Shown piece by piece: positions 1-64,000 of a DNA stretch of 64,000 nt. Positions within the stretch are counted from its first letter, which is position 1, and every line of letters starts with the position of its first letter. The notes beneath the pieces are model-generated. The model made no database searches, had not been told where the DNA came from, and was given only the letters and a program-made list of their open reading frames with translations. This DNA is from Bradyrhizobium nanningense (GTDB lineage: Bacteria; Pseudomonadota; Alphaproteobacteria; Rhizobiales; Xanthobacteraceae): assembly GCF_004114535.1 (NCBI RefSeq), contig NZ_LBJC01000032.1, forward strand, positions 1 to 64,000. Reading direction: 5' to 3'. Both the position numbers and the translations under genes were made by a program.

Positions 1-1
1 C

Positions 2-59
2 GCAAAGCCGCTCGCTCGCTACGGCGCTATGTAGGGGCGCGCTTCGCGAGCGGCTTTGC
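2..59. repeat. Inverted repeat with 14-bp perfect arms
   Basis: Positions 2-15 and 46-59 are exact reverse complements (14 bp each) around a 30-nt loop. No T-run follows on either strand, so a simple terminator is not supported. It sits at the window edge and could be part of a larger repeat or the end of a mobile element. Confidence 0.6.
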
Positions 60-529
60 TAATCAGCTACACCACTCCCTGGGACACGACCCGCTTGCGA
101 GCCTTAGGGGTGCCCAGCTGTTGGGCAGCCGCATTGAGCAGAGGCGCTATAGCGATGGCACACCAGCGGCACCTCCCCAGACCTTCAGACACGCATTCGG
201 CATTCCTGCTCCGGTCGTATCTCCCGAAATGATTTTCTGATCAGGAAGCCAAGCAGGAATGTCTGCATTTGGCCGTCAGCTGAACACCGCGAGAGCCGTT
301 GCCATGTCTGCGGCCGGAGGAATGCCGGACGTCGCCTAATGATGGGCAGACCACTGCTTTTGGCCCATAGCGGACCCTGCTGCAATCGTAGAAGTCAACC
401 GCATTTGATCGATCGCGACCATCCTCAGGCGAATGCCGCCGGAGCAACGGGCTCGCTAAATTGCAGCATAGACCGCTGCAAGGTGCTAACCTCACCAGCG
501 AATGGCGTGGCCCATACGAGGGGGGACAC
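60..529. other. No supported gene
   Basis: Short overlapping reading frames occur on both strands here, but none has a ribosome binding site or a recognisable protein family. The only signal is the purine-rich Shine-Dalgarno stretch at about 518-526 that belongs to the gene starting at 530. Confidence 0.5.
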
Positions 530-1543
530 ATGCGACGGCGGGAGTTTATTGGAAATCTCGGCATTTTTGGCGCTGCAGCAGGATCGACATTGTTTGGTCG
601 GGGCTCAAGCGCGCAGACTGTGCGAAAACGTCCCCTCATCGCATGGGCGGGAGCTGCGCCTCCGGGGGTGACGTTGCCCCAATTCATCGTAGACTTGGCC
701 TTCGGCAATTTCGTTAAGGGGCTCTCCGAGTTCGGCTACGAGCAAGGGCGGAACATCGATATCGTTCGGCGAACGGACATCTTCCCGGACCGGGTACCAC
801 CCATTGAGGAAATGGTGGCTCTGCTCAAACCCGATATCATCGCTGTGCCTGCAACGCTGGAAGCCGTCGCTGCCCGAAAGGCAACATCGACAATACCGAT
901 TGTCTGTCCCGCGCTTGCCGATGCGGTCCATCTCGGCTTGATTGCCAGCGAGGCTCGCCCAGGAGGAAATGTAACGGGCATTGAGCCCTACCTCGCGGGT
1001 TTGCCGACCAAGCAAATTGAACTCGCGCGAGAAATCGCTCCGAAGGCACGGCGCATCGGACTGCTGACCAACATGAACGATCCGAAGGGGCCGCCTCAAG
1101 TCGGGGATTTGAGGGCGGCTTGTGGGGCGTTGAGCCTCAGCGTGGTCGAAGCAGATACCAGTGCGGCGAAGGACATCCCGAATGCACTTGCTGCGCTGGC
1201 GAACGAAAAGGTCGATGTCGCCGTTGTCCTTCAGACCAACCTGCTGCTCAACATGAGCGAGCAGATCGGCGCTATCACGCTTGAAAAGCGGCTGCCGACG
1301 GTCTTCGGATATCGCGAGCACGTTATCCACGGCGGCCTCGTGAGCTATGGCGTCGACTTGCGCTGGTGCTTTCGTCGCGCCGGCTATTTTGTGGACAAGA
1401 TACTCAGGGGGACGCACCCCGGCGACCTCCCCATCGAATTTCCAAGCAAGCTGTGGCTGGCAGTCAACCTCAAGACGGCAAAGGTACTCGACGTCGCGAT
1501 ACCAGCAGCACTCCTCGCCCGCGCCGACGAGGTGATTGAATAG
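530..1543 (+). CDS. ABC transporter substrate-binding protein (ABC_sub_bind family)
   Basis: A 337-residue periplasmic binding protein of the ABC_sub_bind (TrpX-like, PF04392) family. The N-terminus has a twin-arginine-like pattern (RRREF) followed by a hydrophobic stretch and an Ala-rich cleavage region near residue 28, so export is likely. Family features seen are the early WAG segment, the RPGGNVTGI segment near residue 150, and the C-terminal stretch on entry to the membrane-side lobe. The start at 530 is chosen because GAGGGGGGACA lies just upstream and the signal peptide begins there; the open frame extends further upstream without support. No permease or ATPase gene is adjacent, so this is an orphan binding protein, common in Bradyrhizobium. 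The ligand is unknown; relatives bind amino acids or small organic acids. Confidence 0.85.
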   Translation: MRRREFIGNLGIFGAAAGSTLFGRGSSAQTVRKRPLIAWAGAAPPGVTLPQFIVDLAFGNFVKGLSEFGYEQGRNIDIVRRTDIFPDRVPPIEEMVALLKPDIIAVPATLEAVAARKATSTIPIVCPALADAVHLGLIASEARPGGNVTGIEPYLAGLPTKQIELAREIAPKARRIGLLTNMNDPKGPPQVGDLRAACGALSLSVVEADTSAAKDIPNALAALANEKVDVAVVLQTNLLLNMSEQIGAITLEKRLPTVFGYREHVIHGGLVSYGVDLRWCFRRAGYFVDKILRGTHPGDLPIEFPSKLWLAVNLKTAKVLDVAIPAALLARADEVIE

Positions 1544-1638
1544 TTCCGCTTGTGGCCCAAGGGCGACCTGCGTCAATGTTTGCTTGACGTCTCCTTTGGA
1601 GAGCAAAGCCGACCTGACATGAACTTCGAGCGCAGGCC

Positions 1639-2406
1639 CTAGGCAAGGCCCGCATCGACGCGAAAGCACTGGCTGGTGATGCGCTGGCTTTCGTCGGAGG
1701 CGAGGAACAGCGCCATGTTGGCGATGTCCTCGGGCGTCACAGCATCGGGAACGGCCTGACGCGAGCGCATCTCGGTGATGACACGTTCGTCCCGATACCA
1801 CAGCCGGCGCTGCCGTTCGGTGACGACCATGCCGGGGGCAATCGCGTTGACGCGGATGCGGTCGGGGCCGACCGAACGCGCCAGCGAGTTGGTGAAACCG
1901 ACGATCGCTGCCTTTGCCCCGGCATAAACCGGCAGCGCCGGCGCACCGCGCATCCAGGCGATCGACGACATGTTGATGATCGAGCCGCCGCCGCGCGCCT
2001 GCATCTGCGGCACCACCGCTTGCGCGGCAAAGAACACGTGCTTGAAATTGACGCCTATCATCCAGTCGAATTCGGCGGGCGTCACCTCCGCGAGCACCTG
2101 GCGCTGGTCATTGGCGGCGTTGTTGACGAGCACAGCGGCGTTACCGAGCGATCGCTGGACCTCCGCCATGGCAGCGCGCAAGGCGTCGATGTCGAGGAGG
2201 TCGCAGGGCACGAACAGCGGCGCGGTACCACATGCGGACGCGACCTCCGCAACCAACGCTCCGCCGGCTGCTTCGTCGATATCGAGGAACGCGACGTGGG
2301 CGCGCTGGGCGGCGAAGGCGCGCACGAAGGCCGCACCAATGCCGCTTGCGCCGCCGGTGATCAGCACCACGTGGTCCGCTAGGCCGGCATAGCTCGTCTT
2401 GGTCAT
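1639..2406 (-). CDS. SDR-family NAD(P)-dependent oxidoreductase
   Basis: A 255-residue classical short-chain dehydrogenase/reductase. The cofactor motif TGGASGIG is at residues 17-24, FLDID at the end of beta-2 suggests a preference for NAD over NADP, and the NNAAN motif (normally NNAG), the catalytic Ser in NMSSIAW and the YAGAK catalytic Tyr-Lys pair follow in order. Its ATG overlaps the stop of the ABC ATPase gene by 4 bp (ATGA), so it is translationally coupled and is the last gene of the sugar-transport operon. By position it probably oxidises the imported sugar or a derivative, as glucose or galactose dehydrogenase-like SDRs do; the substrate is not readable from the sequence. The open frame continues upstream of 2406, but that part overlaps the ATPase and is not coding in this frame. 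Confidence 0.9.
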   Translation of the reverse strand: MTKTSYAGLADHVVLITGGASGIGAAFVRAFAAQRAHVAFLDIDEAAGGALVAEVASACGTAPLFVPCDLLDIDALRAAMAEVQRSLGNAAVLVNNAANDQRQVLAEVTPAEFDWMIGVNFKHVFFAAQAVVPQMQARGGGSIINMSSIAWMRGAPALPVYAGAKAAIVGFTNSLARSVGPDRIRVNAIAPGMVVTERQRRLWYRDERVITEMRSRQAVPDAVTPEDIANMALFLASDESQRITSQCFRVDAGLA

Positions 2407-3512
2407 GCGATCAGTCGCTCCGTCTCGGGGTCGAACAGGCAAACGCGGCGGGTGTCGAGCGCGAAAGAGGCGGACGCGCCGGGCACGGGCCGGATATCGG
2501 GCGAGATGCGCGCCATCGCCGTCTCGCCCCCGAGCCGCAGCGACACCATCGTCTCGGCTCCGGTCGGCTCGACCATGTCCACGGGCGCGTCGACGAGGAC
2601 GGGCGCATCGTTCGAAAACGCGCGGCTGCCCTCGGCAATGCATTCCGGCCTGATCCCGAACACCACGTCGCGTCCGACAAAGGGCGCTGCGCCATCATAG
2701 TCTCTCAGGCGCAGACGGATCTCGTCCGGCCGGCCTGCGCCGATCACGACCACCAGCCCGTCGTTCTCGGCCTCGAGCCGTGCCGGTATCGTGTTCATCG
2801 GGGGCGAGCCCATGAACCGCGCGACGAACAAATTGGCGGGATAGCGGTACACGGTATCGGGCTCGGCGAATTGCTGCACGCGGCCCTGATGCATCACGGC
2901 GATCCGTGTTGCCATCGTCATGGCCTCGATCTGGTCGTGGGTGACATAGACGATGGTGGCGCCGATGCGCTGGTGCAGGCGCTTGATCTCCATCCGCATC
3001 TCCACGCGCAGCTTGGCGTCGAGATTGGAGAGCGGCTCGTCGAACAGGAAGAGCAGGGGATCCCGGACCAGTGCGCGTCCCATCGCGACGCGCTGGCGCT
3101 GGCCGCCGGAGAGCTGCGACGGCTTGCGGCCGAGCAGCGTCTCGATCTGAAGGAGTTTTGCGACATTCGCGACCGCCTTCTCCTGCTCGGCCTTGGGCAC
3201 ATGACGGCATTCCATGCCGAAGGTGATGTTCTGCCGCACCGTCATCGACGGATAGAGCGCGTAAGACTGGAACACCATGGCGATGTCGCGGTCCTTCGGC
3301 GGGACGTCGTTGACGACGCGTCCGCCGATCTCGATCGTCCCCGCGCTCGGGTAGTCGAGCCCAGCGACGATGTTGAGCAGTGTGGACTTGCCGCAGCCGG
3401 AGGGGCCGACCAGCACCGTGAATTCGCCGCTCTCGATGTCGAGTGCGATGTCCTTCAGCACCTCCAGATTGGCGTAGCGTTTGGACAGGGCGCGAATGCT
3501 CAGTGCTGCCAT
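2403..3512 (-). CDS. Sugar ABC transporter ATP-binding protein (UgpC/MalK type)
   Basis: A 369-residue cytoplasmic ATPase of a carbohydrate importer. Walker A GPSGCGKST is at residues 36-44, the signature LSGGQRQR near 134, Walker B and D-loop LFDEPLSNLDAKLR near 155, and the switch His in VTHDQ near 190. The C-terminal third is an OB/TOBE-type regulatory domain, as in MalK and UgpC. It lies 10 bp downstream of the inner permease gene and overlaps the downstream SDR gene by 4 bp. The whole set (binding protein, two permeases, ATPase) is a complete CUT1-type transporter. Confidence 0.95.
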   Translation of the reverse strand: MAALSIRALSKRYANLEVLKDIALDIESGEFTVLVGPSGCGKSTLLNIVAGLDYPSAGTIEIGGRVVNDVPPKDRDIAMVFQSYALYPSMTVRQNITFGMECRHVPKAEQEKAVANVAKLLQIETLLGRKPSQLSGGQRQRVAMGRALVRDPLLFLFDEPLSNLDAKLRVEMRMEIKRLHQRIGATIVYVTHDQIEAMTMATRIAVMHQGRVQQFAEPDTVYRYPANLFVARFMGSPPMNTIPARLEAENDGLVVVIGAGRPDEIRLRLRDYDGAAPFVGRDVVFGIRPECIAEGSRAFSNDAPVLVDAPVDMVEPTGAETMVSLRLGGETAMARISPDIRPVPGASASFALDTRRVCLFDPETERLIA

Positions 3513-3522
3513 GACGACTCCA

Positions 3523-4380
3523 TCATTTCACGGCCCCGGCAGTCAGGCCGCGGACGAAGTACTTGCCGCCGATGAGGTAGATCAGCAGCGTCGGCAGCGC
3601 GGCGATGATCACCGCTGCGCTCTGCACGCCATGCTGCGGGATATCGGCCACTGCGGCGGAGAGCGCGATGAGAGCTGCCGTGACGGGCTGCTGCTGGCCG
3701 GTTGTGAACGTGACGCCATAGAGGAACTCGTTCCAGATGTGCGTGAACTGCCAGATCACCGTGACGATCAGGATCGGCCCGGAGAGCGGCAGGATAATGC
3801 GCCAGAAGATGCGGAAGAACCCGGCGCCGTCGATTCGCGCGGCCCTTATCAATTCATGGGGAATGGCGACATAATAGTTCCGGCAGAACAGCGTGGTGAA
3901 AGAGAGACCCTGGATGGTGTGGATCAGCACGAGGCCAGCCAGCGTATTGATGAGACCGATGTCCCGCAGCACGATGGTCCAAGGCAAGAGGCGCATCTGC
4001 TGAGGCAGGAAAAGGCCAAGGGTCACGATGCCGTAGATCCAATTGTCGCCGCGAAAGCGCCAGAGCGATATGGCGTAACCGGCGATCGCGCCGAGCAAGG
4101 TCGAGAAGATCGTCGCAGGGATAGTGACCAGCGCGGAGTTCAGCATGTACGGCCGGATGCCGGAGCAGGTTTCGGCAACGCAGAATCCGCTCCAGGCCGC
4201 GGGGTAGTTGCTCCAAGCCAGATGTTGCGGCCAGCCGATCATCGACCCCTGCGCGATCTCCTCGTTGGACCGGAGCGAGTTCAGAACGACGACGGCCAGC
4301 GGCGCGAGCCAAGCCGCGGCGATCAGCGTAACGACGAGATAGATCCAGATCCGGCTCGGGGCGAAGCTATGATCACGCAT
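3523..4380 (-). CDS. Carbohydrate ABC transporter permease (MalG/UgpE-like)
   Basis: A 285-residue integral membrane protein with about six hydrophobic segments and the EAA-type cytoplasmic loop (ELIRAARIDGAG) that docks on the ATPase. It is the second transmembrane subunit of the CUT1 importer. The start at 4380 gives an 8-bp overlap with the upstream permease gene, typical of translational coupling; upstream in-frame ATGs at 4404 and 4419 lie inside the other permease and are less likely. The substrate is inferred to be a sugar or polyol only from family and context. Confidence 0.9.
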   Translation of the reverse strand: MRDHSFAPSRIWIYLVVTLIAAAWLAPLAVVVLNSLRSNEEIAQGSMIGWPQHLAWSNYPAAWSGFCVAETCSGIRPYMLNSALVTIPATIFSTLLGAIAGYAISLWRFRGDNWIYGIVTLGLFLPQQMRLLPWTIVLRDIGLINTLAGLVLIHTIQGLSFTTLFCRNYYVAIPHELIRAARIDGAGFFRIFWRIILPLSGPILIVTVIWQFTHIWNEFLYGVTFTTGQQQPVTAALIALSAAVADIPQHGVQSAAVIIAALPTLLIYLIGGKYFVRGLTAGAVK

Positions 4381-5296
4381 GAAGGGCCCGCCGCCGCTGG
4401 ACATACCGCCACGCCGCATAGGGCAGCAGCACCGCGAGAAGAATGAGCAGCATCAGCACTGCCGCCGCGGCTCCGCGGCCGAGCAGGCTGCGCTGGAACA
4501 TCAGGTCATAGACGACGAGGGCGGGCAGCTGCGTCGCAATTCCCGGTCCCCCGTTGGTAAGGGCGCGGACGAGGTCGAACGTCGAGATCGCGAACTGCAG
4601 CTGGATCACGACGACGGTAACGGTGATAGGCCAAAGCGAGGGCAGAACGATGCGGCGGTAGATGCGGACCGGCCCGGCGCCGTCGATCTGCGCGGCCTTG
4701 ACGATGTCGGCGTCGACGGACCTGAGGCCGGCAAGAAAGAGGGCCATGGCAAAGCCCGAGGATTGCCAGATCGCGGCGATGACGATGGTCCAGATCGCCA
4801 TGTCGCGGTCGATCAACCAGTCGAACTTGAAGGAGGTCCAGCCGAGATCGTGGACCAGCTTCTGAATCCCGAGGCCAGGATTGAGCAGCCAGCTCCAGAC
4901 CGTGCCGGTGACGACGAAGGACACCGCGAGGGGATAGAGGAAGATGGAGCGCAGCGCGTTTTCGCCGCGAATGCGCTGATCGAGCAGGATCGCGAGGATG
5001 AGGCCGGTCGCCGCACTCAACACGACGAACGCGCTGCCGAACAGCAGCAGATTGTCGAAGGCGATCTGCCAGTTCCGCGACGCCGCGACCGCCGTGTAGT
5101 TGCGCAAGCCCACCCAGCCCGAGACCGGGACGAGCGTGGACGGCGTGAACGAGATCCAGATCGTCCACAGCGAGAACGAGATGAGGTGCGCCGCGGACAG
5201 CAGCAGCGGCACCCAGATCATCAGGTATTCGGGCAGCCGGCGCACCCATTCAGGAAGCGCCGGCCGGCCCGGCCTTATCGCGGCGGCATTGCTCAA
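4373..5296 (-). CDS. Carbohydrate ABC transporter permease (MalF/UgpA-like)
   Basis: A 307-residue integral membrane subunit of the same importer. A hydrophobic segment starts near residue 25, several more follow, and the EAA-type loop reads VKAAQIDGAG near residue 205. It overlaps the binding-protein gene upstream by 4 bp and the second permease downstream by 8 bp, so the transporter genes are tightly coupled on one transcript. Confidence 0.92.
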   Translation of the reverse strand: MSNAAAIRPGRPALPEWVRRLPEYLMIWVPLLLSAAHLISFSLWTIWISFTPSTLVPVSGWVGLRNYTAVAASRNWQIAFDNLLLFGSAFVVLSAATGLILAILLDQRIRGENALRSIFLYPLAVSFVVTGTVWSWLLNPGLGIQKLVHDLGWTSFKFDWLIDRDMAIWTIVIAAIWQSSGFAMALFLAGLRSVDADIVKAAQIDGAGPVRIYRRIVLPSLWPITVTVVVIQLQFAISTFDLVRALTNGGPGIATQLPALVVYDLMFQRSLLGRGAAAAVLMLLILLAVLLPYAAWRYVQRRRALHA

Positions 5297-6579
5297 CGCG
5301 CGCCCTCGACGGCCTCGGCGAGGCGGATGGCCGCCTGCTCGGGCTTGATCGTCTTGTTCTTCACGTACTCCGTAATCACGTCGATCATCGCAGCGGTCAT
5401 GCCGTTTTCCTGCGCCATGTTGTGCGCAAGACTGAGGACGGCCTGGTTGCTGGCGATCGCGTCCTTCAGGGCTGCTGCGGTCCGCCGTTGCCCGTCCGAC
5501 CAGCCTTCGCCGGACAGATCGACATCGGTGCGCACGGGGATCGATCCCGTGATCTGCGAGTACATAGTCTGGATCGCCGGATCCATGACGAGCTGGGCCA
5601 TCAGCGTCTGGCCGGCCTGCAGGTCCGCCTCCTTGCGCTGCCAGAAGATGAAGGCATCGGCGTTCAACAGAAACACCGGCTTGCCGTTGTTGCTGGGGCC
5701 CGGCGCAATCGTGAAGTCCTCGAGCTTGAAGCCGGCATTGCGCAACACGCCCTGCGCCCAGCCACCCATGATCATCATGCCCATGTCGCCTTCAATGAAG
5801 CGCTTCAAATTGGTCGAGAAGTGTTGGGCGCCGACGTTGGGGTCCATCCAGTCGGCGATCTTGCGCACTTGCGCGAACGCAGCCTTGATCTCCGGACCCT
5901 CCAGAGCCTTCTTCTCGAGATTCATGATGGCGGCGCGGTATGCGAGCGGACTGATGCCGGCCAGGGCGGCCTCGAATTTCTGCCCGTCGTCCGGACGGGT
6001 GCCGCCGTTGGCGATGGGATAGGGAACTCCGCCCGCTTTCATCTTCTCGGCGAGGTCGTTGAAGTCTGCCCAGGTGACCGGGATCTTGTCGGCCTTGGCC
6101 TTGTCCATGGCGCGCTTGGACAGGAACAGCATGTTGGTGCTGTAGATCTGCAGCGGCAGTGCGATCCATTTGCCGCCCGGCTTGTGCAATTTCGCAAGGT
6201 CCGGCGCGACGACCTTCTCGTAACCGGCGGCAGCGACGACGGCGTCGAGATCGACGGTCGGGGCTATCTTCGACCAGGCCGCGATCTCTGGACCCTTGAG
6301 TTGCGAGCAGGCCGGCGGATCGCCGGCCATGATCTGAGCGCGCAGCTTGTTCATCATCTCGGTGGTGAAGCCGGGGACGGGCGAATGCTGCCAGACGCCT
6401 CCCTTCTCCTCGAATTTCTTGCCGAGTGCCGTGATGGCCGCGCCATCGCTGCCCGCCGACCATTGCGAGATGGCGGTCAGGCGCGGCTTGACCGCGCTTT
6501 GCGCGCGGGCAAATGCCGGCAGTGCGAGCGTGGCAACGGATCCAGCGAGCAGACGACGCCTTGTTGTTGTGATCGGCAT
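5293..6579 (-). CDS. Carbohydrate ABC transporter substrate-binding protein
   Basis: A 428-residue extracytoplasmic solute-binding protein of family 1. The N-terminus, with TTTRRRLLAG, a hydrophobic core and an AFARA cleavage region near residues 21-25, is a Tat- or Sec-type export signal. The mature part has the two-lobe sequence pattern of sugar-binding proteins; SNNGKPVFLLNADAF and several Trp residues are consistent with sugar stacking. It is the first transporter gene after the ROK regulator (58-bp gap) and overlaps the first permease by 4 bp. A good Shine-Dalgarno (GGGAGGAA) precedes the ATG. Confidence 0.93.
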   Translation of the reverse strand: MPITTTRRRLLAGSVATLALPAFARAQSAVKPRLTAISQWSAGSDGAAITALGKKFEEKGGVWQHSPVPGFTTEMMNKLRAQIMAGDPPACSQLKGPEIAAWSKIAPTVDLDAVVAAAGYEKVVAPDLAKLHKPGGKWIALPLQIYSTNMLFLSKRAMDKAKADKIPVTWADFNDLAEKMKAGGVPYPIANGGTRPDDGQKFEAALAGISPLAYRAAIMNLEKKALEGPEIKAAFAQVRKIADWMDPNVGAQHFSTNLKRFIEGDMGMMIMGGWAQGVLRNAGFKLEDFTIAPGPSNNGKPVFLLNADAFIFWQRKEADLQAGQTLMAQLVMDPAIQTMYSQITGSIPVRTDVDLSGEGWSDGQRRTAAALKDAIASNQAVLSLAHNMAQENGMTAAMIDVITEYVKNKTIKPEQAAIRLAEAVEGAR

Positions 6580-6637
6580 GGCAGTTCCTCCCGGTGTGAA
6601 GTCTCGGCGCGTGTGGGACGTGCAGGCTCAGCGCATG

Positions 6638-7828
6638 TCAGGCCGCCTCCGTCGATGCCGCGGGCATGCCGCCACGGCTGGCGAGGCAAAAGGCGGCGAA
6701 GGCGAGCGCGGCCTGCGGATCGTTGCCGGTCGACGGCGGCACGAAGGCGAGGGACACTTGCGCCAATTTGCGTCCACCCAGCAGGCAGGCATCGATTCCT
6801 TCGACCACGGCGTTGCGATCGTCGTCGGCGAGAAGCGACGGCCAGCCGCTGATCGCAACGCCACCGCACGGTTTCACGTTCAGCGTGTTGCCGATCGCAA
6901 GGCCAAGCCGGAACAGCCGCCGGCGCAGCTCCTGCCGCACGCGCGATGAGAGCGGGATCGTGTTCCCCCATTCGTTGCCGAGCTGAAGCAACTCGGTTTC
7001 GGAAATGCCGAGAAGCTCGACCAGCGCCGGAATCGACGCATAGGCCTCGACGCAGCCATGATGTCCGCAGCGGCAGCGCGGTCCCTCGGGCGCGAATACC
7101 ATGTGGCCGAGCTCGATCGGCTGCAGGGCATCGGCCTTCGCCGGATCGTCCATCCAGGCGCCGGCAACACCGTGGCTGACGAGCACGAACAGATGCGTGT
7201 CGTTGAATGGATAATTCTCCGTGCGGCAGCGGTGAAAGGTGGCGTGGGCGACGACCGAATTGGTGAATTCGAGCGGCACGCCGGCGAACATCTCGTCGAA
7301 CATCTCGCTCACGCGCCCGACATCGCAGGGAATGATTGGATTGGCCGATATGCTGAGACGGCCAAGGCCGGGAATGGAGACGCCGATCTGGGAGAGGGTG
7401 ATGCGGCGGCGCCGCGTCCAGTCGCGCAACAATGTCATGGCTTCGCGAAACACCCGGCCGACGGTCTCGGCGGTCGGCGTCCTCGGCAGGTTCACGCGCT
7501 CGGTGTAGTGCAGTTCGCCCGACAGGCCGCCGACGCCGACGCTGAGATGCTGAGTGGTCAGCTCGAAGGCTGCAAGCGCCACCGCGCCATCGAGCGACAC
7601 GAGGCCGGTCGGGCCGCCGACGTAAGGGGCAGGGCGCCGCACCTCCTCGATCAGGCCTTCGGCCTTCAGGTCGAACAGGATGCGCGACAGGCTCGCTTCC
7701 GACAGGCGCACGGCCTTGGCCAGAGGCGGACGAAACGAGCCGCCCGCCTGAAGCAGATGGGTCAAAATGGCAGCGCGCGTCTGCCGCCGACTTCTCGGCT
7801 GCTCCGGCATTTCCATCCCTGTCGTCAT
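6638..7828 (-). CDS. ROK-family transcriptional regulator
   Basis: A 396-residue repressor. The N-terminal winged helix-turn-helix covers about residues 15-75 (ILTHLLQAGGSFRPPLAKA and following), and the ROK sugar-kinase-like fold follows with the zinc-binding motif CRCGHHGCVEAYAS near residue 255. Such proteins (NagC, Mlc, XylR type) sense a sugar or sugar phosphate. It is the first gene of the operon that continues with a complete sugar importer and an SDR, so it almost certainly controls sugar uptake and itself. The longest start (7828) lies inside a perfect palindrome; ATGs at 7816 and 7810 are alternatives, and the last has the better ribosome binding site (AGGGATGG). Confidence 0.93.
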   Translation of the reverse strand: MTTGMEMPEQPRSRRQTRAAILTHLLQAGGSFRPPLAKAVRLSEASLSRILFDLKAEGLIEEVRRPAPYVGGPTGLVSLDGAVALAAFELTTQHLSVGVGGLSGELHYTERVNLPRTPTAETVGRVFREAMTLLRDWTRRRRITLSQIGVSIPGLGRLSISANPIIPCDVGRVSEMFDEMFAGVPLEFTNSVVAHATFHRCRTENYPFNDTHLFVLVSHGVAGAWMDDPAKADALQPIELGHMVFAPEGPRCRCGHHGCVEAYASIPALVELLGISETELLQLGNEWGNTIPLSSRVRQELRRRLFRLGLAIGNTLNVKPCGGVAISGWPSLLADDDRNAVVEGIDACLLGGRKLAQVSLAFVPPSTGNDPQAALAFAAFCLASRGGMPAASTEAA

Positions 7829-7848
7829 TCTTACTTAGTGTAAGAATG
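7826..7848. promoter_or_regulatory. Palindromic operator candidate at the ROK regulator start
   Basis: CATTCTTAC at 7826-7834 and GTAAGAATG at 7840-7848 are exact reverse complements separated by 5 bp (TTAGT). The element covers the longest possible ROK start codon and is AT-rich against a GC-rich background. Spacing and symmetry fit a dimeric winged-helix regulator. The inference is autoregulation of the whole sugar operon by the ROK protein. Confidence 0.65.
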
Positions 7849-7943
7849 CGCGCGGCGCGGTTCGACTGTCAAGCGTTCGGGGGCGTGATGCGCCGACTTG
7901 TTGTTGTGCGCGGCAGCACGCTTTGCCCACCTACGGCATCTCT

Positions 7944-7983
7944 GCGCAAAACGAAAACGGCGCCATCTTGCGATGGCGCCGTT
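7944..7983 (-). terminator. Rho-independent terminator of gltA
   Basis: A perfect 12-bp stem (7956-7967 with 7972-7983) and a 4-nt loop are followed on the minus strand by TTTTCGTTTTG. It lies 24 bp beyond the gltA stop codon in the right orientation. Confidence 0.9.
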
Positions 7984-8006
7984 CCGTTGGATTGTTCCGT
8001 CCGATC

Positions 8007-9311
<1,305 letters not shown>

Positions 9312-9457
9312 CAGAGGTCCCCGATGTATGGTGAAACGGGCCAGAGCCGGAGCCCCCTAGGCAGATCATGGGGGCAGGCCGGATGTTCCAGGAGGTTCGG
9401 GGGAGATGGGTATATTATTGCTATGTGCGCTGCAAGATCGCCGCACGCATGGTCGAC

Positions 9458-10882
9458 TTACGTCGTAGACTGATCCTTAAGCCGGGCGAGGCTCTCCTGG
9501 CGTCCCAGGACGTCCAAAACCTCAAATATACCAGGCGACGTCGTCCGTCCGGTTAGCGCCGCCCGCAGGGGCTGGGCGACCGCGCCGAGTTTGAGACTAT
9601 TTTCCTCGGCAAAAGTGCGCAGTGCGGCTTCGGTGGTGGCGCCGCTCCACGTCTCGACTTTCTCCAGCGCGGAATGAAGCTGGCCGATCAGCTTGCGGTT
9701 CTCTGGCGTCAGCAGCGCCTGCGCCTTGGGGTCGAGCTCTAGCGGGCGGTCGGCGAAGATGAAATAGGCGCCGTCGATCAGCTCGATCAACGTCTTGGCG
9801 CGCTCCTTGAGGGCCGGCATGGCCTTCACGAGCTGCGCGCGCGTGGTGTCATTTAACTTGGCCTTAAGCTCGCCCCGTCCCGGCAGGTGGTCAAGCACGT
9901 CCTCGAACATCTTCACGAGCGATTGATCGTCGGCGTGGCGGATGTAGTGGCCGTTGAGGTTTTCAAGCTTGGCGAAATCGAAGCGCGCGGCGGCGCGGCC
10001 GACGCTGGCGAGGTCGAAGGCTGCGATCATCTCCTCGGTCGAGAAGATCTCCTGGTCGCCATGGCTCCAGCCGAGCCGGACGAGGTAATTGCGCAGCGCC
10101 GCCGGGAGGTATCCCATGGCGCGGTAGGCATCGACCCCGAGCGCGCCGTGGCGCTTCGACAGCTTCGAGCCGTCCGGACCATGGATCAGGGGAATGTGGG
10201 ACATGCTCGGCAGCGTCCAGCCCATCGCATCGTAAATCTGCTTCTGGCGGGCGGCGTTGATCAGATGGTCGTCGCCGCGGATCACATGGGTGACGCCCAT
10301 GTCGTGGTCGTCGACCACCACGGCGAGCATGTAAGTCGGATTGCCATCGCCGCGCAGCAGGACGAGGTCGTCGAGGTTCTCGTTCTGCCAGACCACGCGG
10401 CCCTGAACCTGGTCCTCGATCACGGTCTCGCCGGTCTGCGGCGCGCGCAGGCGGATGGTCGGCTTCACATCGTTTGGGGCGGTCGCGGGATCGCGGTCGC
10501 GCCACATGCCGTCATAGAGGCGGGTGCGCCCCTCCGCGCGCGCTTTCTCGCGCATGGCGGCGAGCTCCTCGGCGGTGGCGTAACAGCGATAGGCCTTGCC
10601 GTCGGCGAGCAGCTGCTCGGCGACCTCGCGGTGACGGGCGGCGCGGCTGAACTGGTAGATGACCTCGCCCTCCCAGCCGAGCTCAAGCCATTTGAGGCCG
10701 TCGAGAATGGCGACGATCGCGGCCTCGGTGGAGCGCTCCCGGTCGGTGTCCTCGATCCGCAGCAGCATCTTGCCGCCGTGCTTCTTGGCATAGAGCCAAT
10801 TGAACAGCGCCGTGCGGGCGCCCCCGATATGGAGGAAGCCGGTCGGCGAGGGGGCAAAGCGGGTGACGACGGAATCGGTCAT
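9458..10882 (-). CDS. gltX: Glutamate--tRNA ligase
   Basis: A 474-residue class I aminoacyl-tRNA synthetase. The HIGH-type motif is in [17 protein letters not shown] near residues 13-29 and the KMSKS-type motif is KLSKRHG near residue 240. The C-terminal half is the anticodon-binding alpha-helical cage. It charges tRNA-Glu in the cytoplasm. It is divergent from glnS with about 166 bp between the two starts. Because a true GlnRS is encoded next door, this enzyme need not misacylate tRNA-Gln. Confidence 0.98.
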
Positions 10883-11048
10883 TCTTGGCAGGGCCTATGC
10901 ATTGGAGGCGGTGGTGTATAGCAGGAACGTGACATAACTAAAGCCCGTCGGCGGACCTGTGGGGGCTTGCTTGAGCCGTGCTTAAGCTCTTGGCTCAGCC
11001 TCCCGAATTTGGCAGAAGGACCGCTGATTTCCCGACAGGATTTTCGTA
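10883..11048. promoter_or_regulatory. Divergent promoter region between gltX and glnS
   Basis: This 166-bp non-coding interval must hold the promoters for both synthetase genes. No confident -35/-10 pair or operator could be picked by eye. Confidence 0.5.
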
Positions 11049-12725
<1,677 letters not shown>

Positions 12726-12731
12726 ACACGC

Positions 12732-13118
12732 ATGAGCACGGAGGCCGACGTCATCGTTTCCGCCATCATCGCGAAATGGTGCGCCGGCTTCGCGAGCCTC
12801 GATGCAGCCGCGCTGTCGTCGCTGTATGCGAAGAACGCGTTCTTCTTCGGCTCGAACCCGAAACTCTATCGGGGCAGGAGCGGGGTGGCGGACTATTTCA
12901 ATGGCCTGCCGCGATGGCGCCAGCCGAGCGTCGGCTTCTCCGAGGTGGCTGCGGCTCAGGTCTTGCCCGATGTGATTAACATGGCCGCGATCGCATCATT
13001 CGATCTCGACGAAGAGGCCGCGCCGCTCTCGGTCAAACTCACCTGGGTGATCGTGCGCGAAGACGGCGACTGGAAGATCGCGAGCCACCACGTGTCGTCC
13101 AGGGCTGCGCTGATCTAA
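12732..13118 (+). CDS. NTF2-like / SnoaL-type small protein
   Basis: A 128-residue cytoplasmic protein with the cone-shaped NTF2/DUF4440 pattern: an N-terminal helix with FASLDAAALSSLYAKNAFFF, then beta strands ending in KLTWVIVREDGDWKIASHHVS. Members include ketosteroid-isomerase-like enzymes and stress or calcium-calmodulin association-domain proteins; no catalytic assignment is possible. It begins 6 bp after glnS and is probably cotranscribed with it. Confidence 0.8.
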   Translation: MSTEADVIVSAIIAKWCAGFASLDAAALSSLYAKNAFFFGSNPKLYRGRSGVADYFNGLPRWRQPSVGFSEVAAAQVLPDVINMAAIASFDLDEEAAPLSVKLTWVIVREDGDWKIASHHVSSRAALI

Positions 13119-13158
13119 CGCCGGAGGCGTACTTCACCGCAACCGCTTCATCCGGTCG

Positions 13159-13644
13159 CTACAGTTTGTAGCCGATCTTCCTCAGGAGGTCCTTCCGCCA
13201 CGCAATGTCGGCGTCGGTCTCGATACCCAGCGGTGAGGCGCCATCCACTACGCCGAGCACGCCACGGCCGAGCTCGGTTTGCGCGACGATCACCTGCGTG
13301 AGGTTGGCCGTCGCGCAGTAGATGCGGCAGACCTCCGGCACCGAGCGCACGGCAGCTAGGACGTTGACCGGAAAGAAGCCGTCGCCCAGGAAGATCAGAA
13401 AAGTGTGGCCGGCGCCGATGGCTAATGCGTTGTTGCGGGCGTGGGTGAGGGCCGCTTCGTCATTGCCCGACCAGCGCACCAGCCGCTTGCCGGAGGCCTC
13501 GCAGAAGGCCAGCCCGAAGCGGATGCCCGGAACCGTGCCAACCAGCGCCTCGTGGAGGTCTTCCACGGTCTTGATGAAATGCGACTGACCGAAGATGAAG
13601 TTGGCCGCGTCCGGCTTGACGATGGGTACGACGATGAGTTCCAT
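13159..13644 (-). CDS. Adenosine-specific kinase family protein
   Basis: A 161-residue protein that matches the small adenosine-specific kinase family (PF04008) over its full length. Recognisable blocks are QSHFIKTVEDLHEAL, VPGIRFGLAFCEASGKRLVR, ARNNALAIGAGHTF and the C-terminal RKDLLRKIGYKL. The founding archaeal structure binds adenosine and AMP; physiological work in bacteria is sparse. It is the last gene of a three-gene minus-strand operon with a TrpF-like barrel (33 bp upstream) and an RNase Z-like hydrolase. The context suggests nucleotide or nucleoside metabolism, but this is inference. Confidence 0.88.
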   Translation of the reverse strand: MELIVVPIVKPDAANFIFGQSHFIKTVEDLHEALVGTVPGIRFGLAFCEASGKRLVRWSGNDEAALTHARNNALAIGAGHTFLIFLGDGFFPVNVLAAVRSVPEVCRIYCATANLTQVIVAQTELGRGVLGVVDGASPLGIETDADIAWRKDLLRKIGYKL

Positions 13645-13677
13645 GGCCGCGCTCCTCCCAGGGGAGAGCTATGCATG

Positions 13678-14358
13678 TTAGGCCGACGGAAAGCGATTGT
13701 CAGCCGCTGCCCGAGCCGCTTCGTGGAACCGGCGGACTCGCTCCAGGTCCTTGGCATGCGAACCGTCCCGATCCGTCTTTGTCTTGGAGTCGACGCCGGC
13801 TGGACGGACGGTTCGGATCGCTCCTGCGACGTTGTCCGGTCCAAGGCCGCCTGCGAGGACGACCGGAACACGGACGACGTCCACGATGCGGCGACTGATA
13901 TTCCAATCATGCGTCACGCCGAGCGCGCCGATCTGCTTGTCCGTGGACCGATAAGTGTCGAGCAGCAGAAAGTCTGCAATGCCATCGTAGCTTTGGGCAA
14001 TCTCGACGCTTTCCTCGGAGAACACCGGTATGCTTCTCATCACGACGATCCCGGGCAACATGCGTTTGAGCGAAGCAACATCTTGCGGGGAAAGCAGTTC
14101 GGCGCTGGCTCCCAAATGGACGATCGCGGGGTTGAGCTCGCGCGCCCACGACGCAATCAAGGAGAGATCGCGGGTCAGAAACAGTGCCGAGAATTTCGAT
14201 GGCGGTACAATTGCCGCGCCGATCTTGGAAGCCGCTGAGATCGACAGTTCTCGCGGAAATTGGCCGTCTCCGACGAGCACGCCGATATGGTCGACACCAA
14301 TGGCCGAAAGTGCTGACGCCTCTTCGGGGGTGGAGATTTCATAAATCTGGGTCAACAT
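13678..14358 (-). CDS. Phosphoribosylanthranilate isomerase-like protein lacking the catalytic Cys
   Basis: A 226-residue (beta/alpha)8 barrel related to TrpF. The phosphate-binding region VVLAGGLGPDNVAGAI and the C-terminal GVDSKTKTDRDGSHAKD resemble TrpF, and the acid-site strand LLLDT is present. The first strand, normally KICG(L/I)T with the general-base Cys, reads QIYEIST: Cys is replaced by Tyr. Known TrpF chemistry requires that Cys, so ordinary tryptophan biosynthesis by this copy is doubtful. It lies between an RNase Z-like hydrolase (21 bp upstream) and an adenosine-specific kinase (33 bp downstream), away from the trpDC genes at 34-36 kb. Function unknown; it probably acts on a phosphoribosyl compound. 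Confidence 0.8.
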   Translation of the reverse strand: MLTQIYEISTPEEASALSAIGVDHIGVLVGDGQFPRELSISAASKIGAAIVPPSKFSALFLTRDLSLIASWARELNPAIVHLGASAELLSPQDVASLKRMLPGIVVMRSIPVFSEESVEIAQSYDGIADFLLLDTYRSTDKQIGALGVTHDWNISRRIVDVVRVPVVLAGGLGPDNVAGAIRTVRPAGVDSKTKTDRDGSHAKDLERVRRFHEAARAAADNRFPSA

Positions 14359-14379
14359 CGGGCGTAACCTCTCCGAGTC

Positions 14380-15384
14380 TCAGGCGCGAGGTGCCCCAAA
14401 CGCCGCCATCACCTCGGCCAGCATCCGCTCCTGCTCTCCCGCATAGCGCGGAGAGAAGTGAAAGGGCTCGACGCGGCGGACATTGGCTTCTCGTGCGATT
14501 TCTCCGGCAGCCGTGGTGGTAAGATGAGCCCGCTCCTTCGCTATTGCGGCGTCCGCGTCCGCAAACGCCGCCTCGATGAAGAGGATGTCTGCATTCTGAA
14601 TTAGCGCCACGATGGAGGCACGATTGGCCGGCGTGTCGGCAACATCGGTCACATAGGCGATTTTCTGGCCGGCAGTGACCGTCACAAGATCGCGCAGGCT
14701 TGCGAGTGGCACGAGGCGATCCGACTTGGCCGCTTCTTCGATACGGATCAAATGATCTTCCGCGCGACGCTCGACGACGGCCTTCTTTAGCGACAGCAAC
14801 CAGTGTCCGACGGGTAGTCCACGCTCCGAGAGCCTGTTCTTCCATACGTTGACATGGGCCGCCTCCTGCAGCGCAAAGCAGAGGCAGGGCGTGCCATGTT
14901 CAAGGATCGCGGCTGACATGCGATGGGTAGGTTCATCGCAGAGTGCGCCCGCAATGGTCTTACGAGAGCCGGATGGCTCTGCTGCGAAGCCTTTCCTCAG
15001 ATGGAACCGCGTGGCGGAAATGGAATTGTCCGCTCCAAGTTCGCTGACATCGAAAACAAGATCGCAGCGATAGTTTTCGACCAGGTTCCAGCGATAGGCC
15101 TGAAGCTTGTGAAAGACGTGCTCGGCTAAGCCGGGCGGACCGAACAGCTGCACCGATTTCTCGTGCCCGACGAGCAAACGCAGCAGATGGTCAAAGCCAA
15201 CGAAATGATCGATATGCGCATGCGAGACAAAGACCTGGTCGACGCGTCGGATCTTCCGTGGCGCCAGTGAAGCAATCTCTCCAATATCGAACAGCAGACT
15301 TCGCTTCTCGAGCAGCGTTTCGACATAGACCGTCGGATCGCCGTAGCGACCGTTAACGAGGCTCGGATGGAAAAGCGGTCGCAT
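14380..15384 (-). CDS. MBL-fold metallo-hydrolase, RNase Z-like
   Basis: A 334-residue metallo-beta-lactamase-fold enzyme. The zinc motif VSHAHIDHFVGFDHLL (HxHxDH) is near residues 53-68, and the C-terminal HFSPRY is the signature of RNase Z/BN-type enzymes. It lacks an export signal. It is the first gene of the operon with the TrpF-like protein and the adenosine-specific kinase. It could process RNA or hydrolyse a cyclic nucleotide or phosphodiester; the neighbours favour a nucleotide-derived substrate, which is inference only. Confidence 0.85.
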   Translation of the reverse strand: MRPLFHPSLVNGRYGDPTVYVETLLEKRSLLFDIGEIASLAPRKIRRVDQVFVSHAHIDHFVGFDHLLRLLVGHEKSVQLFGPPGLAEHVFHKLQAYRWNLVENYRCDLVFDVSELGADNSISATRFHLRKGFAAEPSGSRKTIAGALCDEPTHRMSAAILEHGTPCLCFALQEAAHVNVWKNRLSERGLPVGHWLLSLKKAVVERRAEDHLIRIEEAAKSDRLVPLASLRDLVTVTAGQKIAYVTDVADTPANRASIVALIQNADILFIEAAFADADAAIAKERAHLTTTAAGEIAREANVRRVEPFHFSPRYAGEQERMLAEVMAAFGAPRA

Positions 15385-15503
15385 GACGAGCTATTTTGCT
15401 GCAACAGTTCCCAATGCGTCTCCCCTCATCTTAGCTGACGGCGATGGATTCCGCACCGGGCAGGACCGAGCTAGAATACATCATTCGGATCGAGGAGAGA
15501 GCC

Positions 15504-15953
15504 ATGAAACTCGTTTCAAGCGCCTTCGCCGATGGTGCCGCAATTCCGCGACGGTTTACCTGTGACGGCGAAAATCTTTCGCCACCTCTGCAATGGAGCG
15601 ACGCGCCGGAGGGGGCGCGGAGTCTTGTCCTGCTCTGCGACGATCCCGATGCGCCTGCCGGCAAATGGCATCATTGGGCAGTCTACAACATTCCGCCGGC
15701 GGTCACGGAATTTGCGATCAACGCTGCGCAGAACGCCAGAATGAAGCAAGCCGTCAACGATTTTCGGAAGGTGGGCTATGGCGGCCCGTGTCCACCGCAT
15801 GGCCATGGGCCTCATCATTATCACTTCCGACTGCTTGCCCTCTCGATCGAGGGCCTGCCGGCAAAGGCCAATGCATCCTGCGCCGACGTCGAGCGAGAGG
15901 CGCGCAAGCACGTGATCGCGGAAGCGACCCTCGTCGGTTGGTATGAGAGGTAG
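15504..15953 (+). CDS. YbhB/YbcL family Raf kinase inhibitor-like protein (PEBP)
   Basis: A 149-residue phosphatidylethanolamine-binding-protein family member. Conserved blocks are the LSPPLQWSDAPEG strand, the ligand-site motif DDPDAPAGKWHHW and GGPCPPHGHGPHHYHF. The start at 15504 has a strong Shine-Dalgarno (GAGGAGAGAG). It is convergent with the glutamine synthetase gene (17-bp gap) and divergent from the RNase Z-like operon. The biochemical role of bacterial members is unclear. Confidence 0.93.
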   Translation: MKLVSSAFADGAAIPRRFTCDGENLSPPLQWSDAPEGARSLVLLCDDPDAPAGKWHHWAVYNIPPAVTEFAINAAQNARMKQAVNDFRKVGYGGPCPPHGHGPHHYHFRLLALSIEGLPAKANASCADVEREARKHVIAEATLVGWYER

Positions 15954-15970
15954 GCCGGCGAAAAAATGCC

Positions 15971-17401
15971 CTAGATGTCGTAGTAGAGATGGAACTCGTA
16001 AGGGTGAGGGCGCAGCCGGATAGGATCGACCTCTTTCTTGCGCTTGTAGTCGAGCCAGGTTTCAATCACGTCGGCGGTGAAGACATCGCCGCGCAGCAGG
16101 AATGCGTGATCGCGCTCGAGCGCGTCAAGTGCCTGATCCAGCGATCCCGGCGTCGACTTCACCTCCTTCGCCTCCGCAGGCGGGAGGTCGTACAGGTTCT
16201 TGTCGATCGGGCTGCCCGGGTCGATCCGGTTGTCGATGCCGTCAAGGCCGGCCATCAGCATTGCAGCGAAGGCCAGGTAGGGATTGCAGGACGGATCGGG
16301 TGAACGAAACTCGACGCGCTTTGCGCGTGGATTTGGCGAATACATCGGAATCCGGCAGCAGGCGGAGCGATTGCGCTGGGAGTAGACGAGGTTGATCGGA
16401 GCTTCATAACCCGGAACCAGACGCCGATAGGAGTTCGTGGTGGGGGCGCAAAGCCCGCACAACGCCCAGGCGTGGCTCAATAGCCCGCCGATATAGTAGC
16501 GGCCGAACTGGCTCAACTCGGCATAGTCAGCTTTGTCGTAGAATAGATTGGTCTCACCCCTCCACAGCGATTGGTGAACGTGCATGCCCGAAGCGTTGTC
16601 CTCGAACAGCGGCTTTGGCATGAACGTCGCGGTCTTGCCGTGCTGATGCGCGGTGTTCTTCACCACGTATTTGTAGATCATCAGATTGTCGGCCATGCGG
16701 GTGAGGGTGGTAAAGCGCATGTCTATCTCGTTTTGACCGCCGGTCGCGACCTCATGGTGATGGGCTTCAATCTGGATCCCCAGCGATTCCATCGTCAGCA
16801 CCATTTCGGTGCGTAGCGCCTGCATGCTGTCGGTTGGGGGAACGGGAAAATATCCCTCCTTCGGGCGCGGTTTGTGGCCCAGATTCGGTGCTTCCTCTGC
16901 GCCGGTGTTCCAGCTGCCTTCGCTGGAATCGATTTCGTGCATGGCGTAGTTGATGCCCTGTCCGTAGCGTACGTCGTCGAATACGAAGAACTCCGCTTCC
17001 GGGCCGAAGTAGCTCGTATCGGCCCGCCCGGTGCCCTTGAGGTGGGTTTCGGCTTTCTGGGCTATGTAGCGGGCGTCCCGGCTATAGGATTGGCCGGTCA
17101 CCGGGTCTCTGATGTTGCAGATGAGGACCAGCGTCTTTGCCTGACTATAGGGGTCAACGAAGGCCGTCGCCGGATCCGCGACAACCAGCATGTCGCTTTC
17201 CTGGATCTCCTGGAAGCCGCGGATCGATGAGCCATCGAATCCAATGCCCTCATTGAGGGCATCGGCATTCACCGCGCTTGGCGGGACGGAAAAATGTTGC
17301 CACATCCCCGGCAGGTCGGTGAACCGCAAATCGATCATCTGGACGTTGTCGTCCTTGATCGCCTTCACGAGATCGTCGGCTGTCGCACATTTCGCAACCA
17401 T
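15971..17401 (-). CDS. glnA: Type I glutamine synthetase
   Basis: A 476-residue GSI-beta type glutamine synthetase (ATP + Glu + NH3 to Gln). The beta-grasp domain opens the protein. [10 protein letters not shown] is near residue 52, the metal and substrate motifs [25 protein letters not shown] and [10 protein letters not shown] follow, then the ATP loop with [16 protein letters not shown]. The adenylylation site NLYDLPPAE has its Tyr at about residue 404, so GlnE-type control is possible. A Cys is found in NRSACCRIP, where Ser is usual. No glnB gene is adjacent, unlike the usual alphaproteobacterial glnBA pair, so this is probably a second glnA copy. No sigma-54 promoter was recognised upstream. 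Confidence 0.95.
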
Positions 17402-17563
17402 GGCTTCGCTCCCAGATCAGCGTCCTGAGATCGCGTTGCCGTTCGGCCGCAACCGAGCGGCTTGCGACGGACTGTGGTCCACGTTCAACGCTGGCGCCGC
17501 GTCAGCCTCAGTCCGGCATGGCGCAGCTCGCAGTCAGGCAGTTTTGCGCGCGCGGCGGCCGCT

Positions 17564-17746
17564 TCAGCTTTGGTGTGGCCCGCGCATGAGCTTCATGGCG
17601 TCTTCGATATGCCGCCAGGTTCGGGCCAGTTCGAGCTCGCCCTTTGACTCGAGATCGATGGCGTTTTGGGCGGCTTCGGCAATGGCTTTGGGGCCATGTG
17701 CTTCCAGCAACTGCCGCGCATAGTCGTGGATTTCCATTTCTCGCAT
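17564..17746 (-). CDS. Small hypothetical protein (60 aa)
   Basis: A 60-residue charged, helical protein beginning MREMEIHDYARQLLEAHG. The start at 17746 is preceded by GAGGGAGATGA at ideal spacing, which sets it over the longer open frame. It lies about 160 bp upstream of glnA on the same strand. I do not recognise a characterised family; similar short proteins occur near stress genes in Rhizobiales. Confidence 0.7.
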   Translation of the reverse strand: MREMEIHDYARQLLEAHGPKAIAEAAQNAIDLESKGELELARTWRHIEDAMKLMRGPHQS

Positions 17747-17802
17747 GGCGTCATCTCCCTCTTGTTCCGGGCGCGAACTGGGTAGGCCGGGAGCGGTAGA
17801 CA

Positions 17803-17816
17803 TTGACACCTGTCAA
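17803..17816. promoter_or_regulatory. Palindrome TTGACA-CC-TGTCAA in a divergent intergenic region
   Basis: TTGACACCTGTCAA is a near-perfect palindrome: 6-bp arms, 2-bp centre. Each arm is also a consensus -35 hexamer for one strand. It lies between the divergent small gene (start 17746) and the SPW protein (start 17989). No convincing -10 box was found at 17 bp on either strand, so it may be an operator rather than paired -35 boxes. Confidence 0.35.
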
Positions 17817-17988
17817 GCTCGGACAATCTGCATCCTGGTGCGCCGCACTCGCAAGGGCCTTTGCAGGGCATGGGTGGCCAGGATTGAACGCAGGTTCCGG
17901 ACCGGCAGTCGCGGCAACACAACGCAGGCCGGAGGGATGATTCTTCAACGGTGCGCCCCATATAAATACCAGAGGGGAGGTGAGCATT

Positions 17989-18351
17989 ATGCGCATCCAA
18001 CATTGGCAAGACGCTGCCAGCCTGTTGGTGGGCGTGTGGCTGGTCCTGTCGTCCTTCGTCCTGGGTTCATCCGGGGCGGCGGTCTGGATCACCATCGCGC
18101 TTGGGCTCGGCGTCATGCTGTTTGCCGTAGAGGCCTTTGTCATCCCGTCTTACCTGGAAGAGTGGGGCGAAATGCTGCTGGGCCTGGCGCTGTTGCTGGC
18201 GCCTTGGACCATTGGCTATGACCAGGCGTCAACCACGGCGAGCAGCGTATTGTCTGGTCTGCTGGTGATCCTGCTCAGTGGCTGGGAGCTGATGACCGAT
18301 CGTGACTTCAGCGCCTGGTGGCACGATCGCTGGCATCACCCGGCCGGCTGA
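17989..18351 (+). CDS. SPW repeat membrane protein
   Basis: A 120-residue inner-membrane protein with four hydrophobic segments arranged as two SPW-type repeats (PF03779). The repeat cores are HWQDAASLLVGVWLVLSSF and LLGLALLLAPWTIGY. The start at 17989 has GAGGGGAGG 8-9 nt upstream; a GTG at 17980 overlaps that site and is rejected. Function unknown; the family is frequent among stress-associated genes. Confidence 0.88.
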   Translation: MRIQHWQDAASLLVGVWLVLSSFVLGSSGAAVWITIALGLGVMLFAVEAFVIPSYLEEWGEMLLGLALLLAPWTIGYDQASTTASSVLSGLLVILLSGWELMTDRDFSAWWHDRWHHPAG

Positions 18352-18530
18352 AACAGCAATCGGCCGAACTCTCCGCCGACCGCTATGCGCTGGCGGCCGG
18401 AGGCGAGGCTCGACTTGACCATGCCGCGGACAACGTGTGGGCGTGACGAGGATCCGAATGATCGTTATCGCGCTGAGGGGCCGATGCGGCCATGGTGCAG
18501 GGCTTGCGGTCCTGCACCAAGACTATTCCG

Positions 18531-19859
18531 TCACGATGCCGTTCTGGGCTCGATCGGTTGCCAGATGCTGATCTTGCGCGTCTCCGGCATTAGGAAGACA
18601 GCGAGCACGAAGCACACCGCAGGCACCGCAATCGGGTAGATCAACGCGTAGCCGATGCTCCCGGTCGCCGCAAAAGCCGCCGACGTGATGAACGGCACCA
18701 ATCCACCACCCCAGCCGTTGCCGATGTGGTACGGCACCGACACTGACGTGTACCTGATCCTGCCGGGAAAGAATTCCGCCAGAAACGCGCCGACCGGCCC
18801 GTACACCATCCCGACATAGCAAACCAGGATGAAGATAATGAAGATCGCAATGGGGTAGTTGATGTTCCCGGGCTGCGTGACCGTTCCCAGCCATAGGTAC
18901 AGCGGATAGTACGTGATCGCTGCGAGCAACATGCCGCCCAGGATTACCGGCTTGCGGCCGATCTGATCCGACAGCCAGCCGAAGAAAATCAGGCTCGGTG
19001 TGGCAATCAGCAGCGCGGCTCCCACGATGTAGGCGGAGGTCAGCGGGTCTACCTTGGAGACCTGCTGAAGGAAGTACAGCGCCCAGAACTGACCGCTGTA
19101 CCACACCACGCCCTGTCCGATCAGGACGACGATTGCGATCCCGATGAATTTGACGTTCGAGCTGAGGAAAGCCTCCTTCCACGGATTCGTCGTCATCTGG
19201 CCGCGGGCCCTGATCTCCTGGAAGATCGGCGTCTCCTGGAGCTGGAGCCGAATATAGATCGCGATGGCTACCAACAGGAATGACACCAGGAACGGAACGC
19301 GCCATGCCCACTCGTCGAAGACCTGATTGCCGAACCAGGTCCGTGTCAGGATGATCACGCCCAGTGACACCACGATGCCGAGAGTCGGAGAGGTCTGTAG
19401 CCAGCCGGTGTAGTAGCCGCGCTTGTCATCCGGCACATGCTCCGCGACATAGGTGATGGCGCCGCCATATTCGCCGCCCAGGCACAGACCCTGGATCATG
19501 CGCAAGCCGAATAGAACGAACGCCGCCGTGAGACCGATGGACTGGTAGGTCGGGATCAACCCGATTGCCCCCGTACCCAATCCCATTCCGCTCAGCGTGA
19601 CGAGGAATGTATATTTTCGCCCGACCCGGTCGCCCATCCATCCAAAGAGGAAAGCCCCCAGTGGACGGATCAGGAATCCTGCAGTGAACAGCGCGATCGT
19701 GCTGAGGAGGGCTGCAACCGCGTGGGTCTGCTCGAAGAACTTAACCGACAGAACTGCGGCCAGGCTGCCAAAGATATAGAAATCATACCATTCGATGACG
19801 TTTCCCACCGACGCGGCAACAATCACGCGGCGAAAATCGCTCGGTACTTGAACTGCCAT
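18531..19859 (-). CDS. MFS transporter, metabolite:H+ symporter (MHS) family
   Basis: A 442-residue, 12-helix major facilitator of the MHS subgroup (KgtP/ProP/ShiA-like). The signature GNVIEWYDFYIFG is near residues 19-31, the cytoplasmic loop is GWMGDRVGRKY, and GGEYGGAITYVAEHVP follows TM4. It imports an organic acid, betaine or aromatic acid by proton symport; the substrate is not determinable. It is transcribed alone, away from comEC. Confidence 0.92.
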   Translation of the reverse strand: MAVQVPSDFRRVIVAASVGNVIEWYDFYIFGSLAAVLSVKFFEQTHAVAALLSTIALFTAGFLIRPLGAFLFGWMGDRVGRKYTFLVTLSGMGLGTGAIGLIPTYQSIGLTAAFVLFGLRMIQGLCLGGEYGGAITYVAEHVPDDKRGYYTGWLQTSPTLGIVVSLGVIILTRTWFGNQVFDEWAWRVPFLVSFLLVAIAIYIRLQLQETPIFQEIRARGQMTTNPWKEAFLSSNVKFIGIAIVVLIGQGVVWYSGQFWALYFLQQVSKVDPLTSAYIVGAALLIATPSLIFFGWLSDQIGRKPVILGGMLLAAITYYPLYLWLGTVTQPGNINYPIAIFIIFILVCYVGMVYGPVGAFLAEFFPGRIRYTSVSVPYHIGNGWGGGLVPFITSAAFAATGSIGYALIYPIAVPAVCFVLAVFLMPETRKISIWQPIEPRTAS

Positions 19860-20227
19860 GTGCTGCTCCTATCAAATTCAAACGCTACTCCTGGCGCCTT
19901 TCAGCGCCCATTCGCGGCGGCGTACGACGCTACAGGCGAGAATTGCGAGTTGCGTCCGCTGGTCTCAGGGCTGCTTGAGTCACCTGAGAAAGAGCTCCAG
20001 CGGTCTCTTCGGTACCGCGAGCTATCACGCCTGCCCGTCGGCCGGGGAGGCGTAGAAGCAGTGTAATCCTGCCGGGGCTGGCTTCTTATGAGACTTTCGG
20101 CTCAATCGACCTGAAGCGAGGCTGCCCCGATCCGAGATGGAACGGTCGCCCATCGCGCCGGACGGTTTTGTCACGAACGAACGGAAAGGCCTCTCAGACG
20201 TTGTGTGGGTCCAACAAGGATCCCACC
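19860..20227. other. Intergenic region without a supported gene
   Basis: About 370 bp between the divergent MHS transporter and the DUF2171 gene. Short open frames exist, but none has a credible start or family. It should contain both promoters. Confidence 0.5.
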
Positions 20228-20461
20228 ATGCAGAACATCGCAGAGCATATGGAAGTCATCGGCGCCGACGGCGTCCATGTCGGCACCGTCGACAAGGTCG
20301 AAGGCAACCGCATCAAGCTGACCAAGAAGGATAGCGGTGAGGGCAGCCACAAGGGCCATCATCATTTCGTCGACAAGGGCCTCGTTGCCGATGTCGAGGG
20401 CAACAAGGTGCGGCTGTCGGCCAAGGCGTCGGTGGCCGTGACGATGGAAGAGGAAAAGTAG
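20228..20461 (+). CDS. DUF2171 domain protein
   Basis: A 77-residue small soluble protein of the DUF2171 family. It reads AEHMEVIGADGVHVGTVDKV, then KLTKKDSGEG, then HHFVDKGLVADVEGNKVRLS, which is the PRC-barrel-like pattern of the family. The start at 20228 gives the standard family N-terminus; an upstream in-frame ATG at 20168 adds unconserved sequence. Such genes are often in stress or desiccation regulons. Function unknown. Confidence 0.9.
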   Translation: MQNIAEHMEVIGADGVHVGTVDKVEGNRIKLTKKDSGEGSHKGHHHFVDKGLVADVEGNKVRLSAKASVAVTMEEEK

Positions 20462-20556
20462 GGGCGCCTTCCCGCGTTCCCGATCTGTACCGCTATTCGC
20501 CTGACCGCACGTTCCGGTAGCTTCAGTGCCAATCGCGTCGCGTAAGGTGCAGGGAA

Positions 20557-22836
20557 ATGGCGGAGCCGGGCCGGCCAGTACGCGCCCAGGGAGTTGTCGG
20601 GACGTGGCCGGTCGGCCGCGCTGCGCCCGCCCGCGGCTTTGTTCCGGCCGGCTTTGGCATCTGGCCTGCGATCGTCGAGACATTGCGGGAGTGGGCCCGC
20701 GCCGAAGCTGGCCCCGGGCGCCTGCTACCGTGGGTGCCGGTCGCCTTTGGCGACGGCATCGCGCTGTATTTTGCCGCCGATCACGAGCCGGTGCTGTGGG
20801 TTGTCGCCACGACGGCCGCCGCACTCCTGCTCGGCGCGATCCTGTTGCGGCGGAGCCGGCTGTTCGCCGCGGCGCTCATGATTGCGGCGGTCGCTTCCGG
20901 CTTTGCCGTGGCGACCTGGAAGACCGCGCGCATCGCGCATACCGTTTTGGCAAAACCGCTCTATTCGGTGTCGCTGTCGGGATTCGTCGAGACGCGCGAC
21001 ATCCGTGAGCGCACCGATCGCTTCGTGCTGCGCGTCACCGCCATGGAGGCGCAGCGCAGCGACGTCAAGCTGGAACGCGTCCGCCTGTCCGTGCGCAAGG
21101 GCACCGCGCCCGAGGTCGGCAGCTTCGTTCAATTGAAGGCGCGGCTGATGCCGCCGCTCTCGCCGATGCGCCCGGGCAGCTACGACTTTTCGCGCGACAT
21201 GTTCTTTCAGGGCATCGGTGCCTCCGGCTTCGTGATGGGCGCGATCACGGCTTCAATACCGCCTGATGAAGGCGGCCTGCGGCTGCGCTATGCCGCCTTC
21301 ATGCAGGGCCTGCGCGATGCGATCGATGCCCGCATCCGCGTAACCCTCGAGGGCGACAACCGCGCGATCGCAACCGCGCTGCTCACCGGGCGGCGCGATA
21401 CGATTTCCACGCCCGTCAATGACGCGATGTTCGTCTCGGGACTCGGGCACGTTCTGTCGATCTCCGGCTATCACATGGCGGTGGTCGCGGGCGTCGTCTT
21501 CTTCGCCGTGCGCGCGCTGCTGGCGCTGATCCCGGGCCTGGCCGTCGGCTTCGCCATCAAGAAATGGTCGGCCGCCGCCGCGCTGGTGGCGGCTGCGTTC
21601 TATCTGCTGCTCTCGGGGGCAGAGGTCGCCACGCAAAGATCGTTCTTCATGACGGCGGTGGTGCTGATCGCGGTGATGGTCGATCGCCGCGCCATCACCT
21701 TCCGCACGCTGGCCGTGGCGGCGCTGATCGTGCTCGCGCTTGCGCCGGAGGCGCTGGTGCATCCGAGCTTCCAGATGTCGTTTGCGGCAACGCTCGGGCT
21801 GGTCGCGCTGGTGCAGATCGGCATGCCGAACCTGTTCGCATCGCCCGATCATTCCGCGACGGCGCGCGTCGCGCTGTGGGGCGGCCGCGAGATCGCGATG
21901 CTGTTCCTGGCCTCGCTGATCGCGGGGCTTGCGACCACGCCCTATGCCGCCTTCCACTTCCACCGCGTCACGCCCTACGGTGTGCTGGCCAATCTCGGCG
22001 CTATGCCGGTGGTCTCGGCGCTGGTGATGCCGGCGGGGCTGCTCGGCCTGCTCGCAGCGCCGTTCGGGCTCGACGGCATGTTCTGGTGGCTGATGGGCCT
22101 CGGCATCGACTGGATGGTCGCGGTTTCGCGCTGGGTGGCGGCATTGCCGGGCGCAGTGGGCCACATCCCGGCGTTCGGCATCGCGCCGCTGATCGCAGCG
22201 AGCCTCGGCATCATCCTGATGGGCCTTTTGCGCACGCCCTTGCGCTGGGGCGGTGCCGTGGTGCTGCTGACTGCCATCGCCTGGGGCCTGTCGGTGCGGC
22301 AGCCCGATATTCTCATTGCCGGGGACGGCGCGAGCGTTGCCGTGCGGGGCGGGGACGGGCGTTTGCACCTGATCAGGGCGGGCAAGGACAATTTCCTGCT
22401 GCAGGAGTGGCTGGCGGCCGACGCCGATCCGCGCGATGCCGGCAATAGCGCGTTGGCCGAAGCGGTGTCGTGCGACGAGGCCGGCTGCGTCACACCGCTC
22501 GCCGACGGGCGGCTGGTCGCGCTGGCCTCGCGCATCGACGCGCTGACGGACGATTGCAGCCGCGCCGCGCTGGTCGTGACGTCACGGTCTGCGCCACCCG
22601 ATTGCGCGGCGATGGTGGTGGACCGGCAGCGGCTCGTCCGCCAGGGCGCGCTGGCTCTGACGCAGCGTGGCGACGGATTTGCCGTCCAGGCGGTGAGGGC
22701 GAGGGGCACGAACCGTCCCTGGTCGCCGGCGGCCGCCGGCGAGGGAGATTTCGAAGGCGCCCTCATGCCGAGGGCGGCAGCTCCGCGCAGCAAGGATGCG
22801 ACCCCGTCCGAGGCCGATCTTCAGGCGGAGGACTGA
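20557..22836 (+). CDS. comEC: ComEC/Rec2-type DNA-uptake membrane protein
   Basis: A 759-residue polytopic membrane protein. After a short N-terminal hydrophobic region and a DUF4131 soluble domain (about residues 80-230), the Competence domain contains SGLGHVLSISGYHMAVVAG near residue 290 and about eight membrane spans. The C-terminal 170 residues are soluble but show no HxHxDH zinc motif, so the metallo-beta-lactamase nuclease domain of firmicute ComEC is absent or degenerate, as is usual in alphaproteobacteria. The exact start is uncertain. It is convergent with a conserved hypothetical gene and lies near lexA, an order shared with other Rhizobiales. Confidence 0.92.
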   Translation: MAEPGRPVRAQGVVGTWPVGRAAPARGFVPAGFGIWPAIVETLREWARAEAGPGRLLPWVPVAFGDGIALYFAADHEPVLWVVATTAAALLLGAILLRRSRLFAAALMIAAVASGFAVATWKTARIAHTVLAKPLYSVSLSGFVETRDIRERTDRFVLRVTAMEAQRSDVKLERVRLSVRKGTAPEVGSFVQLKARLMPPLSPMRPGSYDFSRDMFFQGIGASGFVMGAITASIPPDEGGLRLRYAAFMQGLRDAIDARIRVTLEGDNRAIATALLTGRRDTISTPVNDAMFVSGLGHVLSISGYHMAVVAGVVFFAVRALLALIPGLAVGFAIKKWSAAAALVAAAFYLLLSGAEVATQRSFFMTAVVLIAVMVDRRAITFRTLAVAALIVLALAPEALVHPSFQMSFAATLGLVALVQIGMPNLFASPDHSATARVALWGGREIAMLFLASLIAGLATTPYAAFHFHRVTPYGVLANLGAMPVVSALVMPAGLLGLLAAPFGLDGMFWWLMGLGIDWMVAVSRWVAALPGAVGHIPAFGIAPLIAASLGIILMGLLRTPLRWGGAVVLLTAIAWGLSVRQPDILIAGDGASVAVRGGDGRLHLIRAGKDNFLLQEWLAADADPRDAGNSALAEAVSCDEAGCVTPLADGRLVALASRIDALTDDCSRAALVVTSRSAPPDCAAMVVDRQRLVRQGALALTQRGDGFAVQAVRARGTNRPWSPAAAGEGDFEGALMPRAAAPRSKDATPSEADLQAED

Positions 22837-22843
22837 GCCCCTG

Positions 22844-23278
22844 TCAGCCCATCGGCAGGGGCGTGACCGGCGGCTGGCTGTCGGCGACGATCTGCGGCTT
22901 GTGCTCGCGCTCGCCGACCGCTTGGGTCACCGGCAGCTGCAGCACGGTTGCGCGCTGGCCTTCGACGAGCTGAGTCACCAGCACGTACTTGCCATCAGGG
23001 AATTCGATCGCGTCATGATGGCGATCGGGAATGTGCGGATCGATCTTGCCGAACTTGCCGACGCGGGAGTTGACGGTGCGCGTCCAGATCCAGCGATTGT
23101 CGTAACGGACGTTGTCGGCGAAGGCGAGCTCCGTTCCCGGCAGCAGGCAGACCGCAACGGAGAGATCGGCCTCGGAGGCGAAGCCGCGCGTCGAGGTGCC
23201 GCGGAAGGTTGTCGTGACGATCGTCTCGCCGACTTCAGCGGGGCGCGTCGCGACGGCATGCAGGCTATAGTCACACAT
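22844..23278 (-). CDS. Conserved hypothetical protein
   Basis: A 144-residue soluble protein beginning MCDYSLHAVATRPAEVGE, predominantly beta, with conserved-looking SVAVCLLPGTELAF and HHDAIEFPDGKYVL segments and a proline-rich tail. I recall similar unannotated proteins in Bradyrhizobium but know no function. A GAGG Shine-Dalgarno precedes the ATG. It ends 8 bp from the stop of comEC (convergent). Confidence 0.75.
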   Translation of the reverse strand: MCDYSLHAVATRPAEVGETIVTTTFRGTSTRGFASEADLSVAVCLLPGTELAFADNVRYDNRWIWTRTVNSRVGKFGKIDPHIPDRHHDAIEFPDGKYVLVTQLVEGQRATVLQLPVTQAVGEREHKPQIVADSQPPVTPLPMG

Positions 23279-23893
23279 CGGGTGCTCCTCATGCGAAGAT
23301 AGCGACCCGCACCCCTCTTGGAGGCGCAGGCCTCTGTCAGAGTATAAGCACCAACGCTCTGCTTGGTTGTAGGCGAATCTGCGGCTGGGATCCGTGCGCT
23401 GCGATCACATTATCTTTCCCTGATTCACTAGGAACAAAGCGGGCTGCCGTGCATTTGGACGGCGTCGTGTCTATGTCGTCGTGTCAATGACGGCAAATGC
23501 GACAGCCTGCATCCCAGCGCGATCGCGAGACTGCGTAATTGCATTGCGGGCGCTGCGGCGTGCGGCATTCACTGCCGAGTTGTTGCGGACATGGTGATGC
23601 GCTTGCGCGGCAGTGTCCCCGCGTGCCCATCCGCAATCAGCTCCGCGACGGCTGCATCTGCATCCAAACGATCCAGCGCTCGGCTGTCCTCTCGAACCCG
23701 AAAGGCCGTGAAGCGATGTTGCTTGGTACGCTCCGCCGAGGATGTCGCCTGGAGGAGGAGGCGGATAATCTGTGCAGAACCGGAAAGACTATCCAGCCGG
23801 AGCGGACATTCATCCGCTCCAATCTCTGATCGGCGATGCCGATCGAAGGAGCACGTAGGCGCCAAATACTTCCGGATCGAGTCCTTTCCGGAA
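23279..23893. other. Intergenic region without a supported gene
   Basis: About 615 bp between the hypothetical gene and the end of lexA. Open frames of 60-98 codons on both strands overlap each other, lack ribosome binding sites and match no family I know. Base composition around 23400-23500 is lower in GC than the flanks. A small gene or RNA cannot be excluded. Confidence 0.45.
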
Positions 23894-24595
23894 TCAGTAC
23901 TTCCGGTAAAGCCCGATCAGCTTGCCCTGAATCTTCACGCGGTTCGGCGGCAGGATGCGCACCTCATAAGCGGCATTGGCGGGCTCGAGGGCGATCGAGG
24001 CGCCGCGGCGGCGGAAGCGCTTGAGCGTGGCCTCCTCGTCGTCGATCAGCGCCACCACGATGTCGCCGGTATCGGCGCTCTCGTTGCGCTGGATCAGCGC
24101 CATGTCGCCGTCGAGGATACCGGCTTCGACCATGGAATCGCCGCGCACCTCGAGGGCGTAGTGCTCGCCCGAGCCGAGCATGTCGGGCGGCACGCTGATG
24201 GTGTGGCTGCGGGTCTGCAACGCCTCGATTGGCGTACCCGCCGCGATGCGGCCCATCACGGGCACCGCAACGGGCCGCTCGCCCTCGTCCACCGATGGGC
24301 TGGAGCTCGCGCGGATCTTGCCGAGATTGCCCTCGATGACGCTTGGCGTGAAGCCGCGCCGGGCGCCGGCGGCAGCCTGGAGCTCCGGCAGCTTGATCAC
24401 TTCGATGGCGCGGGCGCGGTTGGGCAAGCGGCGGATGAAGCCACGCTCCTCGAGCGCGGTGATCAGGCGGTGGATGCCTGACTTCGAGCGCAGGTCGAGC
24501 GCATCCTTCATCTCGTCGAAGGAGGGCGGCACGCCGCTTTCCTTCAAACGTTCGCTGATGAACCGCAGAAGCTCGTATTGTTTGCGCGTTAACAT
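23894..24595 (-). CDS. lexA: LexA repressor
   Basis: A 233-residue SOS repressor. The N-terminal winged helix reads [12 protein letters not shown] and [23 protein letters not shown]. The self-cleavage Ala-Gly bond is in [12 protein letters not shown], the catalytic Ser in [13 protein letters not shown] and the Lys in EEATLKRF. The start at 24595 matches the usual LexA N-terminus. It lies directly downstream of moeA on the same strand but has its own SOS box, so it is at least partly autonomous. RecA-stimulated autocleavage derepresses DNA repair genes. Confidence 0.97.
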
Positions 24596-24695
24596 CTCGA
24601 CCAAAGTCCCCCGGTTGATGTCGTTCGATTCCGAGACGATGAGTTCAGCGATAAGCCGCTACATGCTCGAAACAAATCATGAACGGACACTATAT

Positions 24696-24710
24696 GTTCG
24701 ATACATGTTC
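24696..24710. promoter_or_regulatory. SOS box (LexA operator), GTTC-N7-GTTC
   Basis: GTTC at 24696-24699 and GTTC at 24707-24710 are separated by exactly 7 bp. This is the direct-repeat SOS box of alphaproteobacteria. It lies about 100 bp upstream of the lexA start, as expected for autoregulation. Confidence 0.88.
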
Positions 24711-24770
24711 CGCAACTGCTTAATTTACCGTGAACGAAGCGAAACTCGCGCAATGCGTGTGGCCGAGCGC

Positions 24771-25982
24771 TCAGACGGGGAGCCGTAGCACCTCGCAAGG
24801 GCTGCCGGCCTCGGCCTTCGGCGCGAACGGTGGGCGCACGAGAAGTACCTGTGCCGCAGCAAGATTCGCAAGCAGAGAGGAGTCCTGGTGGCTGACGGGA
24901 ATCGCGACGGACGTGCCGTCGTCGCGCAGCTCCAGGCGCGCGCGCAAGTAATCCTCGCGCTGGTCGTTGGCGCCGAGGTCGCGGCCCAGCACGGCGCGCT
25001 CGCGACGATGATGAAACACTGAATGGCCCGACAAAGCGCGAATCAGCGGCACCATGAACAGGAACGCGCACACGTAGGACGACACCGGATTGCCGGGCAG
25101 GCCGATCACGCGCATCGCGCCGAGCCGTCCGTGCATCATCGGCTTGCCGGGCCGAATCGCGATCTTCCAGAAGGCCATCGAGATGCCTTCGCCCCGGAGC
25201 GCCTGCTGGACCAGATCGTGGTCGCCGACCGACGCGCCGCCGGTCGTGATCAGGATGTCAGCGCCGCTCTCGCGGGCGCGGCGGATCCCGGCGGAGGTGG
25301 CCTCCATGGTGTCCGCGGCGACACCGAGGTCGATGGTCTCGGCGCCCTCGCTGCGGGCGAGCGCGTGCAGGGCGTAGCCGTTGGAATAGACGATCTGGCC
25401 GTGCCCGGGCGTGGTGCCCGGCATCACCAGTTCGTCGCCGGTGGCGAGGATTGCGACCCTCGGGCGGCGGCAGACGGCGAGCTGCGGGTGGTTCATCGCG
25501 GCCGCAAGCGCGAGATCGCGCTCTGTCAGACGGGTTCCCTTGCGCAGGAGGACGTCGCCTTCACGGAAATCGACGCCGGCCGGGCGGATGTGCCGTCCGG
25601 TGATCGCGGCTTCCTTGATCGTGACGCTGGTGCCGTCCGCGACGGTGTCCTCCTGGATCACGACCGCGTCCGCACCGTCGGGTACGACGCCGCCGGTGAA
25701 GATCCGCACGGCTTCGCCGGCGCCGACCGCTCTCGCGAAAGGACGGCCGGCTGCGACCTCGCCGATCACAATCAGCCTGGAATCGATCGTCGCCGCATCA
25801 GCCGCGCGCACGGCATAGCCGTCCATCGCCGACATGGCCTGCGGCGGCTGGGTGCGCCGCGCCGCGACATCATGCGCGAGCACGCGGTGATAGGCCTCAT
25901 TGAGCGCCACCATCTGTTCAGGCAGCGGCTCTGCACCCGCCAGCACCGCAGCAAGGGCATCGGAAACCGGCATCAGGGCCAC
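24771..25982 (-). CDS. moeA: Molybdopterin molybdotransferase
   Basis: A 403-residue MoeA, which inserts molybdate into adenylylated molybdopterin. MSAMDGYAVRAAD is near residues 50-62, the MoCF_biosynth domain contains TTGGASVGDHDL, and GLPGNPVSSYVCA is near residue 290, followed by the C-terminal beta domain. In other Rhizobiales moaC directly precedes moeA; here moaC is about 7.6 kb away, with unrelated genes between them. Confidence 0.96.
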   Translation of the reverse strand: MALMPVSDALAAVLAGAEPLPEQMVALNEAYHRVLAHDVAARRTQPPQAMSAMDGYAVRAADAATIDSRLIVIGEVAAGRPFARAVGAGEAVRIFTGGVVPDGADAVVIQEDTVADGTSVTIKEAAITGRHIRPAGVDFREGDVLLRKGTRLTERDLALAAAMNHPQLAVCRRPRVAILATGDELVMPGTTPGHGQIVYSNGYALHALARSEGAETIDLGVAADTMEATSAGIRRARESGADILITTGGASVGDHDLVQQALRGEGISMAFWKIAIRPGKPMMHGRLGAMRVIGLPGNPVSSYVCAFLFMVPLIRALSGHSVFHHRRERAVLGRDLGANDQREDYLRARLELRDDGTSVAIPVSHQDSSLLANLAAAQVLLVRPPFAPKAEAGSPCEVLRLPV

Positions 25983-26115
25983 AGGCGACTCCGCAACAAA
26001 TCAAGGCTGGATCGGCATGGTTCTAGCCGAGCGGAGGGACCGACGCAAAAGGGGCCCTCAGACGAGCGAGAAGACGCACTTCCTTTCGGCGCAACCTGGG
26101 CTTATCTTTCCGTCG

Positions 26116-26343
26116 ATGACAAAATTGCTCGAAGAGGCATTCCAAGCCGTGCGGCAGCTTCCTGCGGATAGCCAGGACGAGATCGCGCGCGCGATGTTGG
26201 CTCTGACCGGCAACGTAGGGGAGCCCGAGGAAATCGACCCCAGCCATCTTCCTGCGGTCCTTGAGGGGCTCGCACAAGCGAACCTCCGGCAGTTTGCCTC
26301 TGACGCCGAGATCGAGGCCGCGTTTCACCGCTTCGAGCGATGA
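26116..26343 (+). CDS. Type II toxin-antitoxin system antitoxin (ParE-partner)
   Basis: A 75-residue protein beginning MTKLLEEAFQAVRQLPADSQ and ending in a helical EIEAAFHRFER segment. The form is that of small rhizobial antitoxins encoded directly upstream of RelE/ParE toxins. Its stop overlaps the toxin start by 4 bp (ATGA). The start at 26116 is chosen because the family sequence begins there; the longer open frame upstream is non-conserved. No DNA-binding motif is obvious. The partner toxin is frameshifted, so this antitoxin may now be unnecessary. Confidence 0.75.
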   Translation: MTKLLEEAFQAVRQLPADSQDEIARAMLALTGNVGEPEEIDPSHLPAVLEGLAQANLRQFASDAEIEAAFHRFER

Positions 26344-26626
26344 AGCTCAGATTCACACCACGTGCTGCACAAGATCTGATTAGCATTGCCGACTATGTTA
26401 GGGAGCGCAGCCCGCGTTGCGCGTGCGCGCTGCGATCCTCGAATCGCTTCAAAATCTTGTTCGCTTCCCGCGACTTGGGAGGCCACAGAAAGTCGAGGGC
26501 GTGCGCAAGCTGGTGACGCGACGGTACCCTTGTCTTGTTTACTGCCAACTCGACGAAGAGGCTGGTGAAATCGTCATTCTGGCGATCCGGCATCCCTCGC
26601 GGGAACGAGAGCACTCGGACGCCTGA
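26340..26626 (+). pseudogene. ParE/RelE-family toxin, frameshifted
   Basis: The first frame (from 26340) encodes MKLRFTPRAAQDLISIADYV and RERSPR, the standard start of a ParE toxin, then runs out of family sequence and stops at 26516. The rest of the toxin continues in the -1 frame from about 26417: LRVRAAILESLQNLVRFP, then LGRPQKVEGVRKLVTRRYP and IVILAIRHPSRERE, ending at 26626. Restoring one base near 26410-26417 gives an intact protein of about 95 residues, the normal length. It is either a disrupted toxin gene or a sequencing error. It overlaps the antitoxin by 4 bp. Confidence 0.78.
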
Positions 26627-26730
26627 GGCCGCTTTTGAGTCCGTCGCGGCATGATCCGGAAGGCGAGACAGACCGGGATGAGGATGACCACAGCGAGCAC
26701 GAGAAGGACGAGCGCCACGGCCAGCGTCGG

Positions 26731-26937
26731 TCAACGTGCGCTCGGATCGTTCGGGCTGACGTCCAATGCGACGTCGGGAGGTTTAGGGCCTTGGTCCTTG
26801 TCGGGGAGCGGATCGGCCTGCGATTTCAGGTCGGCAGCCTTGCTGATCAGCTTGGCGGACAGGTCAGAATCCGAGGTGTTTCTTGCGAATTCAAGCAGGA
26901 GAGAGGCTTGCTTGGTGAGGTAGGTTTTGCCCAACAC
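26731..26937 (-). CDS. Small hypothetical protein (68 aa)
   Basis: A short helical protein, TYLTKQASLLLEFARNT then AKLISKAADLKSQ, with a polar Pro-rich tail. The composition resembles small Bradyrhizobium proteins I have seen, but no function is known. The start codon is GTG and no clear Shine-Dalgarno precedes it, which lowers confidence. It stands alone between the toxin remnant and the HAD phosphatase. Confidence 0.5.
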   Translation of the reverse strand: MLGKTYLTKQASLLLEFARNTSDSDLSAKLISKAADLKSQADPLPDKDQGPKPPDVALDVSPNDPSAR

Positions 26938-27106
26938 GTCGATCAGTCCGATGTAGAAGTCCCAACGGACTCAAGAGTCGGAAGGGCGGTATTCCGTTCC
27001 CGGAACTCTGTATAAAAATGCACAAAGTGATCAAGTTCCACACTTTCGGAAAATTAGTTCCAGGAAGCCCTGCTCGCAGCTGGCTTCTGGTGACGGCGGG
27101 CTGGCG

Positions 27107-27733
27107 TCAGATGCCCAATGCTTTCAAGGCGTTGCCGACGTCGCGCGGCGACCTCACGTGCACTGCTGTCAATCCACGCGCCCGCGCCCCCTCGATGTTC
27201 TCTTCGAGGTCGTCGAAGAACACGATGCGCCCCGCAGGCAGGCCGATCGCGGCGACCACATGGTCGAAAGCCTCCGCGTCCGGTTTGCGCAGGCCGATGC
27301 TGGACGACAGATACAACTCGCGGAAATGACCGAGCAGATCGGCATATGCCTTAGAGAAATGATCGACATGCGGCCGGTTGGTGTTGGAGAAGGCGTAGAG
27401 CGGCATCTGTTTCGCTGCGCGCGGCAACAGCTCGGCGATGTCAGGCATCTCGCCGGCGAAGATCGCGTTCCAGCCTTCGAGGAACTGCGCGTCGGAAATC
27501 GCGATCCCGAGCGAGGAGCGCAGCGAGGCGAAATAGTCCGCGTCGCTGATCTTGCCCACTTCGTGCAGCCGATAGGCTTCGCTATCGCGTACATAGCGCG
27601 CGACGATACTTTCGGGTTGGCAGCCGGCATGCCCCGCCCAGCAGGCGATCGCCTTGGAGAAGTCGATGTCGAGCACCACGCGCCCGAGGTCGAACAAAAG
27701 CGCATCCGCGCTGCCGGGAGAGATCGATGTCAT
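27107..27733 (-). CDS. HAD-family hydrolase
   Basis: A 208-residue haloacid-dehalogenase-type phosphatase. Motif I is LLFDLGRVVLDID (the nucleophile Asp is the first D), motif II is the FSNTNRP segment, motif III Lys lies in the GLRKPDAEAF segment and motif IV in IVFFDDLEENIEGA. This arrangement resembles YihX-like sugar phosphatases. The start at 27733 places motif I at the usual distance. It begins 29 bp after the stop of the hydroxyacid oxidase gene and is probably cotranscribed. Substrate unknown. Confidence 0.9.
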   Translation of the reverse strand: MTSISPGSADALLFDLGRVVLDIDFSKAIACWAGHAGCQPESIVARYVRDSEAYRLHEVGKISDADYFASLRSSLGIAISDAQFLEGWNAIFAGEMPDIAELLPRAAKQMPLYAFSNTNRPHVDHFSKAYADLLGHFRELYLSSSIGLRKPDAEAFDHVVAAIGLPAGRIVFFDDLEENIEGARARGLTAVHVRSPRDVGNALKALGI

Positions 27734-27761
27734 TGCGTCCTTTTCACTCGGTATCTGCCAA

Positions 27762-28895
27762 TCAGTACCGATAAGGCTCGTGGTCGAACAGCGGGAATGC
27801 GCTGAACACGCTCGGCGCGTTGGTGGCGGTCGCCGGATGCAGGCAGGCTCTGTCGATCTCTGCAAACGACGTGGCGCCGAGCAGGCCGAGGCAGCGCAGC
27901 ACCTCGTCCTCCAGGAGCTCCAGCATCCGCGCGATGCCGGCTTCGCCGGCCGCCGCCAGCGCCCAGCATTGCAGTCGGCCGATGCCGACCAGATCTGCGC
28001 CTGCCGCGATCGCCTTGACGATGTCGGTGCCGCGACAGATGCCGCCGTCGACCATGATCTTGGCGCGACCCTTCACGGCTTCGACGATCTCGGGCAGCAC
28101 ATGCATGGCACCGCGGCCATGGTCGAGCTGGCGGCCGCCATGGTTGGAGACATAGATCCATTCGACGCCGTGATCGACCGCGATCAGGGCGTCCTCGGCG
28201 GTGGCGATGCCCTTCAGGATCAGCGGGATCTTGAACTTGTCCTTGATCATCTTCACGGTCCGCCACTCCAGACCCTTCTGGAAATCGCCGCCGGTGGCGC
28301 GCAGGCGGCTCTCGCGAACGTAGCGCTTGGCGATGTCGCGTTCGCGACGGCTGTAATGGGCGGTGTCGACGGTCAGGCAGAACGCGGCGTAACCGTTCTT
28401 CTCGCTTCGGCTGACGACATCCGCGACGAAGGAATCGTTGCCGCGAACATAGAGCTGATAGAGCCGGAGCGCATCGGGCGCGGCCTCGGCGGTCTGCTCC
28501 AGGCCCGGCTCGGACACCGAGCTCAGCATGTGCGCCGCACCGAAGGTGCCGGCACCGCGCGCGACGCTCGCCGCACCATCCGGATCGAAGATTTCGAGCG
28601 CGCCGACGGGAGCCAGCACCACCGGAAGGCGCATCTTGCGGCCGAACTGCTGAACCGAGCCATCCACCTTGCGGACATCGCGCAGCACGCGCGGGCGAAA
28701 GGCGATCTCGTCCAGCGCCATGCGATTGCGGCGCATCGTGGTTTCGGTCTCGGCGGCGCCGACGATGTAGTCCCAGGCGTTCTGATTGAGGTTGGCCCGC
28801 GCTTTCCGGACGAATTCGTGCAGATTCTGGAACGGCTCGTTGCTGGCGCCGAGTTCGACGTTGCGTTCCGGCCGGATGCGGGGTGCTTCGTTCAT
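27762..28895 (-). CDS. FMN-dependent alpha-hydroxy acid oxidase/dehydrogenase (LldD-like)
   Basis: A 377-residue TIM-barrel flavoenzyme of the lactate/glycolate/mandelate oxidase family. The N-terminal block is AWDYIVGAAETETTMRRN, VVLAPVGALEIF is in the FMN-binding strand, and the catalytic His-Gly-Gly-Arg is in VSNHGGRQLDHG near residue 265. IMVDGGICRGTDIVKA and LVGIGRLQCWALAAAG bind the FMN phosphate. It oxidises an L-2-hydroxy acid; the electron acceptor and substrate are not clear. The HAD phosphatase follows 29 bp downstream. Confidence 0.93.
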   Translation of the reverse strand: MNEAPRIRPERNVELGASNEPFQNLHEFVRKARANLNQNAWDYIVGAAETETTMRRNRMALDEIAFRPRVLRDVRKVDGSVQQFGRKMRLPVVLAPVGALEIFDPDGAASVARGAGTFGAAHMLSSVSEPGLEQTAEAAPDALRLYQLYVRGNDSFVADVVSRSEKNGYAAFCLTVDTAHYSRRERDIAKRYVRESRLRATGGDFQKGLEWRTVKMIKDKFKIPLILKGIATAEDALIAVDHGVEWIYVSNHGGRQLDHGRGAMHVLPEIVEAVKGRAKIMVDGGICRGTDIVKAIAAGADLVGIGRLQCWALAAAGEAGIARMLELLEDEVLRCLGLLGATSFAEIDRACLHPATATNAPSVFSAFPLFDHEPYRY

Positions 28896-29215
28896 TGTTG
28901 TCCTCCCGAGAATTTGAAGCCTTATGCCATCGCCTAACCCGTCCAGCCCTCCAAAACTATCCTAAAATTGCATAGCTGCGAGGCGTGGACCGGCCGATGA
29001 TTCCCCTTGCGGGTGGCCAGTCCTGTAACGTTGCCAAAAGTTTAGGTCCGGGCGAAAGCGATTTCTGCGGTGGTCCCGTGGGCGTGGCATCCCGGCCTTG
29101 AAGAAACCAGAATGGTATTGTGAGAAGCGGACTGGATCGCCAATTGCATGGCGCCTCCCAAGTCTCGAGAGACAAGCTTAAAGCGAACCGCCCAAGCAAA
29201 AAGGCCAGCCCATCC
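28896..29215. other. Divergent intergenic region
   Basis: 320 bp between the divergent oxidase and protease genes. A clear ribosome binding site is not seen before the protease ATG. No hairpin, repeat or small gene was recognised. Confidence 0.45.
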
Positions 29216-30553
29216 ATGCGGAAATCCCTGCTGTTCCCTCTGGGCACGCTCACTGGAGCGTGTCTCACCCTTCTGGTAGCCAGTCCGCACGGCGGCGTAT
29301 GGGCGGCGCGGGCGGCAGCGAACGCGAATGATGCCTATTCCCAGCTCAATCTGTTCGGCGAAGTGTTCGAGCGCGTGAAGGCGAGCTATGTCGAGAAGCC
29401 CGACAATGCCAAGCTGGTCGAAGGCGCGATCACCGGCATGGTGACCTCGCTCGATCCGCATTCGCGCTACATGAACGCGAAGGCCTGGACCGAGATGCAG
29501 GAGACCACCTCCGGCGAGTTCGGCGGCCTCGGCATCGAGGTCACGATGGAGGACGGCCTCGTCAAGGTCGTCTCGCCGATCGACGATACGCCGGCCTCGA
29601 AGGCCGGCCTCATGTCCGGCGACCTCATCAGCAAGATCGACGGCGAGGCCGTGCAGGGCATGACGCTCGAGCAGGCCGTCAACAAGATGAAGGGCCCGGT
29701 CGATACCCAGACCAAGCTCAGCATCGTGCGCAAGGGCGCCGACGCTCCACTCGACGTCGCGATCAAGCGCGAGATCATCCATGTGCGCCCGGTGCGTTTC
29801 CATGTCGAGAACGGTGACATCGGCTATGTCCGCATCACCTCGTTCAACGAGCAGACCACCGACGGCCTGAAGAAGGCGATCGCCTCGATCACCAGGGACG
29901 TTCCGCAGGAGAAGCTCGTCGGTTACGTGGTAGATCTGCGCAACAATCCGGGTGGATTGCTCGACCAAGCCGTGTCGGTGTCGAGCGCCTTCCTGCAACG
30001 CGGCGAGGTCGTTTCGACCCGTGGCCGCAATCCGGAGGAGACCCAACGCTTCACCGCCCATGGCGGCGACCTCACCAAGGGCAAGCCGCTGGTGGTGCTG
30101 GTCAATGGCGGCTCGGCCTCGGCCTCGGAGATCGTGGCCGGCGCGCTGCATGACCACAAGCGTGCCACGATCATCGGCACGCGCTCGTTCGGCAAGGGCT
30201 CGGTGCAGACGATCATTCCGCTGGGCGCGGGAAATGGCGCGCTGGCGCTGACCACGGCGCGCTACTACACGCCGTCGGGCCGCTCGATCCAGGCCCAGGG
30301 CATCGCGCCCGACATCGAAATCCTGCAGGACGTGCCGCCGGAGCTGAAGGGCCGCATGGACACCATGGCGGAGTCTCAAATGCGCGGGCATCTGTCGGCC
30401 GGCGAAGGTGGCGAGCAGACGGGGTCACAGTCCTACGTCCCGCCCAAGGACGAGGACGACAAGGCCTTGCATGCGGCCTACGACTTCCTGCACGGCGTCA
30501 CCGCGAACGCGGTTGCGGCGAAGCCCGCGTCGAAGGCTGCGGTGCCGAATTAG
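29216..30553 (+). CDS. S41 family C-terminal processing peptidase (CtpA-like)
   Basis: A 445-residue exported serine protease. The N-terminal signal is MRKSLLFPLGTLTGACL with cleavage near residue 34. A PDZ domain lies at about residues 95-180 (GEFGGLGIEVTMEDGLVKVV), and the protease core has DLRNNPGGLLDQAV, the catalytic Ser in GGSASASEIVAGAL and the Lys in GTRSFGKGSVQTI. It degrades or trims periplasmic proteins with exposed C-termini. The start at 29216 is chosen because the signal peptide begins there; the longer frame from 29120 adds unlikely residues. A terminator follows. Confidence 0.95.
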   Translation: MRKSLLFPLGTLTGACLTLLVASPHGGVWAARAAANANDAYSQLNLFGEVFERVKASYVEKPDNAKLVEGAITGMVTSLDPHSRYMNAKAWTEMQETTSGEFGGLGIEVTMEDGLVKVVSPIDDTPASKAGLMSGDLISKIDGEAVQGMTLEQAVNKMKGPVDTQTKLSIVRKGADAPLDVAIKREIIHVRPVRFHVENGDIGYVRITSFNEQTTDGLKKAIASITRDVPQEKLVGYVVDLRNNPGGLLDQAVSVSSAFLQRGEVVSTRGRNPEETQRFTAHGGDLTKGKPLVVLVNGGSASASEIVAGALHDHKRATIIGTRSFGKGSVQTIIPLGAGNGALALTTARYYTPSGRSIQAQGIAPDIEILQDVPPELKGRMDTMAESQMRGHLSAGEGGEQTGSQSYVPPKDEDDKALHAAYDFLHGVTANAVAAKPASKAAVPN

Positions 30554-30580
30554 GACTTACCGCTTCGAGACATCGATTGT

Positions 30581-30615
30581 CGCCCGGGGTGCATCACCGC
30601 TCCCGGGCGGTTTCG
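30581..30615 (+). terminator. Putative Rho-independent terminator of the CtpA-like gene
   Basis: CGCCCGGG at 30581-30588 pairs with CCCGGGCG at 30602-30609, followed by GTTTCG. It lies 28 bp after the protease stop codon. The loop is 13 nt and the T-run is short, so strength is uncertain. Confidence 0.6.
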
Positions 30616-30648
30616 TATGGGGACCTTGGCGGTGATCCGTCGCCGGAC

Positions 30649-33381
30649 CTAACCGGCTTCGCGGCGACGGCTTTCCTTGCCGCTGCGCTGGGCGAGCCGG
30701 CTGCGATGCAGCGCGAACAGCTCCAGCACCTTGTCGGCGGGCTTGGCGGCGCTGAACAGATAGCCCTGCATCTCGGAACAGCCGAGCGCCCGCAGCAGGC
30801 GCTGCTGCTCCTCGGTCTCGACGCCCTCGGCCGTGGTGGTCATGCGGCGCGCGGTCGCCAGATTGACGACGGCCTGGACGATGCTGGCGGAGCCGTCGGG
30901 ACCGGCGATGTCGTCGACGAAACAGCGGTCGATCTTGATCTTGTCGAACGGGAAGCGGTGCAAATAGCTCAGCGACGAGTAACCGGTGCCGAAATCGTCG
31001 AGCGCGATGCGCACGCCGATGGCGCGGAGCTGGTGCAGTATCGTGAGCGCGGCATCGTCGTCGCGGATCAGTACCGCCTCGGTGATCTCGAGCTCCAGCC
31101 GGCTCGCCGGCAGGTTCGAAGCGGCGAGCGCCGCCATGATTTTCAGCGCCAGCGTGCCGCTCTTGAATTGCACCGGCGAGACGTTGACCGCGAGGCGGAT
31201 GTCGTCGGGCCAGTTCGCAGCGTCCCGGCAGGCAGTCGCCAGCACCCATTCGCCGATCTCGTTGATCAGGCCGGTATCTTCGGCGATCGGGATGAACTCC
31301 GCCGGCGAGACCATGCCGCGCTCGGGATGGCGCCAGCGCACCAGGGCCTCGCAGCCGGTGATACGATCATCCTTCAGGCTGAGGCAGGGCTGGTAATAAA
31401 CCTCGAGGCCGCCTTCGAGACCTCCTAGGGCGATGGCGTGGCGCAGATCGCTCTCGAGCTGCCGGCGCTCGCGCACCTTGGCATCCATCTCCGGCTCGAA
31501 GAAGCGGTAAGTGCGCCGTCCCGCCGACTTGGCGGCGTACATCGCCATGTCCGCGTTCTTGAGGATCTGGTCGAGCACCGTACCGTGTTCCGGCGCGAGC
31601 GCGATGCCGATGCTGGCGTCGGTGGTGAGATGATGGCCCAAGCAGTCGAACGGCGCGCGGATGGCCGCGAAGACCCGCGCGACGAGCTCGTCGACCTGGT
31701 CCCGCGACGTCACCGCGCTCTGGACGATGGCGAATTCGTCGCCGCCGAGCCGCGCCACGAAATCCGCCGGGCCCGCACAGCAGCGCAGGCTTGCGGCAAT
31801 CGATTTCAACAGTTCGTCGCCGACGAGATGGCCGAGTGCGTCGTTGACTCCTTTGAACTCGTCGATGTCGATGTAATGCACCGCGATCTCTTCGCCGTTG
31901 CCGACGGCGGCCAGCTCTTCGCGCAGGTGCTCGTGGAACATGGTGCGGTTGGGCAGATCGGTCAGCGCGTCGTAATGGGCGAGGTGGGTGATGCGTTCCT
32001 CGATGCGGCGGCGCTCGGTGATGTCCTCATGGGTCGCCACCCAGCCGCCGTCCGCGAGCGGCTCGTTGAGGATGTGGATCGAGCGGCCATCGGAGGTGTC
32101 GACCACCATGGAGTTGCGCGTATGGATGCCCTTCAGCACGCGCGCGACATAGCCGTCGACGTCGCCCGTGAACGAGCCGGTTGCCTTGCGATGGGCGATG
32201 ATGTCGTGAAAACTGCAGCCGGGCTTCACGATCTCGGCCGACAATCCATACATTTCGATGTAGCGCTGGTTGCAGACCACCATCCGCCGCTCGGCGTCGA
32301 ACAGCAAGAGACCCTGCGTCATGTTGTTGACGGCGCGGTCGAGCCGCTGCTTCTCCAGCGTCAGCCGTTCGCGCGAGGCGCGGTGTTGCTCCAGCAGCTT
32401 GCGCACGATCGCGATCAGCACGCCGGCGATGGCGAGCGCGGAGGCGCCGGCGACCGAGATCAGCATGCCGATCTGCTCGCGCCAGTCGGTCAGGGCCGCC
32501 GCACGCGTCGTGGTGGCCATCATCAGGATCGGGAAATGGGGCAGTGCGCGCGAGGCGATTAGTCGATCTTCGCCGTCGATGGGGCTCGTGAAACGGCCAG
32601 CGAAATGATCGAGCCCGAAAACCCTCTGCTGTTCGAACGGACCGGTCTTGAAGTTTCGCCCCATCAATTCGCTGGAATGGGGATAACGGGCGAGCAGCGT
32701 GCCGTCCCGATGCAGCATCGAGATCGTCGCGCCTTCGCCGAGCGCAACGGTGGCGAAGAACTTCTCGAAGTTGGCGGGCTCGATGCCGCGTCCGACCACA
32801 CCCAGGAACTCGCCGTTCGGCCCGACGATCTTGCGCACGATCAGGACGGTCCAGGCACCCGAGATGCGGCTGTGCAGCGGCTCGATCAGGACATCCGGCG
32901 AATTGGGATCGTACTTGAAGGTGCGAAAATAGGCGCGGTCGGCCATGTTGACCTTTGGGACCGGCCAGGCCGTCGACGAATTGATCAGATTGCCTTCGGC
33001 GTCGATGATGTTGACGCCGCCGATATAGGGCAGTGCCTCGATCTTCGAACGCAGCATCTGGTGGACGCCCTGACCAGAGAGGCGGGTGCGGAAGTCCGCA
33101 ACGCTGGCAATGCCGATCGAACGTGCGTGATCGACGAAGTCTCTCTGGATGACCGCGAAATCCTGCAATTGCTGGTCGAAGTGATGGGCGAGCATCAGCA
33201 CGGTGTTCTCCAGCTCGCGGCTGGAATTGCGCAGCGCCCGCTCGCGGAAGTTCTGCGCCATCAGGACCGAGCCTACGGCGATGGCCGCGATCAGCAGCGT
33301 GCCGCCCACCACCAGCCAGCGGATCGGTCCGCTGCGCACGAAGGCTTGGTCAAACAGGCGACTGCCGAATCTCGTCATCAT
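30649..33381 (-). CDS. Membrane-bound cyclic-di-GMP enzyme: Cache-PAS-GGDEF-EAL
   Basis: A 910-residue sensory protein. A transmembrane helix at about residues 20-42 leads to a periplasmic Cache-like sensor (about 50-300) and a second helix near 305-325. A PAS segment (NNMTQGLLLFDAERRMVVCN) starts near 350. The GGDEF domain carries an intact RLGGDEFAIV, and the EAL domain keeps EALVRW, DDFGTGYSSL and TTTAEGVETEEQ. Both diguanylate cyclase and phosphodiesterase activities are therefore possible. The periplasmic domain should sense a small ligand. It sits alone between the CtpA-like gene and moaC, inside what is a continuous trp-mo gene series in other Rhizobiales. Confidence 0.94.
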   Translation of the reverse strand: MMTRFGSRLFDQAFVRSGPIRWLVVGGTLLIAAIAVGSVLMAQNFRERALRNSSRELENTVLMLAHHFDQQLQDFAVIQRDFVDHARSIGIASVADFRTRLSGQGVHQMLRSKIEALPYIGGVNIIDAEGNLINSSTAWPVPKVNMADRAYFRTFKYDPNSPDVLIEPLHSRISGAWTVLIVRKIVGPNGEFLGVVGRGIEPANFEKFFATVALGEGATISMLHRDGTLLARYPHSSELMGRNFKTGPFEQQRVFGLDHFAGRFTSPIDGEDRLIASRALPHFPILMMATTTRAAALTDWREQIGMLISVAGASALAIAGVLIAIVRKLLEQHRASRERLTLEKQRLDRAVNNMTQGLLLFDAERRMVVCNQRYIEMYGLSAEIVKPGCSFHDIIAHRKATGSFTGDVDGYVARVLKGIHTRNSMVVDTSDGRSIHILNEPLADGGWVATHEDITERRRIEERITHLAHYDALTDLPNRTMFHEHLREELAAVGNGEEIAVHYIDIDEFKGVNDALGHLVGDELLKSIAASLRCCAGPADFVARLGGDEFAIVQSAVTSRDQVDELVARVFAAIRAPFDCLGHHLTTDASIGIALAPEHGTVLDQILKNADMAMYAAKSAGRRTYRFFEPEMDAKVRERRQLESDLRHAIALGGLEGGLEVYYQPCLSLKDDRITGCEALVRWRHPERGMVSPAEFIPIAEDTGLINEIGEWVLATACRDAANWPDDIRLAVNVSPVQFKSGTLALKIMAALAASNLPASRLELEITEAVLIRDDDAALTILHQLRAIGVRIALDDFGTGYSSLSYLHRFPFDKIKIDRCFVDDIAGPDGSASIVQAVVNLATARRMTTTAEGVETEEQQRLLRALGCSEMQGYLFSAAKPADKVLELFALHRSRLAQRSGKESRRREAG

Positions 33382-33557
33382 GCTGGATCATTGCCGTGCA
33401 CACGCCGGGATCAATTCTCGGCCCCGAAAACATCCGTGGGTTTACGGGAACGGTGTGGAGGCGAAGTTAGGAAGCGAGGTTAACGGAGCGTGAACGGTCG
33501 CGTGCAAAAGCAATCGATGGGCGCGATGCAGCAGGCGTTCGCTGAAATGAGCGTGCT

Positions 33558-34082
33558 TCAGGCGCGGTAATGGCCGGACTTGCCGCCGAGCTTCTCGACC
33601 AGATGGATGCCTTCGATACGCACGCCGCGCTCGACCGCCTTGATCATGTCGTAGATGGTGAGGCAGGTGACAGACACCGCGGTGAGTGCCTCCATCTCCA
33701 CGCCGGTCGGTCCGGTCACTTTCACGCTGGCCCGCACCACACAGCCCGGCAGCTTTGCGTCGGGCTCGATGTCGACAATGACCTTCGACAGCGCGAGCGG
33801 ATGACAGAGCGGGATCAGCTCCGAGGTGCGCTTGGCGGCCATGATGCCGGCGATGCGCGCGGTGCCGAGCACGTCGCCCTTCTTGGCGTTGCCTGAGACG
33901 ATCAGGTCGAGCGTCGCCTTGGTCATGACGACGCGGCCTTCCGCGACCGCGAGCCGCTCGGTCGCCGGCTTGTCCGACACGTCGACCATTCGGGCCTCGC
34001 CGGAGGCGCCGATATGGGTGAGGGCGGGGCCTGCCTTGGTCCTCGAGGATTTGGTCTTGGACGGCGAAGCCTTGCGCGCCAT
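33558..34082 (-). CDS. moaC: Cyclic pyranopterin monophosphate synthase
   Basis: A 174-residue MoaC, second enzyme of molybdenum cofactor synthesis after Moa[18 protein letters not shown] near residue 90 and the [19 protein letters not shown] segment with KLGGKSGHY at the end are diagnostic. The N-terminus has a short Lys/Ser-rich extension. The start is separated from the trpC stop by only 1 bp, so trpD-trpC-moaC are one transcript. Confidence 0.97.
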
Positions 34083-34083
34083 G

Positions 34084-34905
34084 TCAGCGCGTACCGGTCG
34101 CGCGCGCGCCCGTCTCGCGCGCGAGCAAGGTGCGCGTCGCCGCGGTGACGTCGGCCTGCCGCATCAGGCTTTCACCGACCAGGAAGGTCGACATGCCGAC
34201 GCGCTCGAGCCGGGCGAGATCGGCGGGCGTGAAGATGCCGCTCTCGCCGACCATCAGCCGGTCGGCAGGGATCAGCGGCGCCAGGGCCTCGCTGGTGGCA
34301 AGCGTGGTCTCGAAGGTGCGAAGATTGCGGTTGTTGACCCCGATCATCGGCGAACGAAGTTTCAGCGCCCGATCGAGCTCGGCGCGGTCGTGGATTTCGA
34401 TCAGCACGTCCATGCCGTAGGCGAAAGCGGCGTCTTCGAGATCCTTGGCGGTGGCATCGTCGAGCGCCGCCATGATGATCAGGATGCAATCGGCGCCGTG
34501 CGCGCGGGCCTCGACCACCTGATAGGGGTCGAACATGAAATCCTTCCGCAGCACCGGCAGCAACGTCGCCGCACGCGCCGCCACCATGAAATCGAGATGC
34601 CCCTGGAACGAGGGCGTGTCGGTCAGCACCGACAGACAGGCCGCGCCGCCGGCCTCATAGGCCTTGGCGAGCTGGGGCGGGTCGAAATCGGCGCGGATCA
34701 GCCCTTTCGAGGGCGAGGCCTTCTTCACCTCCGCGATCAGCGCGTAATCGCCGTTGGCGTGCTTGGCCTTGATCGCGCCCACGAAGCCGCGCGGAGCCCC
34801 TTGCGCCTTGGCTCTTGCCTCAATCGCCGCGAGCGGCTGCGCGCGCTTGGCGGCTGCGATCTCCTCGCGCTTGTAGGCTTCGATCTTGGTCAGGATGTCC
34901 GACAT
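34084..34905 (-). CDS. trpC: Indole-3-glycerol phosphate synthase
   Basis: A 273-residue TIM barrel that closes the indole ring in tryptophan biosynthesis. [19 protein letters not shown] holds the catalytic Lys, [13 protein letters not shown] the next, and [14 protein letters not shown] plus [11 protein letters not shown] the phosphate site. It is monofunctional, with no trpF fusion. It starts 7 bp after the trpD stop. Confidence 0.98.
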
Positions 34906-34912
34906 GTCAGGC

Positions 34913-35926
34913 TCAGCCGTTCGAGACCGCGATCAGGTGCTTCAGCTTCGCGTTGGCTGCGCCGCTGTCGATCGACTTCATGCCGATCGCGACGCCTTCC
35001 TTGAGGTCCTTGGCGCGCCCGGCCACGACCAGTGCAGCTGCGGCGTTCATCAGGGCGACGTCGCGGTAGGCGCTCGGCTTGCCGTCGAGCACGCTTTGCA
35101 GCGCGATCGCATTGGCATCGGCGTCACCGCCCTTGAGCGCGCCGGCCTCGCAACGCGGCAGGCCGGCGTCTTCCGGCGTCACCTCGAAATTCCGGATCTC
35201 GCCATTGTGGAGCGTGGAGACGAAGGTCGGGCCGGTGAGGGTAATCTCGTCGAGGCCATCGGAGCCGTGCACCACCCAGGCGGATTCGCAGCCGAGATTC
35301 TTCAGCACCTGCGCCAGCGGCTGCACCCATTGCCTGGAGAAGACGCCGACCATCTGCCGCTTCACGCCGGCCGGATTGGACAGCGGGCCGAGCAGATTGA
35401 AGATCGTGCGCGTCGCAAGCTCGACCCGGGTCGGACCGACGTTCTTCATGGCGGGATGGTGGGCGGGAGCGAACATGAAGCCGATGCCGCATTCGCGCAC
35501 GCAACGGCCGACCTGATCGGGCCTGAGGTCGATCTTGACGCCGAGCGAGGCCAGCACGTCGGCGGCGCCCGAGCGCGACGACAGCGCGCGGTTGCCGTGC
35601 TTGGCCACCGGCACGCCGGCGCCCGAGACGATGAAGGAGGCGCAGGTCGAGACGTTGACCGAGCCGGAGCCGTCGCCGCCGGTGCCGACGATGTCGACCG
35701 CGTCAGGCGGTGCCGTCACGGTCAGCATCTTGGAACGCATCGCCGAGACCGCGCCGGTGATCTCGTCGACGGTTTCGCCGCGCACCCGCAGCGCCATCAA
35801 CAGGCCACCCATCTGGGAGGGCGTGGCCTCGCCACTCATCATGGCGTCGAAGGCGGAAGCCGCTTCGTCACGCGACAGGCTGGCGCCGGTCGCCACTTTT
35901 CCAATGATCGATTTCAGGTCGTCCAT
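34913..35926 (-). CDS. trpD: Anthranilate phosphoribosyltransferase
   Basis: A 337-residue enzyme joining anthranilate to PRPP. The PRPP-binding [18 protein letters not shown] is near residues 80-97, and [17 protein letters not shown] follows. The length is standard. It is 14 bp downstream of the PpiD-like gene and leads the trpD-trpC-moaC operon. Confidence 0.98.
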
Positions 35927-35940
35927 CGCGTGCTTTCAAC

Positions 35941-37848
35941 TCACTGGTTCGCGCCGGTCACCTGCGCGAAGGCGGCCTGATTAATGGTGGTCCCGATGTC
36001 GGTTTCAAGCTTGTTGACGTAGGAGGCGACCTGCTCCTCGGTCTGGGCGCGGTCGAGGCTCTCCTTCAGCTTCTTGACCGCGTCTGAGGCAACGTCGACC
36101 GCGGGATCGACGATATCGGTGACGCGGAAGACGATGACCTCGGTGCCGCCGGTCACCGGCGTCTGTCCGACGCCATCCTTGGCGGCGCGGAAGGCGGCCG
36201 CCACGACGGAAGCGGGCACGCTGGCGGGCGTATCGTCGCGCTTGAAGCCGGTCGCGGTCTCGACCTTGGCGCCGATGGCGGAGGCTTCATCGGCGAGCTT
36301 GCCGCCCGCTTCGAGCTTCTGCACCATCTCGGTCGCCTTGGTCTTGAGCTTGGTCGCGATCTGGTCCTGGCGCCAGCGCGCCTCGACCTGGTCGCGGACC
36401 TCGTCGAGATTGCGGTCGCGTGAGGGCGTGATGGCGAGCACGTCGTACCAGACATAGCCGCCCTTGAACGAGATCGAGTCGTTGTCGACGCCGACATCGG
36501 TGTTGAAGGCCTGCGACACCACGTCGAGGCCCTGCGGGATATTCGCGACCGGCTGGCCGTCCGGGGCGCGGCCGGAGCGGTCGACCGCGTCGATGGTCAC
36601 GGCGGTGAGGCCGAGCTTCTGCGCCGCGTCGATCACGCTGGCGCCGCCGCCACGCTCGTCCTCCATCTTGTCGCGGAGATCGTTGACCTTGACGCGCGCG
36701 CGCTCGGTTGCGATCTCGCGCTTGATGTCGCCGGCAAGGGTTGCGTAGTCCGCCTCTTTGCCCGGCTCGATCTTGTCGACCTTGACGATGGATGTGCCGA
36801 GAGCGCCCTGGATCGGCTGGCTGATCTCGCCGGCGGGAAGCGCGAAGGCGGCTTCGCCTACCGCGGCATCCAGCGAAGATTTGGTGACGAGGCCAAGGTC
36901 GACATCGGAGGCGCTGAGCCCGCGCTCCTTGCCGAGGTCCTCGAACGACATGCCGCCGACGAGGCGCTCCCGGGCGGCCTGCGCTTCCGCCGCGTTGGGG
37001 AAGACGATCTGCTGGATCTGGCGCTTCTCTGGCGCGCCGAGCCGGTCCTTGCGCTGCTCGAACACTTTCTTGGCGTCCTCGTCCGACACCTCGCTCCACT
37101 TGCCGATTTCTTCCGGCGAGACCACCACGAAGGCGATCTTGCGATATTCGGGCGCGCGGAACTGAACCTTGTGATCCTCGAAATAGGCCGCGAGCGCCTC
37201 GGGCGAGGGCGCGTCGATCTGGCCTGCCTGGGCGGCATCGAGCCTGACGAACTCAATGGCGCGCTGCTCGTTCTGGAAGCGCGTCAGCACGTCGATCATG
37301 GCCTTCGGCGGCTCGAGGCCGGCGCCGATCGTGCCGGTGATCTGCCGGCGCAGCGACACCTTGCGCTGCTCGGACACGTAGCGCTGCTCGGTATAGCCGA
37401 AATTGCGGATCACGGCCTGGAAGCGGTTCGCATCGAAGTTGCCGCCAACACCCTTGAAGTTAGGGTCGTTCATGATGACCTGGCGGATCTGGTCATCGGA
37501 CTGACCGAGCCCGAGCCGGCGTGCCTCCTCGTCGAGGGCAGCTTCCGCGATGGTCTGCTGCAGCACCTGGCGGTCGAGGCCGAAGGCGCGCGCCTGGTCG
37601 GGCGTCAACGGACGGCCGAACTGCCGGCTGATCTGCTGCAGGCGGTCGGTATAGATCTGGCGGAACTCGTTCAGCGAAATCTCGGTGTGGCCGATCTTGG
37701 CGACTGTGGACTGCCCGAAGCCGCGGAAGATGTCGGCGATGCCCCAAATGCCGAAACTGACGATCAACACGCCCATCACCACGGCCATAATGGTCTTGCC
37801 GAGCCAGTTTGATGAGGCTTTGCGCATTCCTCGAAGCATTTGGTCCAA
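35941..37848 (-). CDS. Peptidylprolyl isomerase / SurA N-terminal domain protein (PpiD-like)
   Basis: A 635-residue periplasmic folding factor anchored by one N-terminal transmembrane helix (about residues 17-38, IMAVVMGVLIVSFGIWGIA). A SurA_N-type helical domain follows, then a parvulin rotamase domain in the middle (about 255-350) and a long charged C-terminal region. It assists outer-membrane and periplasmic protein folding at the Sec exit. It is immediately upstream of trpD, as in other Rhizobiales, and divergent from tpiA. Confidence 0.93.
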   Translation of the reverse strand: MDQMLRGMRKASSNWLGKTIMAVVMGVLIVSFGIWGIADIFRGFGQSTVAKIGHTEISLNEFRQIYTDRLQQISRQFGRPLTPDQARAFGLDRQVLQQTIAEAALDEEARRLGLGQSDDQIRQVIMNDPNFKGVGGNFDANRFQAVIRNFGYTEQRYVSEQRKVSLRRQITGTIGAGLEPPKAMIDVLTRFQNEQRAIEFVRLDAAQAGQIDAPSPEALAAYFEDHKVQFRAPEYRKIAFVVVSPEEIGKWSEVSDEDAKKVFEQRKDRLGAPEKRQIQQIVFPNAAEAQAARERLVGGMSFEDLGKERGLSASDVDLGLVTKSSLDAAVGEAAFALPAGEISQPIQGALGTSIVKVDKIEPGKEADYATLAGDIKREIATERARVKVNDLRDKMEDERGGGASVIDAAQKLGLTAVTIDAVDRSGRAPDGQPVANIPQGLDVVSQAFNTDVGVDNDSISFKGGYVWYDVLAITPSRDRNLDEVRDQVEARWRQDQIATKLKTKATEMVQKLEAGGKLADEASAIGAKVETATGFKRDDTPASVPASVVAAAFRAAKDGVGQTPVTGGTEVIVFRVTDIVDPAVDVASDAVKKLKESLDRAQTEEQVASYVNKLETDIGTTINQAAFAQVTGANQ

Positions 37849-38061
37849 CTTGTCTGAGCAGGAGGGGAACGGGAACGCGTCTTAATGCAGATTCCGCAAA
37901 AGCGCGTCACCAAATTGATCAATCATCATAAAGTGGCGGCTTTCGCCCCGCAACCTCGGGTCCGCCGACGCTGACGGCGGCGGTTAAGAACCTCTGGTCT
38001 CTGGAACTGCGCCGGGTCCTCTGCTAGCGCATGCACAAACCTCATTCTGCTGGGAATCGAC
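37849..38061. promoter_or_regulatory. Divergent promoter region between ppiD-like and tpiA
   Basis: 213 bp between the two divergent starts. It includes the AT-rich stretch AATTGATCAATCATCATAAA around 37913-37932, the likeliest core promoter zone. No operator is assigned. Confidence 0.4.
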
Positions 38062-38817
38062 ATGACCGACGCCATCCGCCCCCTGATCGCCGGCAATTGG
38101 AAAATGAACGGGCTGAAGGCCCAGGCTGCCGAGTTCGACGCCATGCTCAACGGTGCGGCAGATGTGGCCGCAAAGGCCGACCTGCTGGTCTGCCCGCCGG
38201 TGACCCTGATCGCAGGCTTTGCCGAGAAGGTGCGCGGCAAGACGGTCGCGGTCGGGGCTCAGGATTGCCATCCCAAGGCCTCCGGCGCGCATACCGGCGA
38301 TATCTCCGCCGAAATGCTGGTGGATGCCGGGGCGAGCGCCATCATCGTTGGCCATTCTGAGCGTCGCGCCGACCACGGCGAGGGCGATGGCCTGATCCGC
38401 CAGAAGGCGGAAGCCGCCTGGCGCGCCGGGGCGACAGCGATCGTCTGCATCGGCGAGACGCAAGGCCAGCGCGACGCCGGTCAGACCCTGGACATTCTGC
38501 GCGGGCAGCTCGTGGGCTCGTTGCCGGATGGCTCGACCGCCGCGAATCTCGTCGTGGCCTATGAGCCGGTCTGGGCCATCGGCACCGGCCTGACCCCCAC
38601 GGTCAAGGATGTCGAGCAGATTCATGGGTTTATCCGGGAGCTCCTGACCATCAGGTTCAAGGCCGACGGTGCCAGGATGCGCATCCTCTACGGCGGCTCG
38701 GTCAAGCCTTCGAATGCGGCCGAGCTGATGGCGGTCAAGAACGTCAACGGGGCGCTTGTTGGCGGCGCCAGCCTGAAGGCGGCTGATTTCCTTGCCATTG
38801 CCAAGGGCTGCCCCTAG
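38062..38817 (+). CDS. tpiA: Triosephosphate isomerase
   Basis: A 251-residue TIM barrel interconverting DHAP and glyceraldehyde-3-phosphate. [10 protein letters not shown] near residue 11 holds the catalytic Lys, VGHSERR the His, [12 protein letters not shown] the Glu, and [11 protein letters not shown] binds phosphate. It is the first gene of the conserved tpiA-secG-pyrG-kdsA-eno-pdh series. Confidence 0.98.
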
Positions 38818-38956
38818 CTAAGTCCAAACCGCGGGACCGGCCCGATCGGGGGTGGCAATACCCCCTCCGATCGTGTAACACCGCGCAACTTCAGGAAAAC
38901 CCGCGAAGCGCGATCGGCCGCCGTCAGGCGCCGCCCGCTTGTGACGGAAGGGCACT

Positions 38957-39343
38957 ATGCAGACCGTTGTCATCGTCATTCACCTCATGATCGTCACTGT
39001 GATGATCGGCGCCGTCCTGCTCCAGAAGTCGGAAGGCGGCGGCCTCGGCATGGGTGGCGGCGCGGGCTTCATGTCGAGCCGAGGCACCGCGAATCTCCTG
39101 ACGCGGACCACCGCGATCCTGGCTGGGCTCTTCTTCCTCACCAGCCTGTTCCTGTCATGGCACGCGGGCTACAGCCGCGCACCGTCGTCGATCATCGGCA
39201 CCCCGGCGTCGCAGGGCCAGCCGGCCGGCGGATCGCCGATCGCGCCGCCGACCTCGGGCGGCATCCTGGATTCGCTCAAGAAGGCCGACGAGCAGCAGCA
39301 GGCCCCGGCCCCGACCGGCCCGCAGGTGCCGCGTTCGCAATAA
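38957..39343 (+). CDS. secG: Preprotein translocase subunit SecG
   Basis: A 128-residue membrane protein with two hydrophobic helices (residues about 3-22 and 53-72) around the conserved cytoplasmic loop LLQKSEGGGLGMGGGAGFMS. The C-terminal Pro/Gly/Gln-rich tail is typical of alphaproteobacterial SecG. It stimulates SecYE-mediated translocation. Confidence 0.96.
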   Translation: MQTVVIVIHLMIVTVMIGAVLLQKSEGGGLGMGGGAGFMSSRGTANLLTRTTAILAGLFFLTSLFLSWHAGYSRAPSSIIGTPASQGQPAGGSPIAPPTSGGILDSLKKADEQQQAPAPTGPQVPRSQ

Positions 39344-39355
39344 AGCAGGGGGGCC

Positions 39356-39383
39356 ATGCAGGGCGGCTGCTACCGTCCTGCAT
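39356..39383 (+). terminator. Hairpin after secG
   Basis: 39356-39366 pairs with 39373-39383 (11 bp including one G-U) around a 6-nt loop. It lies 13 bp after the secG stop, but no T-run follows, so it may be a processing or pausing hairpin rather than a true terminator. Confidence 0.4.
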
Positions 39384-39497
39384 CAACAATCCCCATCAAG
39401 GCACTGTCACCACTCTTAGTTTTGGCTCACCCACAGGCCCGCAGAATCTTTGGGGCGGAATACGAATCGCTTTGGCGAATCGAATTCGAGGGATTAG

Positions 39498-41141
<1,644 letters not shown>

Positions 41142-41144
41142 TCG

Positions 41145-41177
41145 GCTCGCCCGCCTTTGAAGGGCGAGCAATTTGTT
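41145..41177 (+). terminator. Putative terminator of pyrG
   Basis: GCTCGCCC at 41145-41152 pairs with GGGCGAGC at 41162-41169, followed by AATTTGTT. It begins 4 bp after the pyrG stop codon. Confidence 0.6.
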
Positions 41178-41225
41178 GCGACAACTCCCCCGCCGCAAAA
41201 ACAACAATGCATGGAGTGAACTCCG

Positions 41226-41552
41226 ATGATCTACGAAATGCGCGTCTATCGCTGCTTGCCCGGCCGGCTGCCGGCGCTCTTGAAGCGGTTCGAGACCGCC
41301 ACGCTGAAAATCTGGGAGAAGCACGGCATCAAGCAGGCCGGGTTCTTCACGACGCTGATCGGCGAATCCAATCAGGACCTGACCTATTTCCTGGCCTGGG
41401 ACTCGCTCGCCGAGCGCGAGAAGAAGTGGGGCGCGTTCGCGACCGATCCGGACTGGATGAAGGCCCGCGCCGAGAGCGAAGCCGACGGTCAGATCGTCGC
41501 CAATATCGTCAGCCAAATCCTGACGCCAACGGCGTTCTCGGCGGTGAAGTAG
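41226..41552 (+). CDS. NIPSNAP family protein
   Basis: A 108-residue dimeric alpha/beta-barrel protein of the NIPSNAP family. It opens MIYEMRVYRCLPGRLPALL and contains FLAWDSLAEREKKWGAF, the typical ferredoxin-like pattern. Function in bacteria is unknown. It lies between pyrG and kdsA on the same strand. Confidence 0.92.
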   Translation: MIYEMRVYRCLPGRLPALLKRFETATLKIWEKHGIKQAGFFTTLIGESNQDLTYFLAWDSLAEREKKWGAFATDPDWMKARAESEADGQIVANIVSQILTPTAFSAVK

Positions 41553-41669
41553 CGATTCCCGCCGCAGCGGGGAACCCCAGCGCAACCCTGATATTCTGAC
41601 GGCCCGGACCGAATAGGGTTGATCCGACCCTTATCGCGGCTATGGTCGCGCCGAAACGAGGGATTTGCC

Positions 41670-42518
41670 TTGAGCTCTTCGCATTCAGCGGCGCCGGTCG
41701 TCACCATTGGCAGCGTCAAATTCGGCAATGACCTGCCGATCTCGGTCATTGCCGGACCCTGCCAGCTCGAAAGCCGCCAGCATGCGCTGGAGGTTGCCTC
41801 GGCGCTGAAGGAGATCGCGGCGCGGCTGAACATCGGCCTCGTCTACAAGACCTCGTTCGACAAGGCCAACCGCACCAGCGCGTCGGCGGCGCGCGGGCTG
41901 GGCCTTTCGCAGTCGCTGCCGATCTTCGCCGAAATCCGCGCCTCGCTCGGCCTGCCTGTGCTGACCGACGTGCATGAGGCCACGCAATGCGCCGAGGTCG
42001 CGCAGGCGGTGGACATCCTGCAGATACCCGCCTTCCTGTGCCGGCAGACCGATCTGCTGCTGGCTGCGGCTGCGACCGGCAAGGTCGTCAACGTCAAGAA
42101 GGGCCAGTTCCTCGCGCCCTGGGACATGGCGAATGTCGTCACCAAGATTACCAGCGCTGATAATCCCAACGTGCTCGTCACCGAGCGCGGAGCGTCCTTC
42201 GGCTACAACACGCTGGTCTCCGACATGCGCGCGCTGCCGATCCTGGCGCGCACCACCGGCGCGCCCGTCATCTTCGACGCCACCCATTCGGTGCAGCAGC
42301 CGGGCGGGAAGGGGACCTCGTCGGGTGGCGAGCGCGAATTCGTGCCGGTGCTCGCGCGTGCTGCAGTTGCGGTCGGCGTCGCCGGCGTCTTCATCGAGAC
42401 CCATCCCGATCCTGATCGCGCCCCCTCCGACGGCCCCAACATGGTGCCGCTGCGCGAGTTCGAAGGGCTGATCGCCAGGCTGATGGCGTTCGACGCGCTG
42501 GCAAAGAATCCGCGCTGA
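41670..42518 (+). CDS. kdsA: 3-deoxy-8-phosphooctulonate synthase
   Basis: A 282-residue KDO-8-phosphate synthase, which condenses PEP and arabinose-5-phosphate for lipopolysaccharide core. [16 protein letters not shown] is near residue 22, [12 protein letters not shown] follows, and [20 protein letters not shown] lies near residue 205. The TTG at 41670 is preferred because ACGAGGGA precedes it and no in-frame ATG lies near the conserved start; an earlier TTG at 41619 is the alternative. The stop codon overlaps the next ATG by 1 bp. Confidence 0.95.
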
Positions 42519-43726
42519 TGCAGCAAGGCGAGCTGCGGCCGCACGATCACGGCTTGCCGACGGCGCTCTACGTCATCTCAGGGGCAAGCTTCGCCGCAGC
42601 ATTGTCGGCGCGCGCGCTCGATCCGGTGCTGCCGCACGTCGCCGAGGATTTCGGCGTCAGCATCGCCACCGCCGCGGGCTTTGCCGCAGTGTTCGCCTTC
42701 ACCTTCTCGATCATCCAGCCCATCGTCGGCGCCGCCGCCGATCTGTTCGGCAAGACGCGGCTGATGATCGGCTGCCTCGCGCTGCTCGGCCTCGCCAACA
42801 TCCTGGGCGCGCTCTCGTCCTCGTTCTCGGTTTTGTTCGCGACCCGCATCCTCGCCGGCATCGGCTCGGGCGGCGTGTTTCCGGTGGCGCTCAGCCTGAC
42901 CAGCGACCTCGTCGGGCCCGAGAAGCGCCAGGTTGCGATCAGCCGCACGCTTGCGGGGGCCATGACCGGCAATCTGCTCGGCGCCTCGGCTTCAGGTCTG
43001 ATCGGCGATTTCCTCGGCTGGCGCGGTGTGCTGGCGGTGCTCGGGGGGCTCGTGATCGTGGCGTCGATTGCGGTCGCGGCCGGCTTTCGTGGCGCCAAGG
43101 TCAAGCACCCGCCGAAGACGAGCCTGTCGGCGCTGAAGGCCGGCTATCGCACCATCTTCACCAACCCGAATGCCTATGTTTGTTATTCGGCGGTGTTCAT
43201 CGAAGGCTGCTGCGTGCTCGGCCTGTTTCCCTACGTCGCCTCATTTCTGTTCGAGCTCGGCCAGACCTCGCTCTCGATCGCCGGTGTGGTCATCGCAGGC
43301 TTTGCGGTCGGCGGCCTGTTCTACACGCTGACGGTGTCGCGCCTGCTGCCGTGGCTCGGCGTGAAGGGAATGATGATCGCCGGCATGACGCTGGTCGCCT
43401 CGCAGCTCGTCGCCGTGGCCTTCGGCCCGCGCTGGGAGATTCAGGCGCTGAACCTCGTCGTCATGGGCTGGGGATTCTATATTGCCCATGGCTGTCTTCA
43501 GGTGTTCGCAAGCGAACTCTCGATTGGGGCGCGGGCGACGGCGCTGTCGCTGCATTCGTTCTTCTTCTTCATGGGGCAGACCGTGGGACCGCTCGCCTAC
43601 GGCTTCGGGCTCGAACACGCTGGCAAGCTCCCGACCCTGTTTGCCAGCGCCGCGGTCATGGTCGTGCTGGGCCTTGTCTGTGCCCGGCTGCTCAAGCCGC
43701 GGGCACCCTCCGACGCGCGCACCTGA
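42518..43726 (+). CDS. MFS transporter (AraJ-like efflux type)
   Basis: A 402-residue major facilitator with 12 hydrophobic helices. The loop after TM2 is AAADLFGKTRLMIG and RILAGIGSGGVFPVALSL is in TM4. Start and stop of the neighbouring kdsA overlap by 1 bp, so the two are coupled. The substrate is unknown; the family includes sugar and drug exporters. The last 150 bp of this gene occur a second time at 48004-48154, marking the right edge of the AraC-BVMO-hydrolase block. Confidence 0.93.
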   Translation: MQQGELRPHDHGLPTALYVISGASFAAALSARALDPVLPHVAEDFGVSIATAAGFAAVFAFTFSIIQPIVGAAADLFGKTRLMIGCLALLGLANILGALSSSFSVLFATRILAGIGSGGVFPVALSLTSDLVGPEKRQVAISRTLAGAMTGNLLGASASGLIGDFLGWRGVLAVLGGLVIVASIAVAAGFRGAKVKHPPKTSLSALKAGYRTIFTNPNAYVCYSAVFIEGCCVLGLFPYVASFLFELGQTSLSIAGVVIAGFAVGGLFYTLTVSRLLPWLGVKGMMIAGMTLVASQLVAVAFGPRWEIQALNLVVMGWGFYIAHGCLQVFASELSIGARATALSLHSFFFFMGQTVGPLAYGFGLEHAGKLPTLFASAAVMVVLGLVCARLLKPRAPSDART

Positions 43727-43728
43727 CG
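43578..43728 (+). repeat. Direct repeat R1, copy 1 (3' end of the MFS gene)
   Basis: These 151 bp match 48004-48154 without gaps; by eye about 8 bases differ (about 95% identity). Similarity stops within a few bases of the MFS stop codon. Confidence 0.95.
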
Positions 43729-43778
43729 GACGGCGATACGATGCAGTCCGGTTGGATCGCTGGACTCGGTGGAGGAGG

Positions 43779-44666
43779 CTAGCTCACGCAGTTCTTGCGA
43801 TACTCGGCCGGCGTGACGTTCATGTGTCTGCGGAAAATCCGATTGAGATGGCTTTGATCGGAAAATCCGCTCAAGAGCGCAATTTCCTTCAACGCGAGCC
43901 GATCCTTGCGCAGATGTTGGCGGGCGCGCTCCACCTTGCGGCTCAGGACATAGGCATGCGGCCGCATGCCATAGTGCACCTGGAACTTGCGCGCGAACTG
44001 CACCGGCGAGCAGTTGCAGATATTGGCCAGCTCCTCGAGCGTGATGTTCCTGGAGATGTTCTGTTCGACATAGTCCTCGATCAGCCTTGCATGGGCTGGC
44101 CTGAAGCGCCCCTGCGGACAGGGCAGCTTGAATTCCACCGAGGCATATTTTCGCAAGATGTGCACGCTCGCCTGAAGCGCCAGCGCATCGTAGCAGAGCC
44201 GGCCGCCCGGACCGCCTTCGGACACTTCCTGCACCATCCGGTCGCCGATCCAGGTCAGCACCGGATCTTCGATTCTGAGCAGATCGTGGAGTTCGACGCT
44301 TCCTGAGTCGCGGTCGAATGCCTCGCTCGCGGTCTTCGTCATCAGGCTCGGCGAGATGTAGAAATGGCTGACTTCGAGGTCATTGCTCCAGCGCCAGTTC
44401 GAAGGCTCCGCACGTGTCAGCAGGGTTGTGACACCACGTCCAACGTGATCCTGCTTCCAGGCGCCGGTCACACGGCGGTTCATCGACGTTGTGCCTTCGC
44501 GATAGACGACGATCAGGAAGTTCTCCGACGGCGGCACCCAAATGTCGGACGGCGCATAGCGGAAGACGCGCAGCCGAAAGTCAGTGTTGCCCACCGCGGA
44601 ACTGTCCAGCATCAATTGGCCGGGAGCGTAGCGTGGCAGCTCCTCGACCGTGATGAATTGGCCCAT
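43779..44666 (-). CDS. AraC-family transcriptional regulator
   Basis: A 295-residue activator. The C-terminal two-helix-turn-helix domain covers about residues 195-295: NITLEELANICNCSPVQFAR is the first and LALKEIALLSGFSDQSHLNR the second, followed by FRRHMNVTPAEYRKN. The N-terminal effector domain resembles the AraC-binding-like type (Trp-rich, beta). It is divergent from the BVMO-hydrolase operon and probably activates it. It lies just right of the MFS gene 3' end within the bracketed accessory block. Confidence 0.93.
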   Translation of the reverse strand: MGQFITVEELPRYAPGQLMLDSSAVGNTDFRLRVFRYAPSDIWVPPSENFLIVVYREGTTSMNRRVTGAWKQDHVGRGVTTLLTRAEPSNWRWSNDLEVSHFYISPSLMTKTASEAFDRDSGSVELHDLLRIEDPVLTWIGDRMVQEVSEGGPGGRLCYDALALQASVHILRKYASVEFKLPCPQGRFRPAHARLIEDYVEQNISRNITLEELANICNCSPVQFARKFQVHYGMRPHAYVLSRKVERARQHLRKDRLALKEIALLSGFSDQSHLNRIFRRHMNVTPAEYRKNCVS

Positions 44667-44981
44667 CGCGCGAGACTCCTTCCCCGAATTCTAAGGCGCG
44701 GTTGACCGCTTCTGCTTCTCATTGGCCGAACGGCGGAGACGAGCATAAGCCGGTTTTGCCATTTGCCAAGCGAGCCGTGTTGCTGAACTGCAGTACCGGC
44801 AAGAGAGCGTGCGGCTTCGTTCAAAGAAATGTCCGATTTGTTCAAGCTCCAGCCGCCGGAATACTCATAGCTTTCCCCCAATCCCGTACTGACGGGATCA
44901 ACAATGACGCGCTGCACCACCATCCGATCGTATGACGGGTGGGGAAGGTCGTGCGCACTCAAAACCATCGAGGAGGAAAAA
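44667..44981. promoter_or_regulatory. Divergent control region of the AraC regulator and BVMO operon
   Basis: About 315 bp, lower in GC than the flanks, between the two divergent starts. It contains the inverted repeat ATCCCGT-ACTG-ACGGGAT at 44881-44898, and the BVMO ribosome binding site GAGGAGG lies just before 44982. A short open frame from 44702 has no supporting features. Confidence 0.5.
44881..44898. promoter_or_regulatory. Inverted repeat upstream of the BVMO gene
   Basis: ATCCCGT (44881-44887) and ACGGGAT (44892-44898) are exact reverse complements around 4 bp. It sits 84 bp upstream of the BVMO start. It could be a regulator site or an mRNA hairpin. AraC proteins usually bind direct repeats, so its partner is uncertain. 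Confidence 0.35.
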
Positions 44982-46621
44982 ATGGCGGAAGCGCTGACCA
45001 AATCCAACGGAAGCAACGGTTCGCATGGAACCGCGAGGCTCGATGCCGTGATTGTCGGAGCCGGCGTCGCCGGGCTCTACCAACTCTATCGTCTGCGCGA
45101 GCAGGGATTGAGCGTCAGGGGATCGACGCCGCGTCGGGCGTCGGGGGCACCTGGTATTGGAATCGATATCCCGGCGCGCGCTTCGACTCCGAGGCCTACA
45201 TCTATCAGTATCTCTTCTCAGAGGAGCTCTACAAGGGTTGGAGCTGGAGCGAGAAGTTTCCGGGCCAGCCCGAAATCGAACGCTGGATGAATTACGTCGC
45301 CGACCGTCTCGATCTGCGCAAGGACATCCAGTTCAGCACGACGGTCGAGAGCGCGCATTTCAACGAGGCCACGCAGCGCTGGCTGGTCACGACCGACCGG
45401 GGTGACGTGATCGACACCCAGTTTCTAGTCACCTGCTGCGGCATGCTGTCGGCTCCCTACGTTCCGTTTCCGGGGCAGGAGACTTTCAAGGGGCAGTTGT
45501 TCCATACGGCGCGCTGGCCGAAGCAGCCTGTCGACCTCGCAGGCAAGCGCGTCGGAGTTATCGGCAACGGTGCGACCGGCATCCAGGTCATCCAGACGAT
45601 CGCCGGCGATGTCGGCCATCTCAAGGTGTTCATCCGCACGCCGCAGTACATCATCCCGATGAAGAATCCGAAATTTGGAGCCGCGGATGTCGAGGACTAC
45701 AAGGCGAGATTCAAGTCGCTCACCGAACGCCTGCCGCGCACCTTCACCGGCTTTGAATACGACTTCGAGCACGCCTGGGCAGACCTCACGCCGGAGCGCC
45801 GCCGCGCGGTCATCGAGGCTTGCTGGAATGACGGTTCCCTGAAGCTATGGATATCCTCGTTCGCCGAGCTGTTCTTCGACCCGGAGGTCAATGCCGAGAT
45901 CTCCGCATTCGTGCGCGGGAAGATGCGCGAGCGGCTCGGGGATCCGAAACTGTGCGAAGCGTTGATTCCCGCCGAATATGGGTTCGGAACGCACCGTGTA
46001 CCTCTCGAGCAGAACTTCCTCGAGGTCTTCCATCGTCCCAACGTCGAGATCGTCAGCGTCAAGAGCAATCCGATCGATCGCGTAACGCCCACGGGTATTC
46101 AGACCGCTGACGGTACGGTCCATGAGCTGGATGTCATTATCCTTGCAACCGGCTTCGACGCCGGCACCGGTGCCTTGACGCGCATCGATATCAGGGGCCG
46201 CGGCGGCCGATCGCTGAGGGAGGACTGGGGCAGCGACATCCGCACCACGATGGGCCTGCAGGTTCACGGCTATCCCAACCTGTTCACGACCGCCGTTCCG
46301 CTCGCACCGTCGGCCGCGCTGTGCAACATGACCACGTGCCTGCAGCAGCAGGTCGAATGGATCGATGACTGCATCAAGTACATGCGCAGCAAGGATCTGA
46401 AGGTGGTCGAGCCGACAAAGGACGCCCAGGACGGCTGGGTGGCCCATCACGACGAGATCGCGAACGCGACGCTGATCGCGAAAACCAATTCCTGGTACCT
46501 GGGCTCGAACGTCGAAGGCAAGCCGCGCCGTGTCCTGTCGTATTGCGGCGGCGTCGGCGCGTATCGGCAGAAGTGCGACGAGGTCGCGGTGAACGGTTAC
46601 GAGGGCTTCGCGATGCAATGA
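44982..46621 (+). pseudogene. Baeyer-Villiger flavin monooxygenase, frameshifted
   Basis: The frame from 44982 encodes the start and FAD-binding GxGxxG (AVIVGAGVAGLYQLYRLREQ) as far as LSVR, then goes off-family. From 45122 the -1 frame gives IDAASGVGGTWYWNRYPGAR and the rest of the protein to 46621. This includes the BVMO fingerprint FKGQLFHTARWP and the NADP-binding VGVIGNGATGIQ. One base missing in the GGGG run at 45118-45121 explains it; repaired, the protein is about 546 residues, normal for cyclohexanone-type BVMOs that turn ketones into esters or lactones. It may be a real mutation or a base-calling error. A serine hydrolase follows 57 bp downstream. Confidence 0.85.
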
Positions 46622-46677
46622 GCGCTCGCCACGCGAGCATCGACCACATCAATCAATTCAGCACGGGAGGGAAGATC

Positions 46678-47871
46678 ATGATCATGAATTTTGGCGCGAC
46701 GGCAGATGCCGTTCTCGACGGCGTCGTCACATCCACACCGCGCGTGCCCGGCGTTGTTGCAATGGTGACGGACCGCCGGCGCAACATCTATGAAGGCGCG
46801 GCCGGCAAACGCCGTCTCGATCAGACGGCGGACATGACCACCGACAGCGTCTTTGCCATTTTCTCCACGACCAAGGCGATTACCGGCACGGCCGTTCTGC
46901 AACTCGTCGAGGAGGGCAAGCTCGATCTCGATGCGCCCGCGAAGCGCTACGCGAACGAGATCGGAGAGCTGCAGGTGATCGAGGGCTTCGATGCGGCGGG
47001 TGAGCCAATCCTGCGTGCACCGAAGCGCGATATTACCACGCGCATGCTGATGACCCACACGGCGGGCCTGAGCTACGATTTCATCAACCACACCTATAAC
47101 CGACTGGCCCAGGAGAAGGGGCAGCCCAACGTGATCACCGCGACCAAGGCCTGCCTGATGACCCCGCTGCTGTTCGATCCCGGCGAGCGCTGGGACTATG
47201 GGACAAATCTCGACTGGTGCGGCCAGATCGTCGAGGCCATCACGGGCAAGCGACTCGGTGAAGTCTTCAAGACGCGCATCTTCGAACCGCTCGGGATCAA
47301 GGACATGACCTTCGAGCTGACCGACGCGATGCGCCAGAAACTGGCCGGCATCCACGCGCGAAACGCCGACGGGTCGCTGACGCCGATGGATTTCGAGCTT
47401 CCGGCAAAGCCCGAAGTCCATATGGGCGGCCACGGCCTGTACGGCACGGTCGGCGACTACATGCGTTTCATCCGCATGTGGCTGAATGACGGGGCTGGCG
47501 AGCACGGGCGCGTGCTGAAAGCCGAAACCGTGCGGATGGCGGAGAAGAACCATCTGGGCGACAGGAAGGTAACGCCGATCACGGGTGTCATCCCGTCGCT
47601 GTGCAACGACGCGGAATTCTTTCCGGGCCAATCCAAATCCTGGGCGCTGAGCTTCATGGTCAACGACGAGGAAGCCCCGACGGGACGTCCCGCCGGCGCG
47701 CTGGGCTGGGCCGGGCTGGCCAACCTGTTCTACTGGATCGATCGGCAGAACAACGTCGGCGGGTTCTGGGCCACCCAGATTCTGCCCTTCGGCGATCCGA
47801 CATCGTTCATCGGCTATATGAACTTCGAGACGGCGTTCTACCAGAGCCTGAGGCAGCGCTTGGCGAGCTAG
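46678..47871 (+). CDS. Serine hydrolase of the beta-lactamase/esterase (EstB-like) family
   Basis: A 397-residue class C beta-lactamase-like hydrolase. The nucleophile motif SxxK is STTK near residue 63 ([15 protein letters not shown]), the YxN-like motif is [10 protein letters not shown] near residue 178, and [13 protein letters not shown] is a family hallmark. Such enzymes are mostly esterases. As the partner of a Baeyer-Villiger monooxygenase it could hydrolyse the ester or lactone formed. The start at 46678 (ATGATCATG) has GGGAGGGAAG upstream; 46684 is an alternative. No export signal. Confidence 0.92.
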
Positions 47872-47953
47872 GACCATGATGCGAGAGCGACCTCGTCGCT
47901 GTCGACCGAGGCCGTTTCTCTCGATGGTCAAACGTGACCGAGCTAGGCCCTGA

Positions 47954-48003
47954 CCCCGCCCGCGATACGGCGCGACGCCTTGCTCGGGCACCCACAGGCC
48001 CTT
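47954..48003 (-). pseudogene. queF 3'-end remnant (repeat R2, copy 1)
   Basis: These 50 bp match 48485-48534, the last codons of queF, with one mismatch and in the same orientation. Upstream queF sequence is absent; at 48003/48004 it is joined directly to the MFS gene remnant. It is part of the scar at the right edge of the BVMO block. Confidence 0.92.
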
Positions 48004-48154
48004 AGACCGTGGGACCGCTCGCCTACGGCTTCGGGCTCCAGCACGCCGGCAAGGTTCCAACCCTGTTTGCCAGCGCCGCGGTCATGGTCGTGCTCGGCCT
48101 TGTCTGTGCCCGGCTGCTCAAGCCGCGGGCACCCTCCGACGCGCGTACCTGACG
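48004..48154 (+). pseudogene. MFS transporter 3'-end remnant (repeat R1, copy 2)
   Basis: An ungapped copy of 43578-43728 (about 95% identity), ending at the same stop codon. It has no start and no upstream coding part. It encodes the last ~49 residues of the transporter (TVGPLAYGFGLQHAGK and following) and is not expected to be functional. This copy is followed by the small secreted protein gene and queF, which suggests it marks the original downstream neighbourhood of the MFS gene. Confidence 0.93.
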
Positions 48155-48216
48155 AAGGCGCGCCGGACCCCTGCAACTCAATCGGACGCCCTGCCTTCGG
48201 CGTGCTACAGCCAGGG

Positions 48217-48432
48217 ATGACAAAGTTTCTGATCGCCGCGCTGCTCGCCATTGCTCCGGTCGCCGCGCAGACGTCTCAAGCACAGCCCAAGCCACCCGTA
48301 ACGGATCGCGAGCAGGTGCAAGCTGACCGCGCGAAAGCGGCTGCCGAGGACAAGAACGCGCCGACCACGCGTCCATGGGACAGAGATGCCAGCGGCAAAC
48401 GTCCCTGGGAAAGGTCATCCATCTCCAAGTAG
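48217..48432 (+). CDS. Small exported hypothetical protein (71 aa)
   Basis: The N-terminus TKFLIAALLAIAPVAA is a clear signal peptide with cleavage near residue 18. The mature part is about 50 residues, charged, with a duplicated RPWDR / RPWER motif. The start at 48217 is preceded by CAGGG at short spacing. No known family. It lies between the MFS remnant and queF (convergent with queF). Confidence 0.6.
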   Translation: MTKFLIAALLAIAPVAAQTSQAQPKPPVTDREQVQADRAKAAAEDKNAPTTRPWDRDASGKRPWERSSISK

Positions 48433-48480
48433 CACGGCGCGAGTCGTGACCGGGTTCGCGCGCTTCGCTATTCGTCGATC

Positions 48481-48942
48481 TCAGCCCCGCCCGCGATAGG
48501 GCGCGACGCCTTGCTCGGGCACCCACAGGCCCTTCGGCACGCGGCCGGTCTGCCAGAACACGTCGATCGGAATGCCGCCGCGCGGATACCAATAGCCGCC
48601 GATGCGCAAGAATTTCGGCTTGATCTCTCTCGCGATGCGCTTGCCGATCATCACGGTACAGTCCTCGTGGAAGGCACCATGGTTGCGGAAGCTCGCGATG
48701 TAGAGTTTGAGCGATTTCGACTCCAGCAGCCACGCACCTGGCGCGTAGTCGATCATCAGATGCGCGAAATCCGGTTGGCCCGTGACCGGACAAAGTGAGG
48801 TGAATTCCGGCACGGTGAAGCGCACCAGATAGTCGGTGCCCTTTTGCGGATTGGGCACGCGGTCGAGCTGAGCGTCTTCCGGTGTGTGCGGCCACTCGAC
48901 CGCACGGCCGAGCTGGAGGGATTTCTTCGCCATCGTCGTCAC
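48481..48942 (-). CDS. queF: NADPH-dependent 7-cyano-7-deazaguanine reductase
   Basis: A 153-residue unimodular QueF reducing preQ0 to preQ1 in queuosine biosynthesis. The catalytic Cys is in [10 protein letters not shown] near residue 52, the family motif ESKSLKLY near residue 75, and NHGAFHED follows. An alternative start lies at 48933 (MAKKS). The last 50 bp are duplicated at 47954-48003. No other queuosine gene is in the window. Confidence 0.97.
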
Positions 48943-48950
48943 ATCCTGTG

Positions 48951-49019
48951 GAGCATGATCCGGACCCGGAGGGCCGCGTTAGCGCAAAGTGGGCACCGGT
49001 TTTCCGAAAGATCATGCTC
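48951..49019. repeat. Bradyrhizobium-type intergenic palindromic element
   Basis: Outer arms GAGCATGATC (48951-48960) and GATCATGCTC are inverted, with CCGGA / TCCG inside. The sequence style (GCATGATC with CGGTTTTCCGAA) is that of intergenic repeats scattered through Bradyrhizobium and related genomes. It is next to a second hairpin at 49032-49058. Confidence 0.65.
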
Positions 49020-49031
49020 AGTCAAAAACAG

Positions 49032-49058
49032 CTAGAGCGCGATAAGATCGCGCTCTAG
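49032..49058. repeat. Perfect hairpin, 12-bp stem
   Basis: 49032-49043 and 49047-49058 are exact reverse complements with a 3-nt loop (AAG). It lies between queF and the end of the Vgb-like gene. It has no T-run and is probably the second half of the composite repeat at 48951. Confidence 0.7.
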
Positions 49059-49091
49059 AGGATGCCGGGATGGACGCAAATGCCGCGGCCG

Positions 49092-50069
49092 TCAACCGGC
49101 GGCGATCGTCTGGATCATGACAATGCGATCGTTACCGGACTCGCAGCCCCAGAGCTCACCCGCTCGTCCGTCGAGCTGGCGCACATTGGCATTGGCCTTG
49201 TCGCTGGCGAACGCGTTGAACGTCTCGGTCGAAGGATCGAAGCGGACGATGGCGTTGGCGGAGAAATCGCTCAGCCAGACCTTGTCCTTGTCGTCGACAT
49301 AGACCGCGTAGGGGCGGGGGCGCTCGCCCGGCAGCTTCCACGTCTTCCACGACCCATCGGCGGGATCGTGCACCGAGACATGGCCGCTGTTCCATTCGCT
49401 GACCCAGATCCGGCTTTTCGAGTCCGACCACACGCGCCGTGAGCCCTGGCCCGGGGTCGGTGGCTCGACGATGCTGGCATTGCCGGTCGCACGGTCGATC
49501 CTTGCGATATGGCTGCCGGCGAGCGAGGCGTACCAGACATCGCCCTTGGGGGTGACCGTGATGCCGTACGGGCCGACGCCCTTGGGCGCCCTGAACACCT
49601 TCATGTCGCCAGACGTCGGCGCGAGGCGGCCGTAATAGCCGGACTGGCCGGTGAACCAGTAGGTGCCTTCCTTGTCGAACACGCCGGTGTTGAGATTGGC
49701 GGCAGCGAACTTTTCGGGCAGGCGGAACAGCATGACCGCGAGGTCGGACGGATCGACCCGCGCGATGGCGTTCTGGCCGCCCTCGGCGATCCAGGGCGCG
49801 CCGTCGGGGCCGATGGTCACGCCATGCGGAGCCGCGCCCTGACCGAGGCTGACCGTCTTGAAATGGCCATCGCGGGGATCGAGCCTGCCGAGCAGGCCCT
49901 TGCCCTGCGCCGTGAACCAGACCGAGCCGTCAGGGGCGGGGGCCAGATCGTGCAGGCCGATGCCGGCACTGATTTGGAAGTATTTTGTCCGGAACGGGCT
50001 CTCCTGGGCAAAACCTGGGCGGGCCGCCAGCAGGGCGGCGCTCGAGGCGAGAAACTGGCGGCGATTCAT
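49092..50069 (-). CDS. Vgb-like beta-propeller lyase/hydrolase (virginiamycin B lyase family)
   Basis: A 325-residue exported protein. The signal begins MNRRQFLASSAALLAARPGFA, Tat-like (RRQF). The body consists of repeated WFT/WIA/WYA/WVS-type blades (GSVWFTAQGKGLLGRLD, APWIAEGGQNAIARVD, DVWYASLAGSHIARID) of a seven-bladed propeller as in Vgb. Vgb opens streptogramin B rings, but most family members have unknown function. The start at 50069 replaces a longer frame without a signal peptide. Divergent from eno. Confidence 0.88.
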   Translation of the reverse strand: MNRRQFLASSAALLAARPGFAQESPFRTKYFQISAGIGLHDLAPAPDGSVWFTAQGKGLLGRLDPRDGHFKTVSLGQGAAPHGVTIGPDGAPWIAEGGQNAIARVDPSDLAVMLFRLPEKFAAANLNTGVFDKEGTYWFTGQSGYYGRLAPTSGDMKVFRAPKGVGPYGITVTPKGDVWYASLAGSHIARIDRATGNASIVEPPTPGQGSRRVWSDSKSRIWVSEWNSGHVSVHDPADGSWKTWKLPGERPRPYAVYVDDKDKVWLSDFSANAIVRFDPSTETFNAFASDKANANVRQLDGRAGELWGCESGNDRIVMIQTIAAG

Positions 50070-50223
50070 GGCGTTACCCCGACTGTTTGGGATTGAGGAT
50101 GGACGCACGGATCTGGTCCTCAAACCTAATCCTGGGGACTTCACGCGTCAGTCGAAGCCCGCCGTCCAAGCGTTCACATTTGCTTGCGGCCCGTGTAAGA
50201 CCCGCGGCACCGATCAGCCCTAA

Positions 50224-51525
<1,302 letters not shown>

Positions 51526-51575
51526 GCCAGCGTCACCGCGCGAGGCGCGAAAAACGAAGACAGGGGAGGACCGAC

Positions 51576-52709
51576 ATGAGCGACGGCAGGACCGGACTGC
51601 AACTGCGTTCGCTGCTCAAGAAGAGCGGCGAGCTGGAATTGTCCCTCGTGAATGTCCCGACGCCGGAGCCGGCCGACGACGAGGTCGTGGTTCGGGTCGA
51701 GGCCACCCCGATCAACCCCTCCGACCTCGGGCTCCTGATCGGGCCCGCCGACATGTCGGCCGCCAAGGCCTCCGGCACCAAGGAGATGCCGGTCATCACC
51801 GCGACGATGCCGGAGGCCGCGATGCGAATGATGGGGGCCCGGCTCGATCAATCGCTGCCGGTCGGCAACGAGGGGGCCGGCACGGTGATCGGTGCCGGAT
51901 CGTCGGACGCGGCGAAAGCCCTGATGGGCAAGACCGTGTCGATGATCGGCGGTGCGATGTACACGCAATATCGCGTGCTGAAAGTGCGCGACGTCATGGA
52001 GCTGCCGGCGGGCACCACGGCGGCCGACGGCGCGTCCTGGTTCGTCAATCCGCTGACCGCGCTCGGCATGACCGAGACGATGCGGCGGGAGAACCACAAG
52101 GCGCTCGTGCACACCGCGGCTGCGTCCAATCTCGGCCAGATGCTCAACAAGGTCTGCATCAAGGACGGCATCGGCCTCGTCAACATCGTCAGGAGCAAGG
52201 AGCAGGCCGACATCCTGCACACGATCGGCGCCAAATACGTCGTGGATTCCAGCGCACCAAGCTTTACGGACGATCTTACCAATGCGCTGGTCGAGACCGG
52301 CGCCACGATCGCGTTCGATGCCATCGGCGGCGGCAAGCTGGCCAGCCAGATCCTGACCGCCATGGAAGTTGCGGCCAACAAGACCGCGAAGGAATACAGC
52401 CGCTATGGCTCCAACGTGTACAAGCAGGTCTACATCTACGGCAGCCTGGACAACCGTCCGACCGAATTGAGCCGGTCGTTCGGACTGACCTGGGGCGTCG
52501 GTGGTTGGCTGCTGACGCCGTTCCTCCAGAAGATCGGTCCGGCCGAGATCAGCCGCCTGCGCCAGCGCGTGGCGTCCGAGCTCAAGACCACCTTCGCCAG
52601 TCACTACACCAAGGTGGTGTCGCTGACCGAGGCGCTCGATCCCGCCAACATCGCCGTCTACGCCAAACGCGCCACCGGCGAAAAATTCCTCATCAACCCA
52701 AATAAATAA
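51576..52709 (+). CDS. Zinc-binding-type alcohol dehydrogenase / quinone oxidoreductase-like protein
   Basis: A 377-residue medium-chain dehydrogenase/reductase. The N-terminal GroES-like domain (EVVVRVEATPINPSDLGLL) precedes a Rossmann domain with ALVHTAAASNLGQMLNKVC. The structural and catalytic zinc Cys ligands are not evident, so it resembles the quinone-reductase (zeta-crystallin) branch. A strong GGGGAGGA Shine-Dalgarno precedes the start. It follows eno by 50 bp but is not part of the conserved eno-ftsB series and belongs with the next two genes as an accessory group. Confidence 0.88.
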   Translation: MSDGRTGLQLRSLLKKSGELELSLVNVPTPEPADDEVVVRVEATPINPSDLGLLIGPADMSAAKASGTKEMPVITATMPEAAMRMMGARLDQSLPVGNEGAGTVIGAGSSDAAKALMGKTVSMIGGAMYTQYRVLKVRDVMELPAGTTAADGASWFVNPLTALGMTETMRRENHKALVHTAAASNLGQMLNKVCIKDGIGLVNIVRSKEQADILHTIGAKYVVDSSAPSFTDDLTNALVETGATIAFDAIGGGKLASQILTAMEVAANKTAKEYSRYGSNVYKQVYIYGSLDNRPTELSRSFGLTWGVGGWLLTPFLQKIGPAEISRLRQRVASELKTTFASHYTKVVSLTEALDPANIAVYAKRATGEKFLINPNK

Positions 52710-52824
52710 TCGTGATGTGCGAGGGCACGTCACCGCAGGAAGGTCTTGCCTTCTGAGCAAAGCGGGAGATTATTTCGCCGCTATTGAATGCGGAAACCGC
52801 AAGGGCTCAGAAGGGGACCTCTCC

Positions 52825-53823
52825 ATGACCGATTTCAATCGTCGTCATCTGCTCGCAGGCGCCGCTGCCGCCGCTGCGGCTGCCGTGACCGGGCTTCGCC
52901 CGTCCATGATCAATGCCGCAGTGCCGCAAGCGGGGATGCAGGCGCCGGGCTTCTATCGCTACAAGGTCGGCAGCTACGAATGCACCTCGATCAACGACGG
53001 CGCGCGCACATTTCCGATGCCGGACAAGTTCGTCGCCAATCTGTCGAAGGACGAAGCGCTGGCCGCGGGCGCGGCGGCCTACATGCCGAAGGGCATGGTC
53101 ACGGTGCCGTTCAACCCGCAACTCGTCAATACCGGCTCCAAGCTTGTCCTGATCGACACCGGCAACGGCATTGCGAATTTCGAGGCGAGCAAGGGTGCGG
53201 TCGGCCGCACGCTGCAAAACCTCCAGGCTGCAGGCGTCGAGGCGAAGAACATCGACGTCGTGCTGCTCTCGCATCTGCACCCCGATCACACCAACGGCAT
53301 TCGCCTTGCCGACGGCGCGCTCGCGTTCCCCAATGCGGAGATCATGGTGCCGGGCAAGGACTGGGAATTCTGGACCAGCGAGGACAACGCGGCCAAGGCC
53401 GAGTCCAATCCGATGATGAAGAACTACTTCGCCAACGTGAAGAAGACCTTTGCCGGCCTGGAGTCCAAGGTCACCAAATACGAGTGGGGTAAGGAGGTCG
53501 CGCCGGGCATCACCTCGATCGCAACGCCGGGCCATACGCCGGGCCACACCTCGTTCGCGGTCGCATCGGGCGATGCCAAGGTGCTGATCCAGTCCGACGT
53601 CACCAACATTCCGGAATTCTTCCTGCGCAATCCCGACTGGCACGTGATGTTCGACAACGATGCCGCGCTGGCGCAGGAGACGCGCCACAAGTTCTACGAC
53701 ATGGCGGCGGCGGAGAAAGCGACCGTGATCGGCTTCCACTTCACGTTCCCGTCGGTCGGCCACGTCGAGAAGGACGGCGCCAAATATCGCCTGATCCCGT
53801 CGGCCTGGAATCCGACGATCTGA
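52825..53823 (+). CDS. Exported MBL-fold metallo-hydrolase
   Basis: A 332-residue metallo-beta-lactamase-fold enzyme with a Tat-like leader (DFNRRHLLAG, then an Ala-rich core to about residue 30). The zinc site is LLSHLHPDHTNGI near residue 150, with GHTPGHTSF and QSDVTN downstream. It is similar to quorum-quenching or methyl-parathion-hydrolase-type MBL proteins, but the substrate is not assignable. The start at 52825 is set by the leader and the upstream AAGGGGA. Confidence 0.9.
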   Translation: MTDFNRRHLLAGAAAAAAAAVTGLRPSMINAAVPQAGMQAPGFYRYKVGSYECTSINDGARTFPMPDKFVANLSKDEALAAGAAAYMPKGMVTVPFNPQLVNTGSKLVLIDTGNGIANFEASKGAVGRTLQNLQAAGVEAKNIDVVLLSHLHPDHTNGIRLADGALAFPNAEIMVPGKDWEFWTSEDNAAKAESNPMMKNYFANVKKTFAGLESKVTKYEWGKEVAPGITSIATPGHTPGHTSFAVASGDAKVLIQSDVTNIPEFFLRNPDWHVMFDNDAALAQETRHKFYDMAAAEKATVIGFHFTFPSVGHVEKDGAKYRLIPSAWNPTI

Positions 53824-54002
53824 CCGGGTGGGACGTCTGTGCCAGAGATCAGGCCGCCGCATGGCGGCCTGATTGTTTTGGGCGACCATCTGCTTTCGCG
53901 AAACACAGCGTTTCCAAATCGGGTCAGTTCATGCACTTGCATCAATTGGCCCGGATCGCTTAAGTGGCCCGGCACTTCCCCTCAAGGTTTCAAGGACACC
54001 TC

Positions 54003-54554
54003 ATGGCTCACACCATCGTCACGATCGCCGGCAGCCTGCGCAAGGAGAGCTTTTCGCTGAAGATCGCCAACGCGCTCGCCAAGCTCGCGCCTGATACGCT
54101 GAAGCTCGAGGTTATCACGCCGGCGGGGATCTCGTTCTTCAATCAGGACCTTGAGGGTGCACCGCCCGCGGACTGGCTGGCCTTCCGCGACAAGCTTCAG
54201 AAATCGAACGGCGTCCTGTTCGTCACCCCCGAATACAATCGCTCGATCCCGGGCGTCCTCAAGAACGCCATCGACGTCGCCTCGCGTCCCTATGGCAAGA
54301 GCTCGCTCCTCGGCAAGCCGGTCGGCATCATCTCGAACTCGCCGGGACCGCTTGGCGGCGTCAGCGCGGCCAAGCATCTGCAGAATATCCTGCCGGGCAT
54401 TTCCGGTCTGCTGCTCCAGCAGCCGGAAATCTACCTCAACGCCGTCGGCGATGCGTTTGATGCGGACGGCAACCTGATCAAGGACTCCCTGAAGACGGTG
54501 CTGCAGCAGTACATCGGCGCCTTCGCCGCGCACGTGGCGAAGAACCAAGGCTGA
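54003..54554 (+). CDS. NADPH-dependent FMN reductase
   Basis: A 183-residue flavodoxin-like reductase. The FMN-phosphate loop is AGSLRKESFSLKIAN near residue 8, and the TPEYNRSIPGVLKNAIDVASR motif is characteristic of the ChrR/YieF/azoreductase group. It may reduce quinones, azo dyes or chromate. It is monocistronic or the last of the accessory trio after eno. A long inverted repeat follows. Confidence 0.93.
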   Translation: MAHTIVTIAGSLRKESFSLKIANALAKLAPDTLKLEVITPAGISFFNQDLEGAPPADWLAFRDKLQKSNGVLFVTPEYNRSIPGVLKNAIDVASRPYGKSSLLGKPVGIISNSPGPLGGVSAAKHLQNILPGISGLLLQQPEIYLNAVGDAFDADGNLIKDSLKTVLQQYIGAFAAHVAKNQG

Positions 54555-54569
54555 GCACGTACTCTCTCC

Positions 54570-54654
54570 GTCATGGCCGGGCTTGTCCCGGCCATCCACG
54601 TCTTTGCGGATCAAGACCAAGAACGTGGATGGCCGGGACAAGCCCGGGCATGAC
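54570..54654. repeat. Long inverted repeat (GTCATGGCCGGGCTTGTCCC type)
   Basis: Arms of about 32 bp at 54570-54601 and 54623-54654 are inverted with near-perfect pairing around a 21-nt centre. The same sequence style is very common between Bradyrhizobium genes. It lies between the FMN reductase and ftsB. Confidence 0.85.
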
Positions 54655-54710
54655 GACAGGTGGGGGCTTGAATTAGCACTCCCTTAACCAACCTGTCCCA
54701 TCTTCCCAGG

Positions 54711-55028
54711 ATGGTCTCCCGCGCACGCCTGAAATCGATCCTGACCGGACTTGCCCTCTACGCGATGGCGGCCGCGATCGTCGGCTATTTCGGCATCAAC
54801 GCCTATACCGGCAAATACGGCCTCAACGCCCGTCAGGAACTCGACCAGGAGATCATCGCACTGACCAGCGAACTGGCCCAGCTCAAGCGCGAGCGCGCCA
54901 AGAGCGAGCAGCGGGTGTCGCTGCTGCGGTCCGAGCGGATCGACCCCGACATGCTGGACGAGCGGGCGCGCTTCCAGCTCGACTATGTCAATCCGCGCGA
55001 TTTGGTTCGGATGATCCCGGCGAAGTAG
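54711..55028 (+). CDS. ftsB: FtsB/DivIC-type septum formation initiator
   Basis: A 105-residue bitopic membrane protein. A transmembrane helix at about residues 10-30 is followed by a coiled coil (QELDQEIIALTSELAQLKRERAK) and the short conserved LDERARFQLDYVNPRDLV region. It links FtsL and FtsQ in the divisome. Its place between eno and pdhA is conserved in alphaproteobacteria, which supports the call. Confidence 0.92.
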   Translation: MVSRARLKSILTGLALYAMAAAIVGYFGINAYTGKYGLNARQELDQEIIALTSELAQLKRERAKSEQRVSLLRSERIDPDMLDERARFQLDYVNPRDLVRMIPAK

Positions 55029-55184
55029 CGTTTTCCGCAAGCTTCGAAACCGACACGAAAGCCGCTGCCGAAATCCGACCATTGTGCCCGCGGCTCCTGC
55101 GAAGGTCGTAAGTCCGAAACCTGCCGGTTGCCTTGACGGCAGCGTCGCGACGGGCTCATGGCTTTCCGTGGCGCTCTTTCGAAG

Positions 55185-55198
55185 TTGACGCAGATCAA
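55185..55198. promoter_or_regulatory. FNR/FixK-type box TTGAC-N4-ATCAA
   Basis: TTGACGCAGATCAA has the TTGA and TCAA half-sites at the spacing of FNR/FixK family operators (consensus TTGAT-N4-ATCAA), with one mismatch in the less conserved flank. It lies 48 bp upstream of the GAF-Fis regulator start. It suggests oxygen- or redox-dependent control. Confidence 0.55.
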
Positions 55199-55245
55199 AC
55201 AGGTGGCGCCGGCACGTTCTAGTCTGTCATCCGGAGGAAACTGTG

Positions 55246-56205
55246 ATGAATGGGTCGGTGCCCCGGCATCACGCGGCCCGTGTCGAGGCCGCCATCGCGT
55301 CAGGCCAGGCGGCACGATCCGCGCTCGTGGCCTCGTGGCGCCGTTCGTCCAGATTGCATCATCTCGATCCCGGCGGCCGCACCTCGCCGATACGGCTGAC
55401 CGAAACCGAGCTGCACCAGGCGCGCGAGCGCGTCGCGCCGCTTCTGGCTGCCGCGCAAGGCGCGATGGACCGGCTGTATCAGGCCGTTGGCGCCAGCGGC
55501 TGCTGCGTGCTGCTTGCCGACGGCGAGGGTGTGCCGGTCGATCGTCGCGGCACAGCGGCGGATGACGCGACGTTTCAGTCCTGGGGCCTGTGGACCGGTG
55601 CGCTCTGGAGCGAGGAGCACGAAGGCACCAACGGCATCGGCACCTGTCTCGTCGAGCAGCGTGCGCTGACGATCGACCGCGACCAGCATTTCTTCGCCCG
55701 CAACACGCTTCTGAGTTGCACCGCGGTTCCGATCTACGACCATGAGGCGGCGCTTGCCGGCGTGCTCGACGTCTCCTCCTGCCGCGCCGACCGGACCGAT
55801 GCATTTTCCAGTCTGATCGCGCTCGCGGCGGGCGAGGCGGCCAAGCGGATCGAAGCCGATCTGTTCCGTAAGGCGTTCGCCCATGCCCGCATCGTGCTGA
55901 CGCAGGCCGCGGACGGTCAATGCGGGGGACTCGTCGCGGTCAATGCGGACGATCTCGTGATCGGCGCGACCCGCTCCGCCCGGCTGGCGCTCGGAATTGC
56001 CCCTGGCCGGGCATTGCAGCCGGTACCCGCAGCCGATCTGCTCGGCGGCGATACCGCGCGCGATCATCTTGCCAGCGGTCAGCGCGCCGTGGTGCAGCGG
56101 GCGTTGCTCCGCGCCGGCGGCAATGTCTCGGCGGCCGCCAAGGCCCTCGGCGTCAGCCGGGCCACGCTGCATCGGAAGCTGAAGCGGTTCGAGCTGAACC
56201 ACTGA
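55246..56205 (+). CDS. GAF domain - Fis helix-turn-helix regulator (AcoR-like without AAA+)
   Basis: A 319-residue regulator. The N-terminal part (about residues 60-205) is a GAF-type sensor as in AcoR, with WSEEHEGTNGIGTCLVEQRA and TLLSCTAVPIYDHEAALAG. The C-terminus (about 275-319) is a Fis-type HTH, ALLRAGGNVSAAAKALGVSR then ATLHRKLKRF. The central sigma-54 AAA+ ATPase domain of true AcoR is missing, so it cannot remodel sigma-54 polymerase. ATG 55246 has GGAGG at ideal distance; GTG 55243 is possible. It precedes an aldehyde dehydrogenase gene and a strong palindrome. Confidence 0.9.
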   Translation: MNGSVPRHHAARVEAAIASGQAARSALVASWRRSSRLHHLDPGGRTSPIRLTETELHQARERVAPLLAAAQGAMDRLYQAVGASGCCVLLADGEGVPVDRRGTAADDATFQSWGLWTGALWSEEHEGTNGIGTCLVEQRALTIDRDQHFFARNTLLSCTAVPIYDHEAALAGVLDVSSCRADRTDAFSSLIALAAGEAAKRIEADLFRKAFAHARIVLTQAADGQCGGLVAVNADDLVIGATRSARLALGIAPGRALQPVPAADLLGGDTARDHLASGQRAVVQRALLRAGGNVSAAAKALGVSRATLHRKLKRFELNH

Positions 56206-56225
56206 GCCGCGCCGTATCTCTCAGC

Positions 56226-56340
56226 CGTCATCGCGAGGAGCCTGCGACAAAATTGCGAAGCAATTTTGCGCTGGCGACGAAGCAATCCAGAGCCCCTCCA
56301 TGGAAAGATTCTGGATTGCTTCGCTGCGCTCGCAATGACG
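56226..56340. repeat. Composite inverted intergenic repeat
   Basis: Outer arms CGTCATCGCGAG / CTCGCAATGACG and inner arms GACGAAGCAATCCAGA / TCTGGATTGCTTCGCTG are inverted. The AAGCAATCCAGA style is widely dispersed in Bradyrhizobium-type genomes. An additional short hairpin (AAATTGCGAAGCAATTT) lies inside. Confidence 0.75.
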
Positions 56341-56384
56341 CCGTGGAAGCTGCCAGCTCTCAATCTCGCACTGCCTTGCCCCCC

Positions 56385-56410
56385 GACCTGTCGCAGAACT
56401 GCGACAGGTC
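56385..56410. promoter_or_regulatory. Perfect 26-bp palindrome upstream of the aldehyde dehydrogenase
   Basis: GACCTGTCGCAG (56385-56396) and CTGCGACAGGTC (56399-56410) are exact reverse complements with a 2-bp centre. It lies 114 bp upstream of the aldehyde dehydrogenase start. No T-run follows, so it is not a terminator. It is the best candidate operator for the Fis-type HTH of the preceding regulator. Confidence 0.6.
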
Positions 56411-56523
56411 TGCTCCGCCATCGCTCCTACCTGGGCTGACAAAAAACACCTCTCGCATCATCGTCCGCGCAAGTCGCGGGCCACGCGACGAATTGCGCAA
56501 ATAGCAATCAACGGGAGTGATCA

Positions 56524-58041
56524 ATGAACAAGGTGGAATTCCTCAATCTCACGAAGAATCCCTTCGCCGCGAGCTACGACAATTTCATCGGCGGCAAATG
56601 GGTGGCCCCGCGTTCCGGCAAGTACTTCGACAACGTCTCCCCGGTGACCGGCCAGGTCGTCTGCAAGATCGCGCGCTCCGACGCGCAGGACATCGAGGCC
56701 GCGCTCGATGCGGCGCATGCGGCCAAGGGCGCCTGGGGACGGACCAGCGTCGTGGAACGCGCGATCATCCTCAACAAGATCGCCGATCGCATGGAAGAGA
56801 ACCTCGAGCGGCTCGCGATCGCCGAAACTTGGGACAACGGCAAGCCGATCCGCGAGACCCGCGCTGCCGACCTGCCGCTGGCGATCGACCACTTCCGCTA
56901 TTTCGCCGGCGTCGTGCGCGGCCAGGAAGGCACGATCGGCGAGATCGATGATGACACCGTCGCCTACCACTTCCACGAGCCGCTCGGCGTCGTCGGCCAG
57001 ATCATTCCCTGGAACTTCCCGTTGCTGATGGCCTGCTGGAAGCTCGCGCCCGCGCTCGCCGCCGGCAATTGCGTGGTGCTCAAGCCGGCCGAACAGACCC
57101 CTGCATCGATCCTGGTCTGGGCCGATATCATCGGCGACCTCCTGCCGCCCGGCGTCCTCAACATCGTCAACGGCTTCGGCCTCGAAGCTGGCAAGCCGCT
57201 GGCATCCAGCCCGCGCATCGCCAAGATCGCCTTCACCGGCGAGACCACGACGGGCCGGCTGATCATGCAATATGCCAGCCAGAATCTTATCCCGGTCACG
57301 CTCGAACTCGGCGGCAAGTCGCCGAACATCTTCTTCAAGGACGTGCTGGCCGAGGATGACGATTTCTTCGACAAGGCGATCGAAGGCTTCGTGATGTTCG
57401 CTCTGAACCAGGGCGAGGTCTGCACCTGTCCGAGCCGGGCTCTGATCCATGAGTCGATCTACGAGCGTTTCATGGAGCGAGCGCTCAAGCGCGTTGCCGC
57501 CATCGTCCAGGGCGACCCGCGCGATGCCGCGACCATGATCGGCGCGCAGGCCTCCGGCGAGCAGTTGGAGAAAATTCTTTCCTACATCGACATCGGCAAG
57601 CAAGAAGGTGCCAAGATCCTGGCCGGCGGCGCGCGTGCGAAGCTTTCCGGCGATCTTGCCGGCGGCTTCTACGTCCAGCCCACGGTGTTCCACGGTCACA
57701 ACAAGATGCGGATCTTCCAGGAGGAGATCTTCGGACCGGTCGTGTCGGTCACGACGTTCAAGACCGATGAAGAAGCGCTGTCGATCGCCAACGACACGCT
57801 CTACGGCCTCGGGGCCGGCATCTGGAGCCGCGACGCCAACCGCTGCTACCGCTTCGGCCGCGCCATCCAGGCGGGCCGGGTCTGGACCAACTGCTACCAC
57901 GCCTATCCCGCGCACGCGGCATTCGGCGGCTATAAGCAGTCGGGCATCGGGCGCGAGACCCACAAGATGATGCTCGATCACTATCAGCAGACCAAGAACC
58001 TCCTGGTCAGCTATAGCCCGAAGAAGCTCGGTTTCTTCTGA
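56524..58041 (+). CDS. Aldehyde dehydrogenase (AcoD/ExaC-like)
   Basis: A 505-residue NAD-dependent aldehyde dehydrogenase. [20 protein letters not shown] is near residue 163, the general-base Glu is in [12 protein letters not shown] near residue 260, and the catalytic Cys in [13 protein letters not shown] near residue 300. It is close to the acetaldehyde dehydrogenases of acetoin and ethanol oxidation (AcoD, ExaC). It follows a GAF-Fis regulator and is followed by a DUF779 protein, an association also known for other acetaldehyde dehydrogenase genes. Confidence 0.95.
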
Positions 58042-58048
58042 TCGACTA

Positions 58049-58088
58049 GCAGGGCGGCGCAATCCATTCTCCCATTGCGCCGCCCTGC
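58049..58088 (+). terminator. Strong hairpin between aldehyde dehydrogenase and DUF779 gene
   Basis: A perfect 15-bp stem (58049-58063 with 58074-58088) and 10-nt loop lie in a 67-bp gap. No T-run follows, so it may attenuate or process the transcript rather than terminate it. Confidence 0.5.
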
Positions 58089-58108
58089 GTACTGGCGGGG
58101 CACGGCTC

Positions 58109-58453
58109 ATGCACGACAAGGTCAGCGCCACGGACGCAGCGCTCGAGCTCCTGGCCGAGATCTGTGCGGATCACGGCCCCGTCCTATTTCATCAGTCCGG
58201 CGGTTGCTGCGACGGCTCGTCGCCGATGTGCTATCCGGCCGGCGAGCTCGTCATCGGTGAGACCGACGTACTGCTTGGTTATATCGGCGGCATGCCGTTC
58301 TATATCAGCGGCCCGCAATTCGAGGCTTGGAAGCACACCGACCTCATCATTGATGTCGTTGCCGGGCGCGGCGGAATGTTCTCATTGGACAACGGACGGG
58401 AGAGGAGGTTCTTGACCCGGTCCCGAATCTGTTCGCGCGGCGGCGGCGATTAG
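58109..58453 (+). CDS. DUF779 family protein
   Basis: A 114-residue protein of the DUF779 family. The Cys-rich core FHQSGGCCDGSSPMCYPAG is near residues 27-45, then DVLLGYIGGMPFYIS. The two adjacent Cys and a third nearby suggest metal or redox chemistry, but no activity is established. The family is commonly encoded next to aldehyde dehydrogenases, as here. The C-terminal 15 residues look less conserved. Confidence 0.9.
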   Translation: MHDKVSATDAALELLAEICADHGPVLFHQSGGCCDGSSPMCYPAGELVIGETDVLLGYIGGMPFYISGPQFEAWKHTDLIIDVVAGRGGMFSLDNGRERRFLTRSRICSRGGGD

Positions 58454-58605
58454 ATTTGTTGCCCGATCAGCGCCAAAGATTTTCCAATATTTCGACCACG
58501 TTGCAGTGCGGCATAATGAAAGTCGTGCCATGTCGCCGCGGTGCTTTCCAAGGGCGTTTGACTTGGGTTAGAGAGGGCGAGAGTTTTCTCTGACCCGGAA
58601 TTCCT

Positions 58606-59628
58606 ATGGCCGCACCCAAGAAAGCCGCCGCAAGCACTCCACAGGACAAGACCGACGGCGGTTCGCCTCCAGAATTCACCAGGGAGCAGGAGCTCAAGGC
58701 GCTCCGCGACATGCTCCTGATCCGGCGGTTCGAGGAAAAGGCCGGCCAGCTCTACGGCATGGGCGCGATCGGCGGTTTCTGCCACCTCTATATCGGTCAG
58801 GAGGCCGTGGTGGTCGGCATGCAGATGGCCCTGAAACAGGGCGATCAGGTCATCACCGGCTATCGCGATCACGGCCACATGCTCGCCACCGGCATGGACG
58901 CCAACGGCGTCATGGCCGAGCTCACGGGCCGCCGCGGCGGCTATTCCAAGGGCAAGGGCGGCTCCATGCACATGTTCAGCAAGGAGAAGCACTTTTACGG
59001 CGGCCACGGCATCGTCGGCGCCCAGGTCTCGCTCGGGACGGGCCTCGCCTTCGCCAATCACTATCGCGGCAGCGACAATGTCAGCGTCACCTATTTCGGC
59101 GACGGTGCGGCTAATCAGGGCCAGGTCTATGAGAGCTTCAACATGGCGGAGCTCTGGAAGCTGCCGGTGATCTACGTCATCGAGAACAACCGCTACGCCA
59201 TGGGCACCTCGGTCTCGCGCGCCTCGGCACAGCAGGATTTCTCCAAGCGCGGCGCGTCCTTCAACATCCCCGGCAAGCAGGTCGACGGCATGGACGTCCG
59301 CGCCGTGAAGGCTGCGGGCGAGGAGGCGGCGGCCTGGTGCCGCGCCGGCAAGGGCCCCTACATCCTGGAGATGCAGACCTACCGCTATCGCGGCCACTCG
59401 ATGTCCGACCCTGCAAAATATCGCACACGCGAGGAGGTCGAGAAGGTCCGCCACGACCAGGACCCGATCGAGCAGGTGCGCAACCGCCTGTTGGCCGCCA
59501 AGGTCGGTGAGGCCGATCTCAAGGCGATCGACGCCGAGGTACGCGACATCGTCAACGCCTCCGCCGATTTCGCCCAGCATGATCCCGAGCCGGATGCCGC
59601 CGAGCTCTGGACCGACGTTTACCGCTGA
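58606..59628 (+). CDS. pdhA: Pyruvate dehydrogenase E1 component, alpha subunit
   Basis: A 340-residue thiamine-diphosphate enzyme subunit. [20 protein letters not shown] is near residue 35, and the ThDP motif runs from [12 protein letters not shown] (GDG) near residue 165 to the NN of [10 protein letters not shown]. The phosphorylation loop region [15 protein letters not shown] is conserved. It decarboxylates pyruvate together with PdhB. It opens the pdhA-pdhB-pdhC-lpdA operon. Confidence 0.98.
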
Positions 59629-59657
59629 ACGCGCGCAAGCTTTCGTTTGGAGAAGAT

Positions 59658-61046
59658 ATGCCAATTCAAGTGCTGATGCCCGCGTTGTCGCCCACGATGG
59701 AGAAGGGCAATCTCGCCAAGTGGCTGAAGAAAGAGGGCGAGACGATCAAGTCCGGCGACGTCATCGCCGAGATCGAGACTGATAAGGCGACGATGGAGGT
59801 CGAGGCGACCGATGAGGGGACGCTCGGCAAGATCCTGATCCCCGAGGGGACCGCCGACGTCGCCGTGAACACGCCGATCGCGACCATCCTCGCGGACGGC
59901 GAGAGCGCGGCGGATCTCGCCAAGGCGCCCGCGCCGGCCCAGCAGGAGAAAGCCGCGGAATCGGCAGCCCCGGCCGCCGCAAAGGCCGAAGCACCTCGGC
60001 CCAAAGCCGCTCCCGCGCCGCAGGCCGTCGCTGAACCCGATCCGGAAGTGCCCGCTGGCACCGAGATGATCACGCAGACCATCCGTGAAGCGCTGCGCGA
60101 TGCCATGGCCGAGGAAATGCGCCGCGATGCGGATGTCTTCGTGATGGGCGAGGAGGTCGCCGAATATCAGGGCGCCTACAAGGTCACGCAAGGGTTGCTC
60201 CAGGAGTTCGGCGCCAAGCGCGTCATCGATACCCCGATCACCGAGCACGGCTTTGCCGGCGTCGGCATCGGCGCCGCGATGACAGGCCTCAAGCCCATCG
60301 TCGAGTTCATGACTTTCAACTTCGCCATGCAGGCGATCGACCAGATCATCAACTCGGCGGCCAAGACGCTCTATATGTCCGGCGGCCAGATGGGCTGCTC
60401 GATCGTATTTCGCGGCCCGAACGGAGCCGCCGCCCGCGTCGCCGCCCAGCACAGCCAGGACTATTCGGCCTGGTACTCCAACGTTCCCGGCCTCAAGGTC
60501 GTCGCCCCGTTCTCGGCGGCCGATTACAAGGGCCTGCTCAAGGCCGCGATCCGCGACCCCAATCCGGTGATCTTCCTCGAGAACGAGGTGCTCTACGGTC
60601 ACACCGGCGAAGTCCCCAAGCTCGACGACTTCGTGATCCCGATCGGCAAGGCCCGCATCGTGCGCTCCGGCAGCCACGTCACCATCATCTCCTGGTCGAA
60701 CGGCATGACCTACGCGCTCAAGGCCGCCGACGAGCTCGCCAAGGACGGCATCGAGGCCGAGGTGATCGATCTGCGCACGCTGCGCCCGATGGACACCGAG
60801 ACCATCGTCAACTCGGTCAAGAAGACCGGCCGTGCCGTGACGGTGGAAGAGGGCTGGGCCCAGAGCGGCGTCGGCGCCGAGATCGCCGCGCGCATCATGG
60901 AGAACGCGTTCGATTATCTGGACGCGCCTGTTACGCGCGTCTCCGGCAAGGACGTGCCGATGCCCTATGCCGCAAATTTGGAGAAGCTCGCGCTGCCCTC
61001 GGCGGCGGAAGTCGTCGAGGCCGCCAAAGCCGTCTGCTACAGGTAG
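59658..61046 (+). CDS. pdhB: Pyruvate dehydrogenase E1 component, beta subunit with lipoyl domain
   Basis: A 462-residue subunit with an extra N-terminal lipoyl domain (residues 1-78, lipoyl Lys in [11 protein letters not shown]), an Ala/Pro linker (about 80-130) and a transketolase-like E1-beta body. The body contains [20 protein letters not shown] and [14 protein letters not shown]1-beta lipoylation is an alphaproteobacterial trait. The lipoyl domain is nearly identical to that of PdhC two genes downstream. Confidence 0.97.
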
Positions 61047-61049
61047 ATC

Positions 61050-61352
61050 ATGGCGGGTCCGAAGGAGCAGCCACTGCCGCCCGACGTCATGACCCGCGAA
61101 GACGCGGTCGAGATTTTGCGCGTGTTCGTGCTGGATGGCGGGCTGTCGATGGCGTTCCAGCGCGCCTTCGAGGAGCCCGACATGTGGGGCCTGTTGCTGG
61201 TCGATCTCGCCCGCCACGCCGCGCGCGCCTATGCGCGCGAGAGCGAATATACCGAGGAGGACGCGCTGAACCGGATCCTGGAGATGTTTCAGGCCGAGAT
61301 CGAGCGTCCCACCGACACCGGCACCACGACGCCGCGCGGCAAGGGGCACTGA
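61050..61352 (+). CDS. DUF5076 domain protein
   Basis: A 100-residue small helical soluble protein, with LPPDVMTREDAVEILRVFVL then LLVDLARHAARAYA. It lies 3 bp after pdhB. Recognised as DUF5076; function unknown. Its place inside the pdh operon suggests a metabolic or assembly role, but this is inference. Confidence 0.8.
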   Translation: MAGPKEQPLPPDVMTREDAVEILRVFVLDGGLSMAFQRAFEEPDMWGLLLVDLARHAARAYARESEYTEEDALNRILEMFQAEIERPTDTGTTTPRGKGH

Positions 61353-61354
61353 CC

Positions 61355-61807
61355 GTGGCGATCGAATCCCATCATTTCGATTTCATGCTGGAGGCGATCC
61401 GCGAGGCCGAGGCTTCGATCGCGCAAGGCGGACTGCCGATCGGCGCCGTGCTGACGCGCGATGGCAAGATCATCGCCCGCGGCCACAACAACCGTGTGCA
61501 GGAGAACAACCCGATCCTGCACGGCGAGATGAGCTGCCTGCGCGAAGCCGGCGCGATCTCGTTCCACGACACGATCATGTACACCACGCTGTCGCCATGC
61601 GCGATGTGTGCCGGCGCGCTCGCGCTGTTCAAGGTCAAGCTGGTGGTGATCGGAGAGTCCGTCACCTTCGCGGGCTCCAAGGACATCCTCGACAAGTTCG
61701 GCATCCCCTGGATCGACCTTGCCGACGACCGCTCCATCGCCATGATGAAGAATTGGCGTTCCATCCCCGCCAATGAGCGCCTCTGGCAAGGCGACATCGG
61801 CAACTAA
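61355..61807 (+). CDS. Nucleoside/cytosine deaminase family protein
   Basis: A 150-residue zinc deaminase of the CDA superfamily. The HxE motif is LHGEMSCLREAG near residue 57, and the PCxxC motif is LSPCAMCAGAL near residue 85. The sequence is closest to yeast-cytosine-deaminase-like and guanine-deaminase-type proteins, not to TadA. The GTG start at 61355 lies 2 bp after the DUF5076 stop and matches the start of the family. It sits inside the pdh operon, an unusual place for nucleobase metabolism. Confidence 0.88.
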   Translation: MAIESHHFDFMLEAIREAEASIAQGGLPIGAVLTRDGKIIARGHNNRVQENNPILHGEMSCLREAGAISFHDTIMYTTLSPCAMCAGALALFKVKLVVIGESVTFAGSKDILDKFGIPWIDLADDRSIAMMKNWRSIPANERLWQGDIGN

Positions 61808-61870
61808 ACCTGGTCTGTTCGTCTTCGGCCGTCGAAGACGAATTTTTGCAAAGTTCTTCTTGAGGTCAGC

Positions 61871-63223
61871 ATGCCCATCAACATCCTGATGCCCGCTCTC
61901 TCGCCGACGATGGAGAAGGGCAACCTCGCCAAGTGGCTGAAGAAGGAAGGCGACAAGGTCAAATCCGGCGATGTCATCGCCGAGATCGAGACCGACAAGG
62001 CGACGATGGAGGTCGAGGCCATCGACGAGGGCACGATCGCCAAGATCCTGGTGCCCGAGGGCACGCAGGACGTCCCGGTCAACGACGTGATCGCGGTGCT
62101 GGCCGGCGAGGGCGAGGACGTGAAGGCGGCAGGTAGCGCCAAGCCCAGCGCTTCGGCCGCGCCTCCGAAAGCTGCTGAAGCACCCGCTGCGGCGCCGGCT
62201 CCCGCGCCTGCGCCGGCCGTGCCTAAGGCGGCCCCGCCGCCCGCTGCTGCACCGGGGCCGCAGGCCGCTCCGGCCGCGCAGAGCAACGGCCATGGCGGCC
62301 GCGTATTCTCATCGCCGCTGGCGCGGCGCCTTGCCAAGGAAGCCGGCATCGACGTCGGCATGGTCACCGGCACCGGTCCGCACGGCCGCGTGGTCGCCCG
62401 CGACGTCGAGCAGGCCAAGTCGGGCAAGGGCCTCAAGGCGCCCGCGGCTGCGCCGTCGGGCGCGCCCGCGATCGCGCCGACCATGTCGGACAAGCAGATC
62501 CTGTCGCTGTTCGAGCCCGGCTCCTACGACATCGTCCCGCATGACGGCATGCGCCGCACCATTGCGCAACGTCTGACGGCGTCGATTCAGAACGTCCCGC
62601 ATTTCTATCTCACCATCGACTGCGACATCGGCAAGCTGCTCGCCGCGCGTGAGGAGATCAATGCGGCAGCTCCGAAGGACAAGGAGAAGAAGCCGCTCTA
62701 CAAGATTTCGGTCAACGACTTCGTCATCAAGGCGATGGCGGTCGCGCTGCAGAAGATCCCGAACTGCAACGTGAGCTGGACCGAAAGCGGCATGGTCAAG
62801 CACCATCATTCCGACGTCGGCGTTGCCGTGGCGATGCCCGGCGGCCTGATCACGCCCATCATCCGGAAAGCGGAGACCAAGACGCTCTCCATCATCTCCA
62901 ACGAGATGAAGGATTTTGCCGCGCGCGCACGGTCCCGCAAGCTGAAGCCGGAGGAATACCAGGGCGGCACTACCGCGGTCTCCAACCTCGGCATGTTCGG
63001 CATCAGCCACTTCACCGCCGTGATCAATCCACCGCATGCGACCATTCTCGCGGTCGGCACCAGCGAGGAGCGGCCGGTGGTACGCGGCGGCAAGATCGAG
63101 ATCGCGAATATGATGAGCGTGACCCTGTCCTGCGATCACCGCGCCATCGACGGCGCGCTCGGCGCCGAGCTGATCGGCGCGTTCAAGCAGCTGATCGAAA
63201 ATCCCGTGATGATGATGGTCTGA
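61871..63223 (+). CDS. pdhC: Pyruvate dehydrogenase E2, dihydrolipoyllysine acetyltransferase
   Basis: A 450-residue core enzyme. The lipoyl domain covers residues 1-76 ([16 protein letters not shown]), followed by an Ala/Pro-rich linker. The E1/E3-binding domain is SSPLARRLAKEAGIDVGMV near residue 143, and the acetyltransferase domain ends with the catalytic SCDHRAIDGALGAEL. It transfers acetyl groups to CoA and forms the complex core. It is 63 bp after the deaminase gene. Confidence 0.98.
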   Translation: MPINILMPALSPTMEKGNLAKWLKKEGDKVKSGDVIAEIETDKATMEVEAIDEGTIAKILVPEGTQDVPVNDVIAVLAGEGEDVKAAGSAKPSASAAPPKAAEAPAAAPAPAPAPAVPKAAPPPAAAPGPQAAPAAQSNGHGGRVFSSPLARRLAKEAGIDVGMVTGTGPHGRVVARDVEQAKSGKGLKAPAAAPSGAPAIAPTMSDKQILSLFEPGSYDIVPHDGMRRTIAQRLTASIQNVPHFYLTIDCDIGKLLAAREEINAAAPKDKEKKPLYKISVNDFVIKAMAVALQKIPNCNVSWTESGMVKHHHSDVGVAVAMPGGLITPIIRKAETKTLSIISNEMKDFAARARSRKLKPEEYQGGTTAVSNLGMFGISHFTAVINPPHATILAVGTSEERPVVRGGKIEIANMMSVTLSCDHRAIDGALGAELIGAFKQLIENPVMMMV

Positions 63224-63231
63224 GATGGCGC

Positions 63232-63465
63232 ATGACGACGCGCTGGCCCTGGATCTCGATGCTGGTTTCGCTGATCCTCACGCTCAATCCATACGGCATC
63301 GAGATTATTGAGGCCGCCTTCTTTGCCGGCGAGGCGCTGTCGCGCAGCATCTGGGCGCCGATCGCACTCACCATCTTCGCCATCATGGCGGCGGTCATTC
63401 TCATGGAATGGCTGATCAGAATCTACATCTTCAGACGCCGCGCCCGCGGCGCAACGACCGCTTGA
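63232..63465 (+). CDS. Small membrane protein in the pdh operon
   Basis: A 77-residue protein with two hydrophobic stretches (about residues 8-30 and 40-62) and a basic C-terminus (RRRARGA). It starts 8 bp after pdhC and ends 17 bp before lpdA, so it is cotranscribed. No family recognised. Confidence 0.7.
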   Translation: MTTRWPWISMLVSLILTLNPYGIEIIEAAFFAGEALSRSIWAPIALTIFAIMAAVILMEWLIRIYIFRRRARGATTA

Positions 63466-63482
63466 GTTGAACGGGAGCCGCC

Positions 63483-64000
63483 ATGGCCGATACATCCTTC
63501 GACGTCATCATCATCGGCTCCGGTCCCGGCGGCTATGTTACCGCGATCCGCGCCGCCCAGCTCGGCTTCAAGGTCGCGATCGTCGAGAAATCCTATCTCG
63601 GCGGCATCTGCCTGAACTGGGGCTGCATCCCGACCAAGGCGTTGCTGCGCTCGGCCGAGATCTACCACTACATGCAGCACGCCAAGGATTACGGCCTGTC
63701 GGCGGAGAAGGTCTCGTTCGATCCGAAGGCCGTGGTGCAGCGCTCGCGCGGCGTCTCCAAGCGGCTCAATGACGGCGTCGGCTTCCTGATGAAGAAGAAC
63801 AAAGTCAGCGTGATCTGGGGCGCGGCTTCGATCGACGCGCCCGGCAAGGTCACCGTGAAGAAGTCCAACGTCGAAGCTCCGAAGGGCTCGCTGGGCGAGG
63901 GGACCTACCAGGCCAAGCACATCATCGTCGCAACGGGTGCGCGGCCGCGCGTGCTGCCGGGGCTCGAGCCCGACAAGAAGCTGGTCTGGACCTATTTCGA
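63483..64000 (+). CDS. lpdA: Dihydrolipoamide dehydrogenase (5' part)
   Basis: The first 172 codons are in the window; the gene continues past the right edge. FAD-binding IIIGSGPGGYVTAIRAAQLG is near residue 9 and the redox disulfide GGICLNWGCIPTKALLR near residue 40. It is the E3 component reoxidising lipoamide for the pyruvate dehydrogenase complex. It has a GGGAG ribosome binding site. Confidence 0.97.
   Translation, partial: MADTSFDVIIIGSGPGGYVTAIRAAQLGFKVAIVEKSYLGGICLNWGCIPTKALLRSAEIYHYMQHAKDYGLSAEKVSFDPKAVVQRSRGVSKRLNDGVGFLMKKNKVSVIWGAASIDAPGKVTVKKSNVEAPKGSLGEGTYQAKHIIVATGARPRVLPGLEPDKKLVWTYF

Follow-up and report, generated by a model that had tools for sequence, protein, structure and literature searches.

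In the 64,000-nucleotide stretch of Bradyrhizobium nanningense DNA analyzed here (the window), three adjacent genes encode an MBL-fold hydrolase, a TrpF-like barrel, and a protein of family PF04008. We favor the reading, with a probability of roughly 0.55, that this trio is the remnant of a larger gene island, and that its TrpF-like protein is not a tryptophan enzyme but rather an aldose-ketose isomerase for ribose 5-phosphate or a ribosyl-5-phosphate conjugate.

The trio occupies the minus strand, with the MBL-fold hydrolase gene at 14380..15384 (334 aa), the TrpF-like gene at 13678..14358 (226 aa), and the PF04008 gene at 13159..13644 (161 aa). The gaps between them measure 21 and 33 bp, and the three tightly spaced minus-strand genes of the original prediction are thus present as open reading frames at these coordinates. 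A PEBP-family gene (15444..15953, plus strand) is the divergent neighbor of the MBL gene. The island is flanked on one side by the glutamine synthetase gene glnA (15971..17401, minus strand) and on the other by a SnoaL-like gene (12732..13118, plus strand), with a glutamine/glutamate-type tRNA synthetase gene (tRNA-synt_1c; 11049..12725, plus strand) as the outer flank. GC3 amounted to 0.66 to 0.69 for the PEBP, MBL, and TrpF-like genes, 0.83 to 0.89 for PF04008 and the tRNA synthetase side, and 0.76 to 0.79 for the glnA side, which is in line with separate origins. Within the lineage, all three genes are under purifying selection (median dN/dS of 0.17 for TrpF-like, 0.18 for MBL, and 0.13 for PF04008).

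Profile alignment of the TrpF-like protein to TrpF of Thermotoga maritima placed Q4-I5-Y6 opposite K5-I6-C7 and D134 opposite D126; we take C7 and D126 to be the catalytic pair of that enzyme. A tyrosine in the place of the general-base cysteine of TrpF, as had been predicted, was thereby confirmed. T. maritima Arg36, which presumably contacts the anthranilate carboxylate, aligned by column counting with R36 of the window protein, and in 48 family members no residue reached 50% or more in this column. The AlphaFold model (pLDDT 94.4) had TrpF as its best structural match (PF00697; PDB 1nsj and 1lbm; Z of 26.5, rmsd of 2.1 over 203 residues, 25% identity), and the glycine-rich GGL loop and a C-terminal KD motif are shared as well. 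In contrast, the protein scored only 45.7 bits against PF00697 and fell below every NCBIfam TrpF cutoff (at best 87.9 bits versus 216), and its last strand-loop reads VDSKTKT.

To define the family, we scanned 84,980 species genomes and used the best 80 of 514 stretches encoding relatives together with five plasmid loci; the first plasmid search opened the neighborhoods of 8 of 39 records. In 82 of these 85 loci Q-[IVL]-[YF] replaced the K-I-C of TrpF, the three others being a truncated start (L048), a canonical TrpF beside trpB (L149), and a QVAG variant (L049). We refer to this group as the Q-I-Y family; our reference list of members leaves out L150, L156, L048, and L149. Alignments were made with 48 and with 45 chosen members, and in the 45 diverse ones Q4, H81, D134, the GGL loop, and D190-S191 with T195 were invariant, with Y6 conserved at more than 90%. 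Where TrpF has G8, most family members have E, S, or T, and its VDvSSGvE is replaced by VDS-T-T. Since the canonical TrpFs of an earlier tree came mostly from one order and made a weak control, the tree was repeated with 26 canonical TrpFs, of which 20 were taken from 19 Q-I-Y-bearing genomes. In this unrooted tree, built with no outgroup, a branch supported at 100/99 split the family from the canonical enzymes. All 20 canonical TrpFs fetched from family-holding genomes carried K-[ILFV]-C-G.

Members of the Q-I-Y family were seen in Pseudomonadota, Thermodesulfobacteriota, Chloroflexota, Bacillota, Actinomycetota, and haloarchaea. Among the best 80 of 514 stretches, the nearest named relatives of the window protein were from Bradyrhizobium sp. 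cir1 (96% identity) and B. forestalis (88% identity), and the Bradyrhizobium relatives of the gene sit at varied sites. In the tree, the closest relatives from other genera came from Rhodopila, from two MAGs (one alphaproteobacterial, one gammaproteobacterial), and from a plasmid of a Mesorhizobium isolated from Lotus; an Aminobacter plasmid carries the gene as well.

The distribution of the family does not follow the tryptophan pathway. The window's own genome holds a canonical trpF (C66:443691, 137.8 bits), and a full canonical TrpF (at least 86 bits) accompanied the family copy in 20 of the 35 family-bearing genomes examined, the other 15 having only copies of about 60 bits or less. We searched for trpA in 22 of the 35 genomes, namely, all 15 without canonical TrpF and 7 of the 20 with it. 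No trpA over the cutoff was found in 14 of the 15 genomes with only the Q-I-Y type (weak matches below the cutoff occurred in three), but it was present in six of the seven with canonical TrpF (absence in 14/15 versus 1/7; Fisher P = 0.0006, a comparison limited by MAG incompleteness, which could hide trpA, and by the relatedness of the genomes). The single trpA-positive genome among the 15 was a Micromonospora, in whose phylum trpF is mostly replaced by PriA, according to PMC13055916. Up to seven PF00697 copies were counted per genome (seven in Neobittarella massiliensis, six in Ca. Schneewindia gallinarum). Because trpA is mostly absent where only the Q-I-Y type occurs, and because of these many copies, a member of the family is unlikely to serve tryptophan biosynthesis. 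The window protein might still be a spare phosphoribosyl anthranilate isomerase that uses another general base, as it has the same fold and keeps both Asp134 and R36; in view of the canonical trpF in its own genome, the missed TrpF cutoffs, the missing trpA, and the copy numbers, we regard this as very unlikely. The changed reaction that had been proposed for this TrpF paralogue is therefore very probably correct, given its separation from canonical TrpF and a presence that is independent of the tryptophan pathway.

A changed reaction could also mean a lost one, leaving a catalytically dead protein with a binding or regulatory role. The catalytic cysteine is missing, and the genome also holds a broken second copy of the TrpF-like gene. 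However, the invariance or near invariance of Q4, H81, D134, GGL, and VDS-T-T in the 45 diverse members, the dN/dS of 0.17, and a natural fusion to a kinase at one locus make this explanation most unlikely.

The neighborhoods of the family point to phosphorylated ribose compounds. In 27 of 84 loci the TrpF-like gene was followed directly by a codirectional PfkB kinase gene, and 12 more had one elsewhere in the fetched stretch (best 80 of 514 stretches plus plasmid loci; L149, which was read by eye, is excluded), and at locus L141 TrpF-like and PfkB parts are fused in one open frame of 529 aa. In contrast, no PfkB gene was detected near canonical trpF at 25 control loci, whose stretches were shorter (∼3.6 kb) but long enough to detect adjacency. 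Kinase-linked events are fewer than loci, since many of the loci come from MAGs of related Clostridia and Chloroflexi. The neighbor proteins scanned in bulk (114 of 232 listed) comprised 23 of PfkB and 12 of IU_nuc_hydro, the next family having 3. By similarity to one hydrolase, a nucleoside hydrolase-like gene was found at nine loci (best 80 of 514 plus plasmid loci), and PnrA-type transporters, which we take to be a nucleoside-uptake family, at L111, L047, and L113. Six neighboring kinases were compared with NCBIfam models, and none reached any equivalog cutoff; they were nearest to IolC, fructokinase, ribokinase, and, in some cases, ribose-1-phosphate kinase models (for the last up to 146 bits, cutoff of 330). 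The closest relatives of the window protein had diverse contexts and no PfkB neighbor among the best 80 of 514 plus plasmid loci.

Our best guess is that the TrpF-like protein is a candidate aldose-ketose isomerase for phosphorylated ribose or ribosides. As in TrpF, Asp134 as the acid and the phosphate-binding C-terminal half would open the ribose ring, and Tyr6 or a neighboring residue would replace the cysteine as the base. The adjacent or fused PfkB kinase would make the 5-phosphorylated substrate; the candidate isomerase of the window lineage has no such kinase attached. The ribose-1-phosphate kinase of the pentose bisphosphate pathway is likewise PfkB-type, but the isomerase of that pathway has another, eIF2B-like fold, and the kinases described here stay below the ribose-1-phosphate kinase cutoff. 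The likeness to this haloarchaeal pathway (PMC9700705) lies in the combination of a kinase with an isomerase of 5-phosphorylated ribose in nucleoside breakdown. More tentatively, one might see here a new, TrpF-annotated isomerase family that opens 5-phosphorylated ribosides (N-, O-, or C-linked) supplied by a dedicated PfkB kinase in nucleoside breakdown. Its chemistry would have found a second use in C-riboside pathways, alongside RFAP-synthase-like enzymes, and another in the adenosine-related island of the window lineage, fed by SAM hydroxide adenosyltransferase. We hold this wider picture to be less likely than not.

Some loci suggest another role, on C-ribosides, within a methanopterin-like or C-nucleoside pathway. 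A beta-RFAP-synthase-like enzyme would supply a C1-aryl ribose 5-phosphate, whose ring the TrpF-like protein would open to give 1-aryl-1-deoxyribulose 5-phosphate. L142 and L147 have an RFAP-synthase-family gene 3 bp upstream of the TrpF-like gene, L148 has one immediately upstream, and L093 one immediately downstream. In the plasmid cluster L042, which encodes a TrpF-like protein sharing 68% identity with the window's, such a gene lies 7 kb away, together with diverged PurC, PurH, and NUDIX genes; PsuG/IndA genes occur near L095, L121, and L049. Among the nearest relatives of the window protein outside the genus, the gammaproteobacterial and plasmid loci carry RFAP-synthase-like genes. The RFAP-synthase-like ForT is reported to form the C-C bond of formycin. 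As a precedent, PMC13055916 describes the PriA-type isomerase AdeK as part of clusters for nucleoside antibiotics and notes a trpF near that for showdomycin. PriA and AdeK are comparable in being barrel enzymes that isomerize phosphoribosyl compounds and have been drawn into nucleoside pathways (PMC13055916), but they are HisA-type proteins of Actinomycetota and did not belong to the Q-I-Y family by any test used here. The literature collection searched contained no paper joining phosphoribosylanthranilate isomerase with formycin or "TrpF-like" with a gene cluster; judged by titles and the beginnings of abstracts, papers retrieved for phosphoribosylanthranilate isomerase with pseudouridine, or with nucleoside hydrolase and ribokinase, concerned other topics. 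RFAP-synthase genes adjoin only 4 of the 84 loci (best 80 of 514 plus plasmid loci), the methanopterin marker MCH occurred in one of three genomes with a tight RFAP-synthase pair, and neither an MCH match in the window genome nor an RFAP-synthase match in the window was obtained. We consider the C-riboside reaction rather unlikely. Methanopterin as a general role was rejected, since MCH was present in only 1 of 12 genomes checked, as was a C-nucleoside role for the window gene itself, given the absence of an RFAP-synthase match from the window.

The other two proteins of the trio are less readily named than their families suggest. The MBL protein passed the NCBIfam model NF002558 (391.1 bits, cutoff of 315), with HxHxDH at residues 55 to 60 and a C-terminal HFSPRY, but failed the RNase Z model TIGR02651 (105 to 111 bits, cutoff of 292.95), which is passed by another protein of the same genome (G000:C74:29799-30686, 293.9 bits). 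The designation RNase Z-like hydrolase hence holds for its subfamily and metal-site-type motif HxHxDH, whereas the RNase Z of the genome is a different protein. The PF04008 protein scored 237 bits in Pfam (gathering score of 25) and aligned end to end with Thermus thermophilus TTHA1091 (PDB 1vgg). Its predicted identity as an adenosine-specific kinase is upheld as family membership, but whether the family has this kinase activity is disputed in PMC10248530: binding of adenosine and AMP is reported there for PAE2307, ADP cleavage for the T. thermophilus protein, and no AMP formation was seen with the T. maritima protein. Despite the full-length match, "adenosine kinase" is a doubtful name for the window protein.

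Linkage of the three genes was examined in 146 Bradyrhizobium genomes, including the window's own. TrpF-like genes were carried by 26 of them, MBL by 36, PF04008 by 31, and SAM hydroxide adenosyltransferase by 13. The window-type TrpF-like gene (at least 86% identity) was present in nine genomes, window included, at the same site in all nine, and always within 3.4 kb of the MBL gene (adjoining in six, at 1.3 to 3.4 kb in three). Of the remaining 17 TrpF-like carriers (60 to 67% identity, other sites), 8 own an MBL gene, but in none of the 17 does the TrpF-like gene lie near one. PF04008 at the island site was intact in seven of the nine genomes, truncated in G108, and absent from G083; these two each hold an intact copy elsewhere. 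Ten genus genomes own genes for both SAM hydroxide adenosyltransferase and PF04008, and in 5 of the 10 these are less than 1 kb apart; two of those five have one of the partners in broken form. On plasmids, six stretches around MBL (two) or PF04008 (four) were opened out of 32 records, and a similarity search of these found no further island gene (annotation, itself incomplete, was present on four of the six).

Several of the nine genomes have more than the trio at this site. In G067, the genes for MBL, CapA, an amidohydrolase, TrpF-like, SAM hydroxide adenosyltransferase, and PF04008 all run in one direction, between glnA and the SnoaL/tRNA synthetase genes. The island of G083 comprises MBL, CapA, TrpF-like, and SAM adenosyltransferase, and that of G118 comprises MBL, CapA, TrpF-like, and PF04008 with a remnant of the SAM adenosyltransferase gene, of which an internal deletion has left the first 133 bp and the last 58 bp. 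The trio stands alone in the window and in G141, G104, G128, and G148; CapA and SAM adenosyltransferase are absent from these five and from G108. The amidohydrolase, named by eye and absent from the Pfam scans, was seen at the island site only in G067 and may be an insertion.

Away from the island, CapA lay beside MBL in all seven fetched loci of at least 74% identity (split into two frames in one), with no TrpF-like gene near MBL in any of the seven. A PEBP gene adjoined MBL in four of these seven and lay 2.2 kb off in one. At four fetched nonisland MBL loci of 42 to 60% identity (L071 to L074), no CapA match was found. If the fuller forms came first, the trio is most readily explained as the eroded remnant of a larger island. 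The genes of that island, lying in the order MBL, CapA, amidohydrolase (seen once), TrpF-like, SAM hydroxide adenosyltransferase, and PF04008, would have been brought together by horizontal transfer and would probably be cotranscribed. The island states themselves come from direct comparison of the genomes, whereas the greater age of the fuller form is an inference.

The original prediction instead was that MBL, TrpF-like, and PF04008 may form a phosphoribosyl or nucleotide pathway. In an extended version of this view, the pathway would be a dedicated one, to which fuller genomes would add SAM hydroxide adenosyltransferase making adenosine from SAM. The retention of MBL and TrpF-like in all nine island genomes, of intact PF04008 at the site in seven, the dN/dS of 0.13 to 0.18 across the trio, and the recurrent proximity of SAM adenosyltransferase and PF04008 speak for such a pathway. 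However, the linkage is confined to one Bradyrhizobium lineage and is shared by none of the 17 other TrpF-like carriers; the nonisland MBL loci of at least 74% identity have CapA and no TrpF-like gene; the six plasmid stretches have no other island gene by similarity; and close relatives have lost genes piecemeal. We therefore judge the three-enzyme pathway to be unlikely. The proposed search for co-occurrence of the three families revealed no linked trio outside the lineage (146 genus genomes, six plasmid stretches), and the proposed TrpF tree gave a well-supported group for the Cys-to-Tyr copy, but one tied to the operon only in this lineage. Alongside the remnant reading, MBL and TrpF-like, kept together in nine of nine genomes at low dN/dS, might still have a function in common, and SAM adenosyltransferase with PF04008 is suggestive of an adenosine link of the island. 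A role in antiphage defense was rejected, as neither the trio nor CapA, the amidohydrolase, SAM adenosyltransferase, or the kinase fusion had a PADLOC match (E value of 0.01). A search of 50,697 phage records gave no match to the TrpF-like protein.

The Q-I-Y family matches TrpF models best, and annotated records name it after TrpF; in genomes lacking trpA, its copies would make automated models predict a pathway step that does not exist. The kinase fusion and the nucleoside hydrolase neighborhoods offer a direct and cheap route to the substrate of the family. The island is also an example of how a tight "operon" can be what gene loss has left over, so that close spacing alone is no proof of a pathway.

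Some genomes carried additional copies. A second copy in the window's own genome (G000:C70:188714-189366, equivalent to L040 7715-8367) was frame-broken, and two further genomes carried seven (G187; loci L112, L127, and L132) and six (G176; locus L096) PF00697 copies, none of which scored in the manner of a full canonical TrpF.

Beyond these copies, TrpF-like genes were found in several distinct neighborhoods. In Desulfobacterales and a related deltaproteobacterial metagenome-assembled genome (MAG) (L135, L137, L143, L151, L153, L155, and L157), the TrpF-like gene adjoined a gene of 509 to 551 aa that, from by-eye reading in L157, looks like a GMP synthase; in L153, an EF-P gene adjoined it as well. 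In Lotus-isolated Mesorhizobium and Aminobacter, it was part of a plasmid cluster together with RFAP-synthase-like, diverged PurC, PurH, NUDIX, Rieske, and amidohydrolase genes. This cluster, part of which was shared by a gammaproteobacterial MAG (loci for cluster and MAG: L207 16754-29994 on NZ_AP023260.1; L043; L093 405-9770), resembles gene sets for C-nucleosides (formycin type).

Genes for the SAM hydroxide adenosyltransferase and PF04008 proteins were divergently oriented and <1 kb apart in L077, L164, L165, L166, and L167. A gene of 108 to 126 aa separated them in L077, L164, L165, and L167 (broken in the last) and had no Pfam match.

An Oscillospiraceae MAG encoded a natural fusion of the TrpF-like barrel to a PfkB kinase (L141 8001-9587). 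In Rhizobiaceae (L044 1669-8672, L045, L046, L125, L126, L129 to L131, and L152), an RpiR regulator gene was followed by the TrpF-like gene, and divergent from the latter were genes encoding a sugar ABC transporter, a PLP enzyme of the Cys/Met gamma-lyase type, and a PfkB kinase; together, these genes represent a candidate catabolic set.
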